A program made the position numbers and the translations under genes. Below the pieces are notes generated by a model. The model was not told the DNA's origin and ran no database searches. It saw only the letters and a list, made by a program, of their open reading frames with translations. DNA of 64,000 nucleotides. It comes from Terriglobus albidus. GTDB lineage: Bacteria > Acidobacteriota > Terriglobia > Terriglobales > Acidobacteriaceae. This document shows, one piece after another, positions 1-64,000 of this stretch; position 1 is the first letter of the stretch; the number at the start of each line of letters is the position of its first letter. Location: NCBI RefSeq assembly GCF_025685425.1, contig NZ_JAGTAS010000023.1, forward strand, positions 1 through 64,000, given 5' to 3'.

Positions 1-387
1 CCAGATTCCCACCGCCTCCACCACTACCTGAGACAAAAAAATGGCTCACATTCATAAACCTACCGAGCAAAAAGTGTTACCCATCTGCCCGGTCTAAACT
101 GTTACCTATCTTCCAGGCTGCACATGGCCCACAGACGGCGGCTTCAGCCGCTGAGGTCACTCTATCCATCCCGAATCTTCTCCGATACACGCCCTCAGCG
201 GCTGAAGCCGCTTCCTTATTAGGATTAGGCTGGTAATTGGGACGGCTTAAAGCCGTCCCCTTAAGCAAGGCATTCGCACCCTTCCGGTGCGAAATGGTCG
301 CGCTGTGCGCGCTACTTCTATTCCAACGTACGCGCCTTCAACGCCCATTCGCGCGAACCCAACGCCGATTCGATAAAATTTCGACGA
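1..387. repeat. Intergenic palindromic repeat block
   Basis: I see no credible gene before the sigma-factor start. The segment holds interspersed palindromic modules. A CGGCTTCAGCCGCTGAGG unit near 133-150 is repeated in inverted form near 192-211. It is followed by a GGGACGGC-ttaaa-GCCGTCCC hairpin near 239-258 and a TCGCACC..GGTGCGA hairpin near 269-293. The same modules recur near 27.5-27.75 kb and 51.48-51.66 kb, so this is a genome-wide repeat class and not a local gene remnant. Confidence 0.7.
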
Positions 388-1320
388 ATGACTGCACCTC
401 GTCCGGCCAAACTCGAAGCTGTGGAGATGGGACCCGAGACGTGGGAACTATCCGATAAAGTCCTGCGGCGGGTTGAGGTGGTAGTCCGGTCGGAGATGTC
501 GCGTTGGCGGGCGGCTCAGGCAGAAGATATGGAAGACGTCGTCTCCGACGCGGTCGCCTCAATTCTGGCCAAAACCGAAGATCAGAGGGAGCAGGTCGTC
601 GATCCCGAGGCATATGCTGCCGGCATCGCCCGGCGAATGTGCAGCGCGTGGCTGCGGCGACGTCATCCTGCGTTTCACCGGCTGCGGGCGCGCATGCGGT
701 ATCAGTTGCGGCAGGATCCCCGGTTCGCCCTCTGGCAGAACGCACAGTTCGAATGGGTCTGCGGCTGGCGCGAAGATGAAGGGAAAGACGCACCGCCTTC
801 CGGTGGGCTGGACGGTTTGGTTGTACCCGGGGATATAGCCACCGGCGAGGCGTTCGCCAGGATCTTCCGGCAGGCGGAGGCTCCTGTGCGGTTCAATGAG
901 CTCGCGCGGTTCTGCGCGGTGTTGTGGGGCGTGCGCGATGAGGCGGAGACAGTAGAAGAGGTGGACATCCCGTCGGACGCGGTCTCACCGGTCGCCGCGA
1001 TGCAGAGCCGTAGAGAGCTCCAGCGCCTGTGGGCTCAACTGCGTGAACTTCCCTCGCGTCAGGCAGCGGCATTGCTGCTGAATCTGCGCGCCGCAGATGG
1101 GGAGTGCGCAACCGCGATGCTGGTGCTGACGGGAACGGCGACGCTTCGCCAGATCGCGGCACTCACGGGAATCGATGCGGAAGAGTTTGCCGCGCTTTGG
1201 CGGCGCCTGCCGTTGAGCGATCTGGAGATCGCGGAGCGGATGGGCCTGACCCGGCAACAGGTAATTAATTTGAGGAAATGCGCGCGCGAGAGATTGCGGC
1301 GAAGGCTGGCACGGGAATAG
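388..1320 (+). CDS. Atypical sigma-70 family RNA polymerase sigma factor
   Basis: A 310-residue protein probably acting as a transcription initiation factor. An acidic helical segment around residues 46-63 (EDMEDVVSDAVASILAK) resembles sigma region 2. The C-terminus, residues 276-305, is a helix-turn-helix followed by a basic tail, as in sigma region 4, and a second HTH-like stretch lies near 250-272. It is much longer than a typical ECF factor (about 180-200 residues) because of a roughly 130-residue middle segment I do not recognise. No clear Shine-Dalgarno precedes the ATG, but an AT-rich TATA-like stretch lies about 15-20 bp upstream, so the message could be nearly leaderless. The next gene encodes a double zinc-finger membrane protein, a plausible anti-sigma partner. 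The family call is fairly firm and the subclass is unknown. Confidence 0.65.
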   Translation: MTAPRPAKLEAVEMGPETWELSDKVLRRVEVVVRSEMSRWRAAQAEDMEDVVSDAVASILAKTEDQREQVVDPEAYAAGIARRMCSAWLRRRHPAFHRLRARMRYQLRQDPRFALWQNAQFEWVCGWREDEGKDAPPSGGLDGLVVPGDIATGEAFARIFRQAEAPVRFNELARFCAVLWGVRDEAETVEEVDIPSDAVSPVAAMQSRRELQRLWAQLRELPSRQAAALLLNLRAADGECATAMLVLTGTATLRQIAALTGIDAEEFAALWRRLPLSDLEIAERMGLTRQQVINLRKCARERLRRRLARE

Positions 1321-1374
1321 TTTCGGTCGACAGTAATAAATGCAGGATTTGGAACCACAGGGAAGATAAGAACC

Positions 1375-2457
1375 ATGAACCATCCTTCGCAAAGCGCGCT
1401 CGCGGCCTTCCGCCGTGGCGACCTCGCGCCGTTGGAGTCGCTGGAGGTGAGCGATCACCTGCAGGAGTGCGAGTCGTGCCGCCACGCCGTCGGCCAGCCG
1501 GAGATTCCGGAAGATCTGCTGGGCGAGGATGGCGCCGTGCATCTCTCCGAGGATGAGATCGGCCTGGCCGCGATGGGCTTCAGCCACCTGACCCATGATG
1601 CAAAGACGCACCTCGAAGAGTGTGCGCAGTGCCGCGATGAGGTGAACAGCGTACTGCAGGCTGCTCCGGCTGCCGCCGCTGTAACCACTCCTATAGCGAA
1701 AAAGAAGCCTCTGCTCCCAACCTGGCTTCTGGCGGTTGCCGCGGCGGTGTCATTCGCCGCGGTGTTGATCGGTATTGCCGGACGTCACCGTACGCGCACG
1801 GGGGAGACGATTGCCTCGCTGCACGATGCCGGCGGTGAGTTGCAATTGCATGCGGATGGAAGCTTGGGCGTGCCCGGAGGTCTCTCTTCGGAGCAGACGG
1901 CGGTGTTGGCGGCAGTCCTGCAGGATCATCGTCTGCCCGCGCCGGGTGTGCCTGCGCTGCAGGCTGCCGCCGAAAGCAAGCTGCGTGGCGCGGCTGATGC
2001 AGAGAGCAGCTTTGCTCTGGTTGGCCCAGCCAATGAATATGCTCTGGCGCAGCCGGAGTTCCGCTGGCAGGCACTACCAGGAGCGACTGCGTATCGCGTC
2101 GAGATCTACAGCGAAGACTTCCAGCGTGTCGCCGGATCAGGCGTCTTGCAGGCAACTTCGTGGCGACCGGAGAAGCCGCTGGACTCAGGCAAAACCTACA
2201 CCTGGGTAGTGCGGGCGTCGACACCGAAGGGCGAGGTGCAGGCTCCTCGACCGCCGGCGGCAGAGGCGCGTTTCGTGACGATTCCGCAGGAGACGCAGGC
2301 GAAGATCGATGCAGCGAATCCGCAAGCGCATCTGTTATTGGCAGCACTGTATCGCAAGGCCGGTTTGACGCGGCTTGCAATGCAGCAGCTGGAGCAGCTC
2401 GCACGAGAGAATCCGAACTCCGACCTGCCCCGCGAACTGGAGAAGAGTTTGCAGTAA
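1375..2457 (+). CDS. Zinc-finger, single-pass membrane protein; putative anti-sigma factor
   Basis: A 360-residue protein. The cytoplasmic N-terminus carries two HxxxCxxC motifs (HLQECESC near residue 27 and HLEECAQC near residue 82), the signature of zf-HC2/ZAS anti-sigma domains. A hydrophobic segment at about 113-135 should be a single membrane span, which places the remaining 220 residues outside the cytoplasm. That part contains a fibronectin-III-like stretch around 220-305 (FRWQALPGATAYRVEIY) and a short TPR-like C-terminus. The gene begins 54 bp after the sigma-like gene on the same strand, so the two probably form one operon in which this protein senses an envelope signal and holds the sigma factor. 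The duplicated zinc motif is unusual. Function is inferred from motifs and position. Confidence 0.6.
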   Translation: MNHPSQSALAAFRRGDLAPLESLEVSDHLQECESCRHAVGQPEIPEDLLGEDGAVHLSEDEIGLAAMGFSHLTHDAKTHLEECAQCRDEVNSVLQAAPAAAAVTTPIAKKKPLLPTWLLAVAAAVSFAAVLIGIAGRHRTRTGETIASLHDAGGELQLHADGSLGVPGGLSSEQTAVLAAVLQDHRLPAPGVPALQAAAESKLRGAADAESSFALVGPANEYALAQPEFRWQALPGATAYRVEIYSEDFQRVAGSGVLQATSWRPEKPLDSGKTYTWVVRASTPKGEVQAPRPPAAEARFVTIPQETQAKIDAANPQAHLLLAALYRKAGLTRLAMQQLEQLARENPNSDLPRELEKSLQ

Positions 2458-2926
2458 CCCATGCACCGGTGCCGGGGTCCCCAACGAACTTTTGTTCGTT
2501 GGGGTGTTGTCCCTCCGGGACATGGGTATTCGAGCGAAGCTCGAACGGTTTTTGTTTGTCATTTCGCAGCGATAGCCGAGAAATCTGCTTCTCTCATTTT
2601 CTTCACCCGGGTGCCACACCTCGGGGGTCCCCGCCAGCTTTGCTGGCTGGGGTGAAAGCCTCACAACGTTAGGGTGGGCAGGAAGCCACCGAATTCTAGA
2701 GCGGGCTTTTTGAAGTCCCGGATCTTTTCCTGTCAGACAAAGAAAATAAAGCCTCGGCTCCCACCGTCGCGAACCAAGTCCACCGGAACCCCGCTTTGCA
2801 ATCGTCCGGGCATCCAGTTGCAGAGCAGTCCATTTTTACTGAGGTTTCATGCGGGACGGAAAAGCCCAAATCCAGTCTGGTAGATCGTTCAGCCCTCATT
2901 AAGGTTGTTCCACTAAAGTAGGTGAC
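2458..2926. repeat. Intergenic repeat block with perfect hairpins
   Basis: No gene is visible. A perfect 11-bp hairpin (CCCCAACGAAC / GTTCGTTGGGG, 2479-2504) lies 22 bp after the stop codon but has no T-tract, so it is a repeat more than a terminator. The identical hairpin recurs at 34390-34414. A fragment ending in an AAATCTGC-type motif (2551-2595) belongs to another dispersed family, also seen near 8.94, 14.04, 27.47, 36.43, 39.66 and 39.80 kb. The stretch 2605-2680 is nearly the reverse complement of 8850-8930. The promoter of RND system 1 should lie in the final 150 bp, but I could not assign it. Confidence 0.65.
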
Positions 2927-4264
2927 ATGATTCGAGTGTGTCGGGCAGGTGGCTACATGGTCAGTGCCGCCTTGCTGCTTTCTGTAGCGCCGGTAAGTCG
3001 GGCACAGGACCCGCAGCCGGAAAAGATCACGCTGACCGAGGCCATTCGCCGAGCACAGGCGAATGAACCGATTTTTGCCGCAGCCGTTGCGGCCGGGCGG
3101 TCCGCGAAGATTGACAGCTATCTGGCAAAGGCAGCGCTGCTGCCTTCAGCGACCTATCACAACCAGACGCTTTACACCCAGCCCAATGGCCAGACCAATC
3201 AGGGCGGACAGGCCGGAACGCAGGCATCGCCGATCTTCATCGCCAACAATGCTGTGCATGAGTACACCAGTCAGGCCGTAATCAACGAGACCATTGGTCT
3301 GAAGGGAATTGCCGACGCTCAGGTAGCGTCTGCCGTTGCGGCTCGCGCGCAGGCAGAAGCGGAGGTTGCGCGCCGCGGTCTGGTAAGTGCAGTCGTGAAC
3401 CTGTACTACATGGTCTACGTGGCTGCACGAAAGCAGACTCTTATGGAGGAAGCCCTGGCCGAGGCGCAGAACTTCGCTGAGATTACGCAGAAGCGTGAGG
3501 CCGGCCGCGAGGTGGCGCGCGCTGATGTGGTGAAGGCACAATTGCAATTGCAGGGCCGTCAGCGCGATATCGCCGATGCGAAGCTCGCCGCGGATAAGGC
3601 GCGGCTGGAGCTCGCCGTGCTGCTCTTTCCGGATCCGCGTACACCCTATGTAACGGACGCTCCTCAGAACCCGCCGGAGCTGCCGACGCGTGACGAGGTG
3701 AACAAGCTTGCCTCGACCAATAATCCTGAGATCCGCAGTGCGCTCGCTGACCTGGCGGCAGCCAACGCCAGTGTGCGTTCGGCCAGGGCTGGATATCTGC
3801 CCGACCTCGGTCTCAACTTCACCTATGGTCTCGACGCTCCACAGTTTGCCAAACATGGTCCGGATGGTGTGCGGAACCTTGGCTACTCCATCAGTGGAAC
3901 GCTGGATATTCCGGTGTGGGACTGGTTCTCAACGCAGAAGAGGATTCAGCAAAGCCAGATTCAGCGCAACGTCGCGAAGGTCGGTTTGACTTCGGCACAG
4001 CGCCGGCTGATCGCGAATCTGGAAGAGAGTTATGCCGAAGCCGCGGCGGCGCGCAATCAGCTGGCGCTGCTGGAGCAAAGCGCACAGACGGCAGCCGAAA
4101 GTCTTCGGCTGACACGGCTGCGGTATGCGGCGGGTGAGTCCACGGTGCTGGAGGTCGTCGATGCGCAGAACGCTTTGCTTACCGCTCAGACGGCCCAGGC
4201 CGACGGTGTTGTGCGCTATGAGAGCGCATTGTCCGCACTTCAGATCCTGACAGGAACCCTGTAA
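2927..4264 (+). CDS. TolC-family outer membrane efflux protein (RND system 1)
   Basis: A 445-residue outer membrane factor that would form the trimeric exit duct of a tripartite RND pump. It has a signal peptide ending near residue 26 (SRAQ), then the two-fold internal repeat of long helices typical of OEP/TolC proteins, with the first repeat opening KITLTEAIRRAQANEP. The C-terminal part shows the usual LRYAAGESTVLEVVDAQNAL helix, found in nearly all members. Length is normal. It is the first gene of an operon: its TAA overlaps the ATG of the adaptor gene by one base. The order OMF-adaptor-permease differs from systems 2 and 3. Its substrate cannot be read from the sequence. Confidence 0.88.
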   Translation: MIRVCRAGGYMVSAALLLSVAPVSRAQDPQPEKITLTEAIRRAQANEPIFAAAVAAGRSAKIDSYLAKAALLPSATYHNQTLYTQPNGQTNQGGQAGTQASPIFIANNAVHEYTSQAVINETIGLKGIADAQVASAVAARAQAEAEVARRGLVSAVVNLYYMVYVAARKQTLMEEALAEAQNFAEITQKREAGREVARADVVKAQLQLQGRQRDIADAKLAADKARLELAVLLFPDPRTPYVTDAPQNPPELPTRDEVNKLASTNNPEIRSALADLAAANASVRSARAGYLPDLGLNFTYGLDAPQFAKHGPDGVRNLGYSISGTLDIPVWDWFSTQKRIQQSQIQRNVAKVGLTSAQRRLIANLEESYAEAAAARNQLALLEQSAQTAAESLRLTRLRYAAGESTVLEVVDAQNALLTAQTAQADGVVRYESALSALQILTGTL

Positions 4265-5562
4265 TGAAGAACACGGCACGATTGTTTGAGAACACATCAC
4301 GAACGCTGGCATGGGCCGGGTGCATTCCGGTGCTGGCGATGACCGTTACCCTGAGCCTTGGCGGTTGTAAGAATAAGGCTGCCGATGCCGAAGCGCAGAC
4401 TCTGGTGGCGGTAGAAGCAGAGAAGCCGGAAACGGGAGAGATCTCCGAGCGCATCATGGCCGACGCCACGCTTTCACCGCTTTCCCAGGCGGCGATCTCG
4501 CCCAAGATCTCCGCGCCGGTAAAGACCTTCTACGTACAGCGTGGATCAAAGGTGAAAGAGGGTCAGTTGCTAGCCGTACTGGAGAACCGTGATCTGGCGG
4601 CGCAGGCGCTCGATACCAAGGGACAGTTCACCTCCGCGCAGGCAACCTACGAGATGCAGACTAAGTCGCAGGTGCCCGAGGATGCCGCCAAGGCAGAGCT
4701 GGATGTGGCCCAGGCGCAGGCACAGCTCAAGCTGCAACAGGAGATTGTTGCAGCGCGCAAAAAGCTCTTCGAAGAGGGAGCAATTCCGGGCCGCGACTAT
4801 GACACTGCGGTTGCTGCCTTGGTGCAGTCCCAGGCCGCGTATGACGTCGCGGCCAACCATCTGAACTCGGTGAAGAAGGTAAACCGCACCGCTTCGTTGA
4901 AGTCGGCTGAGGGACAGCTTTCGTCGGCGGAGGGCAAGTACCAGGCCGCCGCTGCACAGGTCTCCTACTCGGAGATTCGTAGCCCCATCTCCGGCGTGGT
5001 GACCGATCGTCCTCTCTTTCCCGGCGAGACGGTAACCGCGGGTTCTCCGCTGATTACGGTCATGGATACCTCAGCGCTGATCGCCAAGGTGCATCTCGCG
5101 CAGATCGTGGTGCAGCGTCTGGCTCTGGGCAATGAAGCGCAGATCATGATTCCGGGTGTGACCGACCCCGTGCCTGCGAAGGTGACGCTTATCAGTCCCG
5201 CGGTCGATCCGGGCAGCACAACCGTCGAAGTATGGCTGCGTGTCGACAACGCGGCCGGAAAGTATAAGGCGGGTACGCCGGTACGGGTCGCGATTGCAGG
5301 CCGCTCGGTTCCCCAGGCCGTAAAGGTTCCTGTAGCAGCGGTGATCACAGCACAGGATGGTGGGAAATCCGTAATGGTGGTCAAGGCCGACAGCACCGCG
5401 CACAAGGTGAAGGTACAGACCGGTATTACCGATGGCGAGGACATACAGATCACGCAGGGCTTGAACGGTTCAGAGACCGTCGTCACCAACGGAGCCTATG
5501 CGCTGGAAGAGGGCACCAAGGTAAAGATCGGCAAAGCGGATGAGGGAGACGAGAAGGAATGA
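4264..5562 (+). CDS. RND periplasmic adaptor, lipoprotein-type (RND system 1)
   Basis: A 432-residue membrane fusion protein linking the inner-membrane permease to TolC. A hydrophobic leader is followed by LSLGGC, a plausible lipobox with the modified Cys near residue 35. The barrel-sandwich half-motif VKTFYVQRGSKVKEGQLLA (around residues 88-106) is followed by a long alpha-helical hairpin rich in Ala/Gln (about 110-230), the second lipoyl half (YSEIRSPISGVVTDR) and the beta-barrel and membrane-proximal domains. The helical hairpin is long for a drug-pump adaptor. The gene overlaps the upstream OMF by one base and the downstream permease by an ATGA, so the three are translationally coupled. 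Confidence 0.87.
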   Translation: MKNTARLFENTSRTLAWAGCIPVLAMTVTLSLGGCKNKAADAEAQTLVAVEAEKPETGEISERIMADATLSPLSQAAISPKISAPVKTFYVQRGSKVKEGQLLAVLENRDLAAQALDTKGQFTSAQATYEMQTKSQVPEDAAKAELDVAQAQAQLKLQQEIVAARKKLFEEGAIPGRDYDTAVAALVQSQAAYDVAANHLNSVKKVNRTASLKSAEGQLSSAEGKYQAAAAQVSYSEIRSPISGVVTDRPLFPGETVTAGSPLITVMDTSALIAKVHLAQIVVQRLALGNEAQIMIPGVTDPVPAKVTLISPAVDPGSTTVEVWLRVDNAAGKYKAGTPVRVAIAGRSVPQAVKVPVAAVITAQDGGKSVMVVKADSTAHKVKVQTGITDGEDIQITQGLNGSETVVTNGAYALEEGTKVKIGKADEGDEKE

Positions 5563-8500
5563 GCTCCGAACAGGAAAAGCCGTTCTGGCTTGAGCGGTAT
5601 CGCTCGTCGATCTTTTTCTTTCTGATCGTGCTGTCGCTGGCCGGTATCTATGCTTCACAGAAGGTGCCGATCAGTGTCTTTCCGGAGACAAACTTTCCGC
5701 GTGTCGTAATCGGCGTAGACAACGGCGTCATGCCGGTGGAACAGATGCAGGTCACCATCACCAAGCCAATTGAGGACGCGATGAATGCGGTCCCGGGTCT
5801 GGCGACCGTACGTTCCAACACCAGCCGCGGATCGGCTGAGGTGAGCCTGTTCTTCGACTGGAACATGGATATGTTCCGCACGTTGCAACTCGTAGATGCG
5901 GCGCTGAGCAAGGTGCGGCAGACACTGCCGGCAACGGCCGTCATTACCACCAATCGTCTGACCTTTGCCACCTTTCCCATCATCGGCTATAGCCTCACCT
6001 CCGATACGTTGTCGCAGACCGAGCTGTGGGAGCTGGCAACCTATACGTTGAAGCCGCCGTTGAACCGTGTGGCCGGCGTCAGTATGGTCACGGTGCAGGG
6101 CGGTAAGGTGCCGGAGTTCCACATCGTTCCCAACATGGCGCGGCTGCAGGCGACCAACGTCACCATCCTGGATATCGTGAATGCGGTGCAGGCCTCGAAC
6201 ATCGTCGACTCACCTGGACTGTATGAGGAGAACCATCAGCTCATCCTCGGCCTGGTTGGAGCGCAGGCGCATGATGCTGACCAGCTTGGGCGCCTGGTGG
6301 TGAAGGCGACTGCCAGCGGAGCCGCAGTGCGTGTGAGCGATGTCGCGACGGTGCAGCCGGGTGTGTTGCCCGTGTATACAACGGTAACGGCCGACAACCG
6401 AGCTGCAGTGTTGATGAACATCACGCGGCAGCCTGCGAGCAATACGGTTGCAGTAGCTGATGCTGTGGCTGCACAGGTAGAGCAGTTGAAGAAGAACCTG
6501 CCGGCCGGCGTGCAGATGAAGCTCTACTACGACCAGGCAGAGCTGGTGCGCGAGAGCATCCGCAGCGTGCGCGACGCCATCATGATTGGCCTGCTGCTGG
6601 CCTGCGTGATTCTGTTCCTCTTCCTTGGAGATTGGAGTTCGTCACTGGTAGCCGGTCTGGTGATTCCGGTGACCGTCGCGATCACGGTGCTGGTGCTGTG
6701 GGCCATTGGCCAAAGCTTCAACCTCATGACGCTGGGCGGTCTGGCGGCAGCCATCGGCCTGGTGATCGATGATGCGATCGTGGTGGTGGAGAATATCGTG
6801 CTGCACCGCGATACCGGCGAGTCGCGAGCCAGCGCCGCGCGGCTTGCGCTGAAGGAGATCTCCGCTCCGCTGGTGGGCTCCACCATTACGCCCGTCGTCG
6901 TTTTTCTCCCACTCGTCTCGGTCACGGGTGTGACGGGAAGCTTCTTCCGCGCTCTCGCTATCACGATGACGGTGGCGCTGCTGACCTCACTGCTCCTGGC
7001 TGTTACGTGGACTCCGGCGCTTAGCCTGGCTTTGTTGCGCGATCGTAAGAACGGCCAGGAAGAGAAGCGTCACGAAGAGCATCACGGCAAGCTGATGACG
7101 CGTGTCATTGCTGCGCATCACCGTGTGCTGACATGGTCGCTCGCACGTCCTGCGATGCTGTTGGCCATCTGCGGCCTGCTCGTGGTGGGCACGTACGCCG
7201 GCTATCGCGCCCTGGGTTCTGACCTGTTGCCGGAGATGGATGAGGGCGGCTTCATCCTGGACTACATCATGCCCGCGGGCAGTTCATTGACCGAGACGAA
7301 TCGAGTACTGGAGCATGTGAACCGCATCCTGCACTCCATGCCGGAGGTGGAGAGCACCTCACGGCGCACCGGCCTCCAAATGGGATTGGCCGCGGTGACG
7401 GAGGCGAACACGGGCGACATGACCGTGAAGCTGAAGAAGAACCGGGACCGCGGCATCGACGAGGTGATTGCCGATGCACGCGCTCAGATCAAGAAGGCTG
7501 AGCCGGAGCTGGATGTGGAGTTCATCCAGGTGCTGCAGGACATGATCAACGATCTGTCGAATGCGCCGGAGCCGATCCAGATCAAGCTCTTCTGCGATAA
7601 CTTCGCCGTGCTGGACGATGTTGCGCCGCGTGTTGGCGACGCCATCAGTAAGATTCCCGGTGTTGTCAGCGTGGAGAATGGCATCGAGAATACGATCAGC
7701 GGTTCCGGAACCAACTTTCAGGTCGATCCGGTTGTGGCCGCCCGCCTGGGATTCACGCCGCAGGAGGTTGCTGAAGACGCGACCTCGATCCTCGATGGTG
7801 TGAACACGACCGATCCGCTGATCGCGAACGGCAGGCCATACACCATCCGTGTGCGCCTGGGCGACGAGACTCGCAGGTCGCTGGATACGATGCAGAACAC
7901 GGTCTTCAACAGCGCAACCGGCAAACTGGCCACACTCGGATCGTTGGCGCAGGTGACGCAGCTTCCGCCCCAGAACCAGATCCGGCGCGAGAACCTGCAA
8001 CGACTCGTCGTGGTGACAGCACAGCTTGAAGGGACAGATCTCGGCAGCGCCATCGCACGCGTGCGGGAGACGGTCGATGCCATGCATCTGCCGTCGTCCG
8101 TGCGTATCGAGTACGGCGGAACCTACCAGGAACAGCAGCAGTCGTTCCATCAATTGCTGCAGGTGTTGCTGCTCTCGCTCGCACTGGTCTTCGGTGTGTT
8201 GCTGATGGAGTTCCGCAATCTGTATGCGCCGATCGCCATTCTGACTTCTTCCGTTCTATCGATCTCGGGTGTAGTGCTGGCGCTGCTGGTGACGAAGACG
8301 ACCTTCAATGTCGCCTCGTTCATGGGCTTGATCATGGTCATCGGCATCGTGGCGAAGAACGGCATCCTGCTGCTCGATGCCGACGAACGCTACCGCCGCG
8401 AAGGCGGCTCGCCCTATGACGCGATGCTGCACGCGGCACAGCGCCGGCTGCGTCCGATCCTGATGACAGCGACAGCAGCGATCTGTGGCATGCTGCCGCT

Positions 8501-8657
8501 GGCCTTCGCACTGGGCTCGGGCTCGCAGATGCTGCAGCCGCTGGCGATTTCAGTGATTGGCGGCCTGGTGATCTCGATGCTGTTGAGCTTGATCGTGACA
8601 CCAGTGGTCTATTACCTGCTAACCGCGCATCGTCATGAAGAGGCAGCGCAGGCTTAG
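5559..8657 (+). CDS. RND efflux permease, HAE-like (RND system 1)
   Basis: A 1032-residue inner-membrane proton/substrate antiporter with the duplicated 6+6 transmembrane architecture and two large periplasmic loops. TM4 carries [14 protein letters not shown], whose paired Asp residues form the proton relay, and TM10 carries GIVAKNGILLLDAD with the relay Lys. The tandem DD is typical of hydrophobe/amphiphile exporters. Overall similarity in this kind of protein is nevertheless often annotated CusA/CzcA-like, so a metal or solvent substrate is possible. The N-terminus is longer and more polar (SSEQEKPFWLERY) than usual. It is the last gene of the three-gene operon, and no dedicated regulator lies next to it. 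Confidence 0.88.
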   Translation: MSSEQEKPFWLERYRSSIFFFLIVLSLAGIYASQKVPISVFPETNFPRVVIGVDNGVMPVEQMQVTITKPIEDAMNAVPGLATVRSNTSRGSAEVSLFFDWNMDMFRTLQLVDAALSKVRQTLPATAVITTNRLTFATFPIIGYSLTSDTLSQTELWELATYTLKPPLNRVAGVSMVTVQGGKVPEFHIVPNMARLQATNVTILDIVNAVQASNIVDSPGLYEENHQLILGLVGAQAHDADQLGRLVVKATASGAAVRVSDVATVQPGVLPVYTTVTADNRAAVLMNITRQPASNTVAVADAVAAQVEQLKKNLPAGVQMKLYYDQAELVRESIRSVRDAIMIGLLLACVILFLFLGDWSSSLVAGLVIPVTVAITVLVLWAIGQSFNLMTLGGLAAAIGLVIDDAIVVVENIVLHRDTGESRASAARLALKEISAPLVGSTITPVVVFLPLVSVTGVTGSFFRALAITMTVALLTSLLLAVTWTPALSLALLRDRKNGQEEKRHEEHHGKLMTRVIAAHHRVLTWSLARPAMLLAICGLLVVGTYAGYRALGSDLLPEMDEGGFILDYIMPAGSSLTETNRVLEHVNRILHSMPEVESTSRRTGLQMGLAAVTEANTGDMTVKLKKNRDRGIDEVIADARAQIKKAEPELDVEFIQVLQDMINDLSNAPEPIQIKLFCDNFAVLDDVAPRVGDAISKIPGVVSVENGIENTISGSGTNFQVDPVVAARLGFTPQEVAEDATSILDGVNTTDPLIANGRPYTIRVRLGDETRRSLDTMQNTVFNSATGKLATLGSLAQVTQLPPQNQIRRENLQRLVVVTAQLEGTDLGSAIARVRETVDAMHLPSSVRIEYGGTYQEQQQSFHQLLQVLLLSLALVFGVLLMEFRNLYAPIAILTSSVLSISGVVLALLVTKTTFNVASFMGLIMVIGIVAKNGILLLDADERYRREGGSPYDAMLHAAQRRLRPILMTATAAICGMLPLAFALGSGSQMLQPLAISVIGGLVISMLLSLIVTPVVYYLLTAHRHEEAAQA

Positions 8658-9025
8658 AGTAGCGATACACTGGGTTCCCCATGTCCGGGGGTGGTGTCCC
8701 TCGGGGGCATTCGCGCTCCGCGCGAATCGGTGGCGTCTCCGATTAAAGCGCTGAAGGCGCGTTCTATACCAGCCTGGGGCAACGCCCCAGGTATCAGGCC
8801 GAAAGGATGAAGAAGGGCTGAAGGCCCGCTCTATAAATCCGTCGCTTCCTTACCCACCCTAACGTTGTGAGGCTTTCACCCCTGCCAGCAAAGCTGGCTG
8901 GGGACCCCGATGTGGGGCACCCGGGCTGGGATAGATGGTAAAAGCAGATTTCTCCTCCCTTCGGTCGCTGCGAAATGACAAACGAAAGACATGCCGTGCA
9001 CCACGACATCTACAATAGACATACG
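8658..9025. repeat. Intergenic repeat block
   Basis: The block contains a module shared almost base for base with 34455-34500 (AGCGCTGAAGGCGCGTTCTA followed by a CCTGGGGCAACGCCCCAGG hairpin), a module antisense to 2605-2680, and an AAATGACAAAC-type repeat (8941-8988). The last of these contains an in-frame ATG that would wrongly extend the thioredoxin gene. I see no gene here. Confidence 0.65.
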
Positions 9026-9517
9026 ATGAAACTCCTTCGTTTGGCAGTTCTCGCAGCCCTCACATTCGCTTCCGCGCAGCCGTTTTTTGCGGACCCCTTG
9101 CCGGTGGGCAAGATGGCTCCCGCACTTTCGGTCGCTTCGGAGTCCGGGCAGACCATCAACCTGTCGCAGTACAAGGGCAAGGTGATTCTGCTCAACTTCT
9201 GGGCGACGTGGTGTGCTCCGTGTCGAGTCGAGATGCCGTGGTTCGAAGAGTTTTCGCAGAAGTACAAGGACAAGGGATTTGTAGTCCTTGGTGTCTCCAT
9301 GGATGAAGGTGGATGGAAGGTTGCCGGGCCGGTCGCCCGCAAACTGAAGGTCACCTATCCCATGGGTGTGAACAAGGGGAAGTCCGCTGCGGCGTATGGC
9401 ATCACGGATGCCTTGCCAGTTACCTATCTGATCGACCGCACGGGAAAGATCCGTGCAGTGAAACAGGGCTTCGGCAACAAGGAAGACTTCGAGAAGACAA
9501 TCCAGTCACTTCTGTAG
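9026..9517 (+). CDS. TlpA/ResA-like thioredoxin-fold protein, exported
   Basis: A 163-residue periplasmic disulfide oxidoreductase. A signal peptide (MKLLRLAVLAALTFASA, cleavage near FFA-DP) is followed by the thioredoxin fold with active site WATWCAPCR (Cys near 68 and 71) and the cis-Pro segment DALPVTYLIDR. Family members reduce disulfides of apocytochrome c or other exported proteins. Which partner is served here is unknown, since no cytochrome-maturation gene is close. I chose the ATG directly before the leader. An earlier in-frame ATG lies in a dispersed repeat and would bury the leader behind 17 polar residues. A strong intrinsic terminator follows the stop, so the gene is monocistronic. 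Confidence 0.85.
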   Translation: MKLLRLAVLAALTFASAQPFFADPLPVGKMAPALSVASESGQTINLSQYKGKVILLNFWATWCAPCRVEMPWFEEFSQKYKDKGFVVLGVSMDEGGWKVAGPVARKLKVTYPMGVNKGKSAAAYGITDALPVTYLIDRTGKIRAVKQGFGNKEDFEKTIQSLL

Positions 9518-9533
9518 GAACACAAGGAAGAAG

Positions 9534-9566
9534 GCCGGTCTGCATTGCAGACCGGCTTTTTGTTTT
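9534..9566 (+). terminator. Rho-independent terminator of the TlpA-like gene
   Basis: A perfect 10-bp stem (GCCGGTCTGC / GCAGACCGGC) with a 3-base loop is followed by TTTTTGTTTT, starting 17 bp after the stop codon. It is a textbook intrinsic terminator. Confidence 0.9.
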
Positions 9567-9689
9567 AATACGGTCTATACCATTCGGGTGCCCCACCCTC
9601 GCAACGCTAGGGTGTGAAGATTTGTGGCTACCCGCCCACCCTAGCTCCGCGAGGGTGGGGCACCCAGACGGGGAAAGACAAAAGGGACC
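9567..9689. repeat. GGGTGCCCCACCCT-type palindromic repeat
   Basis: The phrase GGGTGCCCCACCCTCGCAAC occurs near 9586 and its inverted, slightly altered copy near 9640-9664, giving a long imperfect hairpin between two convergent genes. Single copies of the same phrase occur near 20227, 34278 and 55048. Confidence 0.7.
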
Positions 9690-11621
9690 TCACGCAGGCA
9701 ACGTGATCTGAAACACGGTGCCAGTCGTCGGCGGCAGAATGCGACTCCGCACGCGGATCGATCCACGATGCTTATCGACGATCTGCTTGGTCACCCACAG
9801 GCCAAGACCGGTCCCGAGGTGGCCCTTGGTGCTGAAGAAGGGATCGAAGATCTTATGCTGTGTCTCAAGAGGGATACCGCGTCCGGTATCCAGGAAGAGG
9901 ATGCTGACATAGGGGCCGTCTTTTCCGGCGCGGCGTGTTGCCCGGATGGTGATCTGGCCGCCGGTATCGAGAGCGTCCAGCGCATTCGCCAGCAGGTTGG
10001 AGAAGACCTGTCGCAGCTCGCCGGCAACAGCCTTGACGGTAATGTCGTCCTTCAAGCGGAAGTCGATCATTGCGTGGCGGGTATTGATCTTTCCGCGAAG
10101 CAGGTCGATGGACGACTCCAGTAGTTGCGTCACCGAGGTGTCGGACGGAATGTTGGATTCGCGATAGAAGCCAAGTGACTGCCGGGTGATATGCGCAATG
10201 CGCTTCAACTCGGCATCGGCCAGTTCCAGCAACTCCCGGGCTTCTTCGGGAAGACCTTCGCTGCGATGCGCCAGGTAGATAAGGTTCGACATCGCTTCGA
10301 GAGGGTTGTTGATCTCGTGCGCGATCGAGGCCACCAGCCTGCCCAGTGTCGCCAATTTTTCGCTGCGCAACAGTGCCTCTTCGGCCCGTTTCCGAGCGCT
10401 GACATCGCTGGCGGCGCCGAACCACTCGATGATCTCTCCACCTTTGTTGAAGAGCGGAACCGCGCGGGAAAAAGTCCAACCGATGGTTCCATCGGCCTGC
10501 AGGACGCGATGCTCCAGTTGGAAGATCTTCTTGTGCTTGATGGCTTGCTGAATCGATGCCCAGACGAAAGCCTGGTCTTCCGGGTGGATGTACTTATCCA
10601 GCCAGGTCCTCTCCGGCTCTGCCGTGTCGGCAAGAAAGTCCCGCCCTTGAAGCTGCCGCATCTCCTTCCAGTCTGGACTCATGCGATAGATCACATCGGA
10701 GCTTGCCTCAACCAGGGCGCGGAAGCGTTCTTCCATGGCCTGGGTGGCGGCTTCCGCCTCTTTGCGGCGGGTGATATCGATGGCGTACTCAACGATCCGG
10801 TTGTCGCCCAGATCACGTCCGGTAAAGAGCATCCATCGCCGGCTGCCGTCCTTCAGCATGTACTCCTTTTCGTACGGGCCAATGCGTCCGGTCTGCTCGA
10901 GCTTCTCCATCTGCTCTTCGCTGGCCCTTACCCACTCCGGCGGAGTCATTGTCCGCCAGGTGATGGTACGGGTTTCGATCTCGGCCCTGGAGTAGCCGAC
11001 CATACGAAGGAAGACATCATTGGCGTCGACGACGGTCCCGGTGTAATCGAAGAAGATAACGCCGACGGCGTCGGTCTCCAGAATGCGCTTTAGGCGGATG
11101 TCGGCTGTAGATCGCGCCATCTCCGCCAGCACTTTCGCGGTGGTCTCCAGGCCAATGGTAAGAATGCCGCAGACGCTTCCATCGCGATCGTGAACAGGGC
11201 TGTAGGAGAGATTGAACCACCGGTCTTCGGGGACGTCGTTGCGGGTGTAGTGAAAGAGCTGGTCTTCCAGGACGATGCGCTCGCCGTTCCACACACGCTG
11301 TGCGAAGGGGGCGTAGATCGTGCTGATCTCAGGAAAGCTCGATAACAGCGGCTGCCCCAGGGCGTGCGGATGATGCGTGCCGACCAGAGGAATATACGCG
11401 TCGTTATAGAAAAGAATGAGGTTGCGCCCCCATTGCAGCGTTGCCGGGAAGGCGCAGCCCAGCATCATGTCGATGGCAAAGAGAAGGCCGGCCGGCCACG
11501 TGTCAATCGGACCAAGTTCGGTGGAAGACCAATTGAAGGTGCGAATCGCTTCCGCCATGGCGCCACCGGTGAATGGCCATCGAGTTTCGCTCTTTGAGGA
11601 ACCTTCAGTCTGACTCAACAA
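9690..11621 (-). CDS. Multi-PAS sensor histidine kinase (soluble)
   Basis: A 643-residue kinase with no membrane span. The N-terminal 150 residues form the PAS-like module found in many soil hybrid kinases (TFNWSSTELGPIDTWP, then LFYNDAYIPLVG). Two more PAS/PAC units follow at about 175-290 and 300-405. The dimerisation/phosphoacceptor box is SIAHEINNPLEAM (His near 430). The ATPase core has the N box (FSNLLANALDAL), the G1 box (DTGRGIP), an F box and the G2 box (GTGLGLWV). No receiver domain or adjacent response regulator is present, so it is an orphan kinase and its target must be encoded elsewhere. It presumably senses an intracellular cue such as redox, oxygen or a ligand. Confidence 0.88.
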   Translation of the reverse strand: MLSQTEGSSKSETRWPFTGGAMAEAIRTFNWSSTELGPIDTWPAGLLFAIDMMLGCAFPATLQWGRNLILFYNDAYIPLVGTHHPHALGQPLLSSFPEISTIYAPFAQRVWNGERIVLEDQLFHYTRNDVPEDRWFNLSYSPVHDRDGSVCGILTIGLETTAKVLAEMARSTADIRLKRILETDAVGVIFFDYTGTVVDANDVFLRMVGYSRAEIETRTITWRTMTPPEWVRASEEQMEKLEQTGRIGPYEKEYMLKDGSRRWMLFTGRDLGDNRIVEYAIDITRRKEAEAATQAMEERFRALVEASSDVIYRMSPDWKEMRQLQGRDFLADTAEPERTWLDKYIHPEDQAFVWASIQQAIKHKKIFQLEHRVLQADGTIGWTFSRAVPLFNKGGEIIEWFGAASDVSARKRAEEALLRSEKLATLGRLVASIAHEINNPLEAMSNLIYLAHRSEGLPEEARELLELADAELKRIAHITRQSLGFYRESNIPSDTSVTQLLESSIDLLRGKINTRHAMIDFRLKDDITVKAVAGELRQVFSNLLANALDALDTGGQITIRATRRAGKDGPYVSILFLDTGRGIPLETQHKIFDPFFSTKGHLGTGLGLWVTKQIVDKHRGSIRVRSRILPPTTGTVFQITLPA

Positions 11622-11810
11622 CGGTTTCGCGCTCCTCGTGCTTTATGGACAAACAGTATAGTGTCATATAACCCTTTGTGAGCGAGAGAGTTCCGGTCAT
11701 ACTCGGCGCTGGAAGCGCAGTGTCTCGCCGGAGACATTTCCCAAAAACCTGGGATTTTCCGTACCGCGGACCATGCCCTTTTTTGTACTCTGCGGTACTC
11801 TGCGGATTAG

Positions 11811-13040
11811 ATGGAAATCATGCGTCGCGCACGTCTGCGGTATCTGCTGCCTGTCCTGTTGTCTCTTATCTCGCCTTCCGCTTTTGCAAAGGGAGCGGCC
11901 TCGCCGGCGTTGCCCGCCCTTCAGGCTGCCGAGGAGATGGGCCAGGACTTGTTCGTCCTCTCCGGTTCGGTAGGCATGGTGCTGGTAGTGGTGCGTGACG
12001 ATCAGGTCTTCTTTCATGGCTACGGGGAGACCGCTCCAGGATCGCATCAGCTACCCTCGCAGGATTCGGTGCTGCGGCTCTGCTCGCTGACGAAGATCTT
12101 CACGACTGATGTGCTCAGCAAACTTGCGACCGATCGAGTGGTTCGTCTCGACGATCCGTTGCAGCGATATGCCCCGAAGCGGATCGTTGTGCCGACACGC
12201 GGTGACTCGCCCATCACGCTGGTTGACCTGGCGACGCATACGGCCGGGTTGTCGCGTGAGATTGCCGGAGCTCCACCCCATACGCCGCACTTTACCTATC
12301 CGGACTACAAGACCCGCTGGCGCTGGTTGCCGAAGCAGCGCTTGCACAATGCTCCTGGCTCGTCGGCGCTTTATTCGAATGTAGGCTTCGACCTGCTGAG
12401 CGATGCACTGTCGTCCGCGTCCCATAAGCAGTACGCTGCTCTCCTGGCGGAACGTACGCTGAATCCGCTGCACATGGTCAACACTACCTTCTTTCCGACC
12501 GAGGCCCAGTGCAGCAAGCTGCTGATCAGCGCGCATGATGAAGGCCCTTGCACCGTGACGGAGAATACCGCGGGCAGCTCCGGTCTCTATTCCACCGCGA
12601 CCGACATGGCGATCTGGCTGAAATATCTGCTCCGCACTGGAGAGAACGGCATGCCGGTTCAGAACAAGGCTGCGCAGGACACCTATTTCCCGCCGGAGAA
12701 GCTTGCCCATCAGATCGGTCTGGACCATGCTGGAAGACCCAGCGGCGTTGGGCTGGGGTGGATTCATCTTCTTCCTGCCGACGATCCATCGCACATCGTC
12801 CAGAAGACCGGCGGCGGCGCAGGCTTTCGGACATACATCGCTATCAACCAGGCGCACCATACCGCTGTATTTCTCGCCGCAACCGACGGCCCGGTGGGAA
12901 CGGGCTTCAATCTCTTCTATGGAGCCAACGATCTGCTGCTCGCCATGGCGGGTCTGCCGCCGTTACCGCCTCCGCCACCGGTTATAAAGAGGGCTGTACA
13001 CCATGTGGCAAAGCCGGCGCCTCGCCGTCGTAAACGTTAG
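11811..13040 (+). CDS. Exported serine beta-lactamase/penicillin-binding-like hydrolase
   Basis: A 409-residue member of the class C beta-lactamase/esterase family (Beta-lactamase, COG1680 type). A signal peptide ends near residue 26 (SAFA). The catalytic tetrad is visible: SLTK (Ser nucleophile and Lys), the YSN triad (ALYSNVGFDLL) and a KTGG motif (VQKTGGGAGF) replacing the usual KTG/HTG. Such proteins may be D-amino-acid peptidases, esterases or true AmpC enzymes, and the sequence does not decide. The Pro-rich, basic C-terminal tail (about residues 380-409) is unusual and may anchor to the wall or be disordered. An ATG three codons further in is an equally good start. Confidence 0.82.
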   Translation: MEIMRRARLRYLLPVLLSLISPSAFAKGAASPALPALQAAEEMGQDLFVLSGSVGMVLVVVRDDQVFFHGYGETAPGSHQLPSQDSVLRLCSLTKIFTTDVLSKLATDRVVRLDDPLQRYAPKRIVVPTRGDSPITLVDLATHTAGLSREIAGAPPHTPHFTYPDYKTRWRWLPKQRLHNAPGSSALYSNVGFDLLSDALSSASHKQYAALLAERTLNPLHMVNTTFFPTEAQCSKLLISAHDEGPCTVTENTAGSSGLYSTATDMAIWLKYLLRTGENGMPVQNKAAQDTYFPPEKLAHQIGLDHAGRPSGVGLGWIHLLPADDPSHIVQKTGGGAGFRTYIAINQAHHTAVFLAATDGPVGTGFNLFYGANDLLLAMAGLPPLPPPPPVIKRAVHHVAKPAPRRRKR

Positions 13041-13094
13041 GCTTGCTCTCTGTCTCATTAGCCAACGGGTACGATAGAGAGGCCGGAGGGACGT

Positions 13095-13514
13095 GTGTCG
13101 GTTGAGATAGAAAAGCAGGCGAAACCGAACTGGCTGGTAACGCTGACCAGCTTTGGTTTTATTGTGCTGCAGAGTGCATGTACGGCTGTCATGGCAATCA
13201 GCGGGGTGCGCGTCGTAATCGGCCTCAGTGCTCTGGCCGCCGCAGCCGGAGTGCATCATCCAGCGACCGGCTTTCATCAGGATGCGATCCGCATCCCCAT
13301 GATGATCATCGCGGTCCTGGGTTCTCTGTTGAATCTCTACGTGATCTGGAGGATCAGATCGCTGCGTAACCGGCCGGCATCACAGTGGCGCATCACACCG
13401 CCGACGTCAAAGACACTACGGTCGGAGCGATTCCAGATCGCACTGGCCGTACTTACACTGGCGCTGGTGGCGGCCGAAGCTGCGACGCACCATATCATGC
13501 ATCACGTACCGTAG
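13095..13514 (+). CDS. Small multi-pass membrane protein of unknown function
   Basis: 139 residues, not recognised. Three hydrophobic stretches (about residues 15-35, 68-85 and 113-130) suggest three membrane spans. A His-containing segment lies between spans 1 and 2 (GVHHPATGFHQD), and the C-terminus is His-rich (THHIMHHVP). Clustered His residues could bind metal or heme, but no known motif is present. The start is GTG with a GGAGGG ribosome site 4 bp upstream. It lies 54 bp after the beta-lactamase-like gene and may share its transcript. Confidence 0.6.
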   Translation: MSVEIEKQAKPNWLVTLTSFGFIVLQSACTAVMAISGVRVVIGLSALAAAAGVHHPATGFHQDAIRIPMMIIAVLGSLLNLYVIWRIRSLRNRPASQWRITPPTSKTLRSERFQIALAVLTLALVAAEAATHHIMHHVP

Positions 13515-14088
13515 AAGCAGTTGCTAGTTGCTGCTTGCAAGTTGGACTGAGAAATTCAATGTAACCCATACACTGGGTGCCCCACCATTGCCCACCAATG
13601 GTGGGTAGGTCCGAGCGAAGCTCGAATCGGTGGGAGCCGAGGGCTTCAGCCCTCGGTCTATCGCTCAACATAGAAATGGGCTTTAGCCCTGGGCCTTTCT
13701 CCACTCTGTCAGGAAAAGGCCCAGGGCTTAAAGCCAGCCCTTTCAAGGTCTTTGCAAAATGAGAAAAATGCGCCGCCAGATTTACTGACTTGGTTCTTTT
13801 GCGCGTTTAGTTGAAGGTTTGGCAAGGGAAATCATTTTGAGTTAATGCTGAGTGATACATCGAAATGCATCTCTCGATCTTTTAATAGCGACGAAGACAA
13901 ATGAAAGGCGAACAGAAACATATCTTGGCCCCAAAGACCTTGAAAGGGCTGGGGCTTAAAGCCCCTTCATTTTTACGTCCTTATCAACGGGCTGAAGCCC
14001 GCTGCTCCCACCCGTCTCAGCCCGCACGGGTGGAGAAGCAGATTTCTCCGCTATCGCTACGGAATGACAAACAAAACGCCCGTCGTCC
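13515..14088. repeat. Long intergenic repeat block
   Basis: 574 bp without a credible gene. It contains a CCCACCATT / AATGGTGGG hairpin (near 13580-13605) and paired GGGCTTCAGCCC and GGGCTTTAGCCC-like modules (13625-13740 and again 13940-14030). Sisters of these lie near 20.3-20.46 and 53.5-53.66 kb. It also holds an AAATGACAAAC-type repeat near 14036-14077. The middle (13755-13900) is distinctly AT-rich with no long open frame. Confidence 0.65.
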
Positions 14089-14346
14089 TCACGAACCCTT
14101 CTTCTGCTTGAGCTCTTCTTCCAATCGCTGATGCAACCGCTCACTGAAGCCGACGGGTAGCTCAAAGACGCGGTCATCCGCCGTGAGCACAAGGATATTC
14201 CGCGTCGAATCCAGAATCGCCGAGCAGAGCTCGCAGTGTTCGAGATGCTTCTGCACGGTCACACGGATCTCCTCTGAGAGTGTTCCATCGAGGTAGTCGG
14301 AGATGTAGGTCCACACGTGTTTGCACTCTATGACCACGCGAACCAC
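14089..14346 (-). CDS. Zinc-finger anti-sigma factor of the bufferin-region ECF sigma
   Basis: An 85-residue soluble protein carrying the ZAS signature HxxxCxxC (KHLEHCELC, around residues 34-42) preceded by a Cys/His pair (ECKHVW). This matches small zf-HC2 anti-sigma factors that bind their ECF partner and release it on metal or redox stress. It has no membrane span, which favours a cytoplasmic signal. Its start overlaps the 3' end of the sigma gene by 19 bp, so it is translationally coupled to it and is the third gene of a DoxX-sigma-anti-sigma operon. Sigma-F-dependent buf/gig operons in Proteobacteria are instead controlled by a membrane anti-sigma (NrsF), so a zinc-finger type would be a different solution. 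Confidence 0.8.
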   Translation of the reverse strand: MVRVVIECKHVWTYISDYLDGTLSEEIRVTVQKHLEHCELCSAILDSTRNILVLTADDRVFELPVGFSERLHQRLEEELKQKKGS

Positions 14347-14951
14347 CTCCTTTTCGGCTTCGTCACCGACTTCAACTGAGGCGCCAGATACTTCTGCAGC
14401 ATCAGCCGCGCGCGGTGCAGCCTGACCTTCACCGCAGAGACGCTGATGTTCAGGGCCTCCGCAGTCTCATTGATATTAAGCTCCTCCACATCCCGCAGAA
14501 GAAATACTTCGCGATAGATCTCCGGCAGCGTCTCAACGGCTTTTCGCAGCAGATCGCGAATCTCTCCGCGCTCGACGGCCTCGGAAGGAATCTCTCGCCA
14601 GTCGCGCAGCAGCGCAGGCGAGACGGCGCCCTCTTCGTCAGGATCTTTGTCCAGGGATTCGGTACGGGCTGCCGTCTGCCGGCGAAGTCGTCCCCGGGCC
14701 TCATTCAGCGCGATGCTGATGAGCCAGGTGCTGAACTTGGCGTCGGCCCGAAAGGACGAGAGATGCCGAAAGGCCTTGAGGAAGGCTTCCTGTGCGACAT
14801 CTTCGGCATCGGTCTCGTTCTTCATATACGAGAGTGCGAGCAGATAGACCGGCCGCTCATAGGGGCGGATCAGATCATGGTAGAGCTGCGTCTCGCCCGC
14901 CAGAATGGCGGCGATGAGCTCGGCTTCGCCCTGCTGTTCCTGGAGCGTCAT
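14328..14951 (-). CDS. ECF RNA polymerase sigma factor
   Basis: A 207-residue extracytoplasmic-function sigma factor. Region 2 is clear (YMKNETDAEDVAQEAFLKAF, then FSTWLISIALNEARGRLRR). Region 4 ends with the HTH NINETAEALNISVSAVKVRL. The linker between regions is about 45 residues and acidic. I chose the ATG that starts 2 bp after the DoxX stop codon. An upstream in-frame start would overlap the DoxX coding end and add a His-rich, non-homologous stretch. It lies in an operon with DoxX before and the zinc-finger anti-sigma after. A promoter-like element upstream of this operon is repeated upstream of the precursor-peptide operon, which suggests autoregulation and control of the metallophore genes. 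Confidence 0.88.
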   Translation of the reverse strand: MTLQEQQGEAELIAAILAGETQLYHDLIRPYERPVYLLALSYMKNETDAEDVAQEAFLKAFRHLSSFRADAKFSTWLISIALNEARGRLRRQTAARTESLDKDPDEEGAVSPALLRDWREIPSEAVERGEIRDLLRKAVETLPEIYREVFLLRDVEELNINETAEALNISVSAVKVRLHRARLMLQKYLAPQLKSVTKPKRRWFAWS

Positions 14952-14953
14952 CG

Positions 14954-15415
14954 CTACTGCCTCGCAAACCTCCTGGCAATGATGGTGTCGATCGCGAACC
15001 ATCCGGGGCCGAAGATCAGCACCATGACGGAAGCGAAAAGAAACGTATACGGATCGGCGACGTAGAACTTGCCGGGATCGGAGAAGATGGCCAGCAGCGC
15101 TTCACGATCCGCAGTCAAGTATGCAACGAACATGTTGCCGGCGAGAAGCAGAGCAATCGGCTGCGACATCAAACCGAGCATCAGCAGAATGCCGCCGCCG
15201 AACTCCAGGGTGGAGACAAAATGAGCATTCAGGCCGGGAAATGGAATACCCAGGCTGGTAAAGAAGTCGGTAATGCGCGCAAGATGGTGGAGCTTGCCCC
15301 AGCCAGTCTGGGCGAACTGGAAGCCCCAGTAGAGCCTGACGGCCAGCAGCATGGGAGACTGCAGCCGTGAGAGCGGGTCGATGGTGCTGCGATAGAGGCG
15401 AAGTAGCGGTTCCAT
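14954..15415 (-). CDS. DoxX-family membrane protein
   Basis: A 153-residue four-helix membrane protein of the DoxX/DoxD-like family, recognised by the first span (MLLAVRLYWGFQFAQTGWGK) and the GGGILLMLGLMSQPIALLL segment. DoxX proteins are frequent companions of DUF692/DUF2063 bufferin genes, where the fourth gene (GigD/BufD) is of this family. They are thought to handle redox or quinone-linked electrons. The ATG at 15415 has an AGGA site 8 bp upstream. A much longer open frame runs upstream through a mobile-element copy and is not coding. Here the gene heads the operon with the sigma and anti-sigma genes and is separated from the peptide operon, an arrangement I have not seen described. Confidence 0.85.
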   Translation of the reverse strand: MEPLLRLYRSTIDPLSRLQSPMLLAVRLYWGFQFAQTGWGKLHHLARITDFFTSLGIPFPGLNAHFVSTLEFGGGILLMLGLMSQPIALLLAGNMFVAYLTADREALLAIFSDPGKFYVADPYTFLFASVMVLIFGPGWFAIDTIIARRFARQ

Positions 15416-15464
15416 GAACGAATCCTGTGGGGAGGCAGGTCGTACAGCCCGCCCTTTCCGCACC

Positions 15465-15494
15465 GTTAGAGATGCCGGGATGGAAAAAGTTACA
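15465..15494 (-). promoter_or_regulatory. Putative ECF promoter for the DoxX-sigma-anti-sigma operon
   Basis: Read on the minus strand this is TGTAAC, 16 bp, then TCTCTAAC, ending 49 bp before the DoxX start. The same two boxes with the same 16-bp spacing occur upstream of the precursor peptide gene (TGTAAC, 16 bp, TCTCCAAC). The -35 box resembles the AAC-containing -35 elements of ECF sigma factors. Confidence 0.7.
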
Positions 15495-15546
15495 GCAGGT
15501 GTGATTTGTAACGTTCCTGCCGCGGCGGGCATCAGATAGACGCCTG

Positions 15547-15658
15547 GAGCATTTTCCCTGTAGGTGTAGAGTGGGGTTTCCGCATCTATGGGCGTTTTCC
15601 GCAATGAAAACGCCGCTGCACTCCTCTCCCGGGCTACCCAGCAACAGGGAAAATGCTC
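15547..15658 (+). mobile_element. MITE-like element, copy 1
   Basis: A 112-bp element with terminal inverted repeats (GAGCATTTTCCCTGT at the left, ACAGGGAAAATGCTC at the right) and an internal perfect hairpin (GGCGTTTTC, CGCAAT, GAAAACGCC). It is flanked on both sides by TG. Two further copies at 28119-28229 and 39484-39593 are in the same orientation and flanked by TA. It ends 5 bp before the GGAGGTG ribosome site of the DUF1223 gene, so it probably forms part of that gene's leader. Confidence 0.85.
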
Positions 15659-15674
15659 TGATGGAGGTGTTGTT

Positions 15675-16457
15675 ATGTACGCTCGAATCTTTCTTGCCGC
15701 CGGCCTTTTCCTTACGCTGCGCGGCGATGCCGCAACCGTTCCACCCCAGAATCAAAAAGTTGCGGTGCTGGAGCTGTTTACCTCGGAAGGTTGCTCCAGC
15801 TGTCCTCCAGCGGATGTGCTGCTGCAGCAGGTCCATGGACGGACGACAACGGATGGTCAACTGGTGATCGGCATCAGCGAGCACGTGACCTACTGGAACA
15901 GCCTGGGATGGAAGGACCCGTACTCCGCGGAGACCTTTACCACCCGTCAGGAGAAGTATGCCGCGCGGCTGGCGGATGGACAGCCCTATACACCGCAGGC
16001 AGTGTTGAACGGCCGTGTCCAGTTGCTTGGCAGTGATGCCCATGCGCTGCAGGATGCGCTGCACCACGAAGCAGCAAAGAAGTCGGTAGACGTCACGGTC
16101 TCTTCGGTGAATGTGCAGCCGCAGGCGATCGATCTCCGGTTTGCAGTGCGGGGTCTGGCGCAGGGTTCGGAAAAGGCAAAACCGGTGGAGATCGTTGCGG
16201 TGATCACGGACGATACGGACCGCTCCAGCGTGCTTCGCGGCGAGAACTCCGGCCGTTCGCTCACACATGTCTCGGTGGCGCGATTGATGACGACGGTGGC
16301 GACGGTTCGCAATGACGGTGAGCAGAGCGTGCGGCTTGCGCTACCGTCGAGCCTGCATCTTGCTCATGGTGCACAGCACCTGGTGCTGCTGGCGCAGGCG
16401 CCGCATCAGGAAGAGATTCTTGGAGCCACGAGCGTGGCGCTGAATGTGACACAGTGA
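15675..16457 (+). CDS. DUF1223 family protein, thioredoxin-like, exported
   Basis: A 260-residue protein with a short signal peptide (YARIFLAAGLFLTLRGDA). It is recognised as DUF1223 by ELFTSEGCSSCPPAD (residues 31-45), which carries a CxxC in a thioredoxin-like position, and by the following GISEHVTYWNSLGWKDP and YTPQAVLNGR motifs. The biochemical role of the family is unknown; the CxxC suggests thiol or metal chemistry. I chose the ATG at 15675 because GGAGGTG lies 5 bp upstream. The open frame continues 29 codons upstream, but that part is encoded by the mobile-element copy. It sits between the divergent DoxX operon and the bufferin genes and may belong to the same metal/thiol response. 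Confidence 0.85.
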   Translation: MYARIFLAAGLFLTLRGDAATVPPQNQKVAVLELFTSEGCSSCPPADVLLQQVHGRTTTDGQLVIGISEHVTYWNSLGWKDPYSAETFTTRQEKYAARLADGQPYTPQAVLNGRVQLLGSDAHALQDALHHEAAKKSVDVTVSSVNVQPQAIDLRFAVRGLAQGSEKAKPVEIVAVITDDTDRSSVLRGENSGRSLTHVSVARLMTTVATVRNDGEQSVRLALPSSLHLAHGAQHLVLLAQAPHQEEILGATSVALNVTQ

Positions 16458-16475
16458 AAAATTTCTTCCGCAGCC

Positions 16476-16505
16476 TGTAACCAAATGCGGTGTGGAGTCT
16501 CCAAC
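16476..16505 (+). promoter_or_regulatory. Putative ECF promoter for the bufferin operon
   Basis: TGTAAC (16476-16481), a 16-bp spacer and TCTCCAAC (16498-16505), 88 bp before the precursor-peptide start. It matches the element before the DoxX-sigma-anti-sigma operon in 13 of 14 box positions and in spacing. The spacer sequences differ, which argues against simple duplication. Confidence 0.7.
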
Positions 16506-16593
16506 CAGCGGCAAGGGAAAGCTGACAAACATCCTGAGCCCAATCCCTCCGCGCAGGCTTGAGCCCGGCGCTTATCACGAAAGGAACTTCACG

Positions 16594-16884
16594 ATGAATT
16601 ACAAGGCAAGCAATCTCGCACTCGCAGCAGCCTTCGCCGGTCTTCTGAGCGGCACCACGGCTCGTTTGAACGCACAGCCCGTATCTGGCCACGAGGCGAG
16701 CGTGACCGGCGCAGCAATCGCAGCAGGCGTTGCGATGACGGCACAGGACGATCAGAAGCTGCCCAAGCACTCCTGCAAAGGCAAGAACGACTGTAAAGGC
16801 CAGGGCGGCGGCAAGAATGCCGGCAAGAACTCCTGCAAGGGCAAGGGCGACTGCGCCACCGACGGCTCCAAGCCCAAGAACTAA
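16594..16884 (+). CDS. bufA: Bufferin-type precursor peptide, four-Cys, exported
   Basis: A 96-residue peptide with a signal sequence (residues 1 to about 27, ending RLNA). A Ser/Ala/Asp mature N-terminus follows, and then a Lys/Gly-rich tail carrying exactly four Cys in two copies of SCKGKxDC (Cys 61/67 and 81/87) joined by a Gly/Lys/Asn linker. In bufferin pathways the DUF692/DUF2063 pair modifies Cys residues of such periplasmic peptides to thiooxazole-type groups that bind copper. The repeated CKGKxxC type resembles the group I believe is called BufA2, and differs from the DUF2282 (BufA1) group. An AAAGGAA ribosome site lies upstream. It is followed on the same strand by both modifying genes. 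Nothing here proves modification or the metal bound. Confidence 0.82.
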   Translation: MNYKASNLALAAAFAGLLSGTTARLNAQPVSGHEASVTGAAIAAGVAMTAQDDQKLPKHSCKGKNDCKGQGGGKNAGKNSCKGKGDCATDGSKPKN

Positions 16885-16954
16885 CCTCGGAAGCCGGTGA
16901 AGATTCGTGAGCCATACAACGAGCCTTCACCGGCGATCTCTTGATGGAGCTGGT

Positions 16955-17809
16955 ATGCCTGCAAATCGCTTCAATGGATATACAGACTACGGCGTCGGCA
17001 TAGGCCTGCGCGTGCCGCACTACGACCACATCCTCTCGCGCAAGCCCGTGGTCGACTGGTTCGAGATCATCTCAGAGAACTACATGGTCGATGGCGGCAG
17101 GCCGCTGCGTATTCTCGATCAGATTCTCGATCAGTACCGTGTGGTGCAGCATGGTGTTTCGATGTACTTCGGTAGTGCACAGCCACCGAACCGCGATCAT
17201 CTGCGGCGTTTGAAGGACCTGGTGCGGCGCACAGGAACGCCGTGGCTGTCGGATCATCTGTGCTGGGGAAGCGTCGACGGTCGCTATACCCATGACCTGC
17301 TGCCGCTGCCTTATACGTGGGAGGCAGTGCGAACCACGGCGGAACGCATCCGCCAGGTGCAGGATTTCCTCGAGATTCCCGTCGCGGTAGAGAACGTCAG
17401 TAGCTATGCCGAGTTTCATGAGTCACAGATGACCGAGTGGGAGTTCCTGAATGAGGTGGTCCATGCCGCGGACTGCGGCATCCTGCTCGACGTGAACAAT
17501 ATCTACGTCTCCTCGCGGAACCACGAGTTCGATCCGATGGAGTACGTGAACAGTATTCCGGCGGATCGCGTGGCACAGATTCACATTGCCGGCCACTCGC
17601 AGTTTGAGCGCTACACGCTCGACACCCATGACCATCCGGTGCTTGACCCGGTATGGAGCCTCTATGCACGCGCCATTGAGCGCTGCGGTCCGACGGCGAC
17701 GCTGCTCGAGTGGGATGACAATATTCCGACCTTCGATGAAGTGCATGCGGAGGCGCTGAAGGCGAACCGTTTTCTACAGCCCGCAAAGGTCGAGGAGGCG
17801 GTCGCATGA
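16955..17809 (+). CDS. bufB: DUF692 (MbnB/BufB-like) multinuclear iron peptide-modifying oxygenase
   Basis: 284 residues forming the TIM-barrel DUF692 domain. Family enzymes use a di- or tri-iron centre and O2 to rewrite Cys residues in a precursor peptide. Ligand-type motifs are all present: HGVSM (His66), SDHLCW (Asp100-His101), VENVSSY (Glu146), LLDVNN (Asp179, Asn181), HIAGH (His210, His214), DTHDHP (Asp223, His225) and LEWDDN (Glu252). I prefer the ATG with GGAG 5 bp upstream. A GTG at 16907 with a weak site would add 16 residues. It lies 70 bp after the four-Cys peptide, and its stop overlaps the start of the DUF2063 gene (ATGA), so the enzyme and partner are coupled. Confidence 0.92.
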   Translation: MPANRFNGYTDYGVGIGLRVPHYDHILSRKPVVDWFEIISENYMVDGGRPLRILDQILDQYRVVQHGVSMYFGSAQPPNRDHLRRLKDLVRRTGTPWLSDHLCWGSVDGRYTHDLLPLPYTWEAVRTTAERIRQVQDFLEIPVAVENVSSYAEFHESQMTEWEFLNEVVHAADCGILLDVNNIYVSSRNHEFDPMEYVNSIPADRVAQIHIAGHSQFERYTLDTHDHPVLDPVWSLYARAIERCGPTATLLEWDDNIPTFDEVHAEALKANRFLQPAKVEEAVA

Positions 17810-18663
17810 CCTTACTGGAGCTGCAGCGCCGCATGGAGCAGGACGTCCGTCGCCCGTTGACCGCAGAGCTTACGATGCAGCTGCGGACCTCAGAAGGCGA
17901 GTCGATGGAGGAGATCGCTGCGACATACATCCGCGCGAACAGTGAACTCACTTCATTTGAGCGGCTGGAGATCTACAATCGCCAGTACTGGCTTCGTGTG
18001 ATCGGCGCTGTTTCGGAGGACTACCCTGCGCTGCAGGCATTGGTGGGCGCCGAGTCCTTCGATGCATTGGTATTGGAATATTTGAAACAGCGCCCTTCCA
18101 GCTCGTGGACCCTGCGGGATCTGAGCGCGGATCTGCCACAGTTCCTGAAGCGCTATCCGGAGTTTGCTGGTGAGCAGTATCAACTGGCTGTAGATATCAC
18201 GCGGCTGGAATGGGTCTATGTCGAAGCCTTCGATGGCGCGCAGATTGAGCCGCTCGCCTCAGATGAGTTAGCCCGGCTTGGGCCAGAGTCGGCGCTGGCG
18301 CTCCAGCCGCATCTGCGGCTGCTTGCTGTGGACTATCCCGTGGATGAATTTGTGCTCGCCGTGAAGAAGCTGGAACGGAAAGCCGTAACCAGCGGAGCAG
18401 CGCAACTGCGACAGACAAGTATTACGAGCACACTGCCTGAGATGACTCCAGAACAGCGCTATCTGGCCGTGCATCGGTATGACGATGTGGTGTACTACCG
18501 CACGCTCGAAGAAGGTGAGTTCCGTTTGCTGGAGGCGCTCCGACAGGGAAAGACGATCGCTGAAGCCGTGGACATTCTTGCCGGAGCAGAACAGCTAACC
18601 ACTGTGCAGCAAACCTTCGCCCTGGCTGCGGAACTTGGCTGGTTCTGCCACCCAACACTTTAG
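17806..18663 (+). CDS. bufC: DUF2063 (MbnC/BufC-like) partner protein
   Basis: A 285-residue partner of the DUF692 enzyme. The N-terminal DUF2063 domain is recognised by RLEIYNRQYWLRVIGAVSEDYPAL (about 53-76, quoted in part) and by DLPQFLKRYPEF and DITRLEWVYVEAFD further on. The C-terminal 80 residues (after MTPEQRYLAVHR) look like a winged-helix/PqqD-like RRE that would recruit the peptide leader. In methanobactin and bufferin systems the two proteins form a heterodimer that is the active modifying unit. The start overlaps the upstream stop. No terminator is obvious, and an AT-richer gene of different character follows 35 bp later. Confidence 0.88.
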   Translation: MTLLELQRRMEQDVRRPLTAELTMQLRTSEGESMEEIAATYIRANSELTSFERLEIYNRQYWLRVIGAVSEDYPALQALVGAESFDALVLEYLKQRPSSSWTLRDLSADLPQFLKRYPEFAGEQYQLAVDITRLEWVYVEAFDGAQIEPLASDELARLGPESALALQPHLRLLAVDYPVDEFVLAVKKLERKAVTSGAAQLRQTSITSTLPEMTPEQRYLAVHRYDDVVYYRTLEEGEFRLLEALRQGKTIAEAVDILAGAEQLTTVQQTFALAAELGWFCHPTL

Positions 18664-18698
18664 CAAGTGCCATGCAGGATTATGGATAATGGACATGC

Positions 18699-19664
18699 AT
18701 GTTTGATTGGAAGGTTGATGACCGACTTATCCGTATTTATGAACTCGAATCTCGAAACGAAGACCACCGCGAGATCAGCGGAGTTAAGTTCTGTTTAGGG
18801 GATTGGTGGGCATTCGGCTCTAGGGTCGTCTTACAGTCAAAGGATGGGATGCGTTGGGTAGATCTAAGCGACGAGTTTAACTCTGCCGAAAGATTCGCAG
18901 TGAAAGCATTTGTGGGGTTGGAGAACGAGGCGTTCGTGTTTTCGCAGAGCAGGAGCGGTTTATCATGCCGTTCCCTATATTGTTTTCCGGAGCGTGGATT
19001 GCAGCGTTGGAGAACCCTCCCGTCTGTCCCTACATCTTCAGCGTTTGTCATTGCCGCGTGCACTCATGAGCAAGTAATAGTTTGCGTCGACGACGGAAAA
19101 GAAAGTCGACTAATGCGGCTGCGTGGAAATCGCACGGAATGGGAGCAACTCCCCGTTTCCTTCCCTGGCGTCGGTTCGTATTTAGAGTTGGCGGAATCGG
19201 GTGAAGGTATTTGCGCGCTATGGAGACCACAGCGGACAACAGGATTTCGCGAATCTTCCGGGATTTATGGTACTCGCGACGGTGGGACTACATGGGACAA
19301 GATACAAGAGGTAGATACGACGCTCCTGGGTGGGGCATCTAGTTTCGGGCGGCCAACTCTTCTGGGCGGGTCAAATGGCTATATCGCCGAGGGGAATGTA
19401 GATGGATTTACAGCCTTTTCCTTGTCAACCCCCGATGAAGTGGCAGCCGTAGCATGCGATCAATTCCAGCAAGCGTTTGTTCTTGAATCGGACGATGAAA
19501 TACCAGTTCAAACGCTCAGATGGAGAGATGCTTCTTCAAGCTGGAGAAGCTTCAATCTCAGCTTGGCGGACCGGATCGTCGATATAGAGTTCGTCGGGTT
19601 TGGTGTGGTTTTGTTGGGGACCAGGAAGTCACTCTATATTTATAGCGTTGAGTTGCTTCAATAA
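18699..19664 (+). CDS. Cytoplasmic beta-propeller-like protein of unknown function, likely acquired
   Basis: 321 residues, not recognised at family level. There is no signal peptide or membrane span. Repeated beta-strand blocks with a sialidase-type Asp-box ([17 protein letters not shown], about residues 186-202) and several W-rich strands point to a BNR/WD-type propeller. The base composition is visibly AT-richer than the flanking genes, with many TTT, AAA and TAT codons, which suggests recent transfer. No clear ribosome site precedes the ATG. It directly follows the bufferin operon on the same strand but may be unrelated. Effector-immunity or scaffold roles are possible, and I have no evidence for either. 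Confidence 0.6.
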
Positions 19665-19737
19665 GGCGCAGAGAGACTTCCAGATATATTCAGCTTTAAC
19701 ATCGACCTCGCACCATGATCACAGCAGGAGATCCCCT

Positions 19738-20151
19738 ATGAGCACCGTCATCGCCCCACCCTTTACCGATCCCGAGCAGGCAGCACGCAAAGTACAGCTT
19801 GCGGAAGACCTGTGGAACACGCGCGATCCGGAGCGTGTCGCCGCGGCATACACCGAGGACACACACTGGAGAAACCGTGCTGAGTTCCTCGATGGCCGTC
19901 AGGCAGTGATCGAGTTCCTAAGGCGGAAGTGGAACCGGGAGCTCGACTACAGGCTCAAGAAAGAACTCTGGGCCTTCCGCGACAACCGTATTGCGGTGAA
20001 GTTCTTCTATGAGTGGCACGACGACAGCGGCCAGTGGTTCCGCAGCTACGGCAATGAGCTGTGGGAGTTTGTGCCGTCCGGCCTGATGCAACGGCGCGAA
20101 GCCAGCATCAACGACATGCCAATCAAGGAAGCAGATCGCCAGTTGCGATAA
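19738..20151 (+). CDS. NTF2-like / DUF1348 family protein
   Basis: A 137-residue single-domain protein of the nuclear-transport-factor-2-like fold, closest in pattern to DUF1348 ([22 protein letters not shown], then [17 protein letters not shown] and [12 protein letters not shown]). Such proteins are small cytosolic cone-fold proteins, sometimes enzymes and sometimes ligand carriers; the substrate is unknown. The ATG has AGGAG 8 bp upstream. An open frame extends 46 codons further upstream but has no homologous content. The gene stands alone. Confidence 0.8.
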
Positions 20152-20488
20152 TGTCTCGTTGCCCCATTCTTTGTCGAAGACAAAGGGTGGGTGTCGCGCT
20201 GTGCGCGACCGCTTTTGCTTCTTCCCTCCCCGGGTGCCCCAGCCTCGCAACGCTAGGGTGGGCAGAGAAGTCACGGAATTTATTTTGAGCTAAGAGACAT
20301 GGTGGGAGCAGCGGGCTTCAGCCCGCTGATAGAGGGCTCCATATAAAAGATGGGCTTTAGCCCGGGGCTTTCCTGCATGTCAGGACAAATGCGCAGGGCT
20401 AAGCCCTTTTCTATAAAGCCTATAAGTCCGAGGGCTGAAGCCCACGGCTCCCACCTGGTTCGAGCTTCGCTCGAAGATGAGTTCACGA
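20152..20488. repeat. Intergenic repeat block between convergent genes
   Basis: It contains a GGGTGCCCC..CGCAACGCTAGGGTGGG module (20227-20260), then a GCGGGCTTCAGCCCGCTGATA module (20309-20329), a GGGCTTTAGCCC module and its inverted partner near 20396-20408, and a GGGCTGAAGCCCACGGCTCCCACC module (20434-20457). No gene or T-tract terminator was seen. Confidence 0.65.
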
Positions 20489-22201
20489 TTACAACTTCTT
20501 CGATACCGCAACAATATCAATATTCTGTCGCCGCAACGTATTCGCCGTCGCGCGATCGAAATCCGCTTCAGCCTCGCCCCGATCCGCAGCCGCACGAATC
20601 TCGCGCAACTTCGCACTGATCAACTCATTCTGCCGCTGCAGTACGAGGTAAACCGTCGACGTACCCGCCTTGAACTGACGCTGCTCGCTATCGTACTGCT
20701 GCTGCGCGAGCATGGCAGCCCGATGAGCCGCGTTCAACACCAGATCGGCATTAACAAGCTGCTGCAGACCATTACGCACATCACTCTCGACCGTCATCTC
20801 AAGCTGCTGCTGTTGGGCAATGGTCTGCTTCTTATTCGCGTCGGCAACTGCGGCTTGTGCACGCGCAGTCCGGTTGCCGATGGGCCACGACATCTGAACG
20901 CCGATCTTGACGATCGGGAAACGGCCATCGCGAAGATTGCCAAGCGACTGGCCGTAGCCCCCGACGAAGAAAGACGGCACTCCACTGGAACTACTGCCGC
21001 TGGAGAGCGAGATTGGCGGCAGGCCGGCGATCGCCGAAAGATCGTTGATGCGCGTGACCAGCGGAGCAAACAAGCTTCCGAAAAGATCGGAGGACTGTGG
21101 CACGGTGCGGCCAGAAAGGCCTTGCACGCCAAGCTGCGCCGTCAGATTGATCTGCGGCTTTGACTGTTCGTGCGCGAGCCGGGCATCGAGGCCGCTAACC
21201 TGCACACCAATGGCTCCGGCCTTGAGATCGGGACGATCGGCGAGCGCCTGCTGCATCGCCTCTTCCAGTGTGGGAATAGGAGATGACTCCGTAGGACTGC
21301 TGGCGGTCTTCAGTGCGACGCTCCACAGCGGATCGCTTCGGTTCGGCAGTATCAGCGCCTTCAACGAGTTCTCCGCCTTGGTGACCTGCTGCTGTGCGTT
21401 GAAGACGTTCTGCTGGTAAGTCGACATCTGTGTCTGCGTCTGGATGACGTCGATCGGCGCCTGCGTCCCTTGTTCTACCTGCCGGCGGTTGCTGGCGTCC
21501 TGCTGTTCGGCCAGGCGCACCGCCTCGATCTGTACATCCAGATTGCGCAGCGCATAGTCGAGCTCCCAGTAGGCATGAATGGCCTGCGTGGTGGTCTCGA
21601 TGACCTTCTGGCGGAACTGTTCGTCGCTCTGTTCAATGTTCTTGCGTGTGACCTTAAGCCGTTCGCGGTTTTGATCAAAGAGCAGACCGCCCCACAACGG
21701 CTGGGTGAAGTTCGCCGTGGCCGATGTGGTGTAGGTGGGGTTCAGCGTGTTGTAGGTATTGCTGCTGTTGCTTCTAGTAGAAGCGAAGTCGAGCTTGTAG
21801 GTCGTGCCCAGCCACGGAGAACTGCCGCTGATCTGCGGATCGGCGTAGAACTCCTTCTGCGTGAGAGCGCCGTTGGTCGCTCCGCCGAGCGATGACGAGA
21901 CCGGCGTGACCTGGCGCATGGTATGCGCGTTGCCGCCGATGACCGGATCGAAGTATCCCCGGGCTGCCTTCAGGTTAAGTACAGCCTTCCGCTGCGCAAG
22001 ATGCGAGACCTCGATATCGCGGTTGTTGGCTAATACTGCCTGAATGACGTCGGGCAGCGTTATGGGAGCTTCGCCGGTGATGCCGATGCGTGGAGCAATC
22101 TGGAGCGAAACGGCAGGCGGAAGCGGAGGTGACGCCGGCGAGGCCTCCTGTGCAAATGCAGCGGCGGAAGCGAGAGAGAGTGCGATCACAAACTGCTTCA
22201 T
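20489..22201 (-). CDS. TolC-family outer membrane efflux protein (RND system 2)
   Basis: A 570-residue outer membrane factor, longer than the usual 430-480. A signal peptide (MKQFVIALSLASAAAFAQ) is followed by about 60 extra residues, then two OEP repeats (LPDVIQAVLANNRDIEV and LEEAMQQALADRPDLKAG). A Ser/Gly-rich loop (SLSSGSSSSGVPSFFVGGYG, around 400) interrupts the second repeat and is probably surface- or pore-exposed. The C-terminus ends with FDRATANTLRRQNIDIVAV. The ATG lies one base beyond the permease stop, so this is the third gene of the operon. A longer open frame upstream overlaps the permease and is not credible. Confidence 0.86.
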   Translation of the reverse strand: MKQFVIALSLASAAAFAQEASPASPPLPPAVSLQIAPRIGITGEAPITLPDVIQAVLANNRDIEVSHLAQRKAVLNLKAARGYFDPVIGGNAHTMRQVTPVSSSLGGATNGALTQKEFYADPQISGSSPWLGTTYKLDFASTRSNSSNTYNTLNPTYTTSATANFTQPLWGGLLFDQNRERLKVTRKNIEQSDEQFRQKVIETTTQAIHAYWELDYALRNLDVQIEAVRLAEQQDASNRRQVEQGTQAPIDVIQTQTQMSTYQQNVFNAQQQVTKAENSLKALILPNRSDPLWSVALKTASSPTESSPIPTLEEAMQQALADRPDLKAGAIGVQVSGLDARLAHEQSKPQINLTAQLGVQGLSGRTVPQSSDLFGSLFAPLVTRINDLSAIAGLPPISLSSGSSSSGVPSFFVGGYGQSLGNLRDGRFPIVKIGVQMSWPIGNRTARAQAAVADANKKQTIAQQQQLEMTVESDVRNGLQQLVNADLVLNAAHRAAMLAQQQYDSEQRQFKAGTSTVYLVLQRQNELISAKLREIRAAADRGEAEADFDRATANTLRRQNIDIVAVSKKL

Positions 22202-22202
22202 G

Positions 22203-25200
22203 CTAGACGACCTCATTCGAGGGTGCGAGCACCGTGTTGCGCTTCCACTTGGGAATGCGGACAAAGAGAGAACGCGCCATCCGGGCAGGCTTGCTCCAGA
22301 TGGGATGCGCGGCAATGTCCTCAAACAACGAGTAGAAGACCGGCACAGCAATGAGCGTCAGCAGAAGGCAGAGCGACTGGCCGCCCACGACCAGTACACC
22401 GATGGAACGGTTCGTGGCCGAGCCGGTGCCGCGAGAGATCACCAGCGGCAGCATGCCTGCGACCAGCGCCAGCGTCGTCATCAGAATGGGCCGCAGGCGA
22501 TCCTGATTAGCTTGCAGAATCGCTTCATACCGAGGCATACCGGCGGCGCGCAGACCGTTGGTGTGATCGATCTGCAGGATGGCGTTTTTCTTTACGATGC
22601 CGAAGAGCAGCAGCAGGCCAAGCGCGGAGAAGATGTTGACCGTCTGCCCGGTGAGCAGCAACGACAGGATGCCGAAGGGAACAGCGAGTGGTAGCGTGAG
22701 CAGAATGGTCACCGGATGGATGAACGATTCGAACTGGGCAGCCAGCACGATGTACATGAAGATGAAGGTCAGGGCAAAGGCCAGCAGGAAGTAGTAACCG
22801 GTACGGCCAAGCTCCTTCGAGGCTCCGGCAAGACCGGTACGGTAATCGGGCTCCATGTGCATCTCAGTCACAGCCTTCTGTAATGAGGCGAGAACCTGCG
22901 ACTGCGAGTAGCCGGGCAGAATATTACAGCTTACGGTCACCTGCCGCTGCCGTGCGATGCGGTTCACGGAGGATGGACCGGTGGAGTTCTGGGTAGAGAC
23001 CACCTCGTTCAAGCCGACGTAGCCCAATTGGCGTGTCGAGGGAACCGTAATCTTATTCAACTCTTCGATGCGGCTGCGGAACTGTTCTCCGGCGCGGACT
23101 CGCACATCGTACTGTTCATCGCCCGCGTTGAAGGTCGATGCGGTCTCACCGGCGACCAGGGTATTGAGCGCCTGTTCGATGTTATTGACCGAGACACCAA
23201 GATCGGCGGCGCGAGCACGGTCGATCTCCAGGCGAACCTCGGGCTTGCCGCTGCGTAGGGAGGAGTCGGCATCGGTCACGCCCGGAATCTTCTTCATCCG
23301 CGCCAGCAGCTTGTCAGAGTACTGTGTCAGCTTGTCGAGATCAGGCCCCTGGATGTAGTACTGCACCTGCGCATTGCTGGCTCCGTTGCCGACGGTGGCA
23401 ACCAGCTCGACGCTGGTGTGCAGGTTGCTGGGAAAGGTGGTCAGCAGCTTACGCGTCTGCTGCATCAGCTCGGTCTGCGAGTTGTGACGATTGGCAACAT
23501 CCACCAGCTTGACGTAAATACTGGCGCTGTTTACTGCTCCATCGGTTCCGCCGCCTGCAGTCATCAGCGTGCTCTGCACGCCCGGCAGCTTGCGGATCGC
23601 CTGGGCAATGGCTTCCGTCTCCTGCGTGGTGGCCGCCAGCGAGCTTCCCTCAGGCGTGCGGATCAACACATTGAACTGCGACTGATCGTCAGCTGGAGTG
23701 AAGTCTTTTCCGACGAGGATGAAGAGCGGAATCAGGCTCAGGATGGTGCCGCCGCAGATCATCACGACAGCCTTGCGATGCGCCATCGACCACTCCAGCA
23801 GCTGCAGATAGTGGCCGTTGATGTACTGAAAGAAGCGCGAATCCTTCGAGCCCTGCTGTTCGGAGGCGTGATGACTGTCCTTCTTCGCCGGAACCTTGAT
23901 GAACCTCGAGCAGAGCATCGGCGTCAGCGTGAATGAAACCAGCAGCGAGACCGCGATGGCGAAGGCGGAAGTAAAGCCAAAGGAGCTCATGAAACGGCCG
24001 ACGATGCCGCCCATGAAGCCGACCGGAAGAAAGACCGCGAGCAACGACAACGTGGTCGCCATGACGGCCAGACCGATCTCACGTGTGCCTTCGATCGCCG
24101 CTTCGAAGGGAGACATGCCCTTCTCTTCAATGAAGCGATAGATGTTTTCCAGCACGATGATGGCATCGTCGATCACAATGCCGACCATCAGGGTCAAGGC
24201 GAGCATGGTGATCTGGTTCAGCGTGAAGCCCATCGCCTTCATCAACGCGAAGGTCGAGATGATCGAAGTCGGAATAGCGATCGCGGCGATCAGCGTGGTG
24301 CGCCAGTTGGCCAGGAAGACGAAGATGATGGCGCAGGCGAAGATACTGCCTTCGATCAGGTGATGCTTGATGGACTGAATCGCTGCCTCAATAAAGATTG
24401 ATTGGTCCTGTACGACCTGCGTGCGTACGTCCTTGGGAAGTGTCGGTGCAATCTCGGCAAGGCGCTGTTTGACCTCGGTGGCGACCTCGACCGAGTTCGC
24501 TCCGGACTGCTTGGAGACGACCAGCATGACAGCCGGTGTGCCGTTCAACCGGCCCGAGGTTCTGGGTTCGGCGTAGCTGTCTTCGGCTGAGCCGACATCG
24601 CTAACCTTGACGACATAACCCTGGCGCGGAGCGATGGCGATGTCGTTGAACTGTGTCGCGGTGGTGAGGCGACCCATGGTGCGCACGGTGAACTCACGCG
24701 TGCCCGCGTTGAGCGAGCCGCCGGGGAGTTCCAGGTTCTGCTGGCGCACGGCGTTCACCACGTCGGTGATCGTGAGGCTGTAGGCGCGTAAACGCTCGGG
24801 ATCGACGTTGACGTGGATCTCACGCCGCGCGCCGCCGACCAGCTGCACCTGGCCGACTCCGCTGATGTTCTCAAGCTTCTGCCGCAGCAGCTTGTCGGCG
24901 ATGAGTGTCAGGTCGCGCAGCGACCGCGGTGCAGAGACTGCAATCTGCAGTACGGGGGCGGCATCAGGATCGAACTTCTGCACGACCGGCGCCTTCGCCG
25001 TCTGCGGAAGGTCATTGCGGATGAGGTTGATCTTGTTCTGCACCTCTTCGGCCGCAACGTCACCGTTCTTGTCCAGGTCGAAGGTGATGATGACCTGAGC
25101 CTGGCCCTCGGAGGAATTGGATCGCAGCTCATCGATACCGCTGATGGTGTTGACGGCATCTTCGACCTTTTTGCTGATCTCGGTTTCGATCTCTTCCGGT

Positions 25201-25367
25201 GAGGCTCCCGGATCGGCCACGCTCACAGCGACAGTAGGCACGTCGACTTTGGGCAAAAGATCGACGCCAAGACTGAAGTAGGAGAAGGCGCCCACCACCA
25301 TGAGCGAGAGAATCAGCATGGTGGCAAAGACAGGCCGGCGAACGCAAAGTTTAGCTAAACCGTGCAT
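22203..25367 (-). CDS. RND efflux permease, HAE1 type (RND system 2)
   Basis: A 1054-residue inner-membrane proton-driven exporter. The family N-terminus (LCVRRPVFATMLILSLMVVG) leads to the first periplasmic loop. TM4 contains GIVIDDAIIVLENIYR (proton-relay Asp pair) and TM10 [15 protein letters not shown] (relay Lys). All twelve spans and both porter loops are of normal length. It has a typical HAE1 drug/amphiphile-exporter layout, and the substrate is unknown. It starts 12 bp after the adaptor and is followed at once by its TolC partner. A TetR gene diverges from this operon. Confidence 0.92.
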   Translation of the reverse strand: MHGLAKLCVRRPVFATMLILSLMVVGAFSYFSLGVDLLPKVDVPTVAVSVADPGASPEEIETEISKKVEDAVNTISGIDELRSNSSEGQAQVIITFDLDKNGDVAAEEVQNKINLIRNDLPQTAKAPVVQKFDPDAAPVLQIAVSAPRSLRDLTLIADKLLRQKLENISGVGQVQLVGGARREIHVNVDPERLRAYSLTITDVVNAVRQQNLELPGGSLNAGTREFTVRTMGRLTTATQFNDIAIAPRQGYVVKVSDVGSAEDSYAEPRTSGRLNGTPAVMLVVSKQSGANSVEVATEVKQRLAEIAPTLPKDVRTQVVQDQSIFIEAAIQSIKHHLIEGSIFACAIIFVFLANWRTTLIAAIAIPTSIISTFALMKAMGFTLNQITMLALTLMVGIVIDDAIIVLENIYRFIEEKGMSPFEAAIEGTREIGLAVMATTLSLLAVFLPVGFMGGIVGRFMSSFGFTSAFAIAVSLLVSFTLTPMLCSRFIKVPAKKDSHHASEQQGSKDSRFFQYINGHYLQLLEWSMAHRKAVVMICGGTILSLIPLFILVGKDFTPADDQSQFNVLIRTPEGSSLAATTQETEAIAQAIRKLPGVQSTLMTAGGGTDGAVNSASIYVKLVDVANRHNSQTELMQQTRKLLTTFPSNLHTSVELVATVGNGASNAQVQYYIQGPDLDKLTQYSDKLLARMKKIPGVTDADSSLRSGKPEVRLEIDRARAADLGVSVNNIEQALNTLVAGETASTFNAGDEQYDVRVRAGEQFRSRIEELNKITVPSTRQLGYVGLNEVVSTQNSTGPSSVNRIARQRQVTVSCNILPGYSQSQVLASLQKAVTEMHMEPDYRTGLAGASKELGRTGYYFLLAFALTFIFMYIVLAAQFESFIHPVTILLTLPLAVPFGILSLLLTGQTVNIFSALGLLLLFGIVKKNAILQIDHTNGLRAAGMPRYEAILQANQDRLRPILMTTLALVAGMLPLVISRGTGSATNRSIGVLVVGGQSLCLLLTLIAVPVFYSLFEDIAAHPIWSKPARMARSLFVRIPKWKRNTVLAPSNEVV

Positions 25368-25379
25368 GAGAGGAGCTCC

Positions 25380-26699
25380 TTACCGGCCTGCCTGCACGGT
25401 GACGGTAGCGCCGTCGTACAGGTCAGACTGTTTATTGAGGGCGACCACCTCGCCGGCGTTAAGCCCATTGAGGACGCGAAGCAAACCGTTCTCGGTTTCG
25501 CCCAGCGTGACAACGCGTAGGTGCGCCTTGCCTCCATCGAGGACAAAGATCTGGTTGGAGTCGGTCGTACGATCGCGGACGACTGCTGCCTTGGGAACGA
25601 AGACCGCGTTCTCCATGCCCGGCAGAACGACGCGTGCACTGGCGAACATACCCGGACGCAGCGTGCCGTCACTGTTGGTGAAGCGCGCTTCAAGGATGAA
25701 GGAGCGCGAGTCAGGATTGACCGCAGGATTGAGAGCAGAGGTCGTGCCCTGGAAGTCGCGGTCGCCGTAAGCGGCAACGCGGGCTGTGACCGGCATACCC
25801 ACCTTCAGACCAGCCGCGCTCTTCTCCGGTGTCTGCAACTGCAGCTTGAGTGTGTCCATGCGAACCACCGTGGCGACGGAACTTGAAGTTGTGACGTACT
25901 CCCCAATCGCGACCGGCCGTGCGCTGACATAACCATCAAAGGGCGCACGGATGCTTGTATCGGCAAGCGCTTTCTCTGCCTGCCCGACCTGCGCCTGCAT
26001 GGCTTCCAACGATGCCTGCGAGGAGTTGACGGCCTGGAAGCTCTGGCGTGCCGAGTTCAAGGCGCCTTCGTATTGCTGCCGTGATGCGTTCGCCTCGGCC
26101 TCGGCGGTTTCGGCCTGAGTGCGCTGCTTTTCGTAGACACTCTGCGAGACGTCTCCGGTGGCAACAAGATTGGCATAACGCTTGGCATCGGCAGCAGCGA
26201 GTCGAGCTTGAGCGGCAGAGGACTCATAGGTGGCCTTTGCCGCAGCGACCTCGGGAACGCGGGAGGCGTCAAAGCTGCCTGGGCCCATCGTATTGCCAAG
26301 CCCGATACGCGACTGGGATTGACGCAGTGCCGCTTGTGCTTCGGCAAGCTGCGCCTTGTACTGCGCAAGCTTCAGCTCGGCATCGCGATGGTCAAGCTCG
26401 CAGATCACATCGCCGGCCTTGACGAAGGCTCCGACAGAGACTGGCGTACGGATGACACGGCCGGAGACGGCGGGAGCGACATCCGAAGACTCTTCGGCGA
26501 CGAAGCTGCCCGTCTCAGAGAGAGTGACGGCCACCTGCCTGCCCATAGCCCGGACGGCGCTTACCTGAACTACAGTTGCGGCATTGACGGTGTTGTCTGT
26601 TTTCCTGCGAAAGCAGCCGGCAGGCAACAACGTAATCAGCAACAGAGCCGCGAGATTTCTGGATCGGGAGTAAAGGTGGTGCAAACAGTGTGTCGGCAT
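25380..26699 (-). CDS. RND periplasmic adaptor, lipoprotein (RND system 2)
   Basis: A 439-residue membrane fusion protein. The leader LLLITLLPAGC has a good lipobox, so it should be a lipid-anchored periplasmic protein. The two lipoyl halves are VIRTPVSVGAFVKAGDVICELD and ADTSIRAPFDGYVSARPVAIGEYV (quoted in separate parts). They flank a long Ala/Gln-rich coiled hairpin, followed by the barrel and membrane-proximal domains ending NGLNAGEVVALNKQSDLYDG. I chose the ATG preceding the leader; a 131-codon open extension upstream runs over the divergent TetR gene. Its promoter carries a TetR-type palindrome within the spacer. Confidence 0.88.
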   Translation of the reverse strand: MPTHCLHHLYSRSRNLAALLLITLLPAGCFRRKTDNTVNAATVVQVSAVRAMGRQVAVTLSETGSFVAEESSDVAPAVSGRVIRTPVSVGAFVKAGDVICELDHRDAELKLAQYKAQLAEAQAALRQSQSRIGLGNTMGPGSFDASRVPEVAAAKATYESSAAQARLAAADAKRYANLVATGDVSQSVYEKQRTQAETAEAEANASRQQYEGALNSARQSFQAVNSSQASLEAMQAQVGQAEKALADTSIRAPFDGYVSARPVAIGEYVTTSSSVATVVRMDTLKLQLQTPEKSAAGLKVGMPVTARVAAYGDRDFQGTTSALNPAVNPDSRSFILEARFTNSDGTLRPGMFASARVVLPGMENAVFVPKAAVVRDRTTDSNQIFVLDGGKAHLRVVTLGETENGLLRVLNGLNAGEVVALNKQSDLYDGATVTVQAGR

Positions 26700-26736
26700 C
26701 GGACAGCTTCCGGGTTCGAGATGAATGCTCGATCTG

Positions 26737-26765
26737 AGTTTAATGGCACACAGTGCCATTGTCAA
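26737..26765 (-). promoter_or_regulatory. Sigma-70 promoter with embedded palindromic operator (RND system 2)
   Basis: On the minus strand there is a perfect TTGACA -35, a 17-bp spacer and a TAAACT -10. The palindrome AATGGCAC-ACA-GTGCCATT (26742-26760, plus-strand reading) occupies nearly the whole spacer and touches both boxes. This is the geometry expected for direct steric repression by the TetR protein encoded divergently at 26807. Confidence 0.8.
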
Positions 26766-26806
26766 CCTATTGTGCCAGAAATGGCCAGCAAGGTTACAAT
26801 CGCCGT

Positions 26807-27439
26807 ATGGCAGTTCAGGAAACCTCCACCCGTAACTCGCTGCAGGCAAAGAAACAGGATGTAGTACGCGGCGAGATCTGGAATGCGGCAATCGACCTCT
26901 TTTTCGAGCACGGCTTCGACAACGTGCACGTAGATCAGATCGCGGCGAAAGCCGGCGTCTCGCGCCGCACCTTCTTCCGCTACTACGGGTCGAAGGAAGA
27001 TGTGATGGGCGCGACGGTAAAGCGTTACGGCGAGGCGCTGGCGAGGGCGATCCGCGATCAGAAGGCGGAGCTGAGCTCGCTGGAGGCAGCAAAGGCGGCC
27101 ATCAAACAGGTGTTAGGGCCCACACTCCATCTGACGGAACGCGTGGTCCAGGTAGCAGAGCGCAGTCCTGCGGCCCGGATGGCACAGTTTCTTCAGGTCC
27201 CATTGCTGGAACGGGAAGTCACCTGGGCTTTTGCCAGCCGCTCAAAGCGGATAACCAAGGAATCGGCTCTGGAGAACAGAATCCTGGCGAGCCTTACGAT
27301 GACCGTAACCGGCATGTGCGTGGAGCTCTGGGTGAAAGATCAGAAGCGCTCCATGCCTGAGATCGTCGACGAAGTCTTCGCCGCGATCGTGCATCTCTTC
27401 CGCGCAGAAGAAGACAAGCCTAAGAGCCCGAAACGATAG
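26807..27439 (+). CDS. TetR-family repressor of RND system 2
   Basis: A 210-residue regulator. The N-terminal DNA-binding domain is complete: ...WNAAIDLFFEHGFDNVHVDQI, then the HTH AAKAGVSRRTFFRYYGSKED (about residues 45-65). The ligand-binding half is all-helical and unassigned. It is transcribed away from the adaptor-permease-TolC operon, and a perfect 8-bp-arm palindrome lies in that operon's promoter, so it probably represses the pump until an effector binds. An open frame continues 18 codons upstream; I took the later ATG, which gives a normal TetR N-terminal length. Confidence 0.86.
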   Translation: MAVQETSTRNSLQAKKQDVVRGEIWNAAIDLFFEHGFDNVHVDQIAAKAGVSRRTFFRYYGSKEDVMGATVKRYGEALARAIRDQKAELSSLEAAKAAIKQVLGPTLHLTERVVQVAERSPAARMAQFLQVPLLEREVTWAFASRSKRITKESALENRILASLTMTVTGMCVELWVKDQKRSMPEIVDEVFAAIVHLFRAEEDKPKSPKR

Positions 27440-27824
27440 AGCCGATGCTCTCGATCAACTTGTTGTTTGTCATTCTGTAGCGAGCGGAGAAATCCGCTTC
27501 TCTGTCAGTATCTTGCCCCCAGCGGCTAAAGCCGCTTCCTTTGCTTACCCTGGTGCGGGACGGCTGAAGCCGTCCCCTTAAGCAAGGCATTCGCACCTGC
27601 GGTGCGAATCGGCGCTCCGCGCAACAGGTCAATACAGTGAAGGAAATCCGCTAACATCCGTTCGCGCGTAGCGCGATGTCTTGCTTAAGGGCACGGCTTC
27701 AGCCGTGCTGTATAAAGCCCGCAAGACGTTCGGCTTTAGCCGCTGAGGGCAAATTTATTAGCGCCGATGTACTACATCTCACCGCATATTCTCTTGAGTA
27801 AAGCCCACGGCTCCCACCCAAGGA
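27440..27824. repeat. Intergenic repeat block between convergent genes
   Basis: It holds modules seen at the left edge of the window and near 51.5 kb: CAGCGGCTAAAGCCGCTTCC (27518-27537), GGGACGGCTGAAGCCGTCCC (27556-27575), CTTAAGCAAGGCATTCGCAC with a GGTGCGAA partner (27576-27609), and a second group around 27660-27745. An AAATGACAAAC-family fragment occurs near 27466-27504. No gene is visible. Confidence 0.65.
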
Positions 27825-28109
27825 CTACTTCCCGCCAAGCTCCGTCAGATACTTCCGGTACGCCGAGATCTTCTCCGGCTGCGACCGGTAATACACGTTC
27901 AATCCCTCTTTGCGCGACGTGACCAGGCCGAGATCCGTCAACACCTTCAGATGATGTGAGATCGTTGCCGGCGAGATAGTGTGCCGTTCACAGATCTCGC
28001 CGCAGTAGAGCTCATCGCCCTGGGCAATCTGTGCATAGATCGCGAGCCGGTTCGGATCGCCGAGCGCTTTCGCAATCTGTGCCGCTTCTTTATCGGTCAA
28101 CTTGCCCAT
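27825..28109 (-). CDS. ArsR-family winged-helix repressor
   Basis: A 94-residue HTH_ArsR regulator: ALGDPNRLAIYAQIAQGDELYCGEI (opening helices), then the recognition helix HTISPATISHHLKVLTDLGLV and the wing SRKEGLNVYYRS. The paired Cys of classic metal-sensing ArsR proteins (ELYCGEICERH) is present in the ELCVCDL-like position, so thiol or metalloid sensing is possible. The ATG at 28109 follows a TTG two codons earlier that could also start it. It is divergent from RND system 3, with a MITE-like copy inserted 9 bp upstream of its start, so its own promoter is probably inside or beyond that insertion. Confidence 0.85.
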   Translation of the reverse strand: MGKLTDKEAAQIAKALGDPNRLAIYAQIAQGDELYCGEICERHTISPATISHHLKVLTDLGLVTSRKEGLNVYYRSQPEKISAYRKYLTELGGK

Positions 28110-28118
28110 ATGCAATTA

Positions 28119-28229
28119 GAGCATTTTCCTGTAGGCGCGATGCAGGGCTTTTGCATCTATGGGCGTTTTCCGCAATGAAAACGCCGCTGCATGCTTCTCC
28201 CGGGATACCCAGCAACAGGAAAGATGCTT
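28119..28229 (+). mobile_element. MITE-like element, copy 2
   Basis: A 111-bp copy of the three-member family, flanked by TA on both sides. Left end GAGCATTTTCCTGT, right end ACAGGAAAGATGCTT (diverged by two or three bases), internal hairpin GGCGTTTTC/GAAAACGCC intact. It lies between the ArsR gene and RND system 3 and has pushed apart their shared control region. Confidence 0.85.
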
Positions 28230-28345
28230 TAGACGTGCTCCCCACCCAAAACGACGCGCGACTGCAAAAGCTGAATCCAACTAATTCGACGCGCATCAAA
28301 ATACTCGAAATACGAAAAATGACCTTCGAAAGGGAAGACGACATT

Positions 28346-31300
28346 ATGTGGATCGTCCGCTTTGCTCTCGATCGCCCCTACACCTTCATAGTAGCGTCGA
28401 TCCTCATTCTGATCATGGGTTTCTCTTCGATTGCGACGACCCCGACCGATATCTTCCCCAATATCGATATCCCGCAGATCACCGTGATCTGGTCTTACTC
28501 CGGCCTTCCGGCAAAGGAGATGGAACAGCGCATTACCACCTTCAGCGAGTTCGTCATGGCCGTGGTGAATGACGTAAAAGCCATCGACTCGCAGACCACC
28601 AGCGGTGCGGCGGTCATCAAAATATCGTTCCAGCCGCAGGTGCGCATCGATGCGGCGATGTCGCAGGTTGGAGCCGCTGTAAACTCCATCCGCTTCCGTA
28701 TGCCGCAGGGTGTGAATCCGCCGTGGATCCTTCGCTTTAGCGCCTCGACCGTACCGATCATTCAGCTATCGCTGTCGAGCGACACCCTTTCCGAATCCGA
28801 GATCTATGACTACGGTTTGTTCCGTGTCCGCCAGCAGTTGACCAAGGTCCCAGGCACACTTTTGCCTACGCCATACGGCGGTGTGGCCCGTCAGATCATG
28901 GTCGATCTCGATCAGAATGCGCTGCTGGCAAAAGGTCTGACGCCGGTCGACATTACGAACGCCATTAATGCACAGAACGTAACGCTGCCATCGGGCACCG
29001 CGAAGGTCGAGAACACGGAATACACCGTCAGTACTAACTCCAGCCCGGTCGACGCGCTTTCACTGAATGATGTTCCCATCAAGGAAGTGAACGGCGCCAT
29101 GGTGTACATGCGCGATGTAGCGCATGTACGTGACGGATGGTCGGTGCAGCAGAACGTTGCGCGTTCGAATGGAAAGCCAGCCGCGCTGCTCACTATTATG
29201 AAGACCGGCTCGGTCTCGACGCTCGATATCGTCAAGCAGATCAAGGACGATGTGCTGCCGGCCTCACGCGCCGCCGCTCCTCCGGGATTGAAAATTACGG
29301 AGCTCTTCGATCAGTCGATCTTCGTGAAAGCCTCCATCATGGGTGTGCTGCGTGAGGGCATCATTGCAGCGGCTCTCACGGCATTGATGATCCTGCTCTT
29401 CCTCGGTAGCTGGCGCAGTACGCTGATTATCGCGGTCTCAATCCCTCTCTCAATCCTCAGCTCCATCATCGTGCTCTCTGCGCTGGGCGAGACGATGAAC
29501 ACGATGACCCTTGGCGGTCTGGCGCTGGCTATCGGCATCCTGGTGGACGATGCGACCGTCACGATCGAAAATATTCATCGCCACATGCACGGCCAGACGT
29601 TGCGTGAGGCGGTGCTGATCGGCGCCTCCGAGATTGCGGGACCGACCCTGATCTCCACGCTTACCATCTGCATCGTGTTCGTCTCGGTGGTCTTCCTCAC
29701 CGGACCGGCGAAGTTCCTCTTTACCCCAATGGCGCTTGCTGTGGTCTTTGCCATGCTCGCTTCTTATGTACTGTCACGTACGCTGGTGCCGGTCCTGGTG
29801 AACTATCTCCTGGGAGCGGAGCACAGCTTTGAAGGCCAGACGACCGGCGAGGTGCTGACCGCCGGTGCAGGTGGGTTCTTCCGCCGCATCAACGATCGCT
29901 TCAACCAGGGCTACACCTGGCTGCAGCATCGCTATACTGCGGCTCTCGAAAACTTCCTCGCTCATCGTCGCGCCGCGTTGTTTGCCTCCGTGGCGGTCAT
30001 GTTGTCAGCCTTCGTACTGCTGCCTTTTATCGGCCGTGACTTTTTCCCCAGCGTCGACGCCGGACAGATCAAGCTGCACATCCGCACGCGTCCCGGAACT
30101 CGTATCGAGAGCACCAAGGTGGTCTTCAGCCGGGTTGAAGAGGAGATCCGCAAGGTCATTCCCGCGGATGAGACCGAACTGGTGATGGACAACATCGGCC
30201 TTACGCCGGAGACCTTCAACTATGCCTTCGGTGATGGCTCGACGATCAGCAGCGCCGACGGTGAGATCCTGATCGCGCTGAATGAGAAGCATCACTCCAC
30301 CGAGGGCTACATCAAGCGGCTGCGCTCGGAGCTTCCAAAGAAGTTTCCGGACGCGACCTTCTTCTTCCAGCCCGCGGACATGGTGACGCAGATCCTGAAC
30401 TTCGGTCTGCCCGCGCCGATCGACATTCAGATACAGGGCTATGATCCGGCGAACTACGAGATCGCACGCCGTCTGCGCGAACGGCTGGCAACGGTTCCCG
30501 GAGCGGTCGATGTGCACATGCATCAGGTGGTCAATGCGCCTGACCTGCATCTCGATATCGATCGTGTACGCGCCGCGCAGTTCGGGCTGACGCAGCAGGA
30601 CGTGGCAAACAGCCTGTATATCTCGCTGAGCTCCAGCGCGGCGGTGCAGCCCAACTTCTGGCTCGATCCGAAGATGGGCATCACCTATACCGTTGCCGCG
30701 CAGACTCCGCAGTACAGCATCGATTCGGTGAACGCGCTGCAGAACACACCGATCCCGATCCATACGCTCGCCAACCGCACTGAGGTACTACGCAATATGG
30801 CGACCCTCAAGCCGGCGATCATGCCGGTGGTGGTCAATCACCATAATGGCGCGCCGGTTTATGACATCTATGCCAACACGCAGAACAGCGATCTGGGTTC
30901 GGTGGCGTCGAAGGTCAACCGCATCGTTAAGGAAGAGAGTGCGCATCTGCCGCCCGGCACGAAGATTGTGGTCCGCGGTCAGGTGGAGAGCATGAATGAG
31001 GCCTTTACCCGCCTGGGCGTTGGTCTTACCTTCGCCGCTCTTCTGGTCTATCTGCTGATGGTCGTCAACTATCAGAGCTGGCTGGATCCATTCATCATCA
31101 TCTGCGCTCTGCCCGGAGCCTTCTGCGGAATCGTCTGGGCCTTGTTCCTCACCCAGACCACCTTCAACGTGCCTTCGCTGATGGGCGCCATCATGTCCAT
31201 CGGTGTGGCAACGGCGAACTCCATTCTGCTGGTCACCTTCGCCAACGAGCTTCGCGTCGGTGGCGAGACAGCGGTAGGAGCCGCCGTAACAGCGGGCTTC

Positions 31301-31513
31301 ACCCGTCTGCGGCCCATCCTGATGACCGCCTGCGCCATGATCATTGGCATGTTGCCGATGGCCCTGGGCATGGGCGAGGGCGGTGAGCAGAACGCTCCTC
31401 TGGCCCGCGCCGTCATCGGTGGTCTCAGCATGGCGACGTTCGCAACCCTGTTCTTTGTCCCATTGATGTTCACTCTGATTCACGGAAAGAAACCAGTTCA
31501 GGAGGCCGCATGA
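28346..31513 (+). CDS. RND efflux permease (RND system 3)
   Basis: A 1055-residue exporter. The start at MWIVRFALDRPYTFIVASIL is the usual one for this clade. An open frame continues 105 codons upstream through the MITE-like element and the ArsR gene and is not coding. TM4 reads GILVDDATVTIENIHR, keeping both relay Asp residues but with Thr replacing the usual Ile/Val. TM10 is SIGVATANSILLVTFANE, where the relay Lys of AcrB-type pumps is absent. This places it in the MexF-unlike, acidobacterial/proteobacterial 'MWIV' RND clade of unknown substrate. It begins a three-gene operon and overlaps the adaptor by ATGA. Confidence 0.9.
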   Translation: MWIVRFALDRPYTFIVASILILIMGFSSIATTPTDIFPNIDIPQITVIWSYSGLPAKEMEQRITTFSEFVMAVVNDVKAIDSQTTSGAAVIKISFQPQVRIDAAMSQVGAAVNSIRFRMPQGVNPPWILRFSASTVPIIQLSLSSDTLSESEIYDYGLFRVRQQLTKVPGTLLPTPYGGVARQIMVDLDQNALLAKGLTPVDITNAINAQNVTLPSGTAKVENTEYTVSTNSSPVDALSLNDVPIKEVNGAMVYMRDVAHVRDGWSVQQNVARSNGKPAALLTIMKTGSVSTLDIVKQIKDDVLPASRAAAPPGLKITELFDQSIFVKASIMGVLREGIIAAALTALMILLFLGSWRSTLIIAVSIPLSILSSIIVLSALGETMNTMTLGGLALAIGILVDDATVTIENIHRHMHGQTLREAVLIGASEIAGPTLISTLTICIVFVSVVFLTGPAKFLFTPMALAVVFAMLASYVLSRTLVPVLVNYLLGAEHSFEGQTTGEVLTAGAGGFFRRINDRFNQGYTWLQHRYTAALENFLAHRRAALFASVAVMLSAFVLLPFIGRDFFPSVDAGQIKLHIRTRPGTRIESTKVVFSRVEEEIRKVIPADETELVMDNIGLTPETFNYAFGDGSTISSADGEILIALNEKHHSTEGYIKRLRSELPKKFPDATFFFQPADMVTQILNFGLPAPIDIQIQGYDPANYEIARRLRERLATVPGAVDVHMHQVVNAPDLHLDIDRVRAAQFGLTQQDVANSLYISLSSSAAVQPNFWLDPKMGITYTVAAQTPQYSIDSVNALQNTPIPIHTLANRTEVLRNMATLKPAIMPVVVNHHNGAPVYDIYANTQNSDLGSVASKVNRIVKEESAHLPPGTKIVVRGQVESMNEAFTRLGVGLTFAALLVYLLMVVNYQSWLDPFIIICALPGAFCGIVWALFLTQTTFNVPSLMGAIMSIGVATANSILLVTFANELRVGGETAVGAAVTAGFTRLRPILMTACAMIIGMLPMALGMGEGGEQNAPLARAVIGGLSMATFATLFFVPLMFTLIHGKKPVQEAA

Positions 31514-32757
31514 TCAGCACTCAGGAAACTCCCACCCGCGACCGTGTCCAGGCGAAATCCGGAAGTCGAACCAAGGTGATTGGCGCCGGTGCCGCTGTTT
31601 TTCTCGCCCTCGCCGCAGTCGGCGCATTGCCCCGCGTTGCAAGTTACCGCGAGGCAATGGCGGCGACAAATGAAGCTCCGGTCACGCATCCCGTTGTGAG
31701 CGTGATCCACGCCACCAAAGGCGAGCCGACATCGCAGCTCGTCCTGCCGGGCAACATCGAGCCGCTGTACACCGCGAACCTGTATGCCCGCGTGGACGGC
31801 TATCTGGATCGCCGCAACGTCGATATCGGAACGAAGGTCCGCGCCGGCCAGGTGCTGGCAGTGATCTCCTCGCCTGAGATCGATCAGCAGTTGAGCCAGG
31901 CGAAGGCGACCCTTGCACAGTCACAGGCGGCTCTCTTGCAGGCGCGTGCTGCCCTTGAGCAGGCAAAAGCGAATGCTGAGCTGGCGCGGTTGACGCGCGA
32001 GCGCGATGTTCCATTGGGCGAGCAGCATGCTATCTCCCAGCAGATTGTGGACTCCGCTGTGCAGAATCACAATGCGAGGGTTGCAGATGTCTCCGCGGCC
32101 AACGCAAATATCGCCGCGGCTGAAGCCAGCGTGGCTGCGAACCTGGCCAACGTAGCGCGGCTGCAGCAGATGCAGAACTTCGAGCGCATCGTCGCTCCCT
32201 TCGATGGTGTGATCACACAGCGCAATGTGGAGCGTGGTGACCTGGTCAGCGCATCGACTCAGACGAAGCCGCTGTTCAGCATCGCGCAGAGCGACACGTT
32301 GAGAATCTATGTCGATGTGCCTCAGTCCGAGGCGGTCAATATTCGTGACGGACAGAAGGCGAGCATCGATGTCACCGAGCGTCTGGGACGCGACTACACC
32401 GGAACCGTCATCCGCAATGCTTCGGCGCTGAATGATGCCGCGCGAACCATGCGGACGGAGGTACAGGTCGACAATCACGACGCCTCACTTCTGCCTGGTA
32501 TGTACGCGCAGGTGCACTTCACCCTATCGCAGCAGCACACGTCACTGATCATTCCCACCAGCTCGCTGGTCATCGACCATGCGGGCATGCACGTGGTGAC
32601 GGTCGATGCCGGACAGAAGGTGCATTTTGTTCCTGTAACCATCGGTAAGGACATGGGCAAAGAGGTGGAGGTCCTTGCCGGACTGAACGGAAGCGAGTCG
32701 CTGGTCGCAAGCCCGGGCGATCTGCTCAGTGAGGGCCAACATGTCGAACTCCGCTAA
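31510..32757 (+). CDS. RND periplasmic adaptor (RND system 3)
   Basis: A 415-residue membrane fusion protein with a single N-terminal transmembrane anchor (KVIGAGAAVFLALAAVGAL) instead of a lipobox. The lipoyl motif VDGYLDRRNVDIGTKVRAGQ (about 95-114), a helical hairpin of alternating Ala/Gln, and FERIVAPFDGVITQRNVERG (quoted in part) are diagnostic. The barrel domain ends with LIIPTSSLVID. It is coupled to the permease upstream (ATGA) and overlaps the outer-membrane gene downstream by 17 bp. Confidence 0.88.
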   Translation: MISTQETPTRDRVQAKSGSRTKVIGAGAAVFLALAAVGALPRVASYREAMAATNEAPVTHPVVSVIHATKGEPTSQLVLPGNIEPLYTANLYARVDGYLDRRNVDIGTKVRAGQVLAVISSPEIDQQLSQAKATLAQSQAALLQARAALEQAKANAELARLTRERDVPLGEQHAISQQIVDSAVQNHNARVADVSAANANIAAAEASVAANLANVARLQQMQNFERIVAPFDGVITQRNVERGDLVSASTQTKPLFSIAQSDTLRIYVDVPQSEAVNIRDGQKASIDVTERLGRDYTGTVIRNASALNDAARTMRTEVQVDNHDASLLPGMYAQVHFTLSQQHTSLIIPTSSLVIDHAGMHVVTVDAGQKVHFVPVTIGKDMGKEVEVLAGLNGSESLVASPGDLLSEGQHVELR

Positions 32758-34201
32758 GTCTCTGCTTCGCGGTGCGGGCATTGCCGTACTCGGCGGCATG
32801 CTCGCGCTGCTGGTGGCCGGCTGCAAGGTCGGCCCGAACTACAAACGTCCGGATGCCATAGCTCCGCAGAGTTATCGCGGGGCCCTGGCGCCTGAGATTG
32901 CAACGCAGTCTGCTGTGTCGCCGGCTTCGCAGGCGTCCATCGCCGAGCAGGACTGGCAAAGCATCTTCATCGATCCTGCATTGCAGGCGCTGATCGCCGA
33001 GGGGCTGAAGAACAACCTCGATCTCAAGATCGCGGCACAACGCGTGCTGGAGGCACAGTCAGTCGTCGGCATCGTGCGCTCGCAACAGTTGCCTTCGGTC
33101 AATGCAGGCGGTAGCTTCTCCGCACTGCAGCTTCCGCAAGGATTGGCGCCGCAGAATAGCGATGGCACAAAGAACGACTTTATTCGCGGCGGTGGCTTCA
33201 GCGCGTCGGCTGCCTGGAACCTCGACTTCTGGGGCTACTATCGCCGCCAGACTGAAGCTGCTCGTGCTGAATTGTTGCAGACGGAGTGGGCGCAGCGTGC
33301 GACCCGGACAGCGTTGATCCAGCAGTTGGCGGCTTCGTACTTCCAGCTCCGCAGTCTGGACTCGCAGCTTGAGATCACGAAAAAAACAATCCAGGCACGC
33401 GAGGACTCGCTTCGCCTGACGCAGTCGCTGGAGAACTACGGCGCCGGCTCCCGGGCCGACACACGGCAAGCCGAGGAACTGCTGTATACGGCCAAGGCAA
33501 ATCTGCCTGAGCTCCGTCGTCAGATCGCTGCTCAGGAGAATGCCATCAGCGTCCTTCTGGGACATGCGCCTCAGGATGTCCCGCGAGGGCAGAAGATCGA
33601 CGATCAGCCGCATCCGGCTCAGATCCCGACCGGTTTGCCATCGGAGCTGCTGGAACGCCGCCCTGATATTCGTCAGGCAGAGGCGACCTTGATGGCAGCG
33701 AATGCACGTGTCGGAGTAGCCAAGGCGCAGTTCTTCCCGCAGATCTCGCTGACCAGCATGGGCGGCTCAGCGAGCAATCAACTGCAGAAGATCTTCGATG
33801 GTGGCAATGCCTATTGGTATGCCGCCGGTTCGCTCTCGCAGCCGATCTTTGCCGGTGGACGGATTCGCAGCAATTACAAATATTCACAGGCACAGCAGCA
33901 GGAGATGGTAGTGCAGTATCAGAAGGCCATTCTGAATGCGCTCAAGGATGTATCGAACTCGCTGACGGCTTACAAGGAGACGCAGAGCCGCAGGGAAGAG
34001 CAAACACGTGCCGTGGCTTCTGCGGCAGATGCTGTCCGTCTGGCACGGCTGCGTTACGCCGGCGGCAACACCAGCTACATTGAGGTGTTGGCAACAGACA
34101 CCGATCTCTACGATGCACAGCTCCAGTTGGCGCAGGCGCAATCGCAGGAGGCGAATTCGCTGGTGCAGTTATATGCAGCACTGGGCGGTGGTTGGAAGTA
34201 A
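32741..34201 (+). CDS. NodT-family outer membrane lipoprotein (RND system 3)
   Basis: A 486-residue RND outer-membrane factor. LALLVAGCKVGPNYKRP shows the OprM/NodT signature: a lipobox Cys followed by xVGPxYxxP. Two OEP repeats follow, with GLPSELLERRPDIRQAEATL in the middle and the ending YAGGNTSYIEVLATDTDLYDAQ (in part). The ATG at 32741 has GAGGG upstream within the adaptor gene. It completes an operon of permease, adaptor and outer-membrane channel. Confidence 0.9.
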   Translation: MSNSAKSLLRGAGIAVLGGMLALLVAGCKVGPNYKRPDAIAPQSYRGALAPEIATQSAVSPASQASIAEQDWQSIFIDPALQALIAEGLKNNLDLKIAAQRVLEAQSVVGIVRSQQLPSVNAGGSFSALQLPQGLAPQNSDGTKNDFIRGGGFSASAAWNLDFWGYYRRQTEAARAELLQTEWAQRATRTALIQQLAASYFQLRSLDSQLEITKKTIQAREDSLRLTQSLENYGAGSRADTRQAEELLYTAKANLPELRRQIAAQENAISVLLGHAPQDVPRGQKIDDQPHPAQIPTGLPSELLERRPDIRQAEATLMAANARVGVAKAQFFPQISLTSMGGSASNQLQKIFDGGNAYWYAAGSLSQPIFAGGRIRSNYKYSQAQQQEMVVQYQKAILNALKDVSNSLTAYKETQSRREEQTRAVASAADAVRLARLRYAGGNTSYIEVLATDTDLYDAQLQLAQAQSQEANSLVQLYAALGGGWK

Positions 34202-34759
34202 TTCGGCAGCCCATACATCGGGTACCCCAACACGATGGGTGGGAGTTCGAGCGAAGCTCGAATATCATTTCCGTCCATTCCTCCCGGGTGCCCCACCCCC
34301 GCAACGCTAGGATGGGTTCGAAAGCCACGATGGATTTTGAGAAACGGTTCGCGCGTAGCGCGAATGCCCACATAAGGTTCGCGTATCCACCCCAACGAAC
34401 AAAGTTCGTTGGGGTCCCTGGTATGTGGGCACCCCGCCAGGGCAAACGAATAAGCGCTGAAGGCGCGTTCTATACCAGCCTGGGGCAACGCCCCAGGTAG
34501 CGGATAGCGAAATGGTAAGAGGGCTGAAGGCCCGGCCCATATTGCTGCAGCGTCACCGTCTCAATCGTTGCTGCCTTTCGGCTGTTCACCCGAGATGTTG
34601 AATTACATCCAATGAACGATAGGGATAGAGTTGAAGGCGCGATTATAGAGCGGGCCTTCAGCCCTTTGTTCTTTCTTAGGTCCGATACCTGGGGCTTCGC
34701 CCCAGGCTGGTATAGGGCGCGCCTTCAGCGCTTTTTCTGCTCAACCCATATGACCTGCT
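34202..34759. repeat. Long intergenic repeat block
   Basis: 558 bp between convergent genes with no credible gene. It contains a GGGTGCCCCACCC..CGCAACGCTAGGATGGG module (34278-34315), the CCCCAACGAAC hairpin identical to that at 2479 (34390-34414), the CGCTGAAGGCGCGTTCTATACC plus CCTGGGGCAACGCCCCAGG module (34455-34499; each part quoted separately), and a rearranged, inverted-looking relative at 34625-34735. Two or three modules seem to have been duplicated in place. Confidence 0.65.
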
Positions 34760-36301
34760 CTACCGGCACGCCGCATTTCCCGCATTGCGCACCGTAAAAA
34801 ACGTGATCGATGCCGGCGGAAGCTTCTGTTCTCCGGCTTTCGTTCGCTCGCCGGTGATCGCAGGCAGTGTTCCATCCTGAGCGGCTTGCAACGGCTTGCC
34901 ATTCAACATCATGGTCTCGCTCAGCAGTTCCGGAGCTGTGAGCGTATAACGATCAGCAGCAGGCAGCGTGATGGCATGTTCGGCATTCTTATCGATGTTC
35001 AAGGCCACTACACTCACGCCACCAGAAGCACCTTTCATGCAATGCGCATAAATGCGCAGGGTGGCATCAGGCGCAGGGCCTGAGTCGAGAACCACAGTTC
35101 CCATCAGCCGTTTCCACAACAGGGCAAGCCAGTAGTCAGGACGCGGATTGAGAGTCTCTTCGTTCAACAGGCCATAGTCGCTGGAGGCCAGTGTATTGAC
35201 CATCACGGTCTGTACATTGCGACGAGCCAGCGAGCCGAGCTGATCGGCGAAGCGGAAGGTATCGATGAACGCTGAGGCCCAAGGGCTTCCACCGCAGCCG
35301 GCCTCGCCTGTCTCTGTCAGCCAGATCTGCTTGCCGGGCATATACGTATCACGGAGCTTCGCATAGAAAGCTTCGGTATCGGGGTTGCGATCGAGATAAG
35401 CAGGCGTGAGCACCTTCTCCCAGGAAAGGCCCATCTTGCCGACACAGCGGGGTGAAAGCGTGGTGTAGACGTGATAAGAGAACGCGTCAAAGACAGAGCC
35501 GGAGTCCTGCAGCATCTTTTCGGTCGAGAGCATCTTCGGCATGGGCATGCCCTCGATCATGGGAACACCTTCGCCAATACTTCCAGGACCAAGATAGATA
35601 GTGTCTGGCGATTCTGCTTTCAGGAAGGTACGGAAGGCTTTTACGTCTTTGGCAAAGGCGGCCTCGTCGTAGCCTTTAGGCGCTGCTCCTTGCGCAGCGA
35701 AGGTCGGCTCGTTCAGGAACTCAGTCGCAGCGATATGTCCGCCTGCCTTGCGGGTGAAGTCAAAGAAGGCCTTGGCCTGGGCCGTAGTCCAGTCTCCGTT
35801 CGCATCGCGTGTCCCATCGCTGATGGCGACCGAAGTCACCAGGTCTGCGCCGACGGCGTGGGCGAAGTCGATCGCGCCCTTCCACTGTGCCCGTGTCATG
35901 ACGCCCTTGAAGCCCGCCGGCGGTGTGGACATCTGCGGAGCATCATCGTCCTGAAAGTAAGTGCTGTTCCGCCAAGTGCCGCTGACGCGCATGTAGCTGG
36001 GCGCAAGCGCACCGGCGAGCTTGCGGAGCTTCGCCCGGCTCAGGTCGATAGGTGGGCGGTACTGGTAAGGATCGGTGCCTGGGGCGGCCGGCGGCTGATC
36101 TTTCTTCGGGAAGGGCTTCCAGAAGCGGCCGCCGGTAATCTCGATTGCCTCGACGTTGAAGGAGACATACCGCGGATCGACCTGTGCGACGCGAGGCATC
36201 GACTTCGGCTGGAGAACAATCTGGCCGTGGAGAGATGTGCAGGCGCCAGCGAGGGAGACTACAAGGGCACTGCGAACAAGTGTGAGCCGTGGGTGTGACA
36301 T
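34760..36301 (-). CDS. GH79-like glycoside hydrolase (heparanase/beta-glucuronidase type), exported
   Basis: A 513-residue secreted glycosidase with a signal peptide (ALVVSLAGACTSLHGQ). The layout matches GH79: YVSFNVEAIEITGG near the start, LSRAKLRKLAGALAPSYMRV with a GTW strand, an acid/base motif FLNEPTF (Glu in NEP, near residue 200) and a nucleophile-type motif WLTETGEAGCGG (Glu near 325). A C-terminal beta domain follows (DATLRIYAHCMKGASGGVSV). GH79 members cleave beta-glucuronides or related uronic-acid polymers; the exact substrate cannot be read. A 29-bp sequence upstream of it is repeated upstream of the TetR gene. Two related outcomes (other clan A families) remain possible. Confidence 0.75.
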   Translation of the reverse strand: MSHPRLTLVRSALVVSLAGACTSLHGQIVLQPKSMPRVAQVDPRYVSFNVEAIEITGGRFWKPFPKKDQPPAAPGTDPYQYRPPIDLSRAKLRKLAGALAPSYMRVSGTWRNSTYFQDDDAPQMSTPPAGFKGVMTRAQWKGAIDFAHAVGADLVTSVAISDGTRDANGDWTTAQAKAFFDFTRKAGGHIAATEFLNEPTFAAQGAAPKGYDEAAFAKDVKAFRTFLKAESPDTIYLGPGSIGEGVPMIEGMPMPKMLSTEKMLQDSGSVFDAFSYHVYTTLSPRCVGKMGLSWEKVLTPAYLDRNPDTEAFYAKLRDTYMPGKQIWLTETGEAGCGGSPWASAFIDTFRFADQLGSLARRNVQTVMVNTLASSDYGLLNEETLNPRPDYWLALLWKRLMGTVVLDSGPAPDATLRIYAHCMKGASGGVSVVALNIDKNAEHAITLPAADRYTLTAPELLSETMMLNGKPLQAAQDGTLPAITGERTKAGEQKLPPASITFFTVRNAGNAACR

Positions 36302-36339
36302 GGATGAGTGCTCCGGGGACTTCGATGTAGGCAATCACA

Positions 36340-36368
36340 TTAAATGCGTGCTTGCACGGATGTAAATT
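36340..36368 (-). promoter_or_regulatory. Putative TetR operator A (upstream of the GH79-like gene)
   Basis: Core palindrome CGTGC-TT-GCACG within the longer pattern TTAAATGCGTG....CACGGATGTAAATT. The flanking bases give TTACAT, 17 bp, TAATGT as a possible promoter directed at the glycosidase, 38 bp upstream of its ATG. A near-copy with core CGTGT-TC-ACACG is at 37277-37303. Confidence 0.6.
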
Positions 36369-36480
36369 GGAAGTCGACTTTTTTGTGGGTGACCAGGTTC
36401 CCCTCTCTCGTGCCACGATCGTTTCTTTTTTGTTTGTCATTCCGCTCCCTTCGGTCGCTGCGAAATGACAAACAACTGGT

Positions 36481-37158
36481 CTACGCCCCTGTCGTTTTTT
36501 TACGAACAGCCCGTGCTTTCTTCTTGGGCGTACCACTGCGAACCGTATCCGGCGGAAACAGCCCGTCAAAGATCTCCTTGAGCATCAGCCTGGCCTCGCT
36601 CTGCGGCAGATGATCCGGCAGGAACTCCATCGCGAGGATCAATGCCGTCTTCACCGCCGGCAGAGCCAGAACCCGGCTGCTGAGTTTGGAGTGTCCAGGC
36701 AGTTGGGCAAGGCTGAACTCTTTGGCGAAGTTCCCGGGAGCAAAGATGCGGGTGTAACGTTCCGCCCAGGCAGCGGCCGACTCCGGATGGCGCAGCGCGT
36801 AGAGCTTCAGTTCCAGGTCAAGAATGCCGGAGCGTGGTTCGCGCAGGTTGCTGTAGAACTCGCGCAGAGCGGCAAGCTTACCGGCATAGTCTTCTGCCTC
36901 GACCTTCGAGAGCAATGTCTGTAGCTCCGCCTTCGCGATCTCGATCTGCTGTTCCTGCACGGCGAAGAAAAGCTGTTCTTTGGTCTTGTACTGCGCATAG
37001 ACGGCTCCGCGGGTTCGGCCCGACAGCTGGGCGATCTCATCGATCTGTGCCCGCTCGTATCCGTCCCGCGCAAAGATCTGTTCGGCCGCCTTCAGCAGGG
37101 CATCGCGGGTGGCCTTGCTTTTAATGGCGTGTTTGGTCAGTGGTCTGTCGTGCTTCAT
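36481..37158 (-). CDS. TetR-family regulator (probably of the glycosidase region)
   Basis: A 225-residue regulator with an HTH at DEIAQLSGRTRGAVYAQYKTKE (about 35-56, quoted in part), an all-helical C-terminal half, and a basic Lys/Arg tail (KKKARAVRKKTTGA) that is unusual. The ATG at 37158 gives the normal spacing before the HTH; an upstream extension of 18 codons is not needed. It lies between the GH79-like gene (same strand) and a small secreted protein (opposite strand). Both neighbouring promoters carry a shared palindromic element, suggesting one local regulon plus autoregulation. Confidence 0.84.
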   Translation of the reverse strand: MKHDRPLTKHAIKSKATRDALLKAAEQIFARDGYERAQIDEIAQLSGRTRGAVYAQYKTKEQLFFAVQEQQIEIAKAELQTLLSKVEAEDYAGKLAALREFYSNLREPRSGILDLELKLYALRHPESAAAWAERYTRIFAPGNFAKEFSLAQLPGHSKLSSRVLALPAVKTALILAMEFLPDHLPQSEARLMLKEIFDGLFPPDTVRSGTPKKKARAVRKKTTGA

Positions 37159-37276
37159 CACCAACGATGGTACGTGAGGCGGCGGAACTGCCTCAAAGCC
37201 TGCCAGGAGCATGGGAAAGAGCCCTCCAAGGGAGAAAAGAATTTTGCTGGACAGTATTGACGTCCGGCGGTATAGA

Positions 37277-37303
37277 TTAATGCGTGTTCACACGTATGTA
37301 ATT
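37277..37303. promoter_or_regulatory. Putative TetR operator B
   Basis: Core palindrome CGTGT-TC-ACACG (37283-37294) inside TTAATGCGTG....CACGTATGTAATT, matching operator A outside the central bases. It lies 28 bp before the small secreted protein and about 120 bp before the TetR start, so it could control either or both directions. Confidence 0.6.
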
Positions 37304-37331
37304 CATGTGCACCGGAAAGGTCAATCCCTTC

Positions 37332-37700
37332 ATGAGACTCTTCGTCGCCTCGCTCACCCTGCTCTCCACCCTCTCGTTCGCGCAGACCGCTGCCGCCCCC
37401 GACGCCAGCGGCAAATGGAAGGTCCACCTGTCGGTCGGCGGCAGTGACAGCGAAATGGAGTGTAATTTCGTTCAGGCGGGAGCAGATCTGTCAGGCAGCT
37501 GCAAGGGCGAAGCTGGAGAGGCCAAGGTGACCGGCAAGCTTGATGGCCAGCAGATCAAGTGGTCGCAACCTGGCGACTATAACGGCACCGCGCTTTTGCT
37601 GAGCTTTGACGGGAAATTGGATGGCGAGAAGATCTCCGGGAATACGACGGTCGATCCCTTTGGCGTCAGTGGCACGTTTGACGCCACAAAGGCCAAATAA
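37332..37700 (+). CDS. Small exported beta-rich protein of unknown function
   Basis: A 122-residue secreted protein. The signal peptide MRLFVASLTLLSTLSFAQ is followed by repeated short beta-strand blocks (GKWKVHLSVGGSDSEMECNF, LSGSCKGEAGEAKVTGKLDG, LSFDGKLDGEKISGNTTV, each quoted in part). This gives the appearance of a small up-and-down barrel or lipocalin-like domain, with two Cys (near 46 and 59) that may form a disulfide. I do not recognise the family with certainty. An intrinsic terminator follows. The ATG at 37332 is chosen because the leader begins there, and an upstream in-frame ATG would place polar residues first. Confidence 0.7.
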   Translation: MRLFVASLTLLSTLSFAQTAAAPDASGKWKVHLSVGGSDSEMECNFVQAGADLSGSCKGEAGEAKVTGKLDGQQIKWSQPGDYNGTALLLSFDGKLDGEKISGNTTVDPFGVSGTFDATKAK

Positions 37701-37725
37701 CGATTCGTTCTGAATCCAGGTAACC

Positions 37726-37760
37726 TCCCTCTGCTGCCAGTGCGGCAGAGGGATTTGTTG
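37726..37760 (+). terminator. Probable intrinsic terminator after the small secreted protein
   Basis: Perfect 9-bp stem TCCCTCTGC / GCAGAGGGA with a 10-base loop, followed by TTTGTTG. The weak T-tract lowers certainty. Confidence 0.6.
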
Positions 37761-37768
37761 TGTCCGCT

Positions 37769-37790
37769 TGCATTCATATATCTGAATGCA
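37769..37790. promoter_or_regulatory. Inverted repeat upstream of the chemoreceptor gene
   Basis: TGCATTCA, 6 bp, TGAATGCA, a perfect 8-bp-arm palindrome about 110 bp before the chemoreceptor start. It is probably a regulator binding site and has no T-tract. I cannot name the regulator. Confidence 0.4.
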
Positions 37791-37897
37791 GGTAATTTGT
37801 GGTGACCTCTTGACGCACCAAGGTAACCCGGCGAAAGCGCTATTGCTTCCTTTGAGCGTGTCGATGAATACGACATAAAGATAAGGAGGTTCGACCC

Positions 37898-39484
37898 ATG
37901 AAAGACCTCACAATCAAACAAAAGCTTTTAAGCGCCACAGGCGCTTTGACTCTCCTGGTAGCAGTTCTCGGTGTTGCATTCGTATATCGCGTCAGCACTC
38001 TTGGAGACACAATCCAGGAACTTGGCCTGAAAGACGCACAGAAGTTCTATCTCGCAGGTCTTGCAGACGCAGCAGGCTCTGAGATGCTTGCCGCACAACG
38101 TGGTGAGCTCGCGCAGGCAGCGTTAGGTAATTGGACTGTAGCCTCCAAGCGTGCAGGGGAGTACGCGGAGCATGAGACTGCGCTTCGGAAATCGCTCAAG
38201 TCCGTTCGTGAGATTGGAGTGGGAGGCGCCGGCGCGGCGCTGCTGGATAAGACAGAGTCCACACTCGACCGCATCGACCCCATCTTCGCGCGGTTCAACG
38301 CGGCGGTGAATGCGCATGATCTGCAAGCCGCGCAGGACGTAAACCTGAATCAGTTGGTCCAGCCGCTCGAGGAAGTCGATAACATCAGCAAGCAGCTTCT
38401 TGAACACCAGAAAGACATCATGGCTGAGGCGAACCAGAAGGCTCATGGTGCGATCGTTGCGTCTGACACCGCCGCCTGGACATTGCTTTTCCTTGCTCTT
38501 GGCGTTGCGGGCGTGGTGACGTGGGTAGTCATTCGGCTGGAACGCGAGCTGCGCAAGAACGTGCTCGACCTGAATCAGGGTGCTGAACAGATTGCCTCCG
38601 CTGCGTCACAGATCTCGTCGTCCAGCCAGAATCTGGCTCGCGACAGCTCGGAGCAGGCGGCGATGATCGAAGAGACGTCGGCCTCTTCCGAAGAGATCTC
38701 ATCCATGGCGAAGCGCAACGCGGACAATGCGCGCGCGGCGATGGGAATTGTCGGCACTGCCGTTAGCACCTCCCAGCAGAGCGCCGCGGCTGTGAAGGAG
38801 TGCGTCAACGCGATGACCGGCATCAATGAGAGTTCGCAGCAGATTGCGAAGATCATCAGCGTCATCGACAAGATTTCGTTCCAGACCAATATCCTGGCTC
38901 TGAATGCAGCGGTAGAAGCGGCCCGTGCCGGTGAGGCTGGAGCAGGCTTCGCAGTGGTCGCCGAAGAGGTGCGCAACCTCGCGCAACGCTCGGCCGAAGC
39001 AGCACATGAAACCTCGGCTCTGATCGGAGCAGCACTGACCAATGCCGAAGACGGCCGCCATAAGATCGAATCTCTGGTTCAGGCGGGAAGCAAGTTGGAA
39101 GGATCCTTTGCTGAGATCAAGTCGCTGGTCGACCAGATCGGCGATGGGTCTTCGGAGCAGGTTGGCGGCGTGGGTCAGATCGCACATGCCATCTCACGCA
39201 TGGAGTCGGTCACGCAGAAAAATGCGTCAAATGCTGAGGAGTCTGCCGCAGCCGCTGAGCAGCTGAATGCGCAGTCGGGAGCGCTTCACGAACTGGCTGC
39301 CCGGCTTGGGGCTATGGTTGGTCTGCGCACCTCCTCCCGTAGGGAGGTGCAGCGTGGAGCGGAGAGATTTTCGATAAAGCCTGACGCAAAGCCTGTTGCA
39401 AAGGCCGCAAAAGCGATGATGCGTCCAGTAGCGGTCCCGATCGCTGCCGGCGGCGGGAACGACGCAAACTTTGTGGAGTTCTAG
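37898..39484 (+). CDS. Methyl-accepting chemotaxis protein-like signal transducer
   Basis: 528 residues. One N-terminal membrane span ([17 protein letters not shown]) is followed by a periplasmic helical domain of about 160 residues with no recognised ligand pocket and a second span near residues 190-212 ([20 protein letters not shown]). The cytoplasmic coiled coil contains the conserved hairpin [20 protein letters not shown] and [18 protein letters not shown], which contacts CheA/CheW. There is no clear HAMP domain, and the C-terminus ends without a CheR-tethering pentapeptide. An AAGGAGG ribosome site precedes the ATG. The stop codon is completed by the first base of a MITE-like element; the element-free site would read TAA, so the protein end is unchanged. 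Confidence 0.88.
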
Positions 39485-39593
39485 AGCATTTCCTGTACGT
39501 GTAGTGCAGGGCCTCAATATCCATGGGCGTTTTCCGCAATGAAAACGCCGCTGCACTCCTCTTCGGGGATACCCAGCAACAGGGAAAATGCTC
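39484..39593 (+). mobile_element. MITE-like element, copy 3
   Basis: A 110-bp copy, flanked by TA on both sides. Left end GAGCATTTCCTGT, right end ACAGGGAAAATGCTC, hairpin GGCGTTTTC/GAAAACGCC intact. It is inserted exactly at the stop codon of the chemoreceptor gene (TA of the target supplies the first two stop bases). Confidence 0.85.
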
Positions 39594-39852
39594 TAATTCC
39601 ACATTTCGCTGCTGCACACACTCCCGGGGAGCCGTCAGGCTCCCCGAATTTTTGTCCATTTTTCGTGTGTCATTTCGCAGTGACCGAGGGGAACGGAGAA
39701 ATCTGCTTTTCTGCTACAGCGTTCTTTGCATGACTCAAGATCGGGAAAGATATCGCGCCACGCGCGACACTCATTCTTCACTGAAGCGAAGATGAGATAA
39801 GAGCAGATTTCTCCGCTTCGCTACGAAATGACAACAAAAAAGGCATCGAGCT
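39594..39852. repeat. Intergenic repeat segment
   Basis: Two AAATGACA-family fragments in opposite orientation (about 39664-39712 and 39796-39840) bracket a short unique stretch. A GGGGAGCC/GGCTCCCC hairpin lies near 39629-39647. No gene is seen. Confidence 0.6.
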
Positions 39853-41223
39853 TCAATCCACCAGTCTCGGCAGATGAATCGAAATCACCAAACCACCCCC
39901 GCGACGATTTGCCGCCGAGATCGTGCCGCCATGAAGGTGCACCGCACGCTCGGCGATAGAGAGTCCCACGCCGAATCCTCCGGTTGAATCACGACGCGCG
40001 CTGTCAGTGCGATAGAAGGCACGGAAGAGAAGGGGAAGACTCTCTTCCGGAACTCCGGGGCCGTGATCGGCGATCTCAATGGCGACCACAGGCCGCGATA
40101 CGGCCGGTCTCCGTTTGTGAGCAGGTTCAAGAACATCGTCAGCCTTGATCGAGATGCTAACCTCCGTATTGGCTGCGGTGAAACGAATCGCATTGCGAAC
40201 GACGTTTTCTGTCGTTCGCCGCAGCAGCTCGGCATTGCCTTCCACGAAGAGCGATGGGCTTGCTGATTGGAAAAATACACTGCGGCCGCGCGCAGCCGCT
40301 TCAAACTGCAGGTCGGGAAGCTGCGATTCGATCAGCTCTACGATGTCGATGCGTTCCTTGGGAGAGATCTCGCGCGTGCTCTCCATCAGCGAGAGTGTCA
40401 GCATCTGGCCAATGAGCTCGTTGACACGCTCGGCCTCGACCTCCATGCGATCCAATGAGGAGAGGGGTTGGGGGCTCTCTTCGCGGGCCATCTCCAGCGC
40501 CAGGCGGAGCCGTGCCAGCGGCGAACGCAGCTCGTGACTGACATCGCGCACCAGCATCTTCTGTGCCTGGATCAGCGAACTGATGCGGTCGGCCATGGAG
40601 TTGAAATCCAGCATCAGGCTGCGGACATCAGCGCCTCCGACACCGCTCCAGGGCCGTCGTTCGACCGGCAGACGCACCGCGAGATCGCCACTGGAGAACT
40701 CCCGGAACGCACGCGAAAGAGCACGTACCGGCCGCGTCAGCAGGAGGGCGAAGAGGAAGGTCACCATCATCGAGACCGGCAGTGCCACAAAAGGCATGTG
40801 CGGGAACCACGGGCGTCTGATGTAGGGGCCGCGATGCAGAACGACGTACTCTGCTGTTGCAGTGGAGTACGGCGTGGCCGTCACCCACATCGAACCGTCG
40901 TGCACACCCTGTACATCCTTTTTTTCTAAGGCTCGACGGATGACTGCAGTCATCTTCTCTGAAATCATGTCGCCGCAAAGGATCTCCCCGTGCACATCGG
41001 CGAGCAGGTACTCCTCGCCAACATGTTGAAAGCCCTCGCAGCCGTGGCGTTCATAGGCGCCTACGGCAAGGGCATGGACCTTGGTGGCGTCTGCCTGTGC
41101 AAAGGCAAAGATGTTCTCAAGCGATCCGTGTTCCTGGTCGGGATTCAGCGCGGTCGCCACCAGGAAGATACCGATAATCGAGACCCAGAACGCGAGAAAC
41201 ATCTGCAGGAAGAAGGTGCGCAT
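39853..41223 (-). CDS. CpxA-like membrane sensor histidine kinase
   Basis: A 456-residue kinase with two spans (residues about 5-25 and 150-170), which enclose a periplasmic sensor of about 120 residues containing two Cys (near 58 and 84). A HAMP region follows (LLTRPVRALSRAFREFSSGD), then the phosphoacceptor box RDVSHELRSPLARLRLALEM (His near 233) and the ATPase boxes N (TENVVRNAIRF), G1 (DHGPGVP) and G2 (GFGVGLSIA). The H-box and layout are CpxA/RstB-like. It overlaps the response-regulator gene by one base and is convergent with nothing functional. It sits divergent from RND system 4, its likely target. Confidence 0.88.
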   Translation of the reverse strand: MRTFFLQMFLAFWVSIIGIFLVATALNPDQEHGSLENIFAFAQADATKVHALAVGAYERHGCEGFQHVGEEYLLADVHGEILCGDMISEKMTAVIRRALEKKDVQGVHDGSMWVTATPYSTATAEYVVLHRGPYIRRPWFPHMPFVALPVSMMVTFLFALLLTRPVRALSRAFREFSSGDLAVRLPVERRPWSGVGGADVRSLMLDFNSMADRISSLIQAQKMLVRDVSHELRSPLARLRLALEMAREESPQPLSSLDRMEVEAERVNELIGQMLTLSLMESTREISPKERIDIVELIESQLPDLQFEAAARGRSVFFQSASPSLFVEGNAELLRRTTENVVRNAIRFTAANTEVSISIKADDVLEPAHKRRPAVSRPVVAIEIADHGPGVPEESLPLLFRAFYRTDSARRDSTGGFGVGLSIAERAVHLHGGTISAANRRGGGLVISIHLPRLVD

Positions 41224-41939
41224 CAGGCCTCAGCTTCCTCGTCCATGATGAACATGTAGCCGCTGTTACGGATGGAGCGGATCTTTCCGCAAAAGCCTGA
41301 AAGTTCCTCCAGCTTCTTGCGCAGCCGCGAGATGTTCATATCGACCGCGCGATCGTAGGGGCGGGACTCTCGCTCGAAGAGGGCCATGGAGATATCGTCA
41401 CGGCTTACCACTTCATCCACGCGGCCCAGAAGATACTGCAGCAGCGTGAACTCGATGTCGGTAAGCGGGATGCGGCGCTCGCGAAAGAAGATCTCACGTT
41501 TACGGGCATCGACGCGGAACTCGGAGCTTGCCGAAGAACTGACGGGATCCGCGCTGTGCTGCGAGCGGCGGAGGATAGCCTTCATGCGAGCCATCAGTTC
41601 CCGCGGATTGAAAGGCTTGCCCAGATAGTCGTCTGCACCCATCTCAAGACCGACGATACGATCGACCTCTTCGCCTCGCGCTGTGAGCAGAAGCACGCGA
41701 TACGGCCGGATCTTGTGCAGGCGGCGAAGCACCTCGAACCCTTCAATATCGGGCAGCATCACGTCCAGAATCAGCAGGTCAGGCTCCTCCTCGCGCGCGT
41801 GGCGAATACCCTCTTCGCCGGTATGTGCCGTGCTGACGCGCCATCCGTGAGTGGAAAGGTAGTGCTGCAGCATATCGCAGAGCTGGATATCATCGTCCAC
41901 AATCAATACGGACTCGGCTGCATCGGACTTGCCTGCCAC
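41223..41939 (-). CDS. OmpR/CpxR-like response regulator
   Basis: A 238-residue two-domain regulator. The receiver has the acidic pair (VDDD), the phosphorylated Asp in LLILDVMLPD (near residue 54), and the Thr and Lys of LLLTARGE and GKPFNP. The winged-helix Trans_reg_C domain includes LTDIEFTLLQYLLGR, YDRAVDMNISRLRKKL and the wing SIRNSGYMF. It starts with GTG after a GGGAGAAG site and is co-transcribed with the kinase. Ten-base-spaced direct repeats in the divergent intergenic region (42003 onward) are a good candidate binding site and would let it control both itself and the MdtABC-like pump. Confidence 0.9.
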   Translation of the reverse strand: MAGKSDAAESVLIVDDDIQLCDMLQHYLSTHGWRVSTAHTGEEGIRHAREEEPDLLILDVMLPDIEGFEVLRRLHKIRPYRVLLLTARGEEVDRIVGLEMGADDYLGKPFNPRELMARMKAILRRSQHSADPVSSSASSEFRVDARKREIFFRERRIPLTDIEFTLLQYLLGRVDEVVSRDDISMALFERESRPYDRAVDMNISRLRKKLEELSGFCGKIRSIRNSGYMFIMDEEAEA

Positions 41940-42002
41940 TTCACTTCTCCCTTCCTTACCTCATCCCATATTGTGCTCCACGAAGGCAACCGCGTGCGGC
42001 CG

Positions 42003-42037
42003 GTTACAAACTGTTACGAATCGTGACGATCGTAACG
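42003..42037 (+). promoter_or_regulatory. Direct-repeat site for the OmpR-type regulator
   Basis: GTTACAAA (42003), GTTACGAA (42013) and GTGACGAT (42023) recur at exact 10-bp steps and end with GTAACGG. One-turn-spaced repeats are the usual target of OmpR/PhoB-class dimers. The site lies between the divergent response-regulator and adaptor genes, 63 bp and 58 bp from their starts. Confidence 0.6.
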
Positions 42038-42094
42038 GCAATTTCCCCGTCTTTACAGTTGCGAGACATCTCGCCAAAGGACAGGGAAAGAACC

Positions 42095-43303
42095 ATGGCT
42101 GAGTCGGCAACCGCAACCACGACCACTGAGACAGAGGTCCGGCGAAAAAAGAAGCGTCACTGGCTGGCATGGCTGCTGGTCTTTCTTGTCATCGGAGTTT
42201 TGCTACTGCCGCTGTTGCATAAACCGGCGCCGCCGCAGTTTGGGGGACCTCCCATGGGCGGCGGGGCCTCGGTGAACGTCGAGCAGGTTCAGCAGGGTCC
42301 GATGGATATCTTCCTTGATGCCCTGGGGACTGTCACTCCGCTCCAGACGGTGAATGTCTACAGCCAGGTGAGCGGCCGCGTGCTGTCGGTGAACTACCGT
42401 GAAGGCCAGATGGTGGAGAAAGGCCAGTCGCTGGTCGAGATCGATCCGCAGCCAACCGAGGCGCAACTGAAGCAGGCGCAAGGTTCCTTGACGCGTGACA
42501 CCGCCACCCTGGAGCAGGACCGCATCAACCTGAAGCGCTATCAGGATGCCTACGCGCAGAAGGCCATCCCGCAACAGACCGTCTTTGACCAGGAAGCTGC
42601 CGTTCGGCAGGCCGAGGGCACAGTCCAGAATGATGAAGGCCTGGTGCAGTACTACAAGGTGCAGCTCTCGTACTGCCACATCGTGGCGCCGATCAGTGGG
42701 CGCATCGGACTTCGTCTGATCGATCCGGGTAACACCATCTTCTCTGGCTCAAGCTCGACGATTGCCACCATCACACAACTGAATCCCATCACGACGGTCT
42801 TCTCCATCGCCGAAGATCATATGCCCGCGGTGCAGCGGCAGATCGCGGCGCAGAAGTCCGGCCTGACGGTTGACCTCTATGACCGGTCGCAGGCCAACAA
42901 GCTGGCTACGGGTAAGCTGCTGACCTTCGACAACCAGGTGGACACCTCAACCGGGACAGTTCGCCTCCGCGCTGAGTTTGAGAACAAGGACCGTGCGTTG
43001 TTCCCGAATCAGTTCGTCAACGCGCGGCTTGAGGTGAATCGCCTGGAGAACGCGAAGATCATCAGCACCGCTGCCGTGCAGTACAACGGCCAGCAGGCCT
43101 TTGTGTATACGGTAGACAAGGAAGACAAGGTCCACCTCCAGAACATCACGGTGGTCAACACCGAAGGTGCGAAGTCGGCGATTGAAGGCCTGAACGTCGG
43201 GGATCTGGTTGTTACCAGTAACTTCGATCGCATTCAGGACGGTGCACAGGTCAGCATCGCGGGCGCACCGCATGCAAATGCGGGCAAGAGGCCGGCACGA
43301 TGA
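42095..43303 (+). CDS. MdtA-like periplasmic adaptor (RND system 4)
   Basis: A 402-residue membrane fusion protein with an N-terminal anchor span ([19 protein letters not shown]) and a Gly-rich linker ([11 protein letters not shown]). The lipoyl halves are [20 protein letters not shown] and [20 protein letters not shown]. The helical hairpin is short, as in MdtA of the MdtABC pumps. It starts at the ATG with ACAGGGAAAG upstream; the frame is open 24 codons further but contains the regulator repeats. It is overlapped by the first permease gene (ATGA). Confidence 0.9.
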
Positions 43304-46300
43304 GCCTGTCACGGCCTTTCATTCAACGCCCGGTTGCCACCATCCTGTTCATGGTGGCGATCCTCCTGGTGGGAGTTGTGGCCTATCTGCAGTTGCCGAT
43401 CTCGGCGCTGCCGGAGGTGAACTATCCCACCATCCAGGTGCAGACCTTTTATCCCGGCGCGAGCCCTGACGTGATGTCGTCCACTGTGACGGGGCCGCTG
43501 GAGAAACAATTCGGCCAGATCCAGGGACTGACACAGATGACCTCCACCTCCTCGGGCGGAGCATCGGTCATCGTGCTGCAGTTTGCCCTCTCAGAAGATA
43601 TCGACGTCGCCGAGCAGGAGGTGCAGGCGGCGATCAACGCGGCGAACAGCTATCTGCCGTCTGACCTGCCAATTCCGCCGACGTACAGCAAGACCAATCC
43701 CGCGGATGCTCCGGTGCTGACGCTGGCGCTTACCTCGAAGAGCCTGACGCTCTCGCAGGTTGAAGACCTTGCGGATACGCGCCTGGCGCCCAAGATCTCG
43801 CAACTCTCCGGCGTGGGCCTGGTTACGATTCAGGGTGGACAGAAGCCCGCCGTGCGCATTCAGGCGAATCCGGCCACGCTGGCGTCATTCGGCCTGACGA
43901 TGGAGGAGCTGCGGACCGCAATCTCGAATGCCAGCGTCAACGGAGCCAAAGGAACCTTCAACGGGCCGCAGCAGGCCTACACGATTGACGCGAACGACCA
44001 GATCACCTCCGCCGAGCAGTACAAGAACATCGTCGTTGCTTACAAGAATGGCAATGCGGTGTTGATGAAGGACGTGGCGAACGTCACCAATGGTGTTGAG
44101 AATGCAAAGCTGGCCGCGTGGTCTGGCGAGACGCCCGCGATTATCGTCAACATTCAGCGGCAGTCGAACGCCAACACCATCAAGGTGGTGGACTCTATCC
44201 AGGCGCTGCTGCCGCAGTTGAAGTCGAGCCTCCCGGCCTCTGTGCAGGTGAAGACGCTGACCGACCGTACGACCACGGTGCGGGCTTCGGTGGAAGACGT
44301 CGAGTTCGAGTTGATGCTCACCATCGTCCTGGTGGTTGCTGTGATCTTCGTCTTCCTGCGTTCGTGGCGGGCGACGATTATCCCAGCGGTTGCGGTTCCT
44401 CTTTCGCTTGTCGGCACCTTTGCCGCGATGTATGCGCTGGGGTACAGCCTCAACAACCTGACCCTGATGGCGCTTACCATCTCGACCGGCTTCGTTGTGG
44501 ACGACGCCATCGTGATGATTGAGAACATCAGCCGCTATCTGGAGGAAGGTATGAGACCGATGGAGGCAGCGCTGAAGGGCGCCTCCGAGATCGGCTTTAC
44601 GATCCTTTCTCTGACGGTTTCCTTGATTGCGGTTCTAATTCCGCTGCTCTTCATGAGTGATATCACTGGACGGCTCTTCCGCGAATTCGCGGTCACGCTG
44701 GCGGTAACGATTGTGATTTCAGCGGTGGTCTCCCTGACGCTGACGCCGATGATGTCTTCGCGTCTGTTGCGGCATACCCCACCGGAAGATGAGGGACGGT
44801 TCTATGCGTGGTCGGAGCACGTCTTCGATCGCATCATCGCGTTCTATGGCCGCACTCTGACCTGGGTGCTGGAGCGGCAGCGGACGACGCTCTTCGTTGC
44901 GGTGGTGACCGTCGTGACGGCAGGCCTGCTTTATTACTACATCCCCAAGGGGTTCTTCCCGACCCAGGATACTGGTCTGATTCAGGCAATAACGCAGGCG
45001 CCTGAGGCGACGAGCTTCGACGCGATGACGCAACGGCAGCAGGCCGTCGCGCGCGTGGCACTGGCCGATTCCGCGGTGAAGTCGGTGGTCTCATTTGTCG
45101 GCATCGACGGAACCAACACTACTTTGAACACCGGCCGTCTGCAGATCAATCTGAAGCCGCTGTCGGAGCGTAAGCAGAACGCCACCGAGATCATCCAAAG
45201 GCTACGCGAGAAGATGAACAAGGTCACCGGCATCCAGACCTATCTGCAGCCGGTGCAGGACCTGACGGTCGAAGACCGTGTCAGCCGCACGCAGTATCAG
45301 TACACCGTCGAAGATCCTGACTCGGAAGAGCTGAGCGCATGGACGGCGAAGCTGGTCGACCGTTTGCGCAAGCTGCCGCAGCTACAGGATGTCGCAACGG
45401 ATGAGGCTCCAAACGGAAATGCCATGGCGCTTTCGATCGATCGTGTGACCGCATCGCGCCTGGGTGTCTCGCCGCAGACGCTGGACGATACGCTGTACGA
45501 CGCCTTTGGGCAGCGCCAGGTCACGACGTTGTATTCGCAGACGAACCAGTATCACGTAATCCTCGAGGCGCAATCGCAGTTTCAGAGTTCGCCCCGCGGA
45601 CTCGACTCCATCTATCTGCAGGGCAGCAGCAGCTCTTCCTCTTCGACCGGCAGCGGTGGTGGATCAGGTTCGGGAAGCACGACGCCGGCCTCCCAACTGA
45701 CGGCGAGCTCGACCTCGGGCGTGAGTGCTGTGAGTTCGGCTTCGTCATCCTTGGCGACTACCTCCTCGACCTCGCAGCTCAGCAACAGTGCGAGCGCCAA
45801 CTCACTGGCCGGCGGCGTCGCGAGCTCTGTATTGCAGACCGCATCGACCACTGCGGCCTCAACGGGCACGGCGGCTTCCGGTGGCACCGGCGGCTCAGGC
45901 ACTGCCGGCACGGCGGCAACTTCGGGTAGCGCTTCAGGCGCAGGAAGCAGTTCCTCTTCGACATCGCGCGCGTTGCCGATTCCGTTGTCGGCGTTTACCT
46001 CGGTTGAAAAGAAGTTGACGCCGCTTACAGTCAATCACCAGGGACAGTTCCCGGTTGTAACCATCAGCTTCAATCTGGCGCCAGGTGTCCATCTCAGCCA
46101 GGCGGTGGATGCCATTCACAAGGTCGAGAAGGACCTCAATCTGCCGGTGAACGTACAGACCAGGTTCCAGGGCACAGCGGCCTCGTATGAGAACTCGCTG
46201 GCGAATGAAGGTCTGCTGGTGCTGGCCGCACTGGTGACGGTCTATATCGTGCTGGGCGTGTTGTATGAGAGCTTTATCCATCCGCTCACCATTCTGTCCA

Positions 46301-46749
46301 CGCTGCCTTCGGCAGGTGTAGGAGCGCTGCTGGCGCTGATGATCTGCCGGCAGGATCTTGGCATTGTTGGCATCATCGGCATCGTGCTGCTGATCGGCAT
46401 CGTGAAGAAGAACGGCATCATGATCGTAGACTTCGCCATGCAGGCTGAGCGGGAGGAGGGCAAGACTCCCGAGGAAGCCATCTACACGGCATCGCTGCTG
46501 CGCTTCCGTCCCATCCTGATGACGACGCTGGCGGCGCTCTTCGGCGGCATTCCGCTGGCTCTGGGGCAGGGCATCGGTGCAGAGCTGCGCCGTCCACTGG
46601 GTATCGCGATGGTCGGCGGCCTACTGGTGAGCCAGTTGCTCACGCTGTACACCACGCCGGTCATCTATCTGTGGTTTGACCGCATCAGCCGCAAGCTTCG
46701 TCCCAGCAGATCGTACGAGACGGACCTTCCGATGGAGAGTGAGGCATGA
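43300..46749 (+). CDS. MdtB-like RND permease with a Ser/Gly/Thr-rich insertion (RND system 4)
   Basis: 1149 residues, about 110 longer than its partner. It starts [18 protein letters not shown] like MdtB/MdtC. TM4 is [17 protein letters not shown] and TM10 [18 protein letters not shown], so the proton relay is intact. A low-complexity block of about 117 residues (Ser, Gly, Thr, Ala) interrupts the second periplasmic porter loop just before the LPIPLSAF strand. The neighbouring paralogue lacks it at the same point. In E. coli MdtB and MdtC form a hetero-trimer of two B and one C; the order here is the same. The insert is in frame and has the composition of a linker. Confidence 0.9.
45622..45972 (+). 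other. Low-complexity insertion in the MdtB-like permease
   Basis: It encodes about 117 residues (775-891) dominated by Ser, Gly, Thr and Ala with scattered Pro and Leu. The flanks align directly to the paralogous permease (YLQ before and PLSAF after correspond to YVQ and PMAAI). The DNA is repetitive but high in GC and fully in frame. Confidence 0.8.
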
Positions 46750-49700
46750 ATCTCTCGGCTCCAGCGATTCGACGTCCTATTGCAACCATCCTGTTGACGG
46801 CGGCGATTGCGATCGCAGGATCACTGGCGTTTCGTGTGTTGCCTGTTTCGCCGCTGCCGCAGATTGATTCGCCGACGATCTCCATCAACGCGAGTCTTCC
46901 TGGGGCATCGCCGGAGGTGATGGCGGCGGCCGTGGCCACTCCTTTGGAACGGCAGTTCGGGCACATCGCCGGCATTACCGAGATGGTCAGCCAGAGCTCT
47001 ACCGGATCGGCAACCATCTCGCTGCAGTTCGAGCTTGGCCGTGACATCAATGCTGCAGCGCGTGATGTGCAGGCGGCCATCAGTGCGGCCCGCACTTACC
47101 TGCCGACAAACATGCCCTCGAATCCGACGTACCGCAAGGTCAACTCGGCAGACCGGCCCATCGCCATCCTGGGACTAACCTCGAGCTCTGCCTCGAAGGG
47201 AGCGATGTACGACTCCGCCTCGACCATCCTGGCACAGAAGCTCTCGCAGATTCAGGGTGTAGGCCAGGTCACGGTCGGGGGTTCGTCGCTGCCTGCGGTG
47301 CGGGTTGAGATCAACCCGATGCAGCTTGAGCACTACGGTTTGAAGCTGAGTGATGTTGCGACCTTCCTGCAGAACCAGAACGCACATACACCGACGGGCA
47401 GCATCGCCGATGGCCACACCACCAGCTACATCACGGTCAATGATCAGCTGTCGAAAGCCGCGGACTACAAGCCGCTGATTGTCAGCACGAAGAACGGCGC
47501 CGCCGTAAGGCTGGAAGATATCGCCGATGTTGTGGACTCCACCGAGAGCACCCGCTCGGGCGGCTACATCAACGGGAACGATTCCGTTAGCATCATCGTC
47601 TTCAAGCAGCCCGGCTCGAACATCATCGATACGGTCGACAAGATCAAGGCGGAGATGCCCGCCATGCAGTTGGCCATCCCGGCATCGCAGCGCCTACAGC
47701 TCGTGCTGGACTCCACGACCACCATCCGCGCTTCGCTGCATGACGTCGAGAAGACGATGATGATCTCCATCGTTCTGGTGATCCTGGTGGTCTTCGTCTT
47801 CTTGCGGAACTGGCGGGCAACGCTGATCCCGGGCATTGCTGTGCCGGTCTCGCTGATCGGCACCTTTGCCGTGATGTATCTGCTGGGCTACTCGCTGGAT
47901 AATCTCTCGCTTATGGCGCTGACCATCTCTACCGGCTTTGTGATCGACGACGCCATCGTAGTGATGGAGAACATCACCCGGTACATCGAAGAGGGTATCG
48001 AGCCGAAGCAGGCAGCCCTGCTGGGAGCCAAAGAGATCGGCTTCACGGTGCTATCCATCACGGCATCGCTGTTGGCTGTTTTCATCCCCATCCTGATGAT
48101 GGGCGGCATCATCGGCCGTCTGTTTCGCGAATTTGCCGTGACATTGTCGCTGGCGATTCTGATCTCGATGGTGCTATCGCTTACGACGACGCCCATGCTC
48201 TGCTCGCTCCTGCTGAAGCACGAAAAGGACGAGAAGCATGGCAGGCTCTACCGCCTGGTGGAGCGCGCATTTGATGCACTGGTGCGTGGATACGGGCGCA
48301 GCCTGCGCTGGGTGATCCGCGATCATGCCTGGCTGATCCTGGGCCTGTTCTGCGTGACGGCTGCGATGAATGTCACGTATCTCACCCGGGTGCAGAAAGG
48401 ATTTTTCCCGACGCAGGATACCGGCGCGCTGATGGGTGGACTTCGCGGACCGCAGGATGCCTCCTTCGACATGATGGACAAGGCACTGAAGAAAGCCGTC
48501 GCTATCGTACGTGCCGATCCGGCGGTGCAGAACGTCGTGGGTTTTACGGGTGGCCAGGGAACGACGAACGGCGGCTTTATGTTTATCGCACTGAAGCCGC
48601 TGGAGCAGCGTCACATCAGCGCGGCTGATGTGGTCAATCGCCTGCGGCCGAAGCTTGCAGCGGTGAAAGAAGCTCAGACCTTCCTGATGGCAGCGCAGGA
48701 TTTGCGCGTTGGCGGGCGCCAGTCGAATGCGCAGTATCAGTACACTCTGCAGGCAGACACGACGGCGGACCTGAAGACCTATGTCCCAAAGCTCTACCTC
48801 GCGATGAGGAAGCTGCCGTCGATCACCGATGTCGATACAGACCTGCAGTCCGGAGGACTTGAGGCCTATCTGACCTTCGACCGGTTGACTGCGGCCCGGC
48901 TGGGCATTACACCGTCGGATATCGATAATGTGCTGAACTATTCGTTCTCGCAGGCGCAGCCATCGACCATCTACAAGGCGCTGAATCAGTATCACGTCGT
49001 GCTGGAAGCGCAGCCGCAGTTTTCACTGAGTCCTGATGCGCTACGCAGTACCTACGTGCAGACCGGCTCCGGTTCTGTACCGATGGCGGCGATTACCAGC
49101 TATAAACCGCTGACCGGCCCGCTGTCGGTCAATCACAGCGGTCTCTATCCGTCGTCTACTCTCTCCTTCAACCTGGCGCCCGGATCGTCATTGAGCGATG
49201 CGACCGTGCAGATTCATAATCTGGAAAACTCGCTCCATATTCCGACCAGCGTTCACGGAACCTTCTCGGGAACGGCGGAGCAGTACCAGGCCTCGTTGAA
49301 GACCGAGCCTCTGCTGATTGCCACTGCAATCTTCGCCATCTACATCGTACTGGGCATGCTCTACGAGAGCTTCATCCACCCCATCACCATCCTGACAACG
49401 CTGCCCTCGGCATCACTGGGCGCAGTTATCACGCTGGTGCTCTTCAATGCGGAGCTGGATGTCATCTCGCTGATTGGCATCATCCTGCTGATCGGTATTG
49501 TGAAGAAGAATGCGATCATGATGATCGACTTCGCGCTGCAGATGGAGCGCGAGCGCAGCATGGAGACGGAAGACGCCATTCTGGAAGCATGTATGCTGCG
49601 CTTCCGGCCTATCCTGATGACCACTGCCGCGGCGTTCTTCGGAGCAGTTCCTCTGGCCTTCGGCACTGGCATCGGCTCGGAGCTACGCCGCCCTCTGGGA

Positions 49701-49862
49701 CTCACCATTCTGGGCGGACTGCTGGTCAGCCAGGTGCTCACTCTGTACACCACACCCGTGATCTACCTCTTCCTCGATCGCCTGCGGAAGCGCTTCTCAC
49801 GTAAGGCTGTAGCCGGAAGCTCTACCTCTCATCTCACGCCCCAAAGCCAGGAGGCTCAATGA
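46746..49862 (+). CDS. MdtC-like RND permease (RND system 4)
   Basis: A 1038-residue paralogue of the preceding permease, with an ATGA overlap. It starts [22 protein letters not shown]4 is [17 protein letters not shown] and TM10 [18 protein letters not shown]. Both periplasmic loops are of normal length. The pair of permeases behind one adaptor is the MdtABC/MuxABC arrangement, whose known substrates include bile salts, aminocoumarins and flavonoid-like compounds in other bacteria. Which partner carries substrate is unknown here. Confidence 0.92.
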
Positions 49863-51370
49863 ATCCCCCTTTTATTTCCCACTCCTCTCGACTCGCCGGG
49901 TTGCGTGATGTCCTCTGCATGGTTGTAATTGCGGCTCTGGTGACCGGTTGCCGCGTGGGACCCAAGTATGTCCGTCCAGATATGCCGACCGCCCCCGCAG
50001 TGACTTATAAGGAGAACGCCGCCGGATCGGCCGATGCACAGCTCAATGGATGGAAGCAGGCGAACCCTTCCGATGCCATGATTCGCGGCAAGTGGTGGGA
50101 GGTCTTTCAGGACCAGCAACTCAACTCGCTGGAAGAGCGGCTGAATATCAATAACCAGAACATCAAGCAGTACTTTGAAAATTACATGGCGGCGCGCGCG
50201 GTGGTACGTAATGCGCGCGCCTCGCTCTTCCCATCCGCAACCATAGGACCCTCGGTCAGCGCGCAAGGGACAGGGACGTCGAGCACGGCGCGTCTCTCGA
50301 CCAGCTCGTCCAGCCAGAGCTATGAGCTCTCAGGCTCGGCGTCGTGGGAACCAGATCTCTTCGGTTCCATCCGCAGCAATATCAGTGCACAGAAGAATGC
50401 GGCCCAGGTTTCGGCGGCGGATCTTGCGAACGAGACATTGAGCGAGCAGGCATCGCTGGCCGAGTACTACTTTGAGATACGTGGTCAGGACTCGCTGCAG
50501 GTGCTCTACAACAGCACCATCGAACAGTACAAAGAGTCACTGCGCATGACGCAGAGCCTCTTCCAGACAGGTATCGATTCTGAACAGGACGTCGTTCAGG
50601 CGGAGACGACACTGCATACTGCCGAGGCCAATGCAGTGGCTGTGGCAACTACCCGTGCGCAGTATGAGCACGCGATTGCATTGTTGCTGGGCGAATCGGC
50701 TTCGAGCTTCAGCCTGCCCGCATCCCCGATTGATGTGCATGTGCCGTACATTCCGACGGGACTGCCATCACAGCTTCTGGAGCGCAGGCCTGACATCGCA
50801 GCCGCCGAGCGGACGGTGGCACAGTCGAATGCGGTGATTGGTGTCTACAAGGCAGCGTATTTCCCGACGGTCTCGCTCTCGGGCAGTGGAGGAACGCAGT
50901 CTTCGACGATCTCGAACCTGGTGTCGACGAGTGCATTGTTCTGGTCATTGGGTGCGAGCGCGACGGAGACGATTATCGACTTCGGCGCGCGCCGCGCGAA
51001 TGTCCAGCGGTACGAGGCGCAGTACCGTGCGAATGTTGCAGCCTACAGGCAGACGGTGCTCAACGCGTTCAAAGAGGTAGAGGACTACCTGGTGGCGAGC
51101 CGCCAGCTTGCGGAACAGGCAGAAAAGCAGCAGCGTGCGGTGGATTCTTCGTCACACTACCTGAGCCTGGCGGATACGCGTTACAAGACTGGCGTCGATT
51201 CTTATCTCAACGTCATCACGGCGCAAACCAGCCTGCTGAGCAATCGCCAGTCGCTGGTGCAGGTCCAGACACAACAGATGACATCGGCGGTACAGTTGAT
51301 CGCCTCTCTTGGCGGCGGTTGGAACGCACAGGATCTCCCGACAGAAGCAGCCGTGGCAAAGAAGCCATGA
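49859..51370 (+). CDS. NodT-family outer membrane lipoprotein (RND system 4)
   Basis: A 503-residue OprM/NodT outer-membrane channel. VTGCRVGPKYVRP holds the lipobox Cys and the family xVGPxY motif. A central GLPSQLLERRPDIAAAERTV and a terminal YKTGVDSYLNVITAQTSLL are standard. Ser-rich loops (TGTSSTARLSTSSSSQSYEL) lie in the channel part. It overlaps the MdtC-like gene by ATGA and is the fourth gene of the operon adaptor-permease-permease-channel. Confidence 0.9.
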   Translation: MNPPFISHSSRLAGLRDVLCMVVIAALVTGCRVGPKYVRPDMPTAPAVTYKENAAGSADAQLNGWKQANPSDAMIRGKWWEVFQDQQLNSLEERLNINNQNIKQYFENYMAARAVVRNARASLFPSATIGPSVSAQGTGTSSTARLSTSSSSQSYELSGSASWEPDLFGSIRSNISAQKNAAQVSAADLANETLSEQASLAEYYFEIRGQDSLQVLYNSTIEQYKESLRMTQSLFQTGIDSEQDVVQAETTLHTAEANAVAVATTRAQYEHAIALLLGESASSFSLPASPIDVHVPYIPTGLPSQLLERRPDIAAAERTVAQSNAVIGVYKAAYFPTVSLSGSGGTQSSTISNLVSTSALFWSLGASATETIIDFGARRANVQRYEAQYRANVAAYRQTVLNAFKEVEDYLVASRQLAEQAEKQQRAVDSSSHYLSLADTRYKTGVDSYLNVITAQTSLLSNRQSLVQVQTQQMTSAVQLIASLGGGWNAQDLPTEAAVAKKP

Positions 51371-51706
51371 GGAGCAAGACATGTGTTACGTCTTTTACCC
51401 GTTGAAGCAGGATGAGATTCTACGAACGTGAAACCCATCTATACAGTGCATCCCGTTTCGCACTGCAAGTGCGAATGCCGTGCTTAAGGGGACGGCTTCA
51501 GCCGTCCCATGCCGGGCCAGCAAAGAACGCGGCTTTAAGCCGCTGAGGTCATCGCCATCACACGGTGCCTCAGCGGCTAAAGCCGCGATTATTTTTGTAG
51601 CTGTTTCGCACGGCTGAAGCCATGCCCTTAACAAGACATTCGCACCTGCGGTGCGAAATGGCTGCGCCATGCGCAACATATTTGCCGCGAGCTATACGGC
51701 AAAGCC
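51371..51706. repeat. Intergenic repeat block
   Basis: It holds CTTAAGGGGACGGCTTCAGC (51484-51503), a CGGCTTTAAGCCGCTGAGGTC module (51531-51551) and its inverted partner (CCTCAGCGGCTAAAGCCGCG, 51569-51588), and the CATTCGCACCTGCGGTGCGA module (51637-51656). The modules match those at the left window edge and 27.5 kb. No gene is visible. Confidence 0.65.
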
Positions 51707-52666
51707 CTACTTGTTTATCCCCGTACTGCTCCGCCGGAACCGATTCACATACTCACCCGCCGTTACCCCCAGCACGCGAAGGAACGTACGCCGCATCGCA
51801 TCGGCGGACCTGAAACCACAGGCATCCGCAATCTCCTTCAATCCCATCGACGAACTATCGATCATCTGCTGTGCAGCTTCGACCCGCATGCGGTCGACGA
51901 ACTGTCCCGGATTCATTCGCGTCTCGCGCAGGCAAACGCGGGTGAAGTTGCGTGCACTCATTCCCATTCGCTCCGCAAGCTTTTCGACAGTGAGGTCTTC
52001 GCGCAGATGCTCCAGCATCCAGACCTGCAGTTCACGCAGCGGCTGAGAGGTCACCGCCTGATGCGAAAGCATGTGGCTGTACTGCGATTGCCCGCCCGGC
52101 CGCACCAGGAACATGACCAGGAAGCGAGCTACCCGCAGTGCGGCTTCATGGCCGTGGTCTTCTTCGATAAGCGCAAGGCACAGATCGATACCGGCGGTGA
52201 TGCCGGCGGAGGTATAGATCGGTCCGTCCTTCAGGAAGATGGATTCGGCTTTTACCGTGACCTCAGGAAACTCCTTGGCGAGCCGGTCACAGAAGTTCCA
52301 GTGCGTGACAGCGTTTCTACCATTCAGGAGACCGGCTTGGGCGAGTAGGAAGGCCCCGGTGCAGATGGCGGCAACACGTCTTGCTTTGGCGCCCGCTTCG
52401 CCGATCCACGCAATGAAGTCTTTGTCGTAGATGCCGTTCTCCGCTCCGGGTCCACCGACAACAATCAGCGTGTCGATCCTTCCGCTGATCTCATGAATGG
52501 GGATGGCATTGGTAAGGCCGAAGCCACGATGAGTTGGGAGTGTGTCGCCGTCTCCTGGATGAGCCAGTTGCACCTCATATCCAGGGACATTGCTGAAGAC
52601 CTCCAGCGGTCCGGCGACATCGAGAATCTGCACCGGGGGAGGACCGACGATCACAACTTTCCTCAT
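51707..52666 (-). CDS. GlxA-family AraC-type transcriptional regulator
   Basis: A 319-residue regulator with an N-terminal DJ-1/PfpI-like domain (PPPVQILDVAGPLEVFSNVPG, in part) with the nucleophile-elbow Cys in AAICTGAFLLAQAG (near residue 103). The C-terminal AraC HTH pair is LTVEKLAERMGMSARNFTRV and LKEIADACGFRSADAMRRTF. GlxA-type regulators often respond to amino-acid or quaternary-amine metabolites; the effector here is unknown. No ribosome site is evident before the ATG. It lies opposite and close to the next gene without an obvious shared operator. Confidence 0.88.
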   Translation of the reverse strand: MRKVVIVGPPPVQILDVAGPLEVFSNVPGYEVQLAHPGDGDTLPTHRGFGLTNAIPIHEISGRIDTLIVVGGPGAENGIYDKDFIAWIGEAGAKARRVAAICTGAFLLAQAGLLNGRNAVTHWNFCDRLAKEFPEVTVKAESIFLKDGPIYTSAGITAGIDLCLALIEEDHGHEAALRVARFLVMFLVRPGGQSQYSHMLSHQAVTSQPLRELQVWMLEHLREDLTVEKLAERMGMSARNFTRVCLRETRMNPGQFVDRMRVEAAQQMIDSSSMGLKEIADACGFRSADAMRRTFLRVLGVTAGEYVNRFRRSSTGINK

Positions 52667-52749
52667 ACAGCGATTCTAACGAACGCGGTATGAGCTTCCA
52701 ACCTCACGATAATGCCATCGAGAGGGCCGGCTTAGCAGCAGGCTATAAC

Positions 52750-53403
52750 TTAGCCTCGCCACATGGAGTCGCGGATCACACTGCAGAAGTTGCCACGCTT
52801 AAAGTTTGGGTCCTTGTCCGCGAGTACGTCGGCCTTCACGTTGCCGAACGTAGTCTCCGGCTTGTGGTGGATGCCGTCGTAGAAGGCCTGAAGAATGTCT
52901 TCTTTGAAGTGCGGTGTGCGTGGAAAGGCGCTGACCACCGCTTCGCGGTCGGCATCAGCAAAGCTGGTGTAGTCGATGCCAAGTACGTCCATCTCAACGC
53001 CCGCCGTCACCAGAGCAACGACCGGATGCATGTACTGCGGAATACCGGGTGTGGTGTGCAGCGCAATGGCTGTCCATACCTGATTGATCTCCTGTTCGGG
53101 GAGCTTATAGCTGCGCAGAAACTTGCGGGCAGCATTGGCTCCGTCTACCTCAAAGCGGTCGTGAGGGCTGCTGTGGGAAGGCATCAGGCCGATGTCATGG
53201 AACATCGCACCCGCATAGAGAAGCTCAGGATCGAAGCTCAATCCGCGGCGCTTACCAGCGAGCGCGCCAAAGAGATAAACGCGGCTGGAGTGATTGAAGA
53301 GCAGCGGCGTCTCGGTGTCGCGAATGAAGGTCGTAATCTCTTGCGCGAGTTTGCTGTCGGGGATAGTGATTCCGGAGATGGTGGGCAAGGTGCCGGTGGT
53401 CAT
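52750..53403 (-). CDS. HD-domain hydrolase, cyanamide hydratase-like
   Basis: A 217-residue HD-superfamily protein. His in FNHSSRVYLFG and the metal-binding FHDIGLMPSH (HD near residues 68-70), followed by ANAARKFLRSY, VWTAIALHTT and VTAGVEMDVLG, match the Ddi2/cyanamide-hydratase-like group. Those enzymes bind zinc or iron and hydrate nitriles, and many family members have no known substrate. AGGAGGT lies 8 bp before the ATG. It is adjacent to, and on the same strand as, the GlxA-type gene. Confidence 0.8.
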   Translation of the reverse strand: MTTGTLPTISGITIPDSKLAQEITTFIRDTETPLLFNHSSRVYLFGALAGKRRGLSFDPELLYAGAMFHDIGLMPSHSSPHDRFEVDGANAARKFLRSYKLPEQEINQVWTAIALHTTPGIPQYMHPVVALVTAGVEMDVLGIDYTSFADADREAVVSAFPRTPHFKEDILQAFYDGIHHKPETTFGNVKADVLADKDPNFKRGNFCSVIRDSMWRG

Positions 53404-53689
53404 AATCTGCTACCTCCTGCTCTCAAACCTAGAGCCGGCAAGCGTTGGATGCCACGACATAATCACAGCAATTTCGGACACGGGATAATAGCTAAGTGCT
53501 TGGAAGGATGGGTGGGAGCCGTGGGCTTCAGCCCACGGTCTATATGGCTTTTAATGAAGTGGGCTTTAGCCCTGGGCCTTCCTCCTGACGGATGCAAATG
53601 CCCAGGGCTAAAAGCCCATCGTTCTAGTTGTCTCAAATCATCGGGCTGAAGCCCGATGCTCCCACCCATCCCAAAAGAAAATGGAGGGA
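53404..53689. repeat. Intergenic repeat block
   Basis: It holds GTGGGAGCCGTGGGCTTCAG, then a TGGGCTTTAGCCC module and its inverted GGGCTAAAAGCCC partner (53560-53618), and CGGGCTGAAGCCCGATGCTC (53641-53660). They are sisters of the modules at 13.6, 13.95 and 20.3 kb. Confidence 0.65.
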
Positions 53690-54340
53690 TTACTCCGGGA
53701 GTACAGGATGTCTTCTCAACCACAACTCAATGACGACCGTATTGATGGAAAAGCCGATCCAAAAGGCGATGCCGAAGAACTGTTGCGGTGTCATATGGGT
53801 CAGCCGGCTGGTCGCAAAGAATACGCCCATGACCGGCCGCGTCGTCGCAATCCCCAGCAGGATGCCCATGGCGCGCAGCAGCCATCGGCCTGCCAATGGA
53901 AACGCTTTGGAACTCCATAGCAGAAACGACCGTGTCAGGCAGAAGAGATAGAGCGTGTTGAAGAACAACACCGCGGAGCGCTCGATGAGGCCTCCGACCG
54001 GATGCCCACTCATCGCATAGGCAGTGATGCCGACGACAAACCCCAGTGCATAGACAGCGACTTCCAGGCCGCGACGCCTTCCAGGTCGGCGACGCAGAAC
54101 GAGCGGCAGCAACAGCACCAACGCTCCCGCGGGAAGAATATGCGCCAGCGTAAGTGCCTTGCGGCTCATGAACGCTTCTTCCACACTCACCATCATGGGC
54201 GGCGCATTGCGAGCCGGCGTCAGGTAGGAGACGACACGGCGCGTCACCACGGCGATGGCGATGACGATGCAGAACCAGAAAAAGATCCGCAGCCATCGTG
54301 GAAACCGTGTTGTGGATGAAGACAGGGGCACGGTCGACAT
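53690..54340 (-). CDS. DUF2306-like multi-pass membrane protein
   Basis: A 216-residue membrane protein with about six spans. The LAHILPAGALVLLLPLVLRRR and VYALGFVVGITAYAMSGHPV segments (in part) resemble DUF2306 family proteins, which are predicted membrane proteins of unknown role. It is divergent from a TetR gene, with a palindrome in the shared region, and may be its target. Start: ATG at 54340; a GTG three codons earlier is possible. Confidence 0.6.
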   Translation of the reverse strand: MSTVPLSSSTTRFPRWLRIFFWFCIVIAIAVVTRRVVSYLTPARNAPPMMVSVEEAFMSRKALTLAHILPAGALVLLLPLVLRRRPGRRRGLEVAVYALGFVVGITAYAMSGHPVGGLIERSAVLFFNTLYLFCLTRSFLLWSSKAFPLAGRWLLRAMGILLGIATTRPVMGVFFATSRLTHMTPQQFFGIAFWIGFSINTVVIELWLRRHPVLPE

Positions 54341-54359
54341 GGACAGCACTCTAGTATTT

Positions 54360-54373
54360 CAATAGACGTATTG
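54360..54373. promoter_or_regulatory. Putative TetR operator
   Basis: Perfect palindrome CAATA-GACG-TATTG in the region shared by the divergent membrane-protein and TetR genes. Its right arm overlaps the -35 box of a TTGTCC, 17 bp, TAGAAT promoter for the TetR gene. Confidence 0.55.
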
Positions 54374-54399
54374 TCCAGTTAAATATTAGTCTCTAGAAT
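54371..54399 (+). promoter_or_regulatory. Candidate sigma-70 promoter of the TetR gene
   Basis: TTGTCC, 17 bp, TAGAAT. The -10 box ends 6 bp before the ATG at 54406, so the transcript would be leaderless or nearly so. It overlaps the palindrome at 54360-54373. Confidence 0.5.
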
Positions 54400-54405
54400 A
54401 TCTCC

Positions 54406-55020
54406 ATGCCGCCCCGACGACCGCCGCCCGTGAAACGTCCGTACACGCTTGGGCAGCGCGCGTTGCAATCTGACACGACACGCGAGCGGGTGTTGCGAAC
54501 GGCGCGAAAGCTGTTGGAGAAGGGTGGCGCGGCCGAGTTCACCATGGAGAATCTCTCGGCGAAGAGCGGCGTCTCGCGGCAGACGCTGAACAACCTCTTT
54601 GGCAATAAGGAAGGCATCATCACGGCACTTTTCGATCAGATCGCGCTGGGCGCCGGTATTGAGGAGATGCGTCAGGTGATGCATGGAACCGATGCACGCA
54701 CTGCAGTGCGTGGGTTTGTGCGTGTGTTTACACGGTTCTGGCGCAACGAACGTGTGCTGATCCGCCGCATACACGGCATCGCCGCCCTCGATCTCGCATT
54801 TGGCCAGGCCGTCTTATCCCGGTACGCACGCCGTCGTGGGGCAGCCGAAGTGCTCGCCACCCGTTTTGCAAGCGCGATGGCGCTGCCACCCAGCGAAGCG
54901 GCCGCAGCTCTCTACACCTTCACTTCGTTCGAGTTCTTCGACATCTTCGTCTCCGAGGGTATGACGGAGGACGATGCCGTGGAGCAAATGGTGCGCCTGG
55001 CAGAGCGGATCTTGATTTAG
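54406..55020 (+). CDS. TetR-family regulator
   Basis: A 204-residue regulator with a long, basic, Pro-rich N-terminal extension (PPRRPPPVKRPYTLGQ) before the TetR domain. The HTH is LSAKSGVSRQTLNNLFGNKE (about 49-68). The C-terminal half is helical with an acidic end (SEGMTEDDAVEQMVRLAERI). It is divergent from a DUF2306-like membrane gene, with a palindrome between them. No effector can be named. Confidence 0.85.
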   Translation: MPPRRPPPVKRPYTLGQRALQSDTTRERVLRTARKLLEKGGAAEFTMENLSAKSGVSRQTLNNLFGNKEGIITALFDQIALGAGIEEMRQVMHGTDARTAVRGFVRVFTRFWRNERVLIRRIHGIAALDLAFGQAVLSRYARRRGAAEVLATRFASAMALPPSEAAAALYTFTSFEFFDIFVSEGMTEDDAVEQMVRLAERILI

Positions 55021-55180
55021 GGGCGAATTTTTTGATGTTTATACTGCCGGGTGCCCCACCCTCGCAACGCTAGGGTGGGTTTGGAATACCCAAATTTCTT
55101 ACAAAGAGGCAAGCAGGCAAAAAGTAGCCTGCCGCCCTTCCGCGTCGGCAGGCTAAGCGAAGAGTGCCCGGAGGTCCGAG
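55021..55180. repeat. GGGTGCCCCACCCT-type repeat and flanking spacer
   Basis: The module GGGTGCCCCACCCTCGCAAC..TAGGGTGGG occurs at 55051-55079. A TAGCCTGCCG...CGGCAGGCTA hairpin (55126-55155) follows and may act as a terminator for the converging genes, although its T-tract is missing. Confidence 0.55.
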
Positions 55181-55345
55181 TTACGGGCTCCTCTTCAAAA
55201 CCCCGGCCAGAATGATGGTGATGACCAGGAGAAAGAGAAAGGCGAGCAGGCTCGCTCCGATCCTGTAAAGCCACGGAAAGGAGTATTTCGATCTTCGCCG
55301 TGAAGAGCGTCTGCGGTTCCTCGCAGACCTGGCTTGATCACTCAT
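55181..55345 (-). CDS. Small Arg-rich single-span membrane protein
   Basis: A 54-residue frame with an Arg/Ser-rich start (SARNRRRSSRRRSK), one strong membrane helix (LLAFLFLLVITIILAGVL) and a short basic end. It starts 7 bp after the stop codon of the truncated RND permease on the same strand, so it may be the last cistron of the old RND operon. The ribosome site is weak (GACGAG). Positive-inside topology puts the N-terminus in the cytoplasm. Its coding status rests on composition and position only. I know no family for it. Confidence 0.45.
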   Translation of the reverse strand: MSDQARSARNRRRSSRRRSKYSFPWLYRIGASLLAFLFLLVITIILAGVLKRSP

Positions 55346-55352
55346 CTCGTCG

Positions 55353-56105
55353 TCAATTCATAAATTCGGTTTCCACCGCGGGCAGTACATCCTCCTCACG
55401 TGCGGTCCAGACATAAAGGGTTGGCATCAGGAAGACACTGATGAGCAACGCGGCAATCAATCCGCCGACGATCACGATGGCGAAGGGTCTTTGCGAGTCC
55501 GATCCGATGCCTCGCGACATAGCTGCGGGCAGAAGTCCGAGCGTTGCCACCAGCATGGTCATCATGATGGGGCGCAGCCGCAGCACGGCGCCTTCGATGG
55601 CCGACTCTTCGACAGACGCTCCGCGCGCACGGAGCTGATTGATGTACTCCAGCATGATGACGCCGGTCTGCACCGAGACTCCAAAGAGAGCCAGGAAGCC
55701 CACCCCGGAGGAGACGCTGAAGTGAGTTCCGGTAAGCAGCAGCGCCAGCAGGCCGCCGATGGGCGCCATGGCAACATTCGCCAGAATGAGCATCGCCCAC
55801 TTGAACGACTTGAACATTGCGTACAGGATGAAAAAGATCAGCATCACCGTGATGGGCAGCACGATCATCAGCCGCTTGTTGGCGCGCTTCTGGCTCTCGT
55901 ATTCACCGGCCCAGTCGATGTGATATCCCGGCGGAAGCTTAACTTGCTTATTGACTTTGGCAATGGCCTCTTCGACCGTACTGCCAAGGTCGCGGCCACG
56001 GACGCTGTACTTCACTGCGATATAGCGCTGCTGGCCTTCGCGATAGATGGCCTCGGCGCCGTCGACCGTCTGCACCTTGGAGAAGATCGCGACTGTCGAA
56101 CTGCG
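55353..56105 (-). pseudogene. 5'-truncated RND permease (CusA/CzcA-like), last ~250 residues
   Basis: The open frame keeps only the C-terminal quarter of an RND permease: the second porter loop end (VQTVDGAEAIYREGQQRYIA, GRDLGSTVEEAIAKVNKQV) and TM8-12, including FGVSVQTGVIMLEYINQLRA and ALLISVFLMPTLYV. HME-type wording (QTGVIMLEY replacing KKNAIL) and the GRDLGS motif indicate CusA/CzcA-like ancestry. Upstream of about 56105 the same frame encodes no RND sequence and antisense to it lies a histidine kinase. About three quarters of the gene is missing. A longer open frame to 56381 is a chimera and not a real gene. Confidence 0.82.
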
Positions 56106-56577
56106 GCGATCGCCAGATCCGGCGAGCGAGGTTGACCTGATATCGGTGATGGATGACTTTCGAGTGGTGGTAACACCCTGGCTGCAGGAGCAGGATGTGG
56201 TTGTACTGTGGGACATCGCCCCGGACCTTCCGCTGGTCTGGGCCGATCGTGCAACCCTGATGCAGGTGCTTCTCAATCTCACGACGAACAGCCTTCGTGC
56301 CTTGGCGCAGGTGGTGGATAAAGTGCTCACCATCTCCATTCGCCATGGAGATGGGTGTGTTTTGCTTGAGTTTCTGGACAATGGCTGTGGCGTTGCTCAC
56401 CCGGAGCGGCTCTTCCATCCCTTCCAGGAGGGTGCGCAGGTGACCGGGCTCGGCCTCTATCTCTCTCGTGCGTTTATGCGGTCCTTCGGTGGTGACCTTC
56501 GCTATGAGCCGGTATCGCGCGGTACAGCCTTCGTCATGGAGATCCCCACGGCACAACAGATGGAGCGAACACGATGA
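56100..56577 (+). pseudogene. 5'-truncated sensor histidine kinase (ATPase domain only)
   Basis: It encodes the catalytic ATPase part alone: DFRVVVTPWLQEQDVVVLWD, N box LMQVLLNLTTNSLRAL, G1 FLDNGCGV and G2 VTGLGLYLSRAF. The phosphoacceptor His helix and any sensor domain are absent, because the frame fuses at about 56100 into antisense RND sequence. An ATG at 56047 inside the RND fragment could still start a 176-residue product. It would be unable to autophosphorylate alone. The response-regulator gene overlaps its stop by ATGA, so it once was a kinase-regulator operon. Confidence 0.8.
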
Positions 56578-57233
56578 ACTCGCCGATTCGTATTGTCCTC
56601 ATCGACGACCACACCCTCTTTCGCGAGAGCCTGGTGCGACTGCTCTCGGCTGAGACAGGGATCGAGGTGGTGGCTCATGGAGGCACATTGGCGGAGGCCC
56701 TTGAGCTGTTAAGCAACAACTCCATCGATGTTCTGTTGCTTGACTACGATCTCGGCAACGAGTTCGGAACCGAGCTGCTGCAGGAGCTTCAGCGGAGGCA
56801 GATCAGTACCAGGGTGCTGATGGTGACCGCCGGAATGCGAGACAGCGTCATGTTCCGGGCTCTGAATGAGGGACTTGCCGGAGTCGTCTACAAACACAGC
56901 GGCACGCGGCAACTGGTGGAAGCGATTCAAAAGGTCGCCGGAGGTGAGATGTGGCTGGAGACCGAAATCGTTCGCTCCCTGATTGCAAACTCTGTTCAAA
57001 GCGCAGAGGTGCAGGCTTCCGGGCGTAACCTGACAGACCGCCAGCGCGACGTGCTTCGCTGTGTACTCGATGGGCTTGCGAACAAAGAGATCGCGGCAAA
57101 GATGGAGGTCTCAGAGACCAATGTCAAAGCCGTTATCCAGGAGTTATTTCACAAGGCCGGCGTAAGGACGCGCAGCCAACTGGTCCGCATCGCAATTGAG
57201 AAATACTCAGACTGGCTGCGAAACGATCCCTAG
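56574..57233 (+). CDS. NarL/LuxR-type response regulator
   Basis: A 219-residue two-domain regulator, intact. The receiver has the acidic pocket IDDHTLF and the Asp of VLLLDYDLGN (near residue 57), and Thr in MVTAGMRD. The usual Lys is retained in GVVYKHSG. The C-terminal LuxR HTH is LTDRQRDVLRCVLDGLANKE followed by IAAKMEVSETNVKAVIQELF. Its cognate kinase gene immediately upstream is truncated, so if it is still active it must be served by another kinase or act unphosphorylated. Confidence 0.88.
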   Translation: MNSPIRIVLIDDHTLFRESLVRLLSAETGIEVVAHGGTLAEALELLSNNSIDVLLLDYDLGNEFGTELLQELQRRQISTRVLMVTAGMRDSVMFRALNEGLAGVVYKHSGTRQLVEAIQKVAGGEMWLETEIVRSLIANSVQSAEVQASGRNLTDRQRDVLRCVLDGLANKEIAAKMEVSETNVKAVIQELFHKAGVRTRSQLVRIAIEKYSDWLRNDP

Positions 57234-57309
57234 TTCAGGAATCCGAAGCTGGTGTGCGACATGCGATAGCTCGAAGTTGGATCGCTTCTGCGGACAGAAA
57301 TGGATGCCG

Positions 57310-57338
57310 TTGACAACGTCCCATCGGAACCATAGCGT
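57310..57338 (+). promoter_or_regulatory. Candidate sigma-70 promoter of the SGNH hydrolase
   Basis: Perfect TTGACA, 17 bp, then a weak TAGCGT -10, 31 bp before the GTG-free ATG at 57370. AGGTGA lies at the ribosome-site position. Confidence 0.4.
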
Positions 57339-57369
57339 GGTAACGCTAGACTAACGGAAAGGTGACTTC

Positions 57370-58212
57370 ATGCGTACTCTTGCTCTCCTTCTGCTGGGAG
57401 TTGTGACCTCGTCTGCCTATGGACAGACTGTGCCCGCACCTGTCGCGGACAATGCTCCTCCCACGGCGACCGGTGTGAACGAGGTCCAGCGCATGGAGCA
57501 GGAAGTGCAGCGTGTCGCCGCCGATGTGCAGCGATTGAAGCAGCGCCTGCCGGACTGGGCGGCGATCTCCTGGTATGCGGAGGATGATGCCAGGGTGATG
57601 CAACGAACCGATGTGAAGCCGCGGGTTGTGTTCCTTGGAGACTCCATTACGCACAACTGGGGCGGAGCGAAGGTCAGCAGCTATTTTCAACACGATCACG
57701 ATAAGTTCATCCCCATCAACCGTGGTATCGGCGGACAGAATGTACCGCAGATGCTGATCCGCATGCGTCCGGATGTGATCGCGTTAAAGCCGGCGGCAAT
57801 GGTGATCTTTGCCGGAACGAATGATCTGGCGACCTTCAAGGTGCCCGACCTGCTGGGATTTATCGAGGGAAACTTCCTCAGCGTCTTTGAACTGGCGCAG
57901 GCGAATAATATTCCCTTGGTCGTATGCTCCATCCTTCCGATCAATGATGTCTATCAGAAGCGTACGGAGACCAGACCGCCGGACCAGATCCTGCAACTCA
58001 ATGCGTGGTTGAAAGATCAGGCAGCGCAACGCGGCTATGAATACGTGGACTTCTACAATGCTGTCTCCGATGGAAAAGACCGTCTGCGCGCTGAGATTAC
58101 CAAAGACGGGCTTCATCCAACGGCGGAAGGCTACGTCTTGATGGAGCCTCTGGTCGAAAAGGCGATCGAGAAGACACTTGCCGCAGGGAATCATCGCGCT
58201 GGCATCAAATGA
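57370..58212 (+). CDS. Exported SGNH/GDSL-family hydrolase
   Basis: A 280-residue secreted hydrolase with a signal peptide (MRTLALLLLGVVTSSAYGQ), a helical segment of about 40 residues and then the SGNH blocks: VFLGDSITHNW (block I Ser near residue 85), NRGIGGQNV (block II Gly), FAGTNDL (block III Asn) and KDGLHPTAEGY (block V Asp and His). Typical activities are acetylxylan or other carbohydrate ester hydrolysis, lipase-like or platelet-activating-factor acetylhydrolase-like; no glycan-active neighbours narrow this down. Confidence 0.86.
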   Translation: MRTLALLLLGVVTSSAYGQTVPAPVADNAPPTATGVNEVQRMEQEVQRVAADVQRLKQRLPDWAAISWYAEDDARVMQRTDVKPRVVFLGDSITHNWGGAKVSSYFQHDHDKFIPINRGIGGQNVPQMLIRMRPDVIALKPAAMVIFAGTNDLATFKVPDLLGFIEGNFLSVFELAQANNIPLVVCSILPINDVYQKRTETRPPDQILQLNAWLKDQAAQRGYEYVDFYNAVSDGKDRLRAEITKDGLHPTAEGYVLMEPLVEKAIEKTLAAGNHRAGIK

Positions 58213-58256
58213 TTCTCCTCGAGGAAGCGGTGTAGTGCTTCGCCGATTTCGAGCGA

Positions 58257-58382
58257 TGGTTGCTGTGTAAACCTGGCCAACCGAACGGAACGATGTCGAA
58301 TACTAACTTCGGCAAGATTGTGGGCAGCAGCAGCTACTTCCCGAATCGCCGTATCCCGCTTGGAGCGAGATTGTTGTTTTAA
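58257..58382 (+). pseudogene. 3' remnant of an Oar-like TonB-dependent receptor gene
   Basis: One frame from about 58257 reads ...NGTMSNTNFGKIVGSSSYFP followed by NRRIPLGARLLF and stop. This matches the invariable C-terminal strand of acidobacterial Oar-type receptors (NxNFGxIxS...PRxIQLGLRxxF). It is immediately followed by an intrinsic terminator, as expected for the true 3' end of a gene. No further receptor sequence is found upstream, so only about 40 codons survive, directly behind the SGNH gene. Confidence 0.6.
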
Positions 58383-58400
58383 AACGGAACGAGCAGTAAA

Positions 58401-58428
58401 AGAGGGAACCTCCGGGTTCCCTCTTTTT
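58401..58428 (+). terminator. Intrinsic terminator
   Basis: Perfect 10-bp stem AGAGGGAACC / GGTTCCCTCT with a TCCG loop and a short T run. It lies 18 bp after the remnant receptor's stop codon. Confidence 0.85.
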
Positions 58429-58562
58429 GCATTTTCAGCTCCGACTGATTTTTGGGGTTATGAAATGAGGTAACTTTCGGTTGCTTTCGCTCTTCACCTA
58501 TGGCTCAATGGTTGCCATCATTTGATTGGGCTTCGCGGTTTTGTTGAGGAGGGAGCATTCCC
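58429..58562. other. Spacer before the EF-G-like gene
   Basis: AT-rich spacer with no ORF of note. A GGAGGG ribosome site lies 9 bp before the ATG at 58563. I could not assign a promoter. Confidence 0.5.
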
Positions 58563-59501
58563 ATGACTCGGCCAGGCAGAGCCGTTCATCGCATTCTCTC
58601 GTTTTCGGTTTATTCCATTCCGTTGGAGGAGCGAGTCTCCATCCGGCAGAAACTCGAAGATCTTATCCAGGAAAATCCCAGACTAAGGGCCGAAGTCCAT
58701 ATCGACCACGACCGGGTGTCCGTCAGCGGAGAGGACGAATTGCAGCTCCTGGAGCTTCGTCTGAAAGTTATTCAGCGAGAGCTGGCTGAGCCTGGCGATC
58801 TGAAAGTTAACTATCTGGAAACAGTTTTCGGATCTGCGGAAGCAGAACACTCGTATCTCCGCGAGACCGGCGGCTCCCGGAACTATGGTTATTGCCGGCT
58901 TCGGGTAGAGGCTGGTCCGCAGGGGAGCGGGTTCCAGTTTCGTTATGACCTGGACAATGAAGCGATTGCCAAACAGTCGATTCAGGCGATTGAGGCCGGC
59001 GTGCGAGAGGGAGCGCAGGGCGGCATTCTGCGGGGCTATGAACTTGTCGATCTGAAGGTGACGCTGCTCGCAAGCGATTGCGATGAGGTTGGCCGCCACC
59101 AGATGAGCCTTAAAATCGCAGGCGCAATGGCCTTTCGTGAGGCAGCGCAACGTGCCAGGCCGGTCGTGCTGGAGCCAATGATGGAAGCCACCATCGACGT
59201 ACCCACACCATTTATGTCGTCTGTCATGGAAGACATCCACGCGCGCTACGGACGCATCGAGTCGATCTCTCAGACGGTCGATGGATTGCTGATTCGCGCA
59301 GCAATTCCGGTCGCGGAGGTGCTGCGCTCCAGCGGACGCGGCAGGAGCGGATACACCACGCGCTTCCTGCGGTACGAACCGGTACGACGATCTCGTGGCT
59401 CGGACGGCGAGGCGGGTACTGGGGTGCGGACCCCCTGGCCGCCTGACCCGCGGCGTGGCGCGGTTGCGATGAAGATGAGAGGCTACTCCGAAGTCGGTTG
59501 A
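58563..59501 (+). CDS. EF-G domain III-IV-V protein without a GTPase domain
   Basis: 312 residues aligning to the C-terminal half of elongation factor G. Residues 15-80 resemble domain III, around 85-205 is domain IV (RETGGSRNYGYCRLRVEAGP, then GILRGYELVDLKVTLLASDC, in part, and MSLKIAGAMAFREAAQRARP), and 206-280 is domain V (VVLEPMMEATIDVPTPFMSS, GRIESISQTVDGLLIRAAIP). The G domain and domain II are completely absent, yet the frame begins precisely at domain III with its own GGAGGG site. The final 35 residues are a basic, low-complexity tail in place of the EF-G C-terminus. This suggests a free-standing gene and not a decayed copy. A ribosome-binding or ribosome-protection role is an inference. 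Confidence 0.82.
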   Translation: MTRPGRAVHRILSFSVYSIPLEERVSIRQKLEDLIQENPRLRAEVHIDHDRVSVSGEDELQLLELRLKVIQRELAEPGDLKVNYLETVFGSAEAEHSYLRETGGSRNYGYCRLRVEAGPQGSGFQFRYDLDNEAIAKQSIQAIEAGVREGAQGGILRGYELVDLKVTLLASDCDEVGRHQMSLKIAGAMAFREAAQRARPVVLEPMMEATIDVPTPFMSSVMEDIHARYGRIESISQTVDGLLIRAAIPVAEVLRSSGRGRSGYTTRFLRYEPVRRSRGSDGEAGTGVRTPWPPDPRRGAVAMKMRGYSEVG

Positions 59502-59654
59502 TCGCGGCCGCAGCCCACAAATCGCCGATTCACATCATTGCTTGACGCCCGACGCATCCAGTGCGCTATTACGTCGTACCGTGTTTCGCAAGCCACCCGA
59601 CCTCAGGTGTCCTATCTACGTCTAGGAAGCTTTACCAAATCCTCCGCAACGATG
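59502..59654. other. Spacer between convergent genes
   Basis: About 150 bp, moderately AT-rich. I see no hairpin with T-tract and no ORF. Confidence 0.5.
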
Positions 59655-62447
59655 CTAAGGGGTTTCCACCACCACACTGTGTCCAGATTCATATACAACA
59701 TAGGCTCCTGATACCGCACCCACTCCTGAACCCGGGAATGAAGCAGTCCAGGTAGATTGGCCGGTGGTCAGCGAGTAGATAGCATTGCGGGAGGGATCGT
59801 ATACAGAATCCGAATCAACGATCTGAATACTTTTCAGTTCAGGGAGAGATGGCGTGGCAAGCGGGACACCCGCAGAGCTATAGATTGTGCAGCCACTGTA
59901 CTGGATAATTGGCGGCCCAGAATTGGCAAAAACGTATTGATTTACCAGAATCCGATTGTTATCGATCCACCCGACGGCAACACCGGGAACCGCCGTGATC
60001 AATGTGCCATTTTTGAATATACTTGTGGCGGACTGTGGACCGGATGTCCCTGTGTATACGGCGATCAGTGTCCCGTCAGGGGAAAGCAGGACGGGATCAA
60101 CATATGAAGCTGGAGAAGCAATAGTTGATCCGCTATCAGACCAGATGGCTGAACCGCCGGTGATGGAAGTCACCTTCCGATCATAAGACCAAGCACTGCC
60201 GGACCAGGTTCCGGTTACCCGGCCGATTGTGGCGCCGGATGCGGCAAGAGAGAAGTCAAACAAAGCAGTGTAAGCTGGCCCCCCAGGGCTGTATGGGAGA
60301 AGGCTGTATGGGAAGCTGCTGATCACATTCCCGGACGGCAGCGAATAGAAATTGAGCGTCCGGTCTGTTTCGTACTGATGATCATTTGCGTTAGCGGATG
60401 CGCCCAGAACAGTCCCATCCGACGAGAGAGCTAGCTTCCCGCTCGAAAAGTTGATCGTTTCTTTCAACGTAGACTGATAGGGGTCGAAAACCGAGATTTT
60501 CCCGATTGATGTGCTGATTGCCACGCTGCCTGATGTGCCTGCGATACTCCAGGCCGAACCTTGTCCCAAGTAGCGAGGCGTACTTGACAAGCTTGCTCCG
60601 TCAAGAAGGGCGCCATGTGCATTTCCCACCATCCAACGAGAACTTGAACTGGTCGCGAACGCACTAAGGTATGCAATGGGAACGGTGTAGTCGATCTCTT
60701 GGGGAGTCGAACCAGACAAATCTATCACGCTGACTTGTCCTGTTCCGTAAGGCAAAATGCCAATGGATGTCCCAGAGGCAATGGCTACTGTATCCGCATA
60801 GCCGCTATAGCTCAAAGATGGAGTTTGAGACCCAATCGAGTAGACTTCCAATGGATACCCCGGTGTGCTGCTCGCATAGGTCCAAATCCAATTGCCTTGA
60901 CCGGTGAGGTTCGATATTGTTGGCAGCGTGACAAGCGCTTGTTGTACACCGGTATTGGAGTAAACCCAGACTGTCGTCGACAGGTTTGTCAGAAAACGTC
61001 CCCCGTCCAAAAACCACGAATTGAATTGCCCGGAGAACGCTGGGCTGACGGAAGATGTGCCATTCACTGCCGAGATCGATTCGATCACGTTCTGGCCTGC
61101 GGGCCCCAAGGCAACGAGCACTTGACCCGGAGCCGGAAAAATATTTGCCAGGGAGTAGTCACCTGATTTGGAGGCAGCGAGTTGGCCAGAGGGCGTATAG
61201 ATAAACAGCCCTGTGCTGGATCCGATACAGACATAGCTACCATCCGAGGCCAATCTCCACCAGGGGCCATGGACTATCGTAGTGTTCAATCCGGGAAATG
61301 CAATCATGGAGAGTACATGTCCGTCTGCTGCAGCGCGGATTTCCAATCCGTTTGTAACACCATCGACAACAGTCTGGCCCTTCATATCGATGGGATTCTC
61401 AACAAGAAAACCGTTTGGTTGAATGTCGTCACCATTGGCAAGAAGTGCACCTGAAGTGTAATTCCACAAGGCCCAATGACCGTCCTGGTCTGCACTGAGT
61501 ACATCATCACCTTCGACGCGAATTGCATAGATAGAGCTGGTATGGCCCAGTTCGAGCAAGAAGTTCGGGGCTTGAATGACGGTAATCTTTATGTTCGCGG
61601 TCGTGGAACCGCCGGCATTGGCCGCCGCGACGGTATAGGTGGTCTGAGCCGCAACGGTCGTGGGCGTACCGGAGATTGCGCCGGTCGTGGTGTTAAGACT
61701 TAGGCCCGCAGGCAGCGCCGGACTGACGCTGTAGGAACTTACCGTCCCGGAGACAGTAGGTATATCTGGCATGATGGCCTGTCCCACGCTGGCTTGGATC
61801 GTCGTTCGCGGATAAACCAACTTCGACGGAGCCGCCGGGGTTACGGCAATCGTCAAGCTTGCCGTAGTGGAGCCGGCGGCATTTGTCGCCGTGACCGTGT
61901 AGGTGGTCTGAGCTACAACGCTGGTGGGGGTCCCGGAGATTACGCCGGTGGTGGTGCTCAGGCTCAGGCCCGCAGGCAGCGCTGGGCTGACGCTATAGGA
62001 ACTTACCGTCCCGGAGACAGTAGGTATAGCTGGCGTAATGGCCTGCCCCACGCTGGCGGAGATCGTGGTCTGCGGATAGATCAGGTTTGATGGAGCCGGA
62101 AGGGCCACGATCACCGTTGCGTTGCCTGATTTGGTCGAATCCTCTGTAGATGTGGCGGTTATCGTCGCCGTTCCCACAGACGCAGGCGTAAAGACTCCGG
62201 AAGCGCTGACCGCCCCTATGTTTGTTGGACTGACGGACCACGTAACCGATGTGCTGTAGCTCCCTGTTCCAGAAACCGCAGCCGAGCACTGGCTGGTCTG
62301 CCCGGTCAGAATACTGGCAGGAGTGCATGAAGCGGCAACTGAACCAATCGTTGGTTGGCTTTTGCTACCACTACTGCAACCTGTCATAGGAACAAAAACA
62401 GAAATCAAGGCAATGGGAATTAGAAGAAGAATGCTTTTGCGGCTCAC
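59655..62447 (-). CDS. Large exported lipoprotein with BIG2, tandem He_PIG and beta-propeller-like domains
   Basis: 930 residues with a lipoprotein leader ending MTGC (Cys24), so it is probably anchored at the outer membrane surface. Residues 35-115 form a bacterial Ig-like (BIG2) domain (GAVSASGVFTPASVGTATIT). Residues 119-206 and 207-294 are two nearly identical He_PIG units (SYSVSPALPAGLSLSTTTG, ISGTPTS). The remaining 630 residues are Trp/Ser-rich short strands that look like a WD/PQQ-like propeller (HTSSIYAIRVEGDDVLSADQ). The gene is AT-richer than its neighbours. It starts with GTG after AGAGGAA. Surface adhesion or carbohydrate binding is plausible but unproven. Confidence 0.72.
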   Translation of the reverse strand: MSRKSILLLIPIALISVFVPMTGCSSGSKSQPTIGSVAASCTPASILTGQTSQCSAAVSGTGSYSTSVTWSVSPTNIGAVSASGVFTPASVGTATITATSTEDSTKSGNATVIVALPAPSNLIYPQTTISASVGQAITPAIPTVSGTVSSYSVSPALPAGLSLSTTTGVISGTPTSVVAQTTYTVTATNAAGSTTASLTIAVTPAAPSKLVYPRTTIQASVGQAIMPDIPTVSGTVSSYSVSPALPAGLSLNTTTGAISGTPTTVAAQTTYTVAAANAGGSTTANIKITVIQAPNFLLELGHTSSIYAIRVEGDDVLSADQDGHWALWNYTSGALLANGDDIQPNGFLVENPIDMKGQTVVDGVTNGLEIRAAADGHVLSMIAFPGLNTTIVHGPWWRLASDGSYVCIGSSTGLFIYTPSGQLAASKSGDYSLANIFPAPGQVLVALGPAGQNVIESISAVNGTSSVSPAFSGQFNSWFLDGGRFLTNLSTTVWVYSNTGVQQALVTLPTISNLTGQGNWIWTYASSTPGYPLEVYSIGSQTPSLSYSGYADTVAIASGTSIGILPYGTGQVSVIDLSGSTPQEIDYTVPIAYLSAFATSSSSRWMVGNAHGALLDGASLSSTPRYLGQGSAWSIAGTSGSVAISTSIGKISVFDPYQSTLKETINFSSGKLALSSDGTVLGASANANDHQYETDRTLNFYSLPSGNVISSFPYSLLPYSPGGPAYTALFDFSLAASGATIGRVTGTWSGSAWSYDRKVTSITGGSAIWSDSGSTIASPASYVDPVLLSPDGTLIAVYTGTSGPQSATSIFKNGTLITAVPGVAVGWIDNNRILVNQYVFANSGPPIIQYSGCTIYSSAGVPLATPSLPELKSIQIVDSDSVYDPSRNAIYSLTTGQSTWTASFPGSGVGAVSGAYVVYESGHSVVVETP
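61566..62093 (-). repeat. Tandem 264-bp coding duplication (He_PIG units)
   Basis: Two adjacent 88-codon units (61830-62093 and 61566-61829) inside the lipoprotein gene are almost identical over most of their length, differing mainly at the start and end. This suggests a recent in-frame tandem duplication. Confidence 0.75.
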
Positions 62448-62700
62448 CGTAATTCCTCTTTCGTGCGCATAAACGAGCGTAACAAGGTTAGCTCATTCAA
62501 AGGGCAAGCTGCTAACACCGATCCAGATGATCGCCGTGTTCGTAACTATCGAGGTATCAGCAAATCTCTTTCGATGGTGGCGCAGTTGGTTTCACGATTC
62601 CGCGGACGCAAGGGGTCGATGCAGTAGATGCGATGCATCAAGCAGAACTTCGCAACTCACTCGCTCTTGCCGTTTGCCAACGGCTTCATCGGTTGAACTG
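62448..62700. other. Spacer between lipoprotein and ABC permease genes
   Basis: About 250 bp. Apart from the lipoprotein ribosome site near 62453-62459 (minus strand), I see no gene, palindrome or T-tract. Confidence 0.5.
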
Positions 62701-64000
62701 TTACTCCGAGCGCAAGGCTTCTACGGCGTTGACGCGAGCGGCGCGAGCGGCCGGCACAGCAGATGCGATCACGGCTGCGGCCAGGATGACGAAGGCCGAG
62801 AGGATGAAGGCAAGAATCCCCGGCTGGCGCACCTCAGCGATGTATCTGGCGATTCCCTGCGCGAAGACAATGCCGAACACAATGCCGGCGCCTACGCCGA
62901 TCCCGGCGATCGCAAGTCCCTGCAGCAGAACATCGGCCAGAATATTCTGCGGCTTCGCTCCCAACGCGATGCGGATGCCAAACTCGCGCGTGCGGCCACT
63001 CACGGAGAATGCAAGTACACCGGCAACACCGACAATGGAGATCAACAGGGCGACGGCGGCGAACCCACCAAAGACCAGGGCGTTGAGCTTGTCCGGTGTC
63101 ATCACCTCGGCGCGAATGTCATCCAGTGTGCTGGCCTTCTCTACCGGCTGTTCCGCGGAGATCTCATGAATCGTACGCGTGATGGTAGGCGCAAGCGCGT
63201 AGGGATCATCGGTTTGGGTGCGCACGAAGAGCCGTCCCTGCCAGCCTTCCTGATCGGTCGGCTGGTAGATGGTCATGGCGGGCGCGGGAATGATGTTCTC
63301 GTCGTCGATGTCAGGCACGACGCCGACAATGCGGCGCGGCTCATAGCCGATGCCAACGAACTTCATCACGCCATCGGTCCAGTGCAGCTCACGATTCAGC
63401 GCATCCCCATTGGGGAAGAGCGCTTTTGCAAGGCTCTGACTCACGATGACAACGCGCTCCGAGCCGGCCTTATCCGTGTCTCTGAAGTCACGGCCTCCAA
63501 GGAAGGGAACACCCAGCGTTTCGAAGTAACCCGGTGAAATTGACCGGAACTTTGCCCGCCAGTCATCCACACCATTCTTGCGCGTGGCGCCCTGCGCTGC
63601 GAAGGTGAAGCTGATGTTGAGTCCCTGATCGTCACGCCAGGGAACGCTGAAGCCGGTGGAGACATGAGCCACGCCAGGCAGCGTGCTCACACGGCGCGCA
63701 ACATCGTGATAGAAGTTCTGGATCTGCTCAGGAGTTCTGCCATACGTCAGCACCGGCAGATTCACGGCAAGAACGTGCGAAGTGTCGAAAGGCGGACGCG
63801 TATTTTCGAGCGTATAGAGCGTGCGCATCAGTACGGCGGCTCCGGTCAGCAGAAGAAACGAAGCGGTGATCTGCATGACGGCGAAGACCCGCAGCCGCCG
63901 GTTGCTGCTTCCCGTGCTGCCGCGTGATCCACCGCTGGTGAGGCTCGTGCCAAGCTGGCCGCGCGTTGAAGGCAGCCGAGGTACATACGCGAGGAAAATT
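62701..64000 (-). CDS. ADOP/MacB-like ABC transporter permease, 5' end outside the window
   Basis: The visible part encodes 430 or so C-terminal residues of an ABC permease of the acidobacterial duplicated orphan permease (ADOP) type, related to MacB/FtsX. The frame runs open to the window edge, continuing upstream of the ATG near 63876 with RLRVFAVMQITASFLLLTGA, so the true start is beyond 64000. The periplasmic MacB_PCD domain (VLAVNLPVLTYGRTPEQIQN) is followed by the FtsX core (LNALVFGGFAAVALLISIVG, VSGRTREFGIRIALGAKPQN, AAAVIASAVPAARAARVNAV). Its ATPase is usually encoded elsewhere. Confidence 0.85.
   Translation of the reverse strand, partial: IFLAYVPRLPSTRGQLGTSLTSGGSRGSTGSSNRRLRVFAVMQITASFLLLTGAAVLMRTLYTLENTRPPFDTSHVLAVNLPVLTYGRTPEQIQNFYHDVARRVSTLPGVAHVSTGFSVPWRDDQGLNISFTFAAQGATRKNGVDDWRAKFRSISPGYFETLGVPFLGGRDFRDTDKAGSERVVIVSQSLAKALFPNGDALNRELHWTDGVMKFVGIGYEPRRIVGVVPDIDDENIIPAPAMTIYQPTDQEGWQGRLFVRTQTDDPYALAPTITRTIHEISAEQPVEKASTLDDIRAEVMTPDKLNALVFGGFAAVALLISIVGVAGVLAFSVSGRTREFGIRIALGAKPQNILADVLLQGLAIAGIGVGAGIVFGIVFAQGIARYIAEVRQPGILAFILSAFVILAAAVIASAVPAARAARVNAVEALRSE

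Follow-up and report, generated by a model that had tools for sequence, protein, structure and literature searches.

Computational evidence supports the conclusion, to which we assign a probability of roughly 0.7, that the window (the complete 64,000-nucleotide stretch analyzed) carries a self-contained stress regulon in which an ECF sigma factor, restrained by a ZAS-type zinc-finger protein, would drive bufferin production. An initial annotation had placed the locus at 14089 to 18663 and named seven genes; all seven were found at about those positions by open reading frame and Pfam analysis (Table 1), but the left edge moves outward, since the neighboring membrane protein gene is also part of the unit. 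The most likely DoxX start is the ATG at 15415, and the likely ECF start is the ATG at 14951, 2 nt past the DoxX stop, rather than 15002. The zf-HC2 gene overlaps the end of the ECF gene by 19 nt. An alternative DoxX start at TTG 15604 was rejected in favor of ATG 15415, which agrees with the match to the Pfam model and is located 50 bases inside the box. Also rejected as an operator was the inverted repeat between doxX and the DUF1223 gene, a palindrome dispersed throughout the genome and not part of the mechanism.

Table 1. Features of the bufferin locus, in window coordinates.
Feature	Position	Strand	Evidence or remark
Four-helix membrane protein, 139 aa, without known family	13095..13514	+	Co-occurrence with ECF clade
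Soluble zf-HC2/ZAS protein of 85 aa, predicted anti-sigma factor	14089..14346	-	PF13490
ECF sigma factor	14328..14951	-	Sigma70_r2, r4_2; ORF open to 15002
DoxX-family membrane protein, leads minus-strand unit	14954..15415	-	PF07681
Promoter-like box before doxX, TGTAAC-N18-TCTAAC, 30 bases	15465..15494	-	
Promoter-like box before DUF1223, TGTAAC-N19-TCAGA (variant)	15507..15536	+	
Dispersed palindromic repeat copy, between DUF1223 box and gene	15547..15658	.	
DUF1223 protein (thioredoxin-fold family) with CSSC	15675..16457	+	PF06764
Promoter-like box before bufA, TGTAACC-N17-TCCAAC	16476..16505	+	
BufA precursor peptide, 96 aa, CX5CX13CX4C	16594..16884	+	Four Cys, derived from six-Cys Buf2
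BufB, MNIO (DUF692) enzyme	16955..17809	+	NF050167; start most likely ATG 16955
BufC, DUF2063 partner protein	17806..18663	+	PF09836

The bufferin-type reading of the cluster is well supported, with cysteine modification and copper binding predicted from relatives. BufB scored 366 bits against MbnB_TglH_ChrH (Pfam gathering cutoff, 25) and passed the NCBIfam bufferin-maturase model NF050167 (357.2 bits; cutoff, 310). It has 9/9 of the TglH iron ligands given in the available text of PMC10880893, at equivalent spacing and each retained in 84/84 sequences, and the proposed base D254 is invariant. BufB also carries an Asp at the site that, according to the accessible part of PMC13097082, marks Cys-Lys/BufA2 enzymes, and CK motifs are present in BufA. 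BufC passed DUF2063 PF09836 (66 bits; cutoff, 27.2), fell below the HvfC equivalog cutoff (45 versus 142 bits), and gave no match when its profile was compared with the sequences of solved structures. Its AlphaFold2 model (pLDDT, 91.5) matched TglHI holoenzyme entry 8hi7_A in Foldseek (probability, 1.00; TM, 0.60; rmsd, 7.9), and BufC is therefore modeled as an MNIO partner by fold.

The ECF sigma factor exceeded the gathering cutoffs for Sigma70_r2 and r4_2 and, in a tree built without translations having internal stops, identical sequences, or short matches, fell within a clade of buf-linked sigma factors. The zf-HC2 gene directly follows and overlaps the ECF gene. Its product exceeded the PF13490 cutoff (42.2 versus 22.2 bits) and has the ZAS motif given in excerpts of PMC7907618 (C/H-X23-26-H-X3-C-X2-C); the zinc site, C8-X25-H34-X3-C38-X2-C41, is invariant in 32/32 sequences. 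It has no hydrophobic segment by hydropathy, lies below the RsrA equivalog TIGR03988 cutoff (32.3 versus 62.5 bits), and yielded a structure prediction too low in confidence to use (mean pLDDT, 52). By analogy with relatives, we predict that it inhibits the ECF sigma factor. DoxX passed PF07681 (63 versus 23.6 bits) and fell below the NCBIfam HvfX cutoff (48.8 versus 80 bits).

The initial annotation had named co-conservation of the sigma/anti-sigma and peptide operons in relatives as a point on which it could fail; the bufferin cluster, ECF gene, and zf-HC2 gene are conserved together. The ECF and zf-HC2 pair is present in 31 of the best 80 of 569 confirmed BufB loci, a sample whose counts therefore apply to close BufB relatives within the Acidobacteriota and Verrucomicrobiota. 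Ten gene orders occur among those 31 loci, one of which (L067) is on a contig that begins within the sigma gene, so the linkage survives rearrangement. The commonest order is a single bufABC-doxX-ecf-zas run (10/31), and the separate operon led by DoxX, previously proposed as new, is only one of the ten. Across 61 related genomes, the window's own included, the ECF clade occurs in 7/9 genomes with BufB over the cutoff and in 3/52 others (Fisher P = 9e-6, inflated by relatedness). BufB was not found in those three (G005, G011, and G034), so the sigma factor has other jobs. Conversely, among 40 genomes tested for loci drawn from the best 80 of 569, 2 of them chosen as positive, a member of the ECF clade was absent from 32.

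A promoter-like box, TGTAACC-N17-TCNAAC, precedes doxX-ecf-zas, bufABC, and, as a variant, the DUF1223 gene. It is found in 18/18 distinct loci in which doxX leads ecf-zas, the window included. Upstream of bufA it occurs in 29/36 loci from genomes with the ECF clade versus 7/32 from genomes without it (P = 2e-6; the box was first noticed in the window, and kinship of the sequences inflates all P values), compared with 24/1540 dinucleotide shuffles. Six of the seven misses form one group in which the same register is occupied by TGTTACC-N17-TC(T/A)AAC; several of the seven no-clade loci with a box are MAG contigs and may be incomplete. Where the sigma gene lies elsewhere in the genome, the bufA box is still present in 5/5 usable loci. 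The bufA comparison excludes two loci of the sister clade, each with a box, nine untested loci (box in 1/7 usable), and one locus without upstream sequence. Genome-wide, the strict pattern TGTAACYN{17,18}TCWRAY gave 17 matches in six genomes versus 16 in the reversed control, 10 of the 17 within this locus, and a first form, TGTAACN{14,16}RTCTC, gave 8 matches versus 14 reversed in the own genome. Single matches outside the locus therefore mean little, and a large genome-wide regulon based on the box alone was rejected. Fixed membership of msrB and the b561/molybdopterin genes was only partly upheld, with lineage-specific boxes (msrB, 2/5 genomes in which a close msrB accompanies the ECF clade; b561, 2/4 genomes); the regulon beyond the locus is not stable.

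The DUF1223 protein exceeded the PF06764 cutoff (182 versus 30.7 bits), contains CSSC, and matched structure 2axo (2.5e-24); the family is placed in the thioredoxin fold class in the available portion of PMC3091736. It had been described as embedded in the locus, and it does lie between the two operons. It is not simply embedded, however, having its own box and keeping it when located elsewhere. All nine genomes (9/9) with the ECF clade and a DUF1223 protein over the cutoff have this box, even where the gene is unlinked and 830 kb away, versus 1/11 alignable copies without the ECF clade. DUF1223 is therefore probably a regulon member.

In light of these associations, we propose that the ECF sigma factor is held inactive at rest by the soluble zinc-finger protein. 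Metal or thiol-oxidizing stress, the inducing signal being our guess, would disturb the ZAS Cys/His zinc site and free the sigma factor, which would then act at the boxes of three units: doxX-ecf-zas (giving positive feedback), DUF1223, and bufABC. BufB and BufC would oxidize cysteines of BufA in the cytosol, after which the peptide would be exported through Sec and bind copper in the periplasm, while DoxX and DUF1223 would handle thiol or redox damage in the envelope. The membrane protein may be the best candidate for relaying a signal from the envelope to the zinc-finger protein, a role that we guess. In the experiments excerpted from PMC2893595, H2O2, diamide, and singlet oxygen failed to elicit a response of meningococcal sigmaE, so the ZAS site cannot be presumed to sense redox state.

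The regulon could instead respond to oxidative or reactive-chlorine stress and not to copper; the bufferin, DoxX, and DUF1223, joined in some genomes by Msr and redoxin proteins, would then repair or buffer damage to thiols and methionine, and metal binding would be secondary. This possibility, which we hold to be clearly the less probable one, is consistent with a box at msrB-msrA (Pfam SelR and PMSR) in the own genome and G002, with one at an AhpC/TSA redoxin and one at a molybdopterin oxidoreductase operon in G005 and G011, both without BufB, and with the HOCl-responsive RpoE2 of Haemophilus influenzae, reported in the available text of PMC7907618 to control msrAB and a DoxX cluster. However, the msr, redoxin, and molybdopterin boxes are lineage specific, bufABC is targeted more often, and excerpts of PMC12452194 describe protection of Caulobacter against copper by bufferins.

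The precursor peptide has a Lys followed by a hydrophobic segment at residues 8 to 22 (Kyte-Doolittle), which suggests that it is exported. BufA fell below the NCBIfam BufA2 (NF050166) cutoff (27.5 versus 60 bits), as did six six-Cys relatives that were tried (37.9 to 45.1 bits), and showed no match to DUF2282 (Buf1) in Pfam at E values up to 0.1. The gene order, bufA followed by the MNIO and DUF2063 genes, is that of Buf2. Precursors have six Cys in 55 and four in 14 of the best 80 of 569 BufB loci. Four cysteines here instead of six or twelve, together with the missed NF050166 cutoff, point to a four-Cys derivative of the Buf2 lineage; judged from these sequences, loss of the central Cys pair from a Buf2-type precursor appears to be new. 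An alternative explanation could be that the peptide is a decayed bufferin, no longer modified or able to bind copper, given the two cysteines lost and the score below the curated BufA2 model. We consider decay improbable, as throughout one supported clade the peptide with four cysteines is retained alongside an intact enzyme, partner, and box. This form recurs in loci L022/L037 and L047, its remaining cysteines are invariant among the four-Cys peptides listed, and Buf1 is functional with four cysteines in the passages available from PMC12452194. The initial annotation had overlooked the Buf2 origin of the peptide, the shared box, and the membrane protein.

The locus resembles Buf2 (BufA2B2C2, a Cys-Lys captophorin) in its hydrophobic N-terminal segment, CKG motifs, MNIO with Asp at the Cys-Lys site, DUF2063 partner, and DoxX, and differs in its cysteine number and its linked ECF and ZAS genes. 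In the accessible text of a 2025 survey (PMC12452194), sigma and NrsF genes accompany Buf1 but not Buf2, so linkage to a sigma gene is more unusual for a Buf2-derived peptide. The Caulobacter sigmaF-NrsF regulon likewise combines an ECF sigma factor with MNIO operons and DoxX, and its YedY-like oxidoreductase parallels the Oxidored_molyb gene behind a box in G005 and G011. The boxes begin alike (-35 GTAACC in excerpts of PMC3511200), with GTAACC-N16-CGAA there and GTAACC-N17-TCNAAC here. In contrast, NrsF is a six-helix DUF1109 protein, unlike the soluble zinc finger here, and the Caulobacter precursors are of the Buf1 (DUF2282) type.

A small cytosolic zinc-finger anti-sigma factor, claimed earlier as a novelty, is already known from two systems. 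In Neisseria sigmaE-MseR (NMB2140-2145; PMC2893595, in part), one operon holds a DoxX-like gene, three hypothetical genes, and the ECF and ZAS anti-sigma genes, with msrA/msrB targeted at a distance; in the gonococcus, the precursor (gonophorin) is instead of the EGKCG type (PMC13097082), and the available description in PMC2893595 includes neither DUF1223 nor an extra membrane partner. H. influenzae RpoE2-HrsE pairs an ECF sigma factor with a 67-aa ZAS anti-sigma factor, for which co-purification and inhibition were shown, and controls, besides msrAB, a DoxX/COG3220 (DUF692)/DUF2063 cluster (PMC7907618, in excerpt); there, the MNIO cluster lies away from the sigma gene and the precursor is of the EGKCG/oxazolin type. 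What appears to be new, on sequence grounds, is the linkage of a sigma/ZAS pair to Buf2-type clusters. Bufferins are a recently recognized form of copper handling whose cluster control has been studied in a few Pseudomonadota, and here a distant soil phylum ties Buf2-type clusters to an ECF sigma factor with a soluble zinc-finger partner. The predicted box makes the regulon testable, and the locus raises concrete questions about the anti-sigma signal, the role of the membrane protein, and bufferin function after loss of the central Cys pair. That the sigma/ZAS pair is a neighbor with its own targets, bufABC using other promoters and the linkage being historical, might be read from the three ECF-clade genomes without BufB, the many bufABC loci without the clade, and the Buf2 clusters without a reported sigma gene in the same survey text, but the association of the box with the sigma clade, its retention at unlinked DUF1223 genes, and its presence at bufA when the sigma gene lies elsewhere make this even less likely than decay of the peptide.

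Within the proposed regulon, the unannotated membrane protein is, from its distribution, assigned to the sigma/ZAS module, and it appears to be a new component. It occurs in exactly the 10/61 genomes that have the ECF clade, and its gene lies tail-to-tail with the zf-HC2 gene in 27/30 loci with both (from the best 80 of 569). Family searches gave weak scatter only, for example CopD in 4/35 and Fumarate_red_C in 3/35 members (best E values, 0.001 to 0.006). We tentatively suggest a three-part switch in which the membrane protein, with its Cys29, His61, and His132, would sense copper or redox state at the membrane and control the ZAS anti-sigma factor, an idea we regard as doubtful. If true, an integral membrane sensor would act on a separate cytosolic ZAS protein, and ECF signaling would thereby switch on bufferin production. 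Residues C29, H61, R66, W98, R99, and Q114 are invariant in 44/44 sequences, and His132 is nearly so.

The genes that the initial annotation had named at this locus were all found, and all passed their Pfam cut-offs except that of the precursor peptide BufA, which matched no Pfam family. The window is part of contig C29, in a genome of 6.1 Mb, and the closest named BufB (99% identical; among the best 80 of 569 loci) is from the MAG Acidobacteriaceae bacterium Bin6.3. Nearby extragenic sequence contains short palindromes of the GGGCTT(T/A)AAGCCC type. The tight gene spacing suggests that doxX, ecf, and zf-HC2 form a single transcript.

Features of the bufferin locus and its flanks
Feature	Position	Strand	Remarks
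Membrane protein	13095-13514		139 aa; beyond the range of the initial annotation
Palindromes	13677-13740		GGGCTT(T/A)AAGCCC type
Palindromes	13940-14000		GGGCTT(T/A)AAGCCC type; one matches a terminator scan at 13951
zf-HC2		minus	19-nt overlap with ecf
ecf	start 14951 (most likely)	minus	2 nt past the doxX stop
doxX	start 15415	minus	first in the doxX-ecf-zf-HC2 unit
Palindromic repeat	15545-15665		~115 bp
DUF1223	15675-16457	plus
bufA	16594-16884	plus
bufB	16955-17809	plus
bufC	17806-18663	plus

Counted at 100 bits or more, a zf-HC2 (ZAS) gene is found near bufB in 31 of the 80 named loci (the best 80 of 569), bearing out the proposal that the ECF sigma and zf-HC2 genes are co-conserved with the bufferin genes in relatives. 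These loci display ten gene orders: bufABC-doxX-ecf-zas in a single direction (10 loci), ecf-zas-bufABC-doxX (7), a divergent, window-like arrangement with DUF1223 (4), a divergent one without it (3), and, for the remainder, six rarer orders, of which that of L067 ends at a contig end. The separate doxX-led sigma operon described initially is indeed divergent in the window, but it is one of ten orders rather than a fixed layout. That bufABC, ecf, and zas were reshuffled yet kept together argues for function. In a FastTree phylogeny of ECF proteins, the buf-linked sigmas form one clade (support, 0.93), with those of L022 and L047 outside it in a sister group. Of 61 related genomes, 9 have a BufB that exceeds the cut-off, and 7 of these have the clade, versus 3 of the 52 without such a BufB (P = 9e-6, inflated by kinship). 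L022 and L047 carry the sister-clade ECF and zf-HC2 pair, yet a box-like site precedes their bufA, which would fit a related sigma having assumed control of a bufferin locus. The genome of Edaphobacter aggregans DSM 19364 (G099; loci L023, L182, L183, and L184) has four matches at least 60% identical to the buf-type sigma, one with an internal stop and two adjoining bufABC sets.

In the window, TGTAAC-N15-RTCTC lies upstream of both doxX and bufA; in relatives it takes the form of a 30-base box, TGTAACC-N17-TCNAAC. Wherever doxX leads ecf-zas, the box stands before it: 18 of 18 distinct loci, counting the window (22 rows, four of which repeat a genome). A looser pattern, [TC]GTAAC[CT]-N15-19-TC within 300 bases upstream of bufA, was found in 24 of the 31 loci where the sigma is local, in all 5 usable loci with the sigma elsewhere in the genome, and in 7 of 32 loci whose genome gave no clade member (29/36 versus 7/32; Fisher P = 2e-6, inflated by kinship), compared with 24 of 1,540 shuffled upstreams. 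Six of the seven local-sigma misses (L023, L028, L029, L030, L032, and L035, one Edaphobacter-type group) have TGTTACC-N17-TC(T/A)AAC in the same register, with the -10 element retained, and the seventh, L043, has TGTGACC; these variants were noticed after the test and left out of its counts. The sigmas sharing the altered -35 element group together at support 1.0 in the ECF tree. The Edaphobacter-type group, on its separate branch of the sigma tree, appears to be a natural case of promoter-sigma co-evolution. The Caulobacter sigmaF box, as described in PMC3511200, opens with the same GTAACC. Across six whole genomes, the strict box gave 17 matches, 10 of them in this locus, and a reversed control gave 16, their positions unlisted. 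No sigma-70-type promoter match was found in window positions 13400 to 18800 (shuffles, mean 1.9, standard deviation 1.3), which is in line with alternative-sigma control but no proof of it.

DUF1223 had been regarded as embedded in the cluster. A TGTAAC-N17-20-TC box, however, lies upstream of it in 9 of 9 related genomes with both the ECF clade and an over-cut-off DUF1223, four of which (G000, G002, G012, and G015) are close relatives with nearly identical sequence, and it is kept even in G017, where DUF1223 is about 830 kb from the sigma gene on the same contig. Over-cut-off copies with an alignable start in genomes without the clade have the box in 1 of 11 (G036), and one more of these (G023) has a TGTGAC variant; the G024 copy (contig C17), whose start is not alignable, was left out, and a second copy in G034 has no box. 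Only 5 of the 31 named ECF-ZAS loci (among the best 80 of 569) have DUF1223 close to the sigma. Because its box tracks the ECF clade, DUF1223 is better described as a probable regulon member. A solved relative, 2axo, is assigned to the thioredoxin fold (PMC3091736). The palindromic repeat before DUF1223 has at least 57 matches in its own genome (40 of 431 candidates scored), mostly 90 to 97% identical among the matches listed and several in tandem; it also occurs upstream of msrB (L204), is apparently absent before DUF1223 in G002, and looks like a mobile REP/MITE-type element.

In some genomes, the box also lies before other genes. In the window's own genome and G002 it lies 56 to 59 bases upstream of msrB, followed by msrA (Pfam SelR and PMSR), recalling the msrAB targets described in Neisseria (PMC2893595) and Haemophilus (PMC7907618). 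In G005 and G011, where no BufB was found, it precedes ecf-zas, an exported-looking AhpC/TSA redoxin, and a run of cytochrome b561, molybdopterin oxidoreductase, and methyltransferase genes, which recalls the YedY-like gene of the Caulobacter regulon (PMC3511200). These genes fared badly as predicted regulon members, the msrB box being absent from G007, G061, and G099 and the b561 box from G007 and G061; we regard them as lineage-specific at best. G005 and G011 (L165 and L166) still encode the sigma and ZAS pair, along with the membrane protein and DUF1223.

The strongest co-occurrence in this study is that of the ECF clade with a small membrane protein. It is encoded in 30 of the 31 named ECF-ZAS loci (among the best 80 of 569; no match in L040), tail-to-tail with zf-HC2 in 27, and in only 2 of the other 49: L082, whose genome has the sigma elsewhere, and L092, where the gene is at a contig edge. 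Among 61 relatives, it is present in exactly the 10 ECF-clade genomes and in none of the other 51 (Fisher P = 1e-11, inflated by kinship); the 10 include the three clade genomes without BufB, and the G034 copy is on another contig. Extra sigma copies are not all accompanied: of three E. aggregans loci checked, L182 and L183 lack it nearby. The protein has four hydrophobic segments, ten residues invariant in 44 of 44 sequences (S27, C29, H61, R66, P68, L90, R91, W98, R99, and Q114), E128 and H132 in 43 of 44, and no convincing match in Pfam or NCBIfam (best E about 0.001). We consider it a candidate membrane sensor for the soluble anti-sigma.

Most likely, the soluble ZAS protein would hold the sigma in check until stress releases it, whereupon the sigma would drive its own operon, DUF1223, and bufABC, and the modified peptide would take up copper in the periplasm. 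All 32 ZAS sequences compared keep the zinc site unchanged, and the protein has no hydrophobic segments. Sigma inhibition, most likely here by analogy, has been demonstrated for the ZAS-type proteins HrsE, by co-purification and reporter assay (PMC7907618), and MseR, by genetic evidence (PMC2893595), so that a small soluble zinc-finger anti-sigma, initially taken to be new, is already known. As described in PMC12452194, sigma and NrsF genes occur in Buf1 clusters and not in Buf2 clusters, whereas the Buf2-lineage cluster here has an ECF sigma and ZAS; the main text of that paper has no word starting with Acidobacter, Verrucomicrob, or DUF1223. PMC8692599, whose main text lacks "sigma," describes DUF692 clusters from soil in which the precursor has six Cys, and among the papers listed in the literature searched, mostly outside subscription journals, none dealt with a sigma-controlled bufferin cluster in acidobacteria. 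On these grounds, the enzyme chemistry and switch type are known, and the pairing, the phylum, and one component are new.

Against the NCBIfam model for bufferin maturases (cut-off, 310), BufB reaches 357 bits. The nine TglH iron ligands (His71, His107, Glu151, Asp184, Asn187, His216, Asp229, His231, and Glu258; PMC10880893) have spacing equivalents in H66, H101, E146, D179, N182, H210, D223, H225, and E252, all conserved without exception in the 84 BufB sequences, as is D254, the counterpart of the proposed base FonB-Asp249. At the position after it, in a register taken from alignment to 3bww, 80 of 84 sequences have Asp, the usual residue in Cys-Lys (BufA2) enzymes, the EGKCG group having Phe (PMC13097082). 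The confident BufC model (pLDDT 91.5) has as its top PDB fold match 8hi7_A of the TglHI holoenzyme (probability 1.00, TM 0.60, RMSD 7.9); we take this chain to be the partner TglI, since the sister entry 8hci has its DUF692 protein as chain D.

Residues 8 to 22 of BufA form a hydrophobic segment, and its four Cys are arranged as CX5CX13CX4C. Among the best 80 of 569 loci, precursors have six Cys in 55, four in 14, and other counts in 9 (some cut or frameshifted); none was found in 2. The six-Cys form consists of two near-repeats, CKGKNDCKGQGGC...CKGKNSCKGKGGC, of which the window BufA lacks the third and fourth Cys. In the BufB tree, whose deep nodes have low support, the four-Cys form marks one clade (support, 0.86; window, L016-L021, L024-L026, L034, and L043) and recurs outside it in L022/L037 and L047, which suggests repeated loss of this central pair. 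The window BufA falls short of the curated BufA2 model (27.5 of 60 bits); all six six-Cys relatives tried do too (37.9 to 45.1 bits), and the cut-off therefore leaves this branch uncovered. We class it with the Buf2 lineage, as a four-Cys derivative, and not as a certified BufA2. Duplicated precursors occur in L004 (G057), with a 12-Cys BufA, and in L064, as two three-Cys units.
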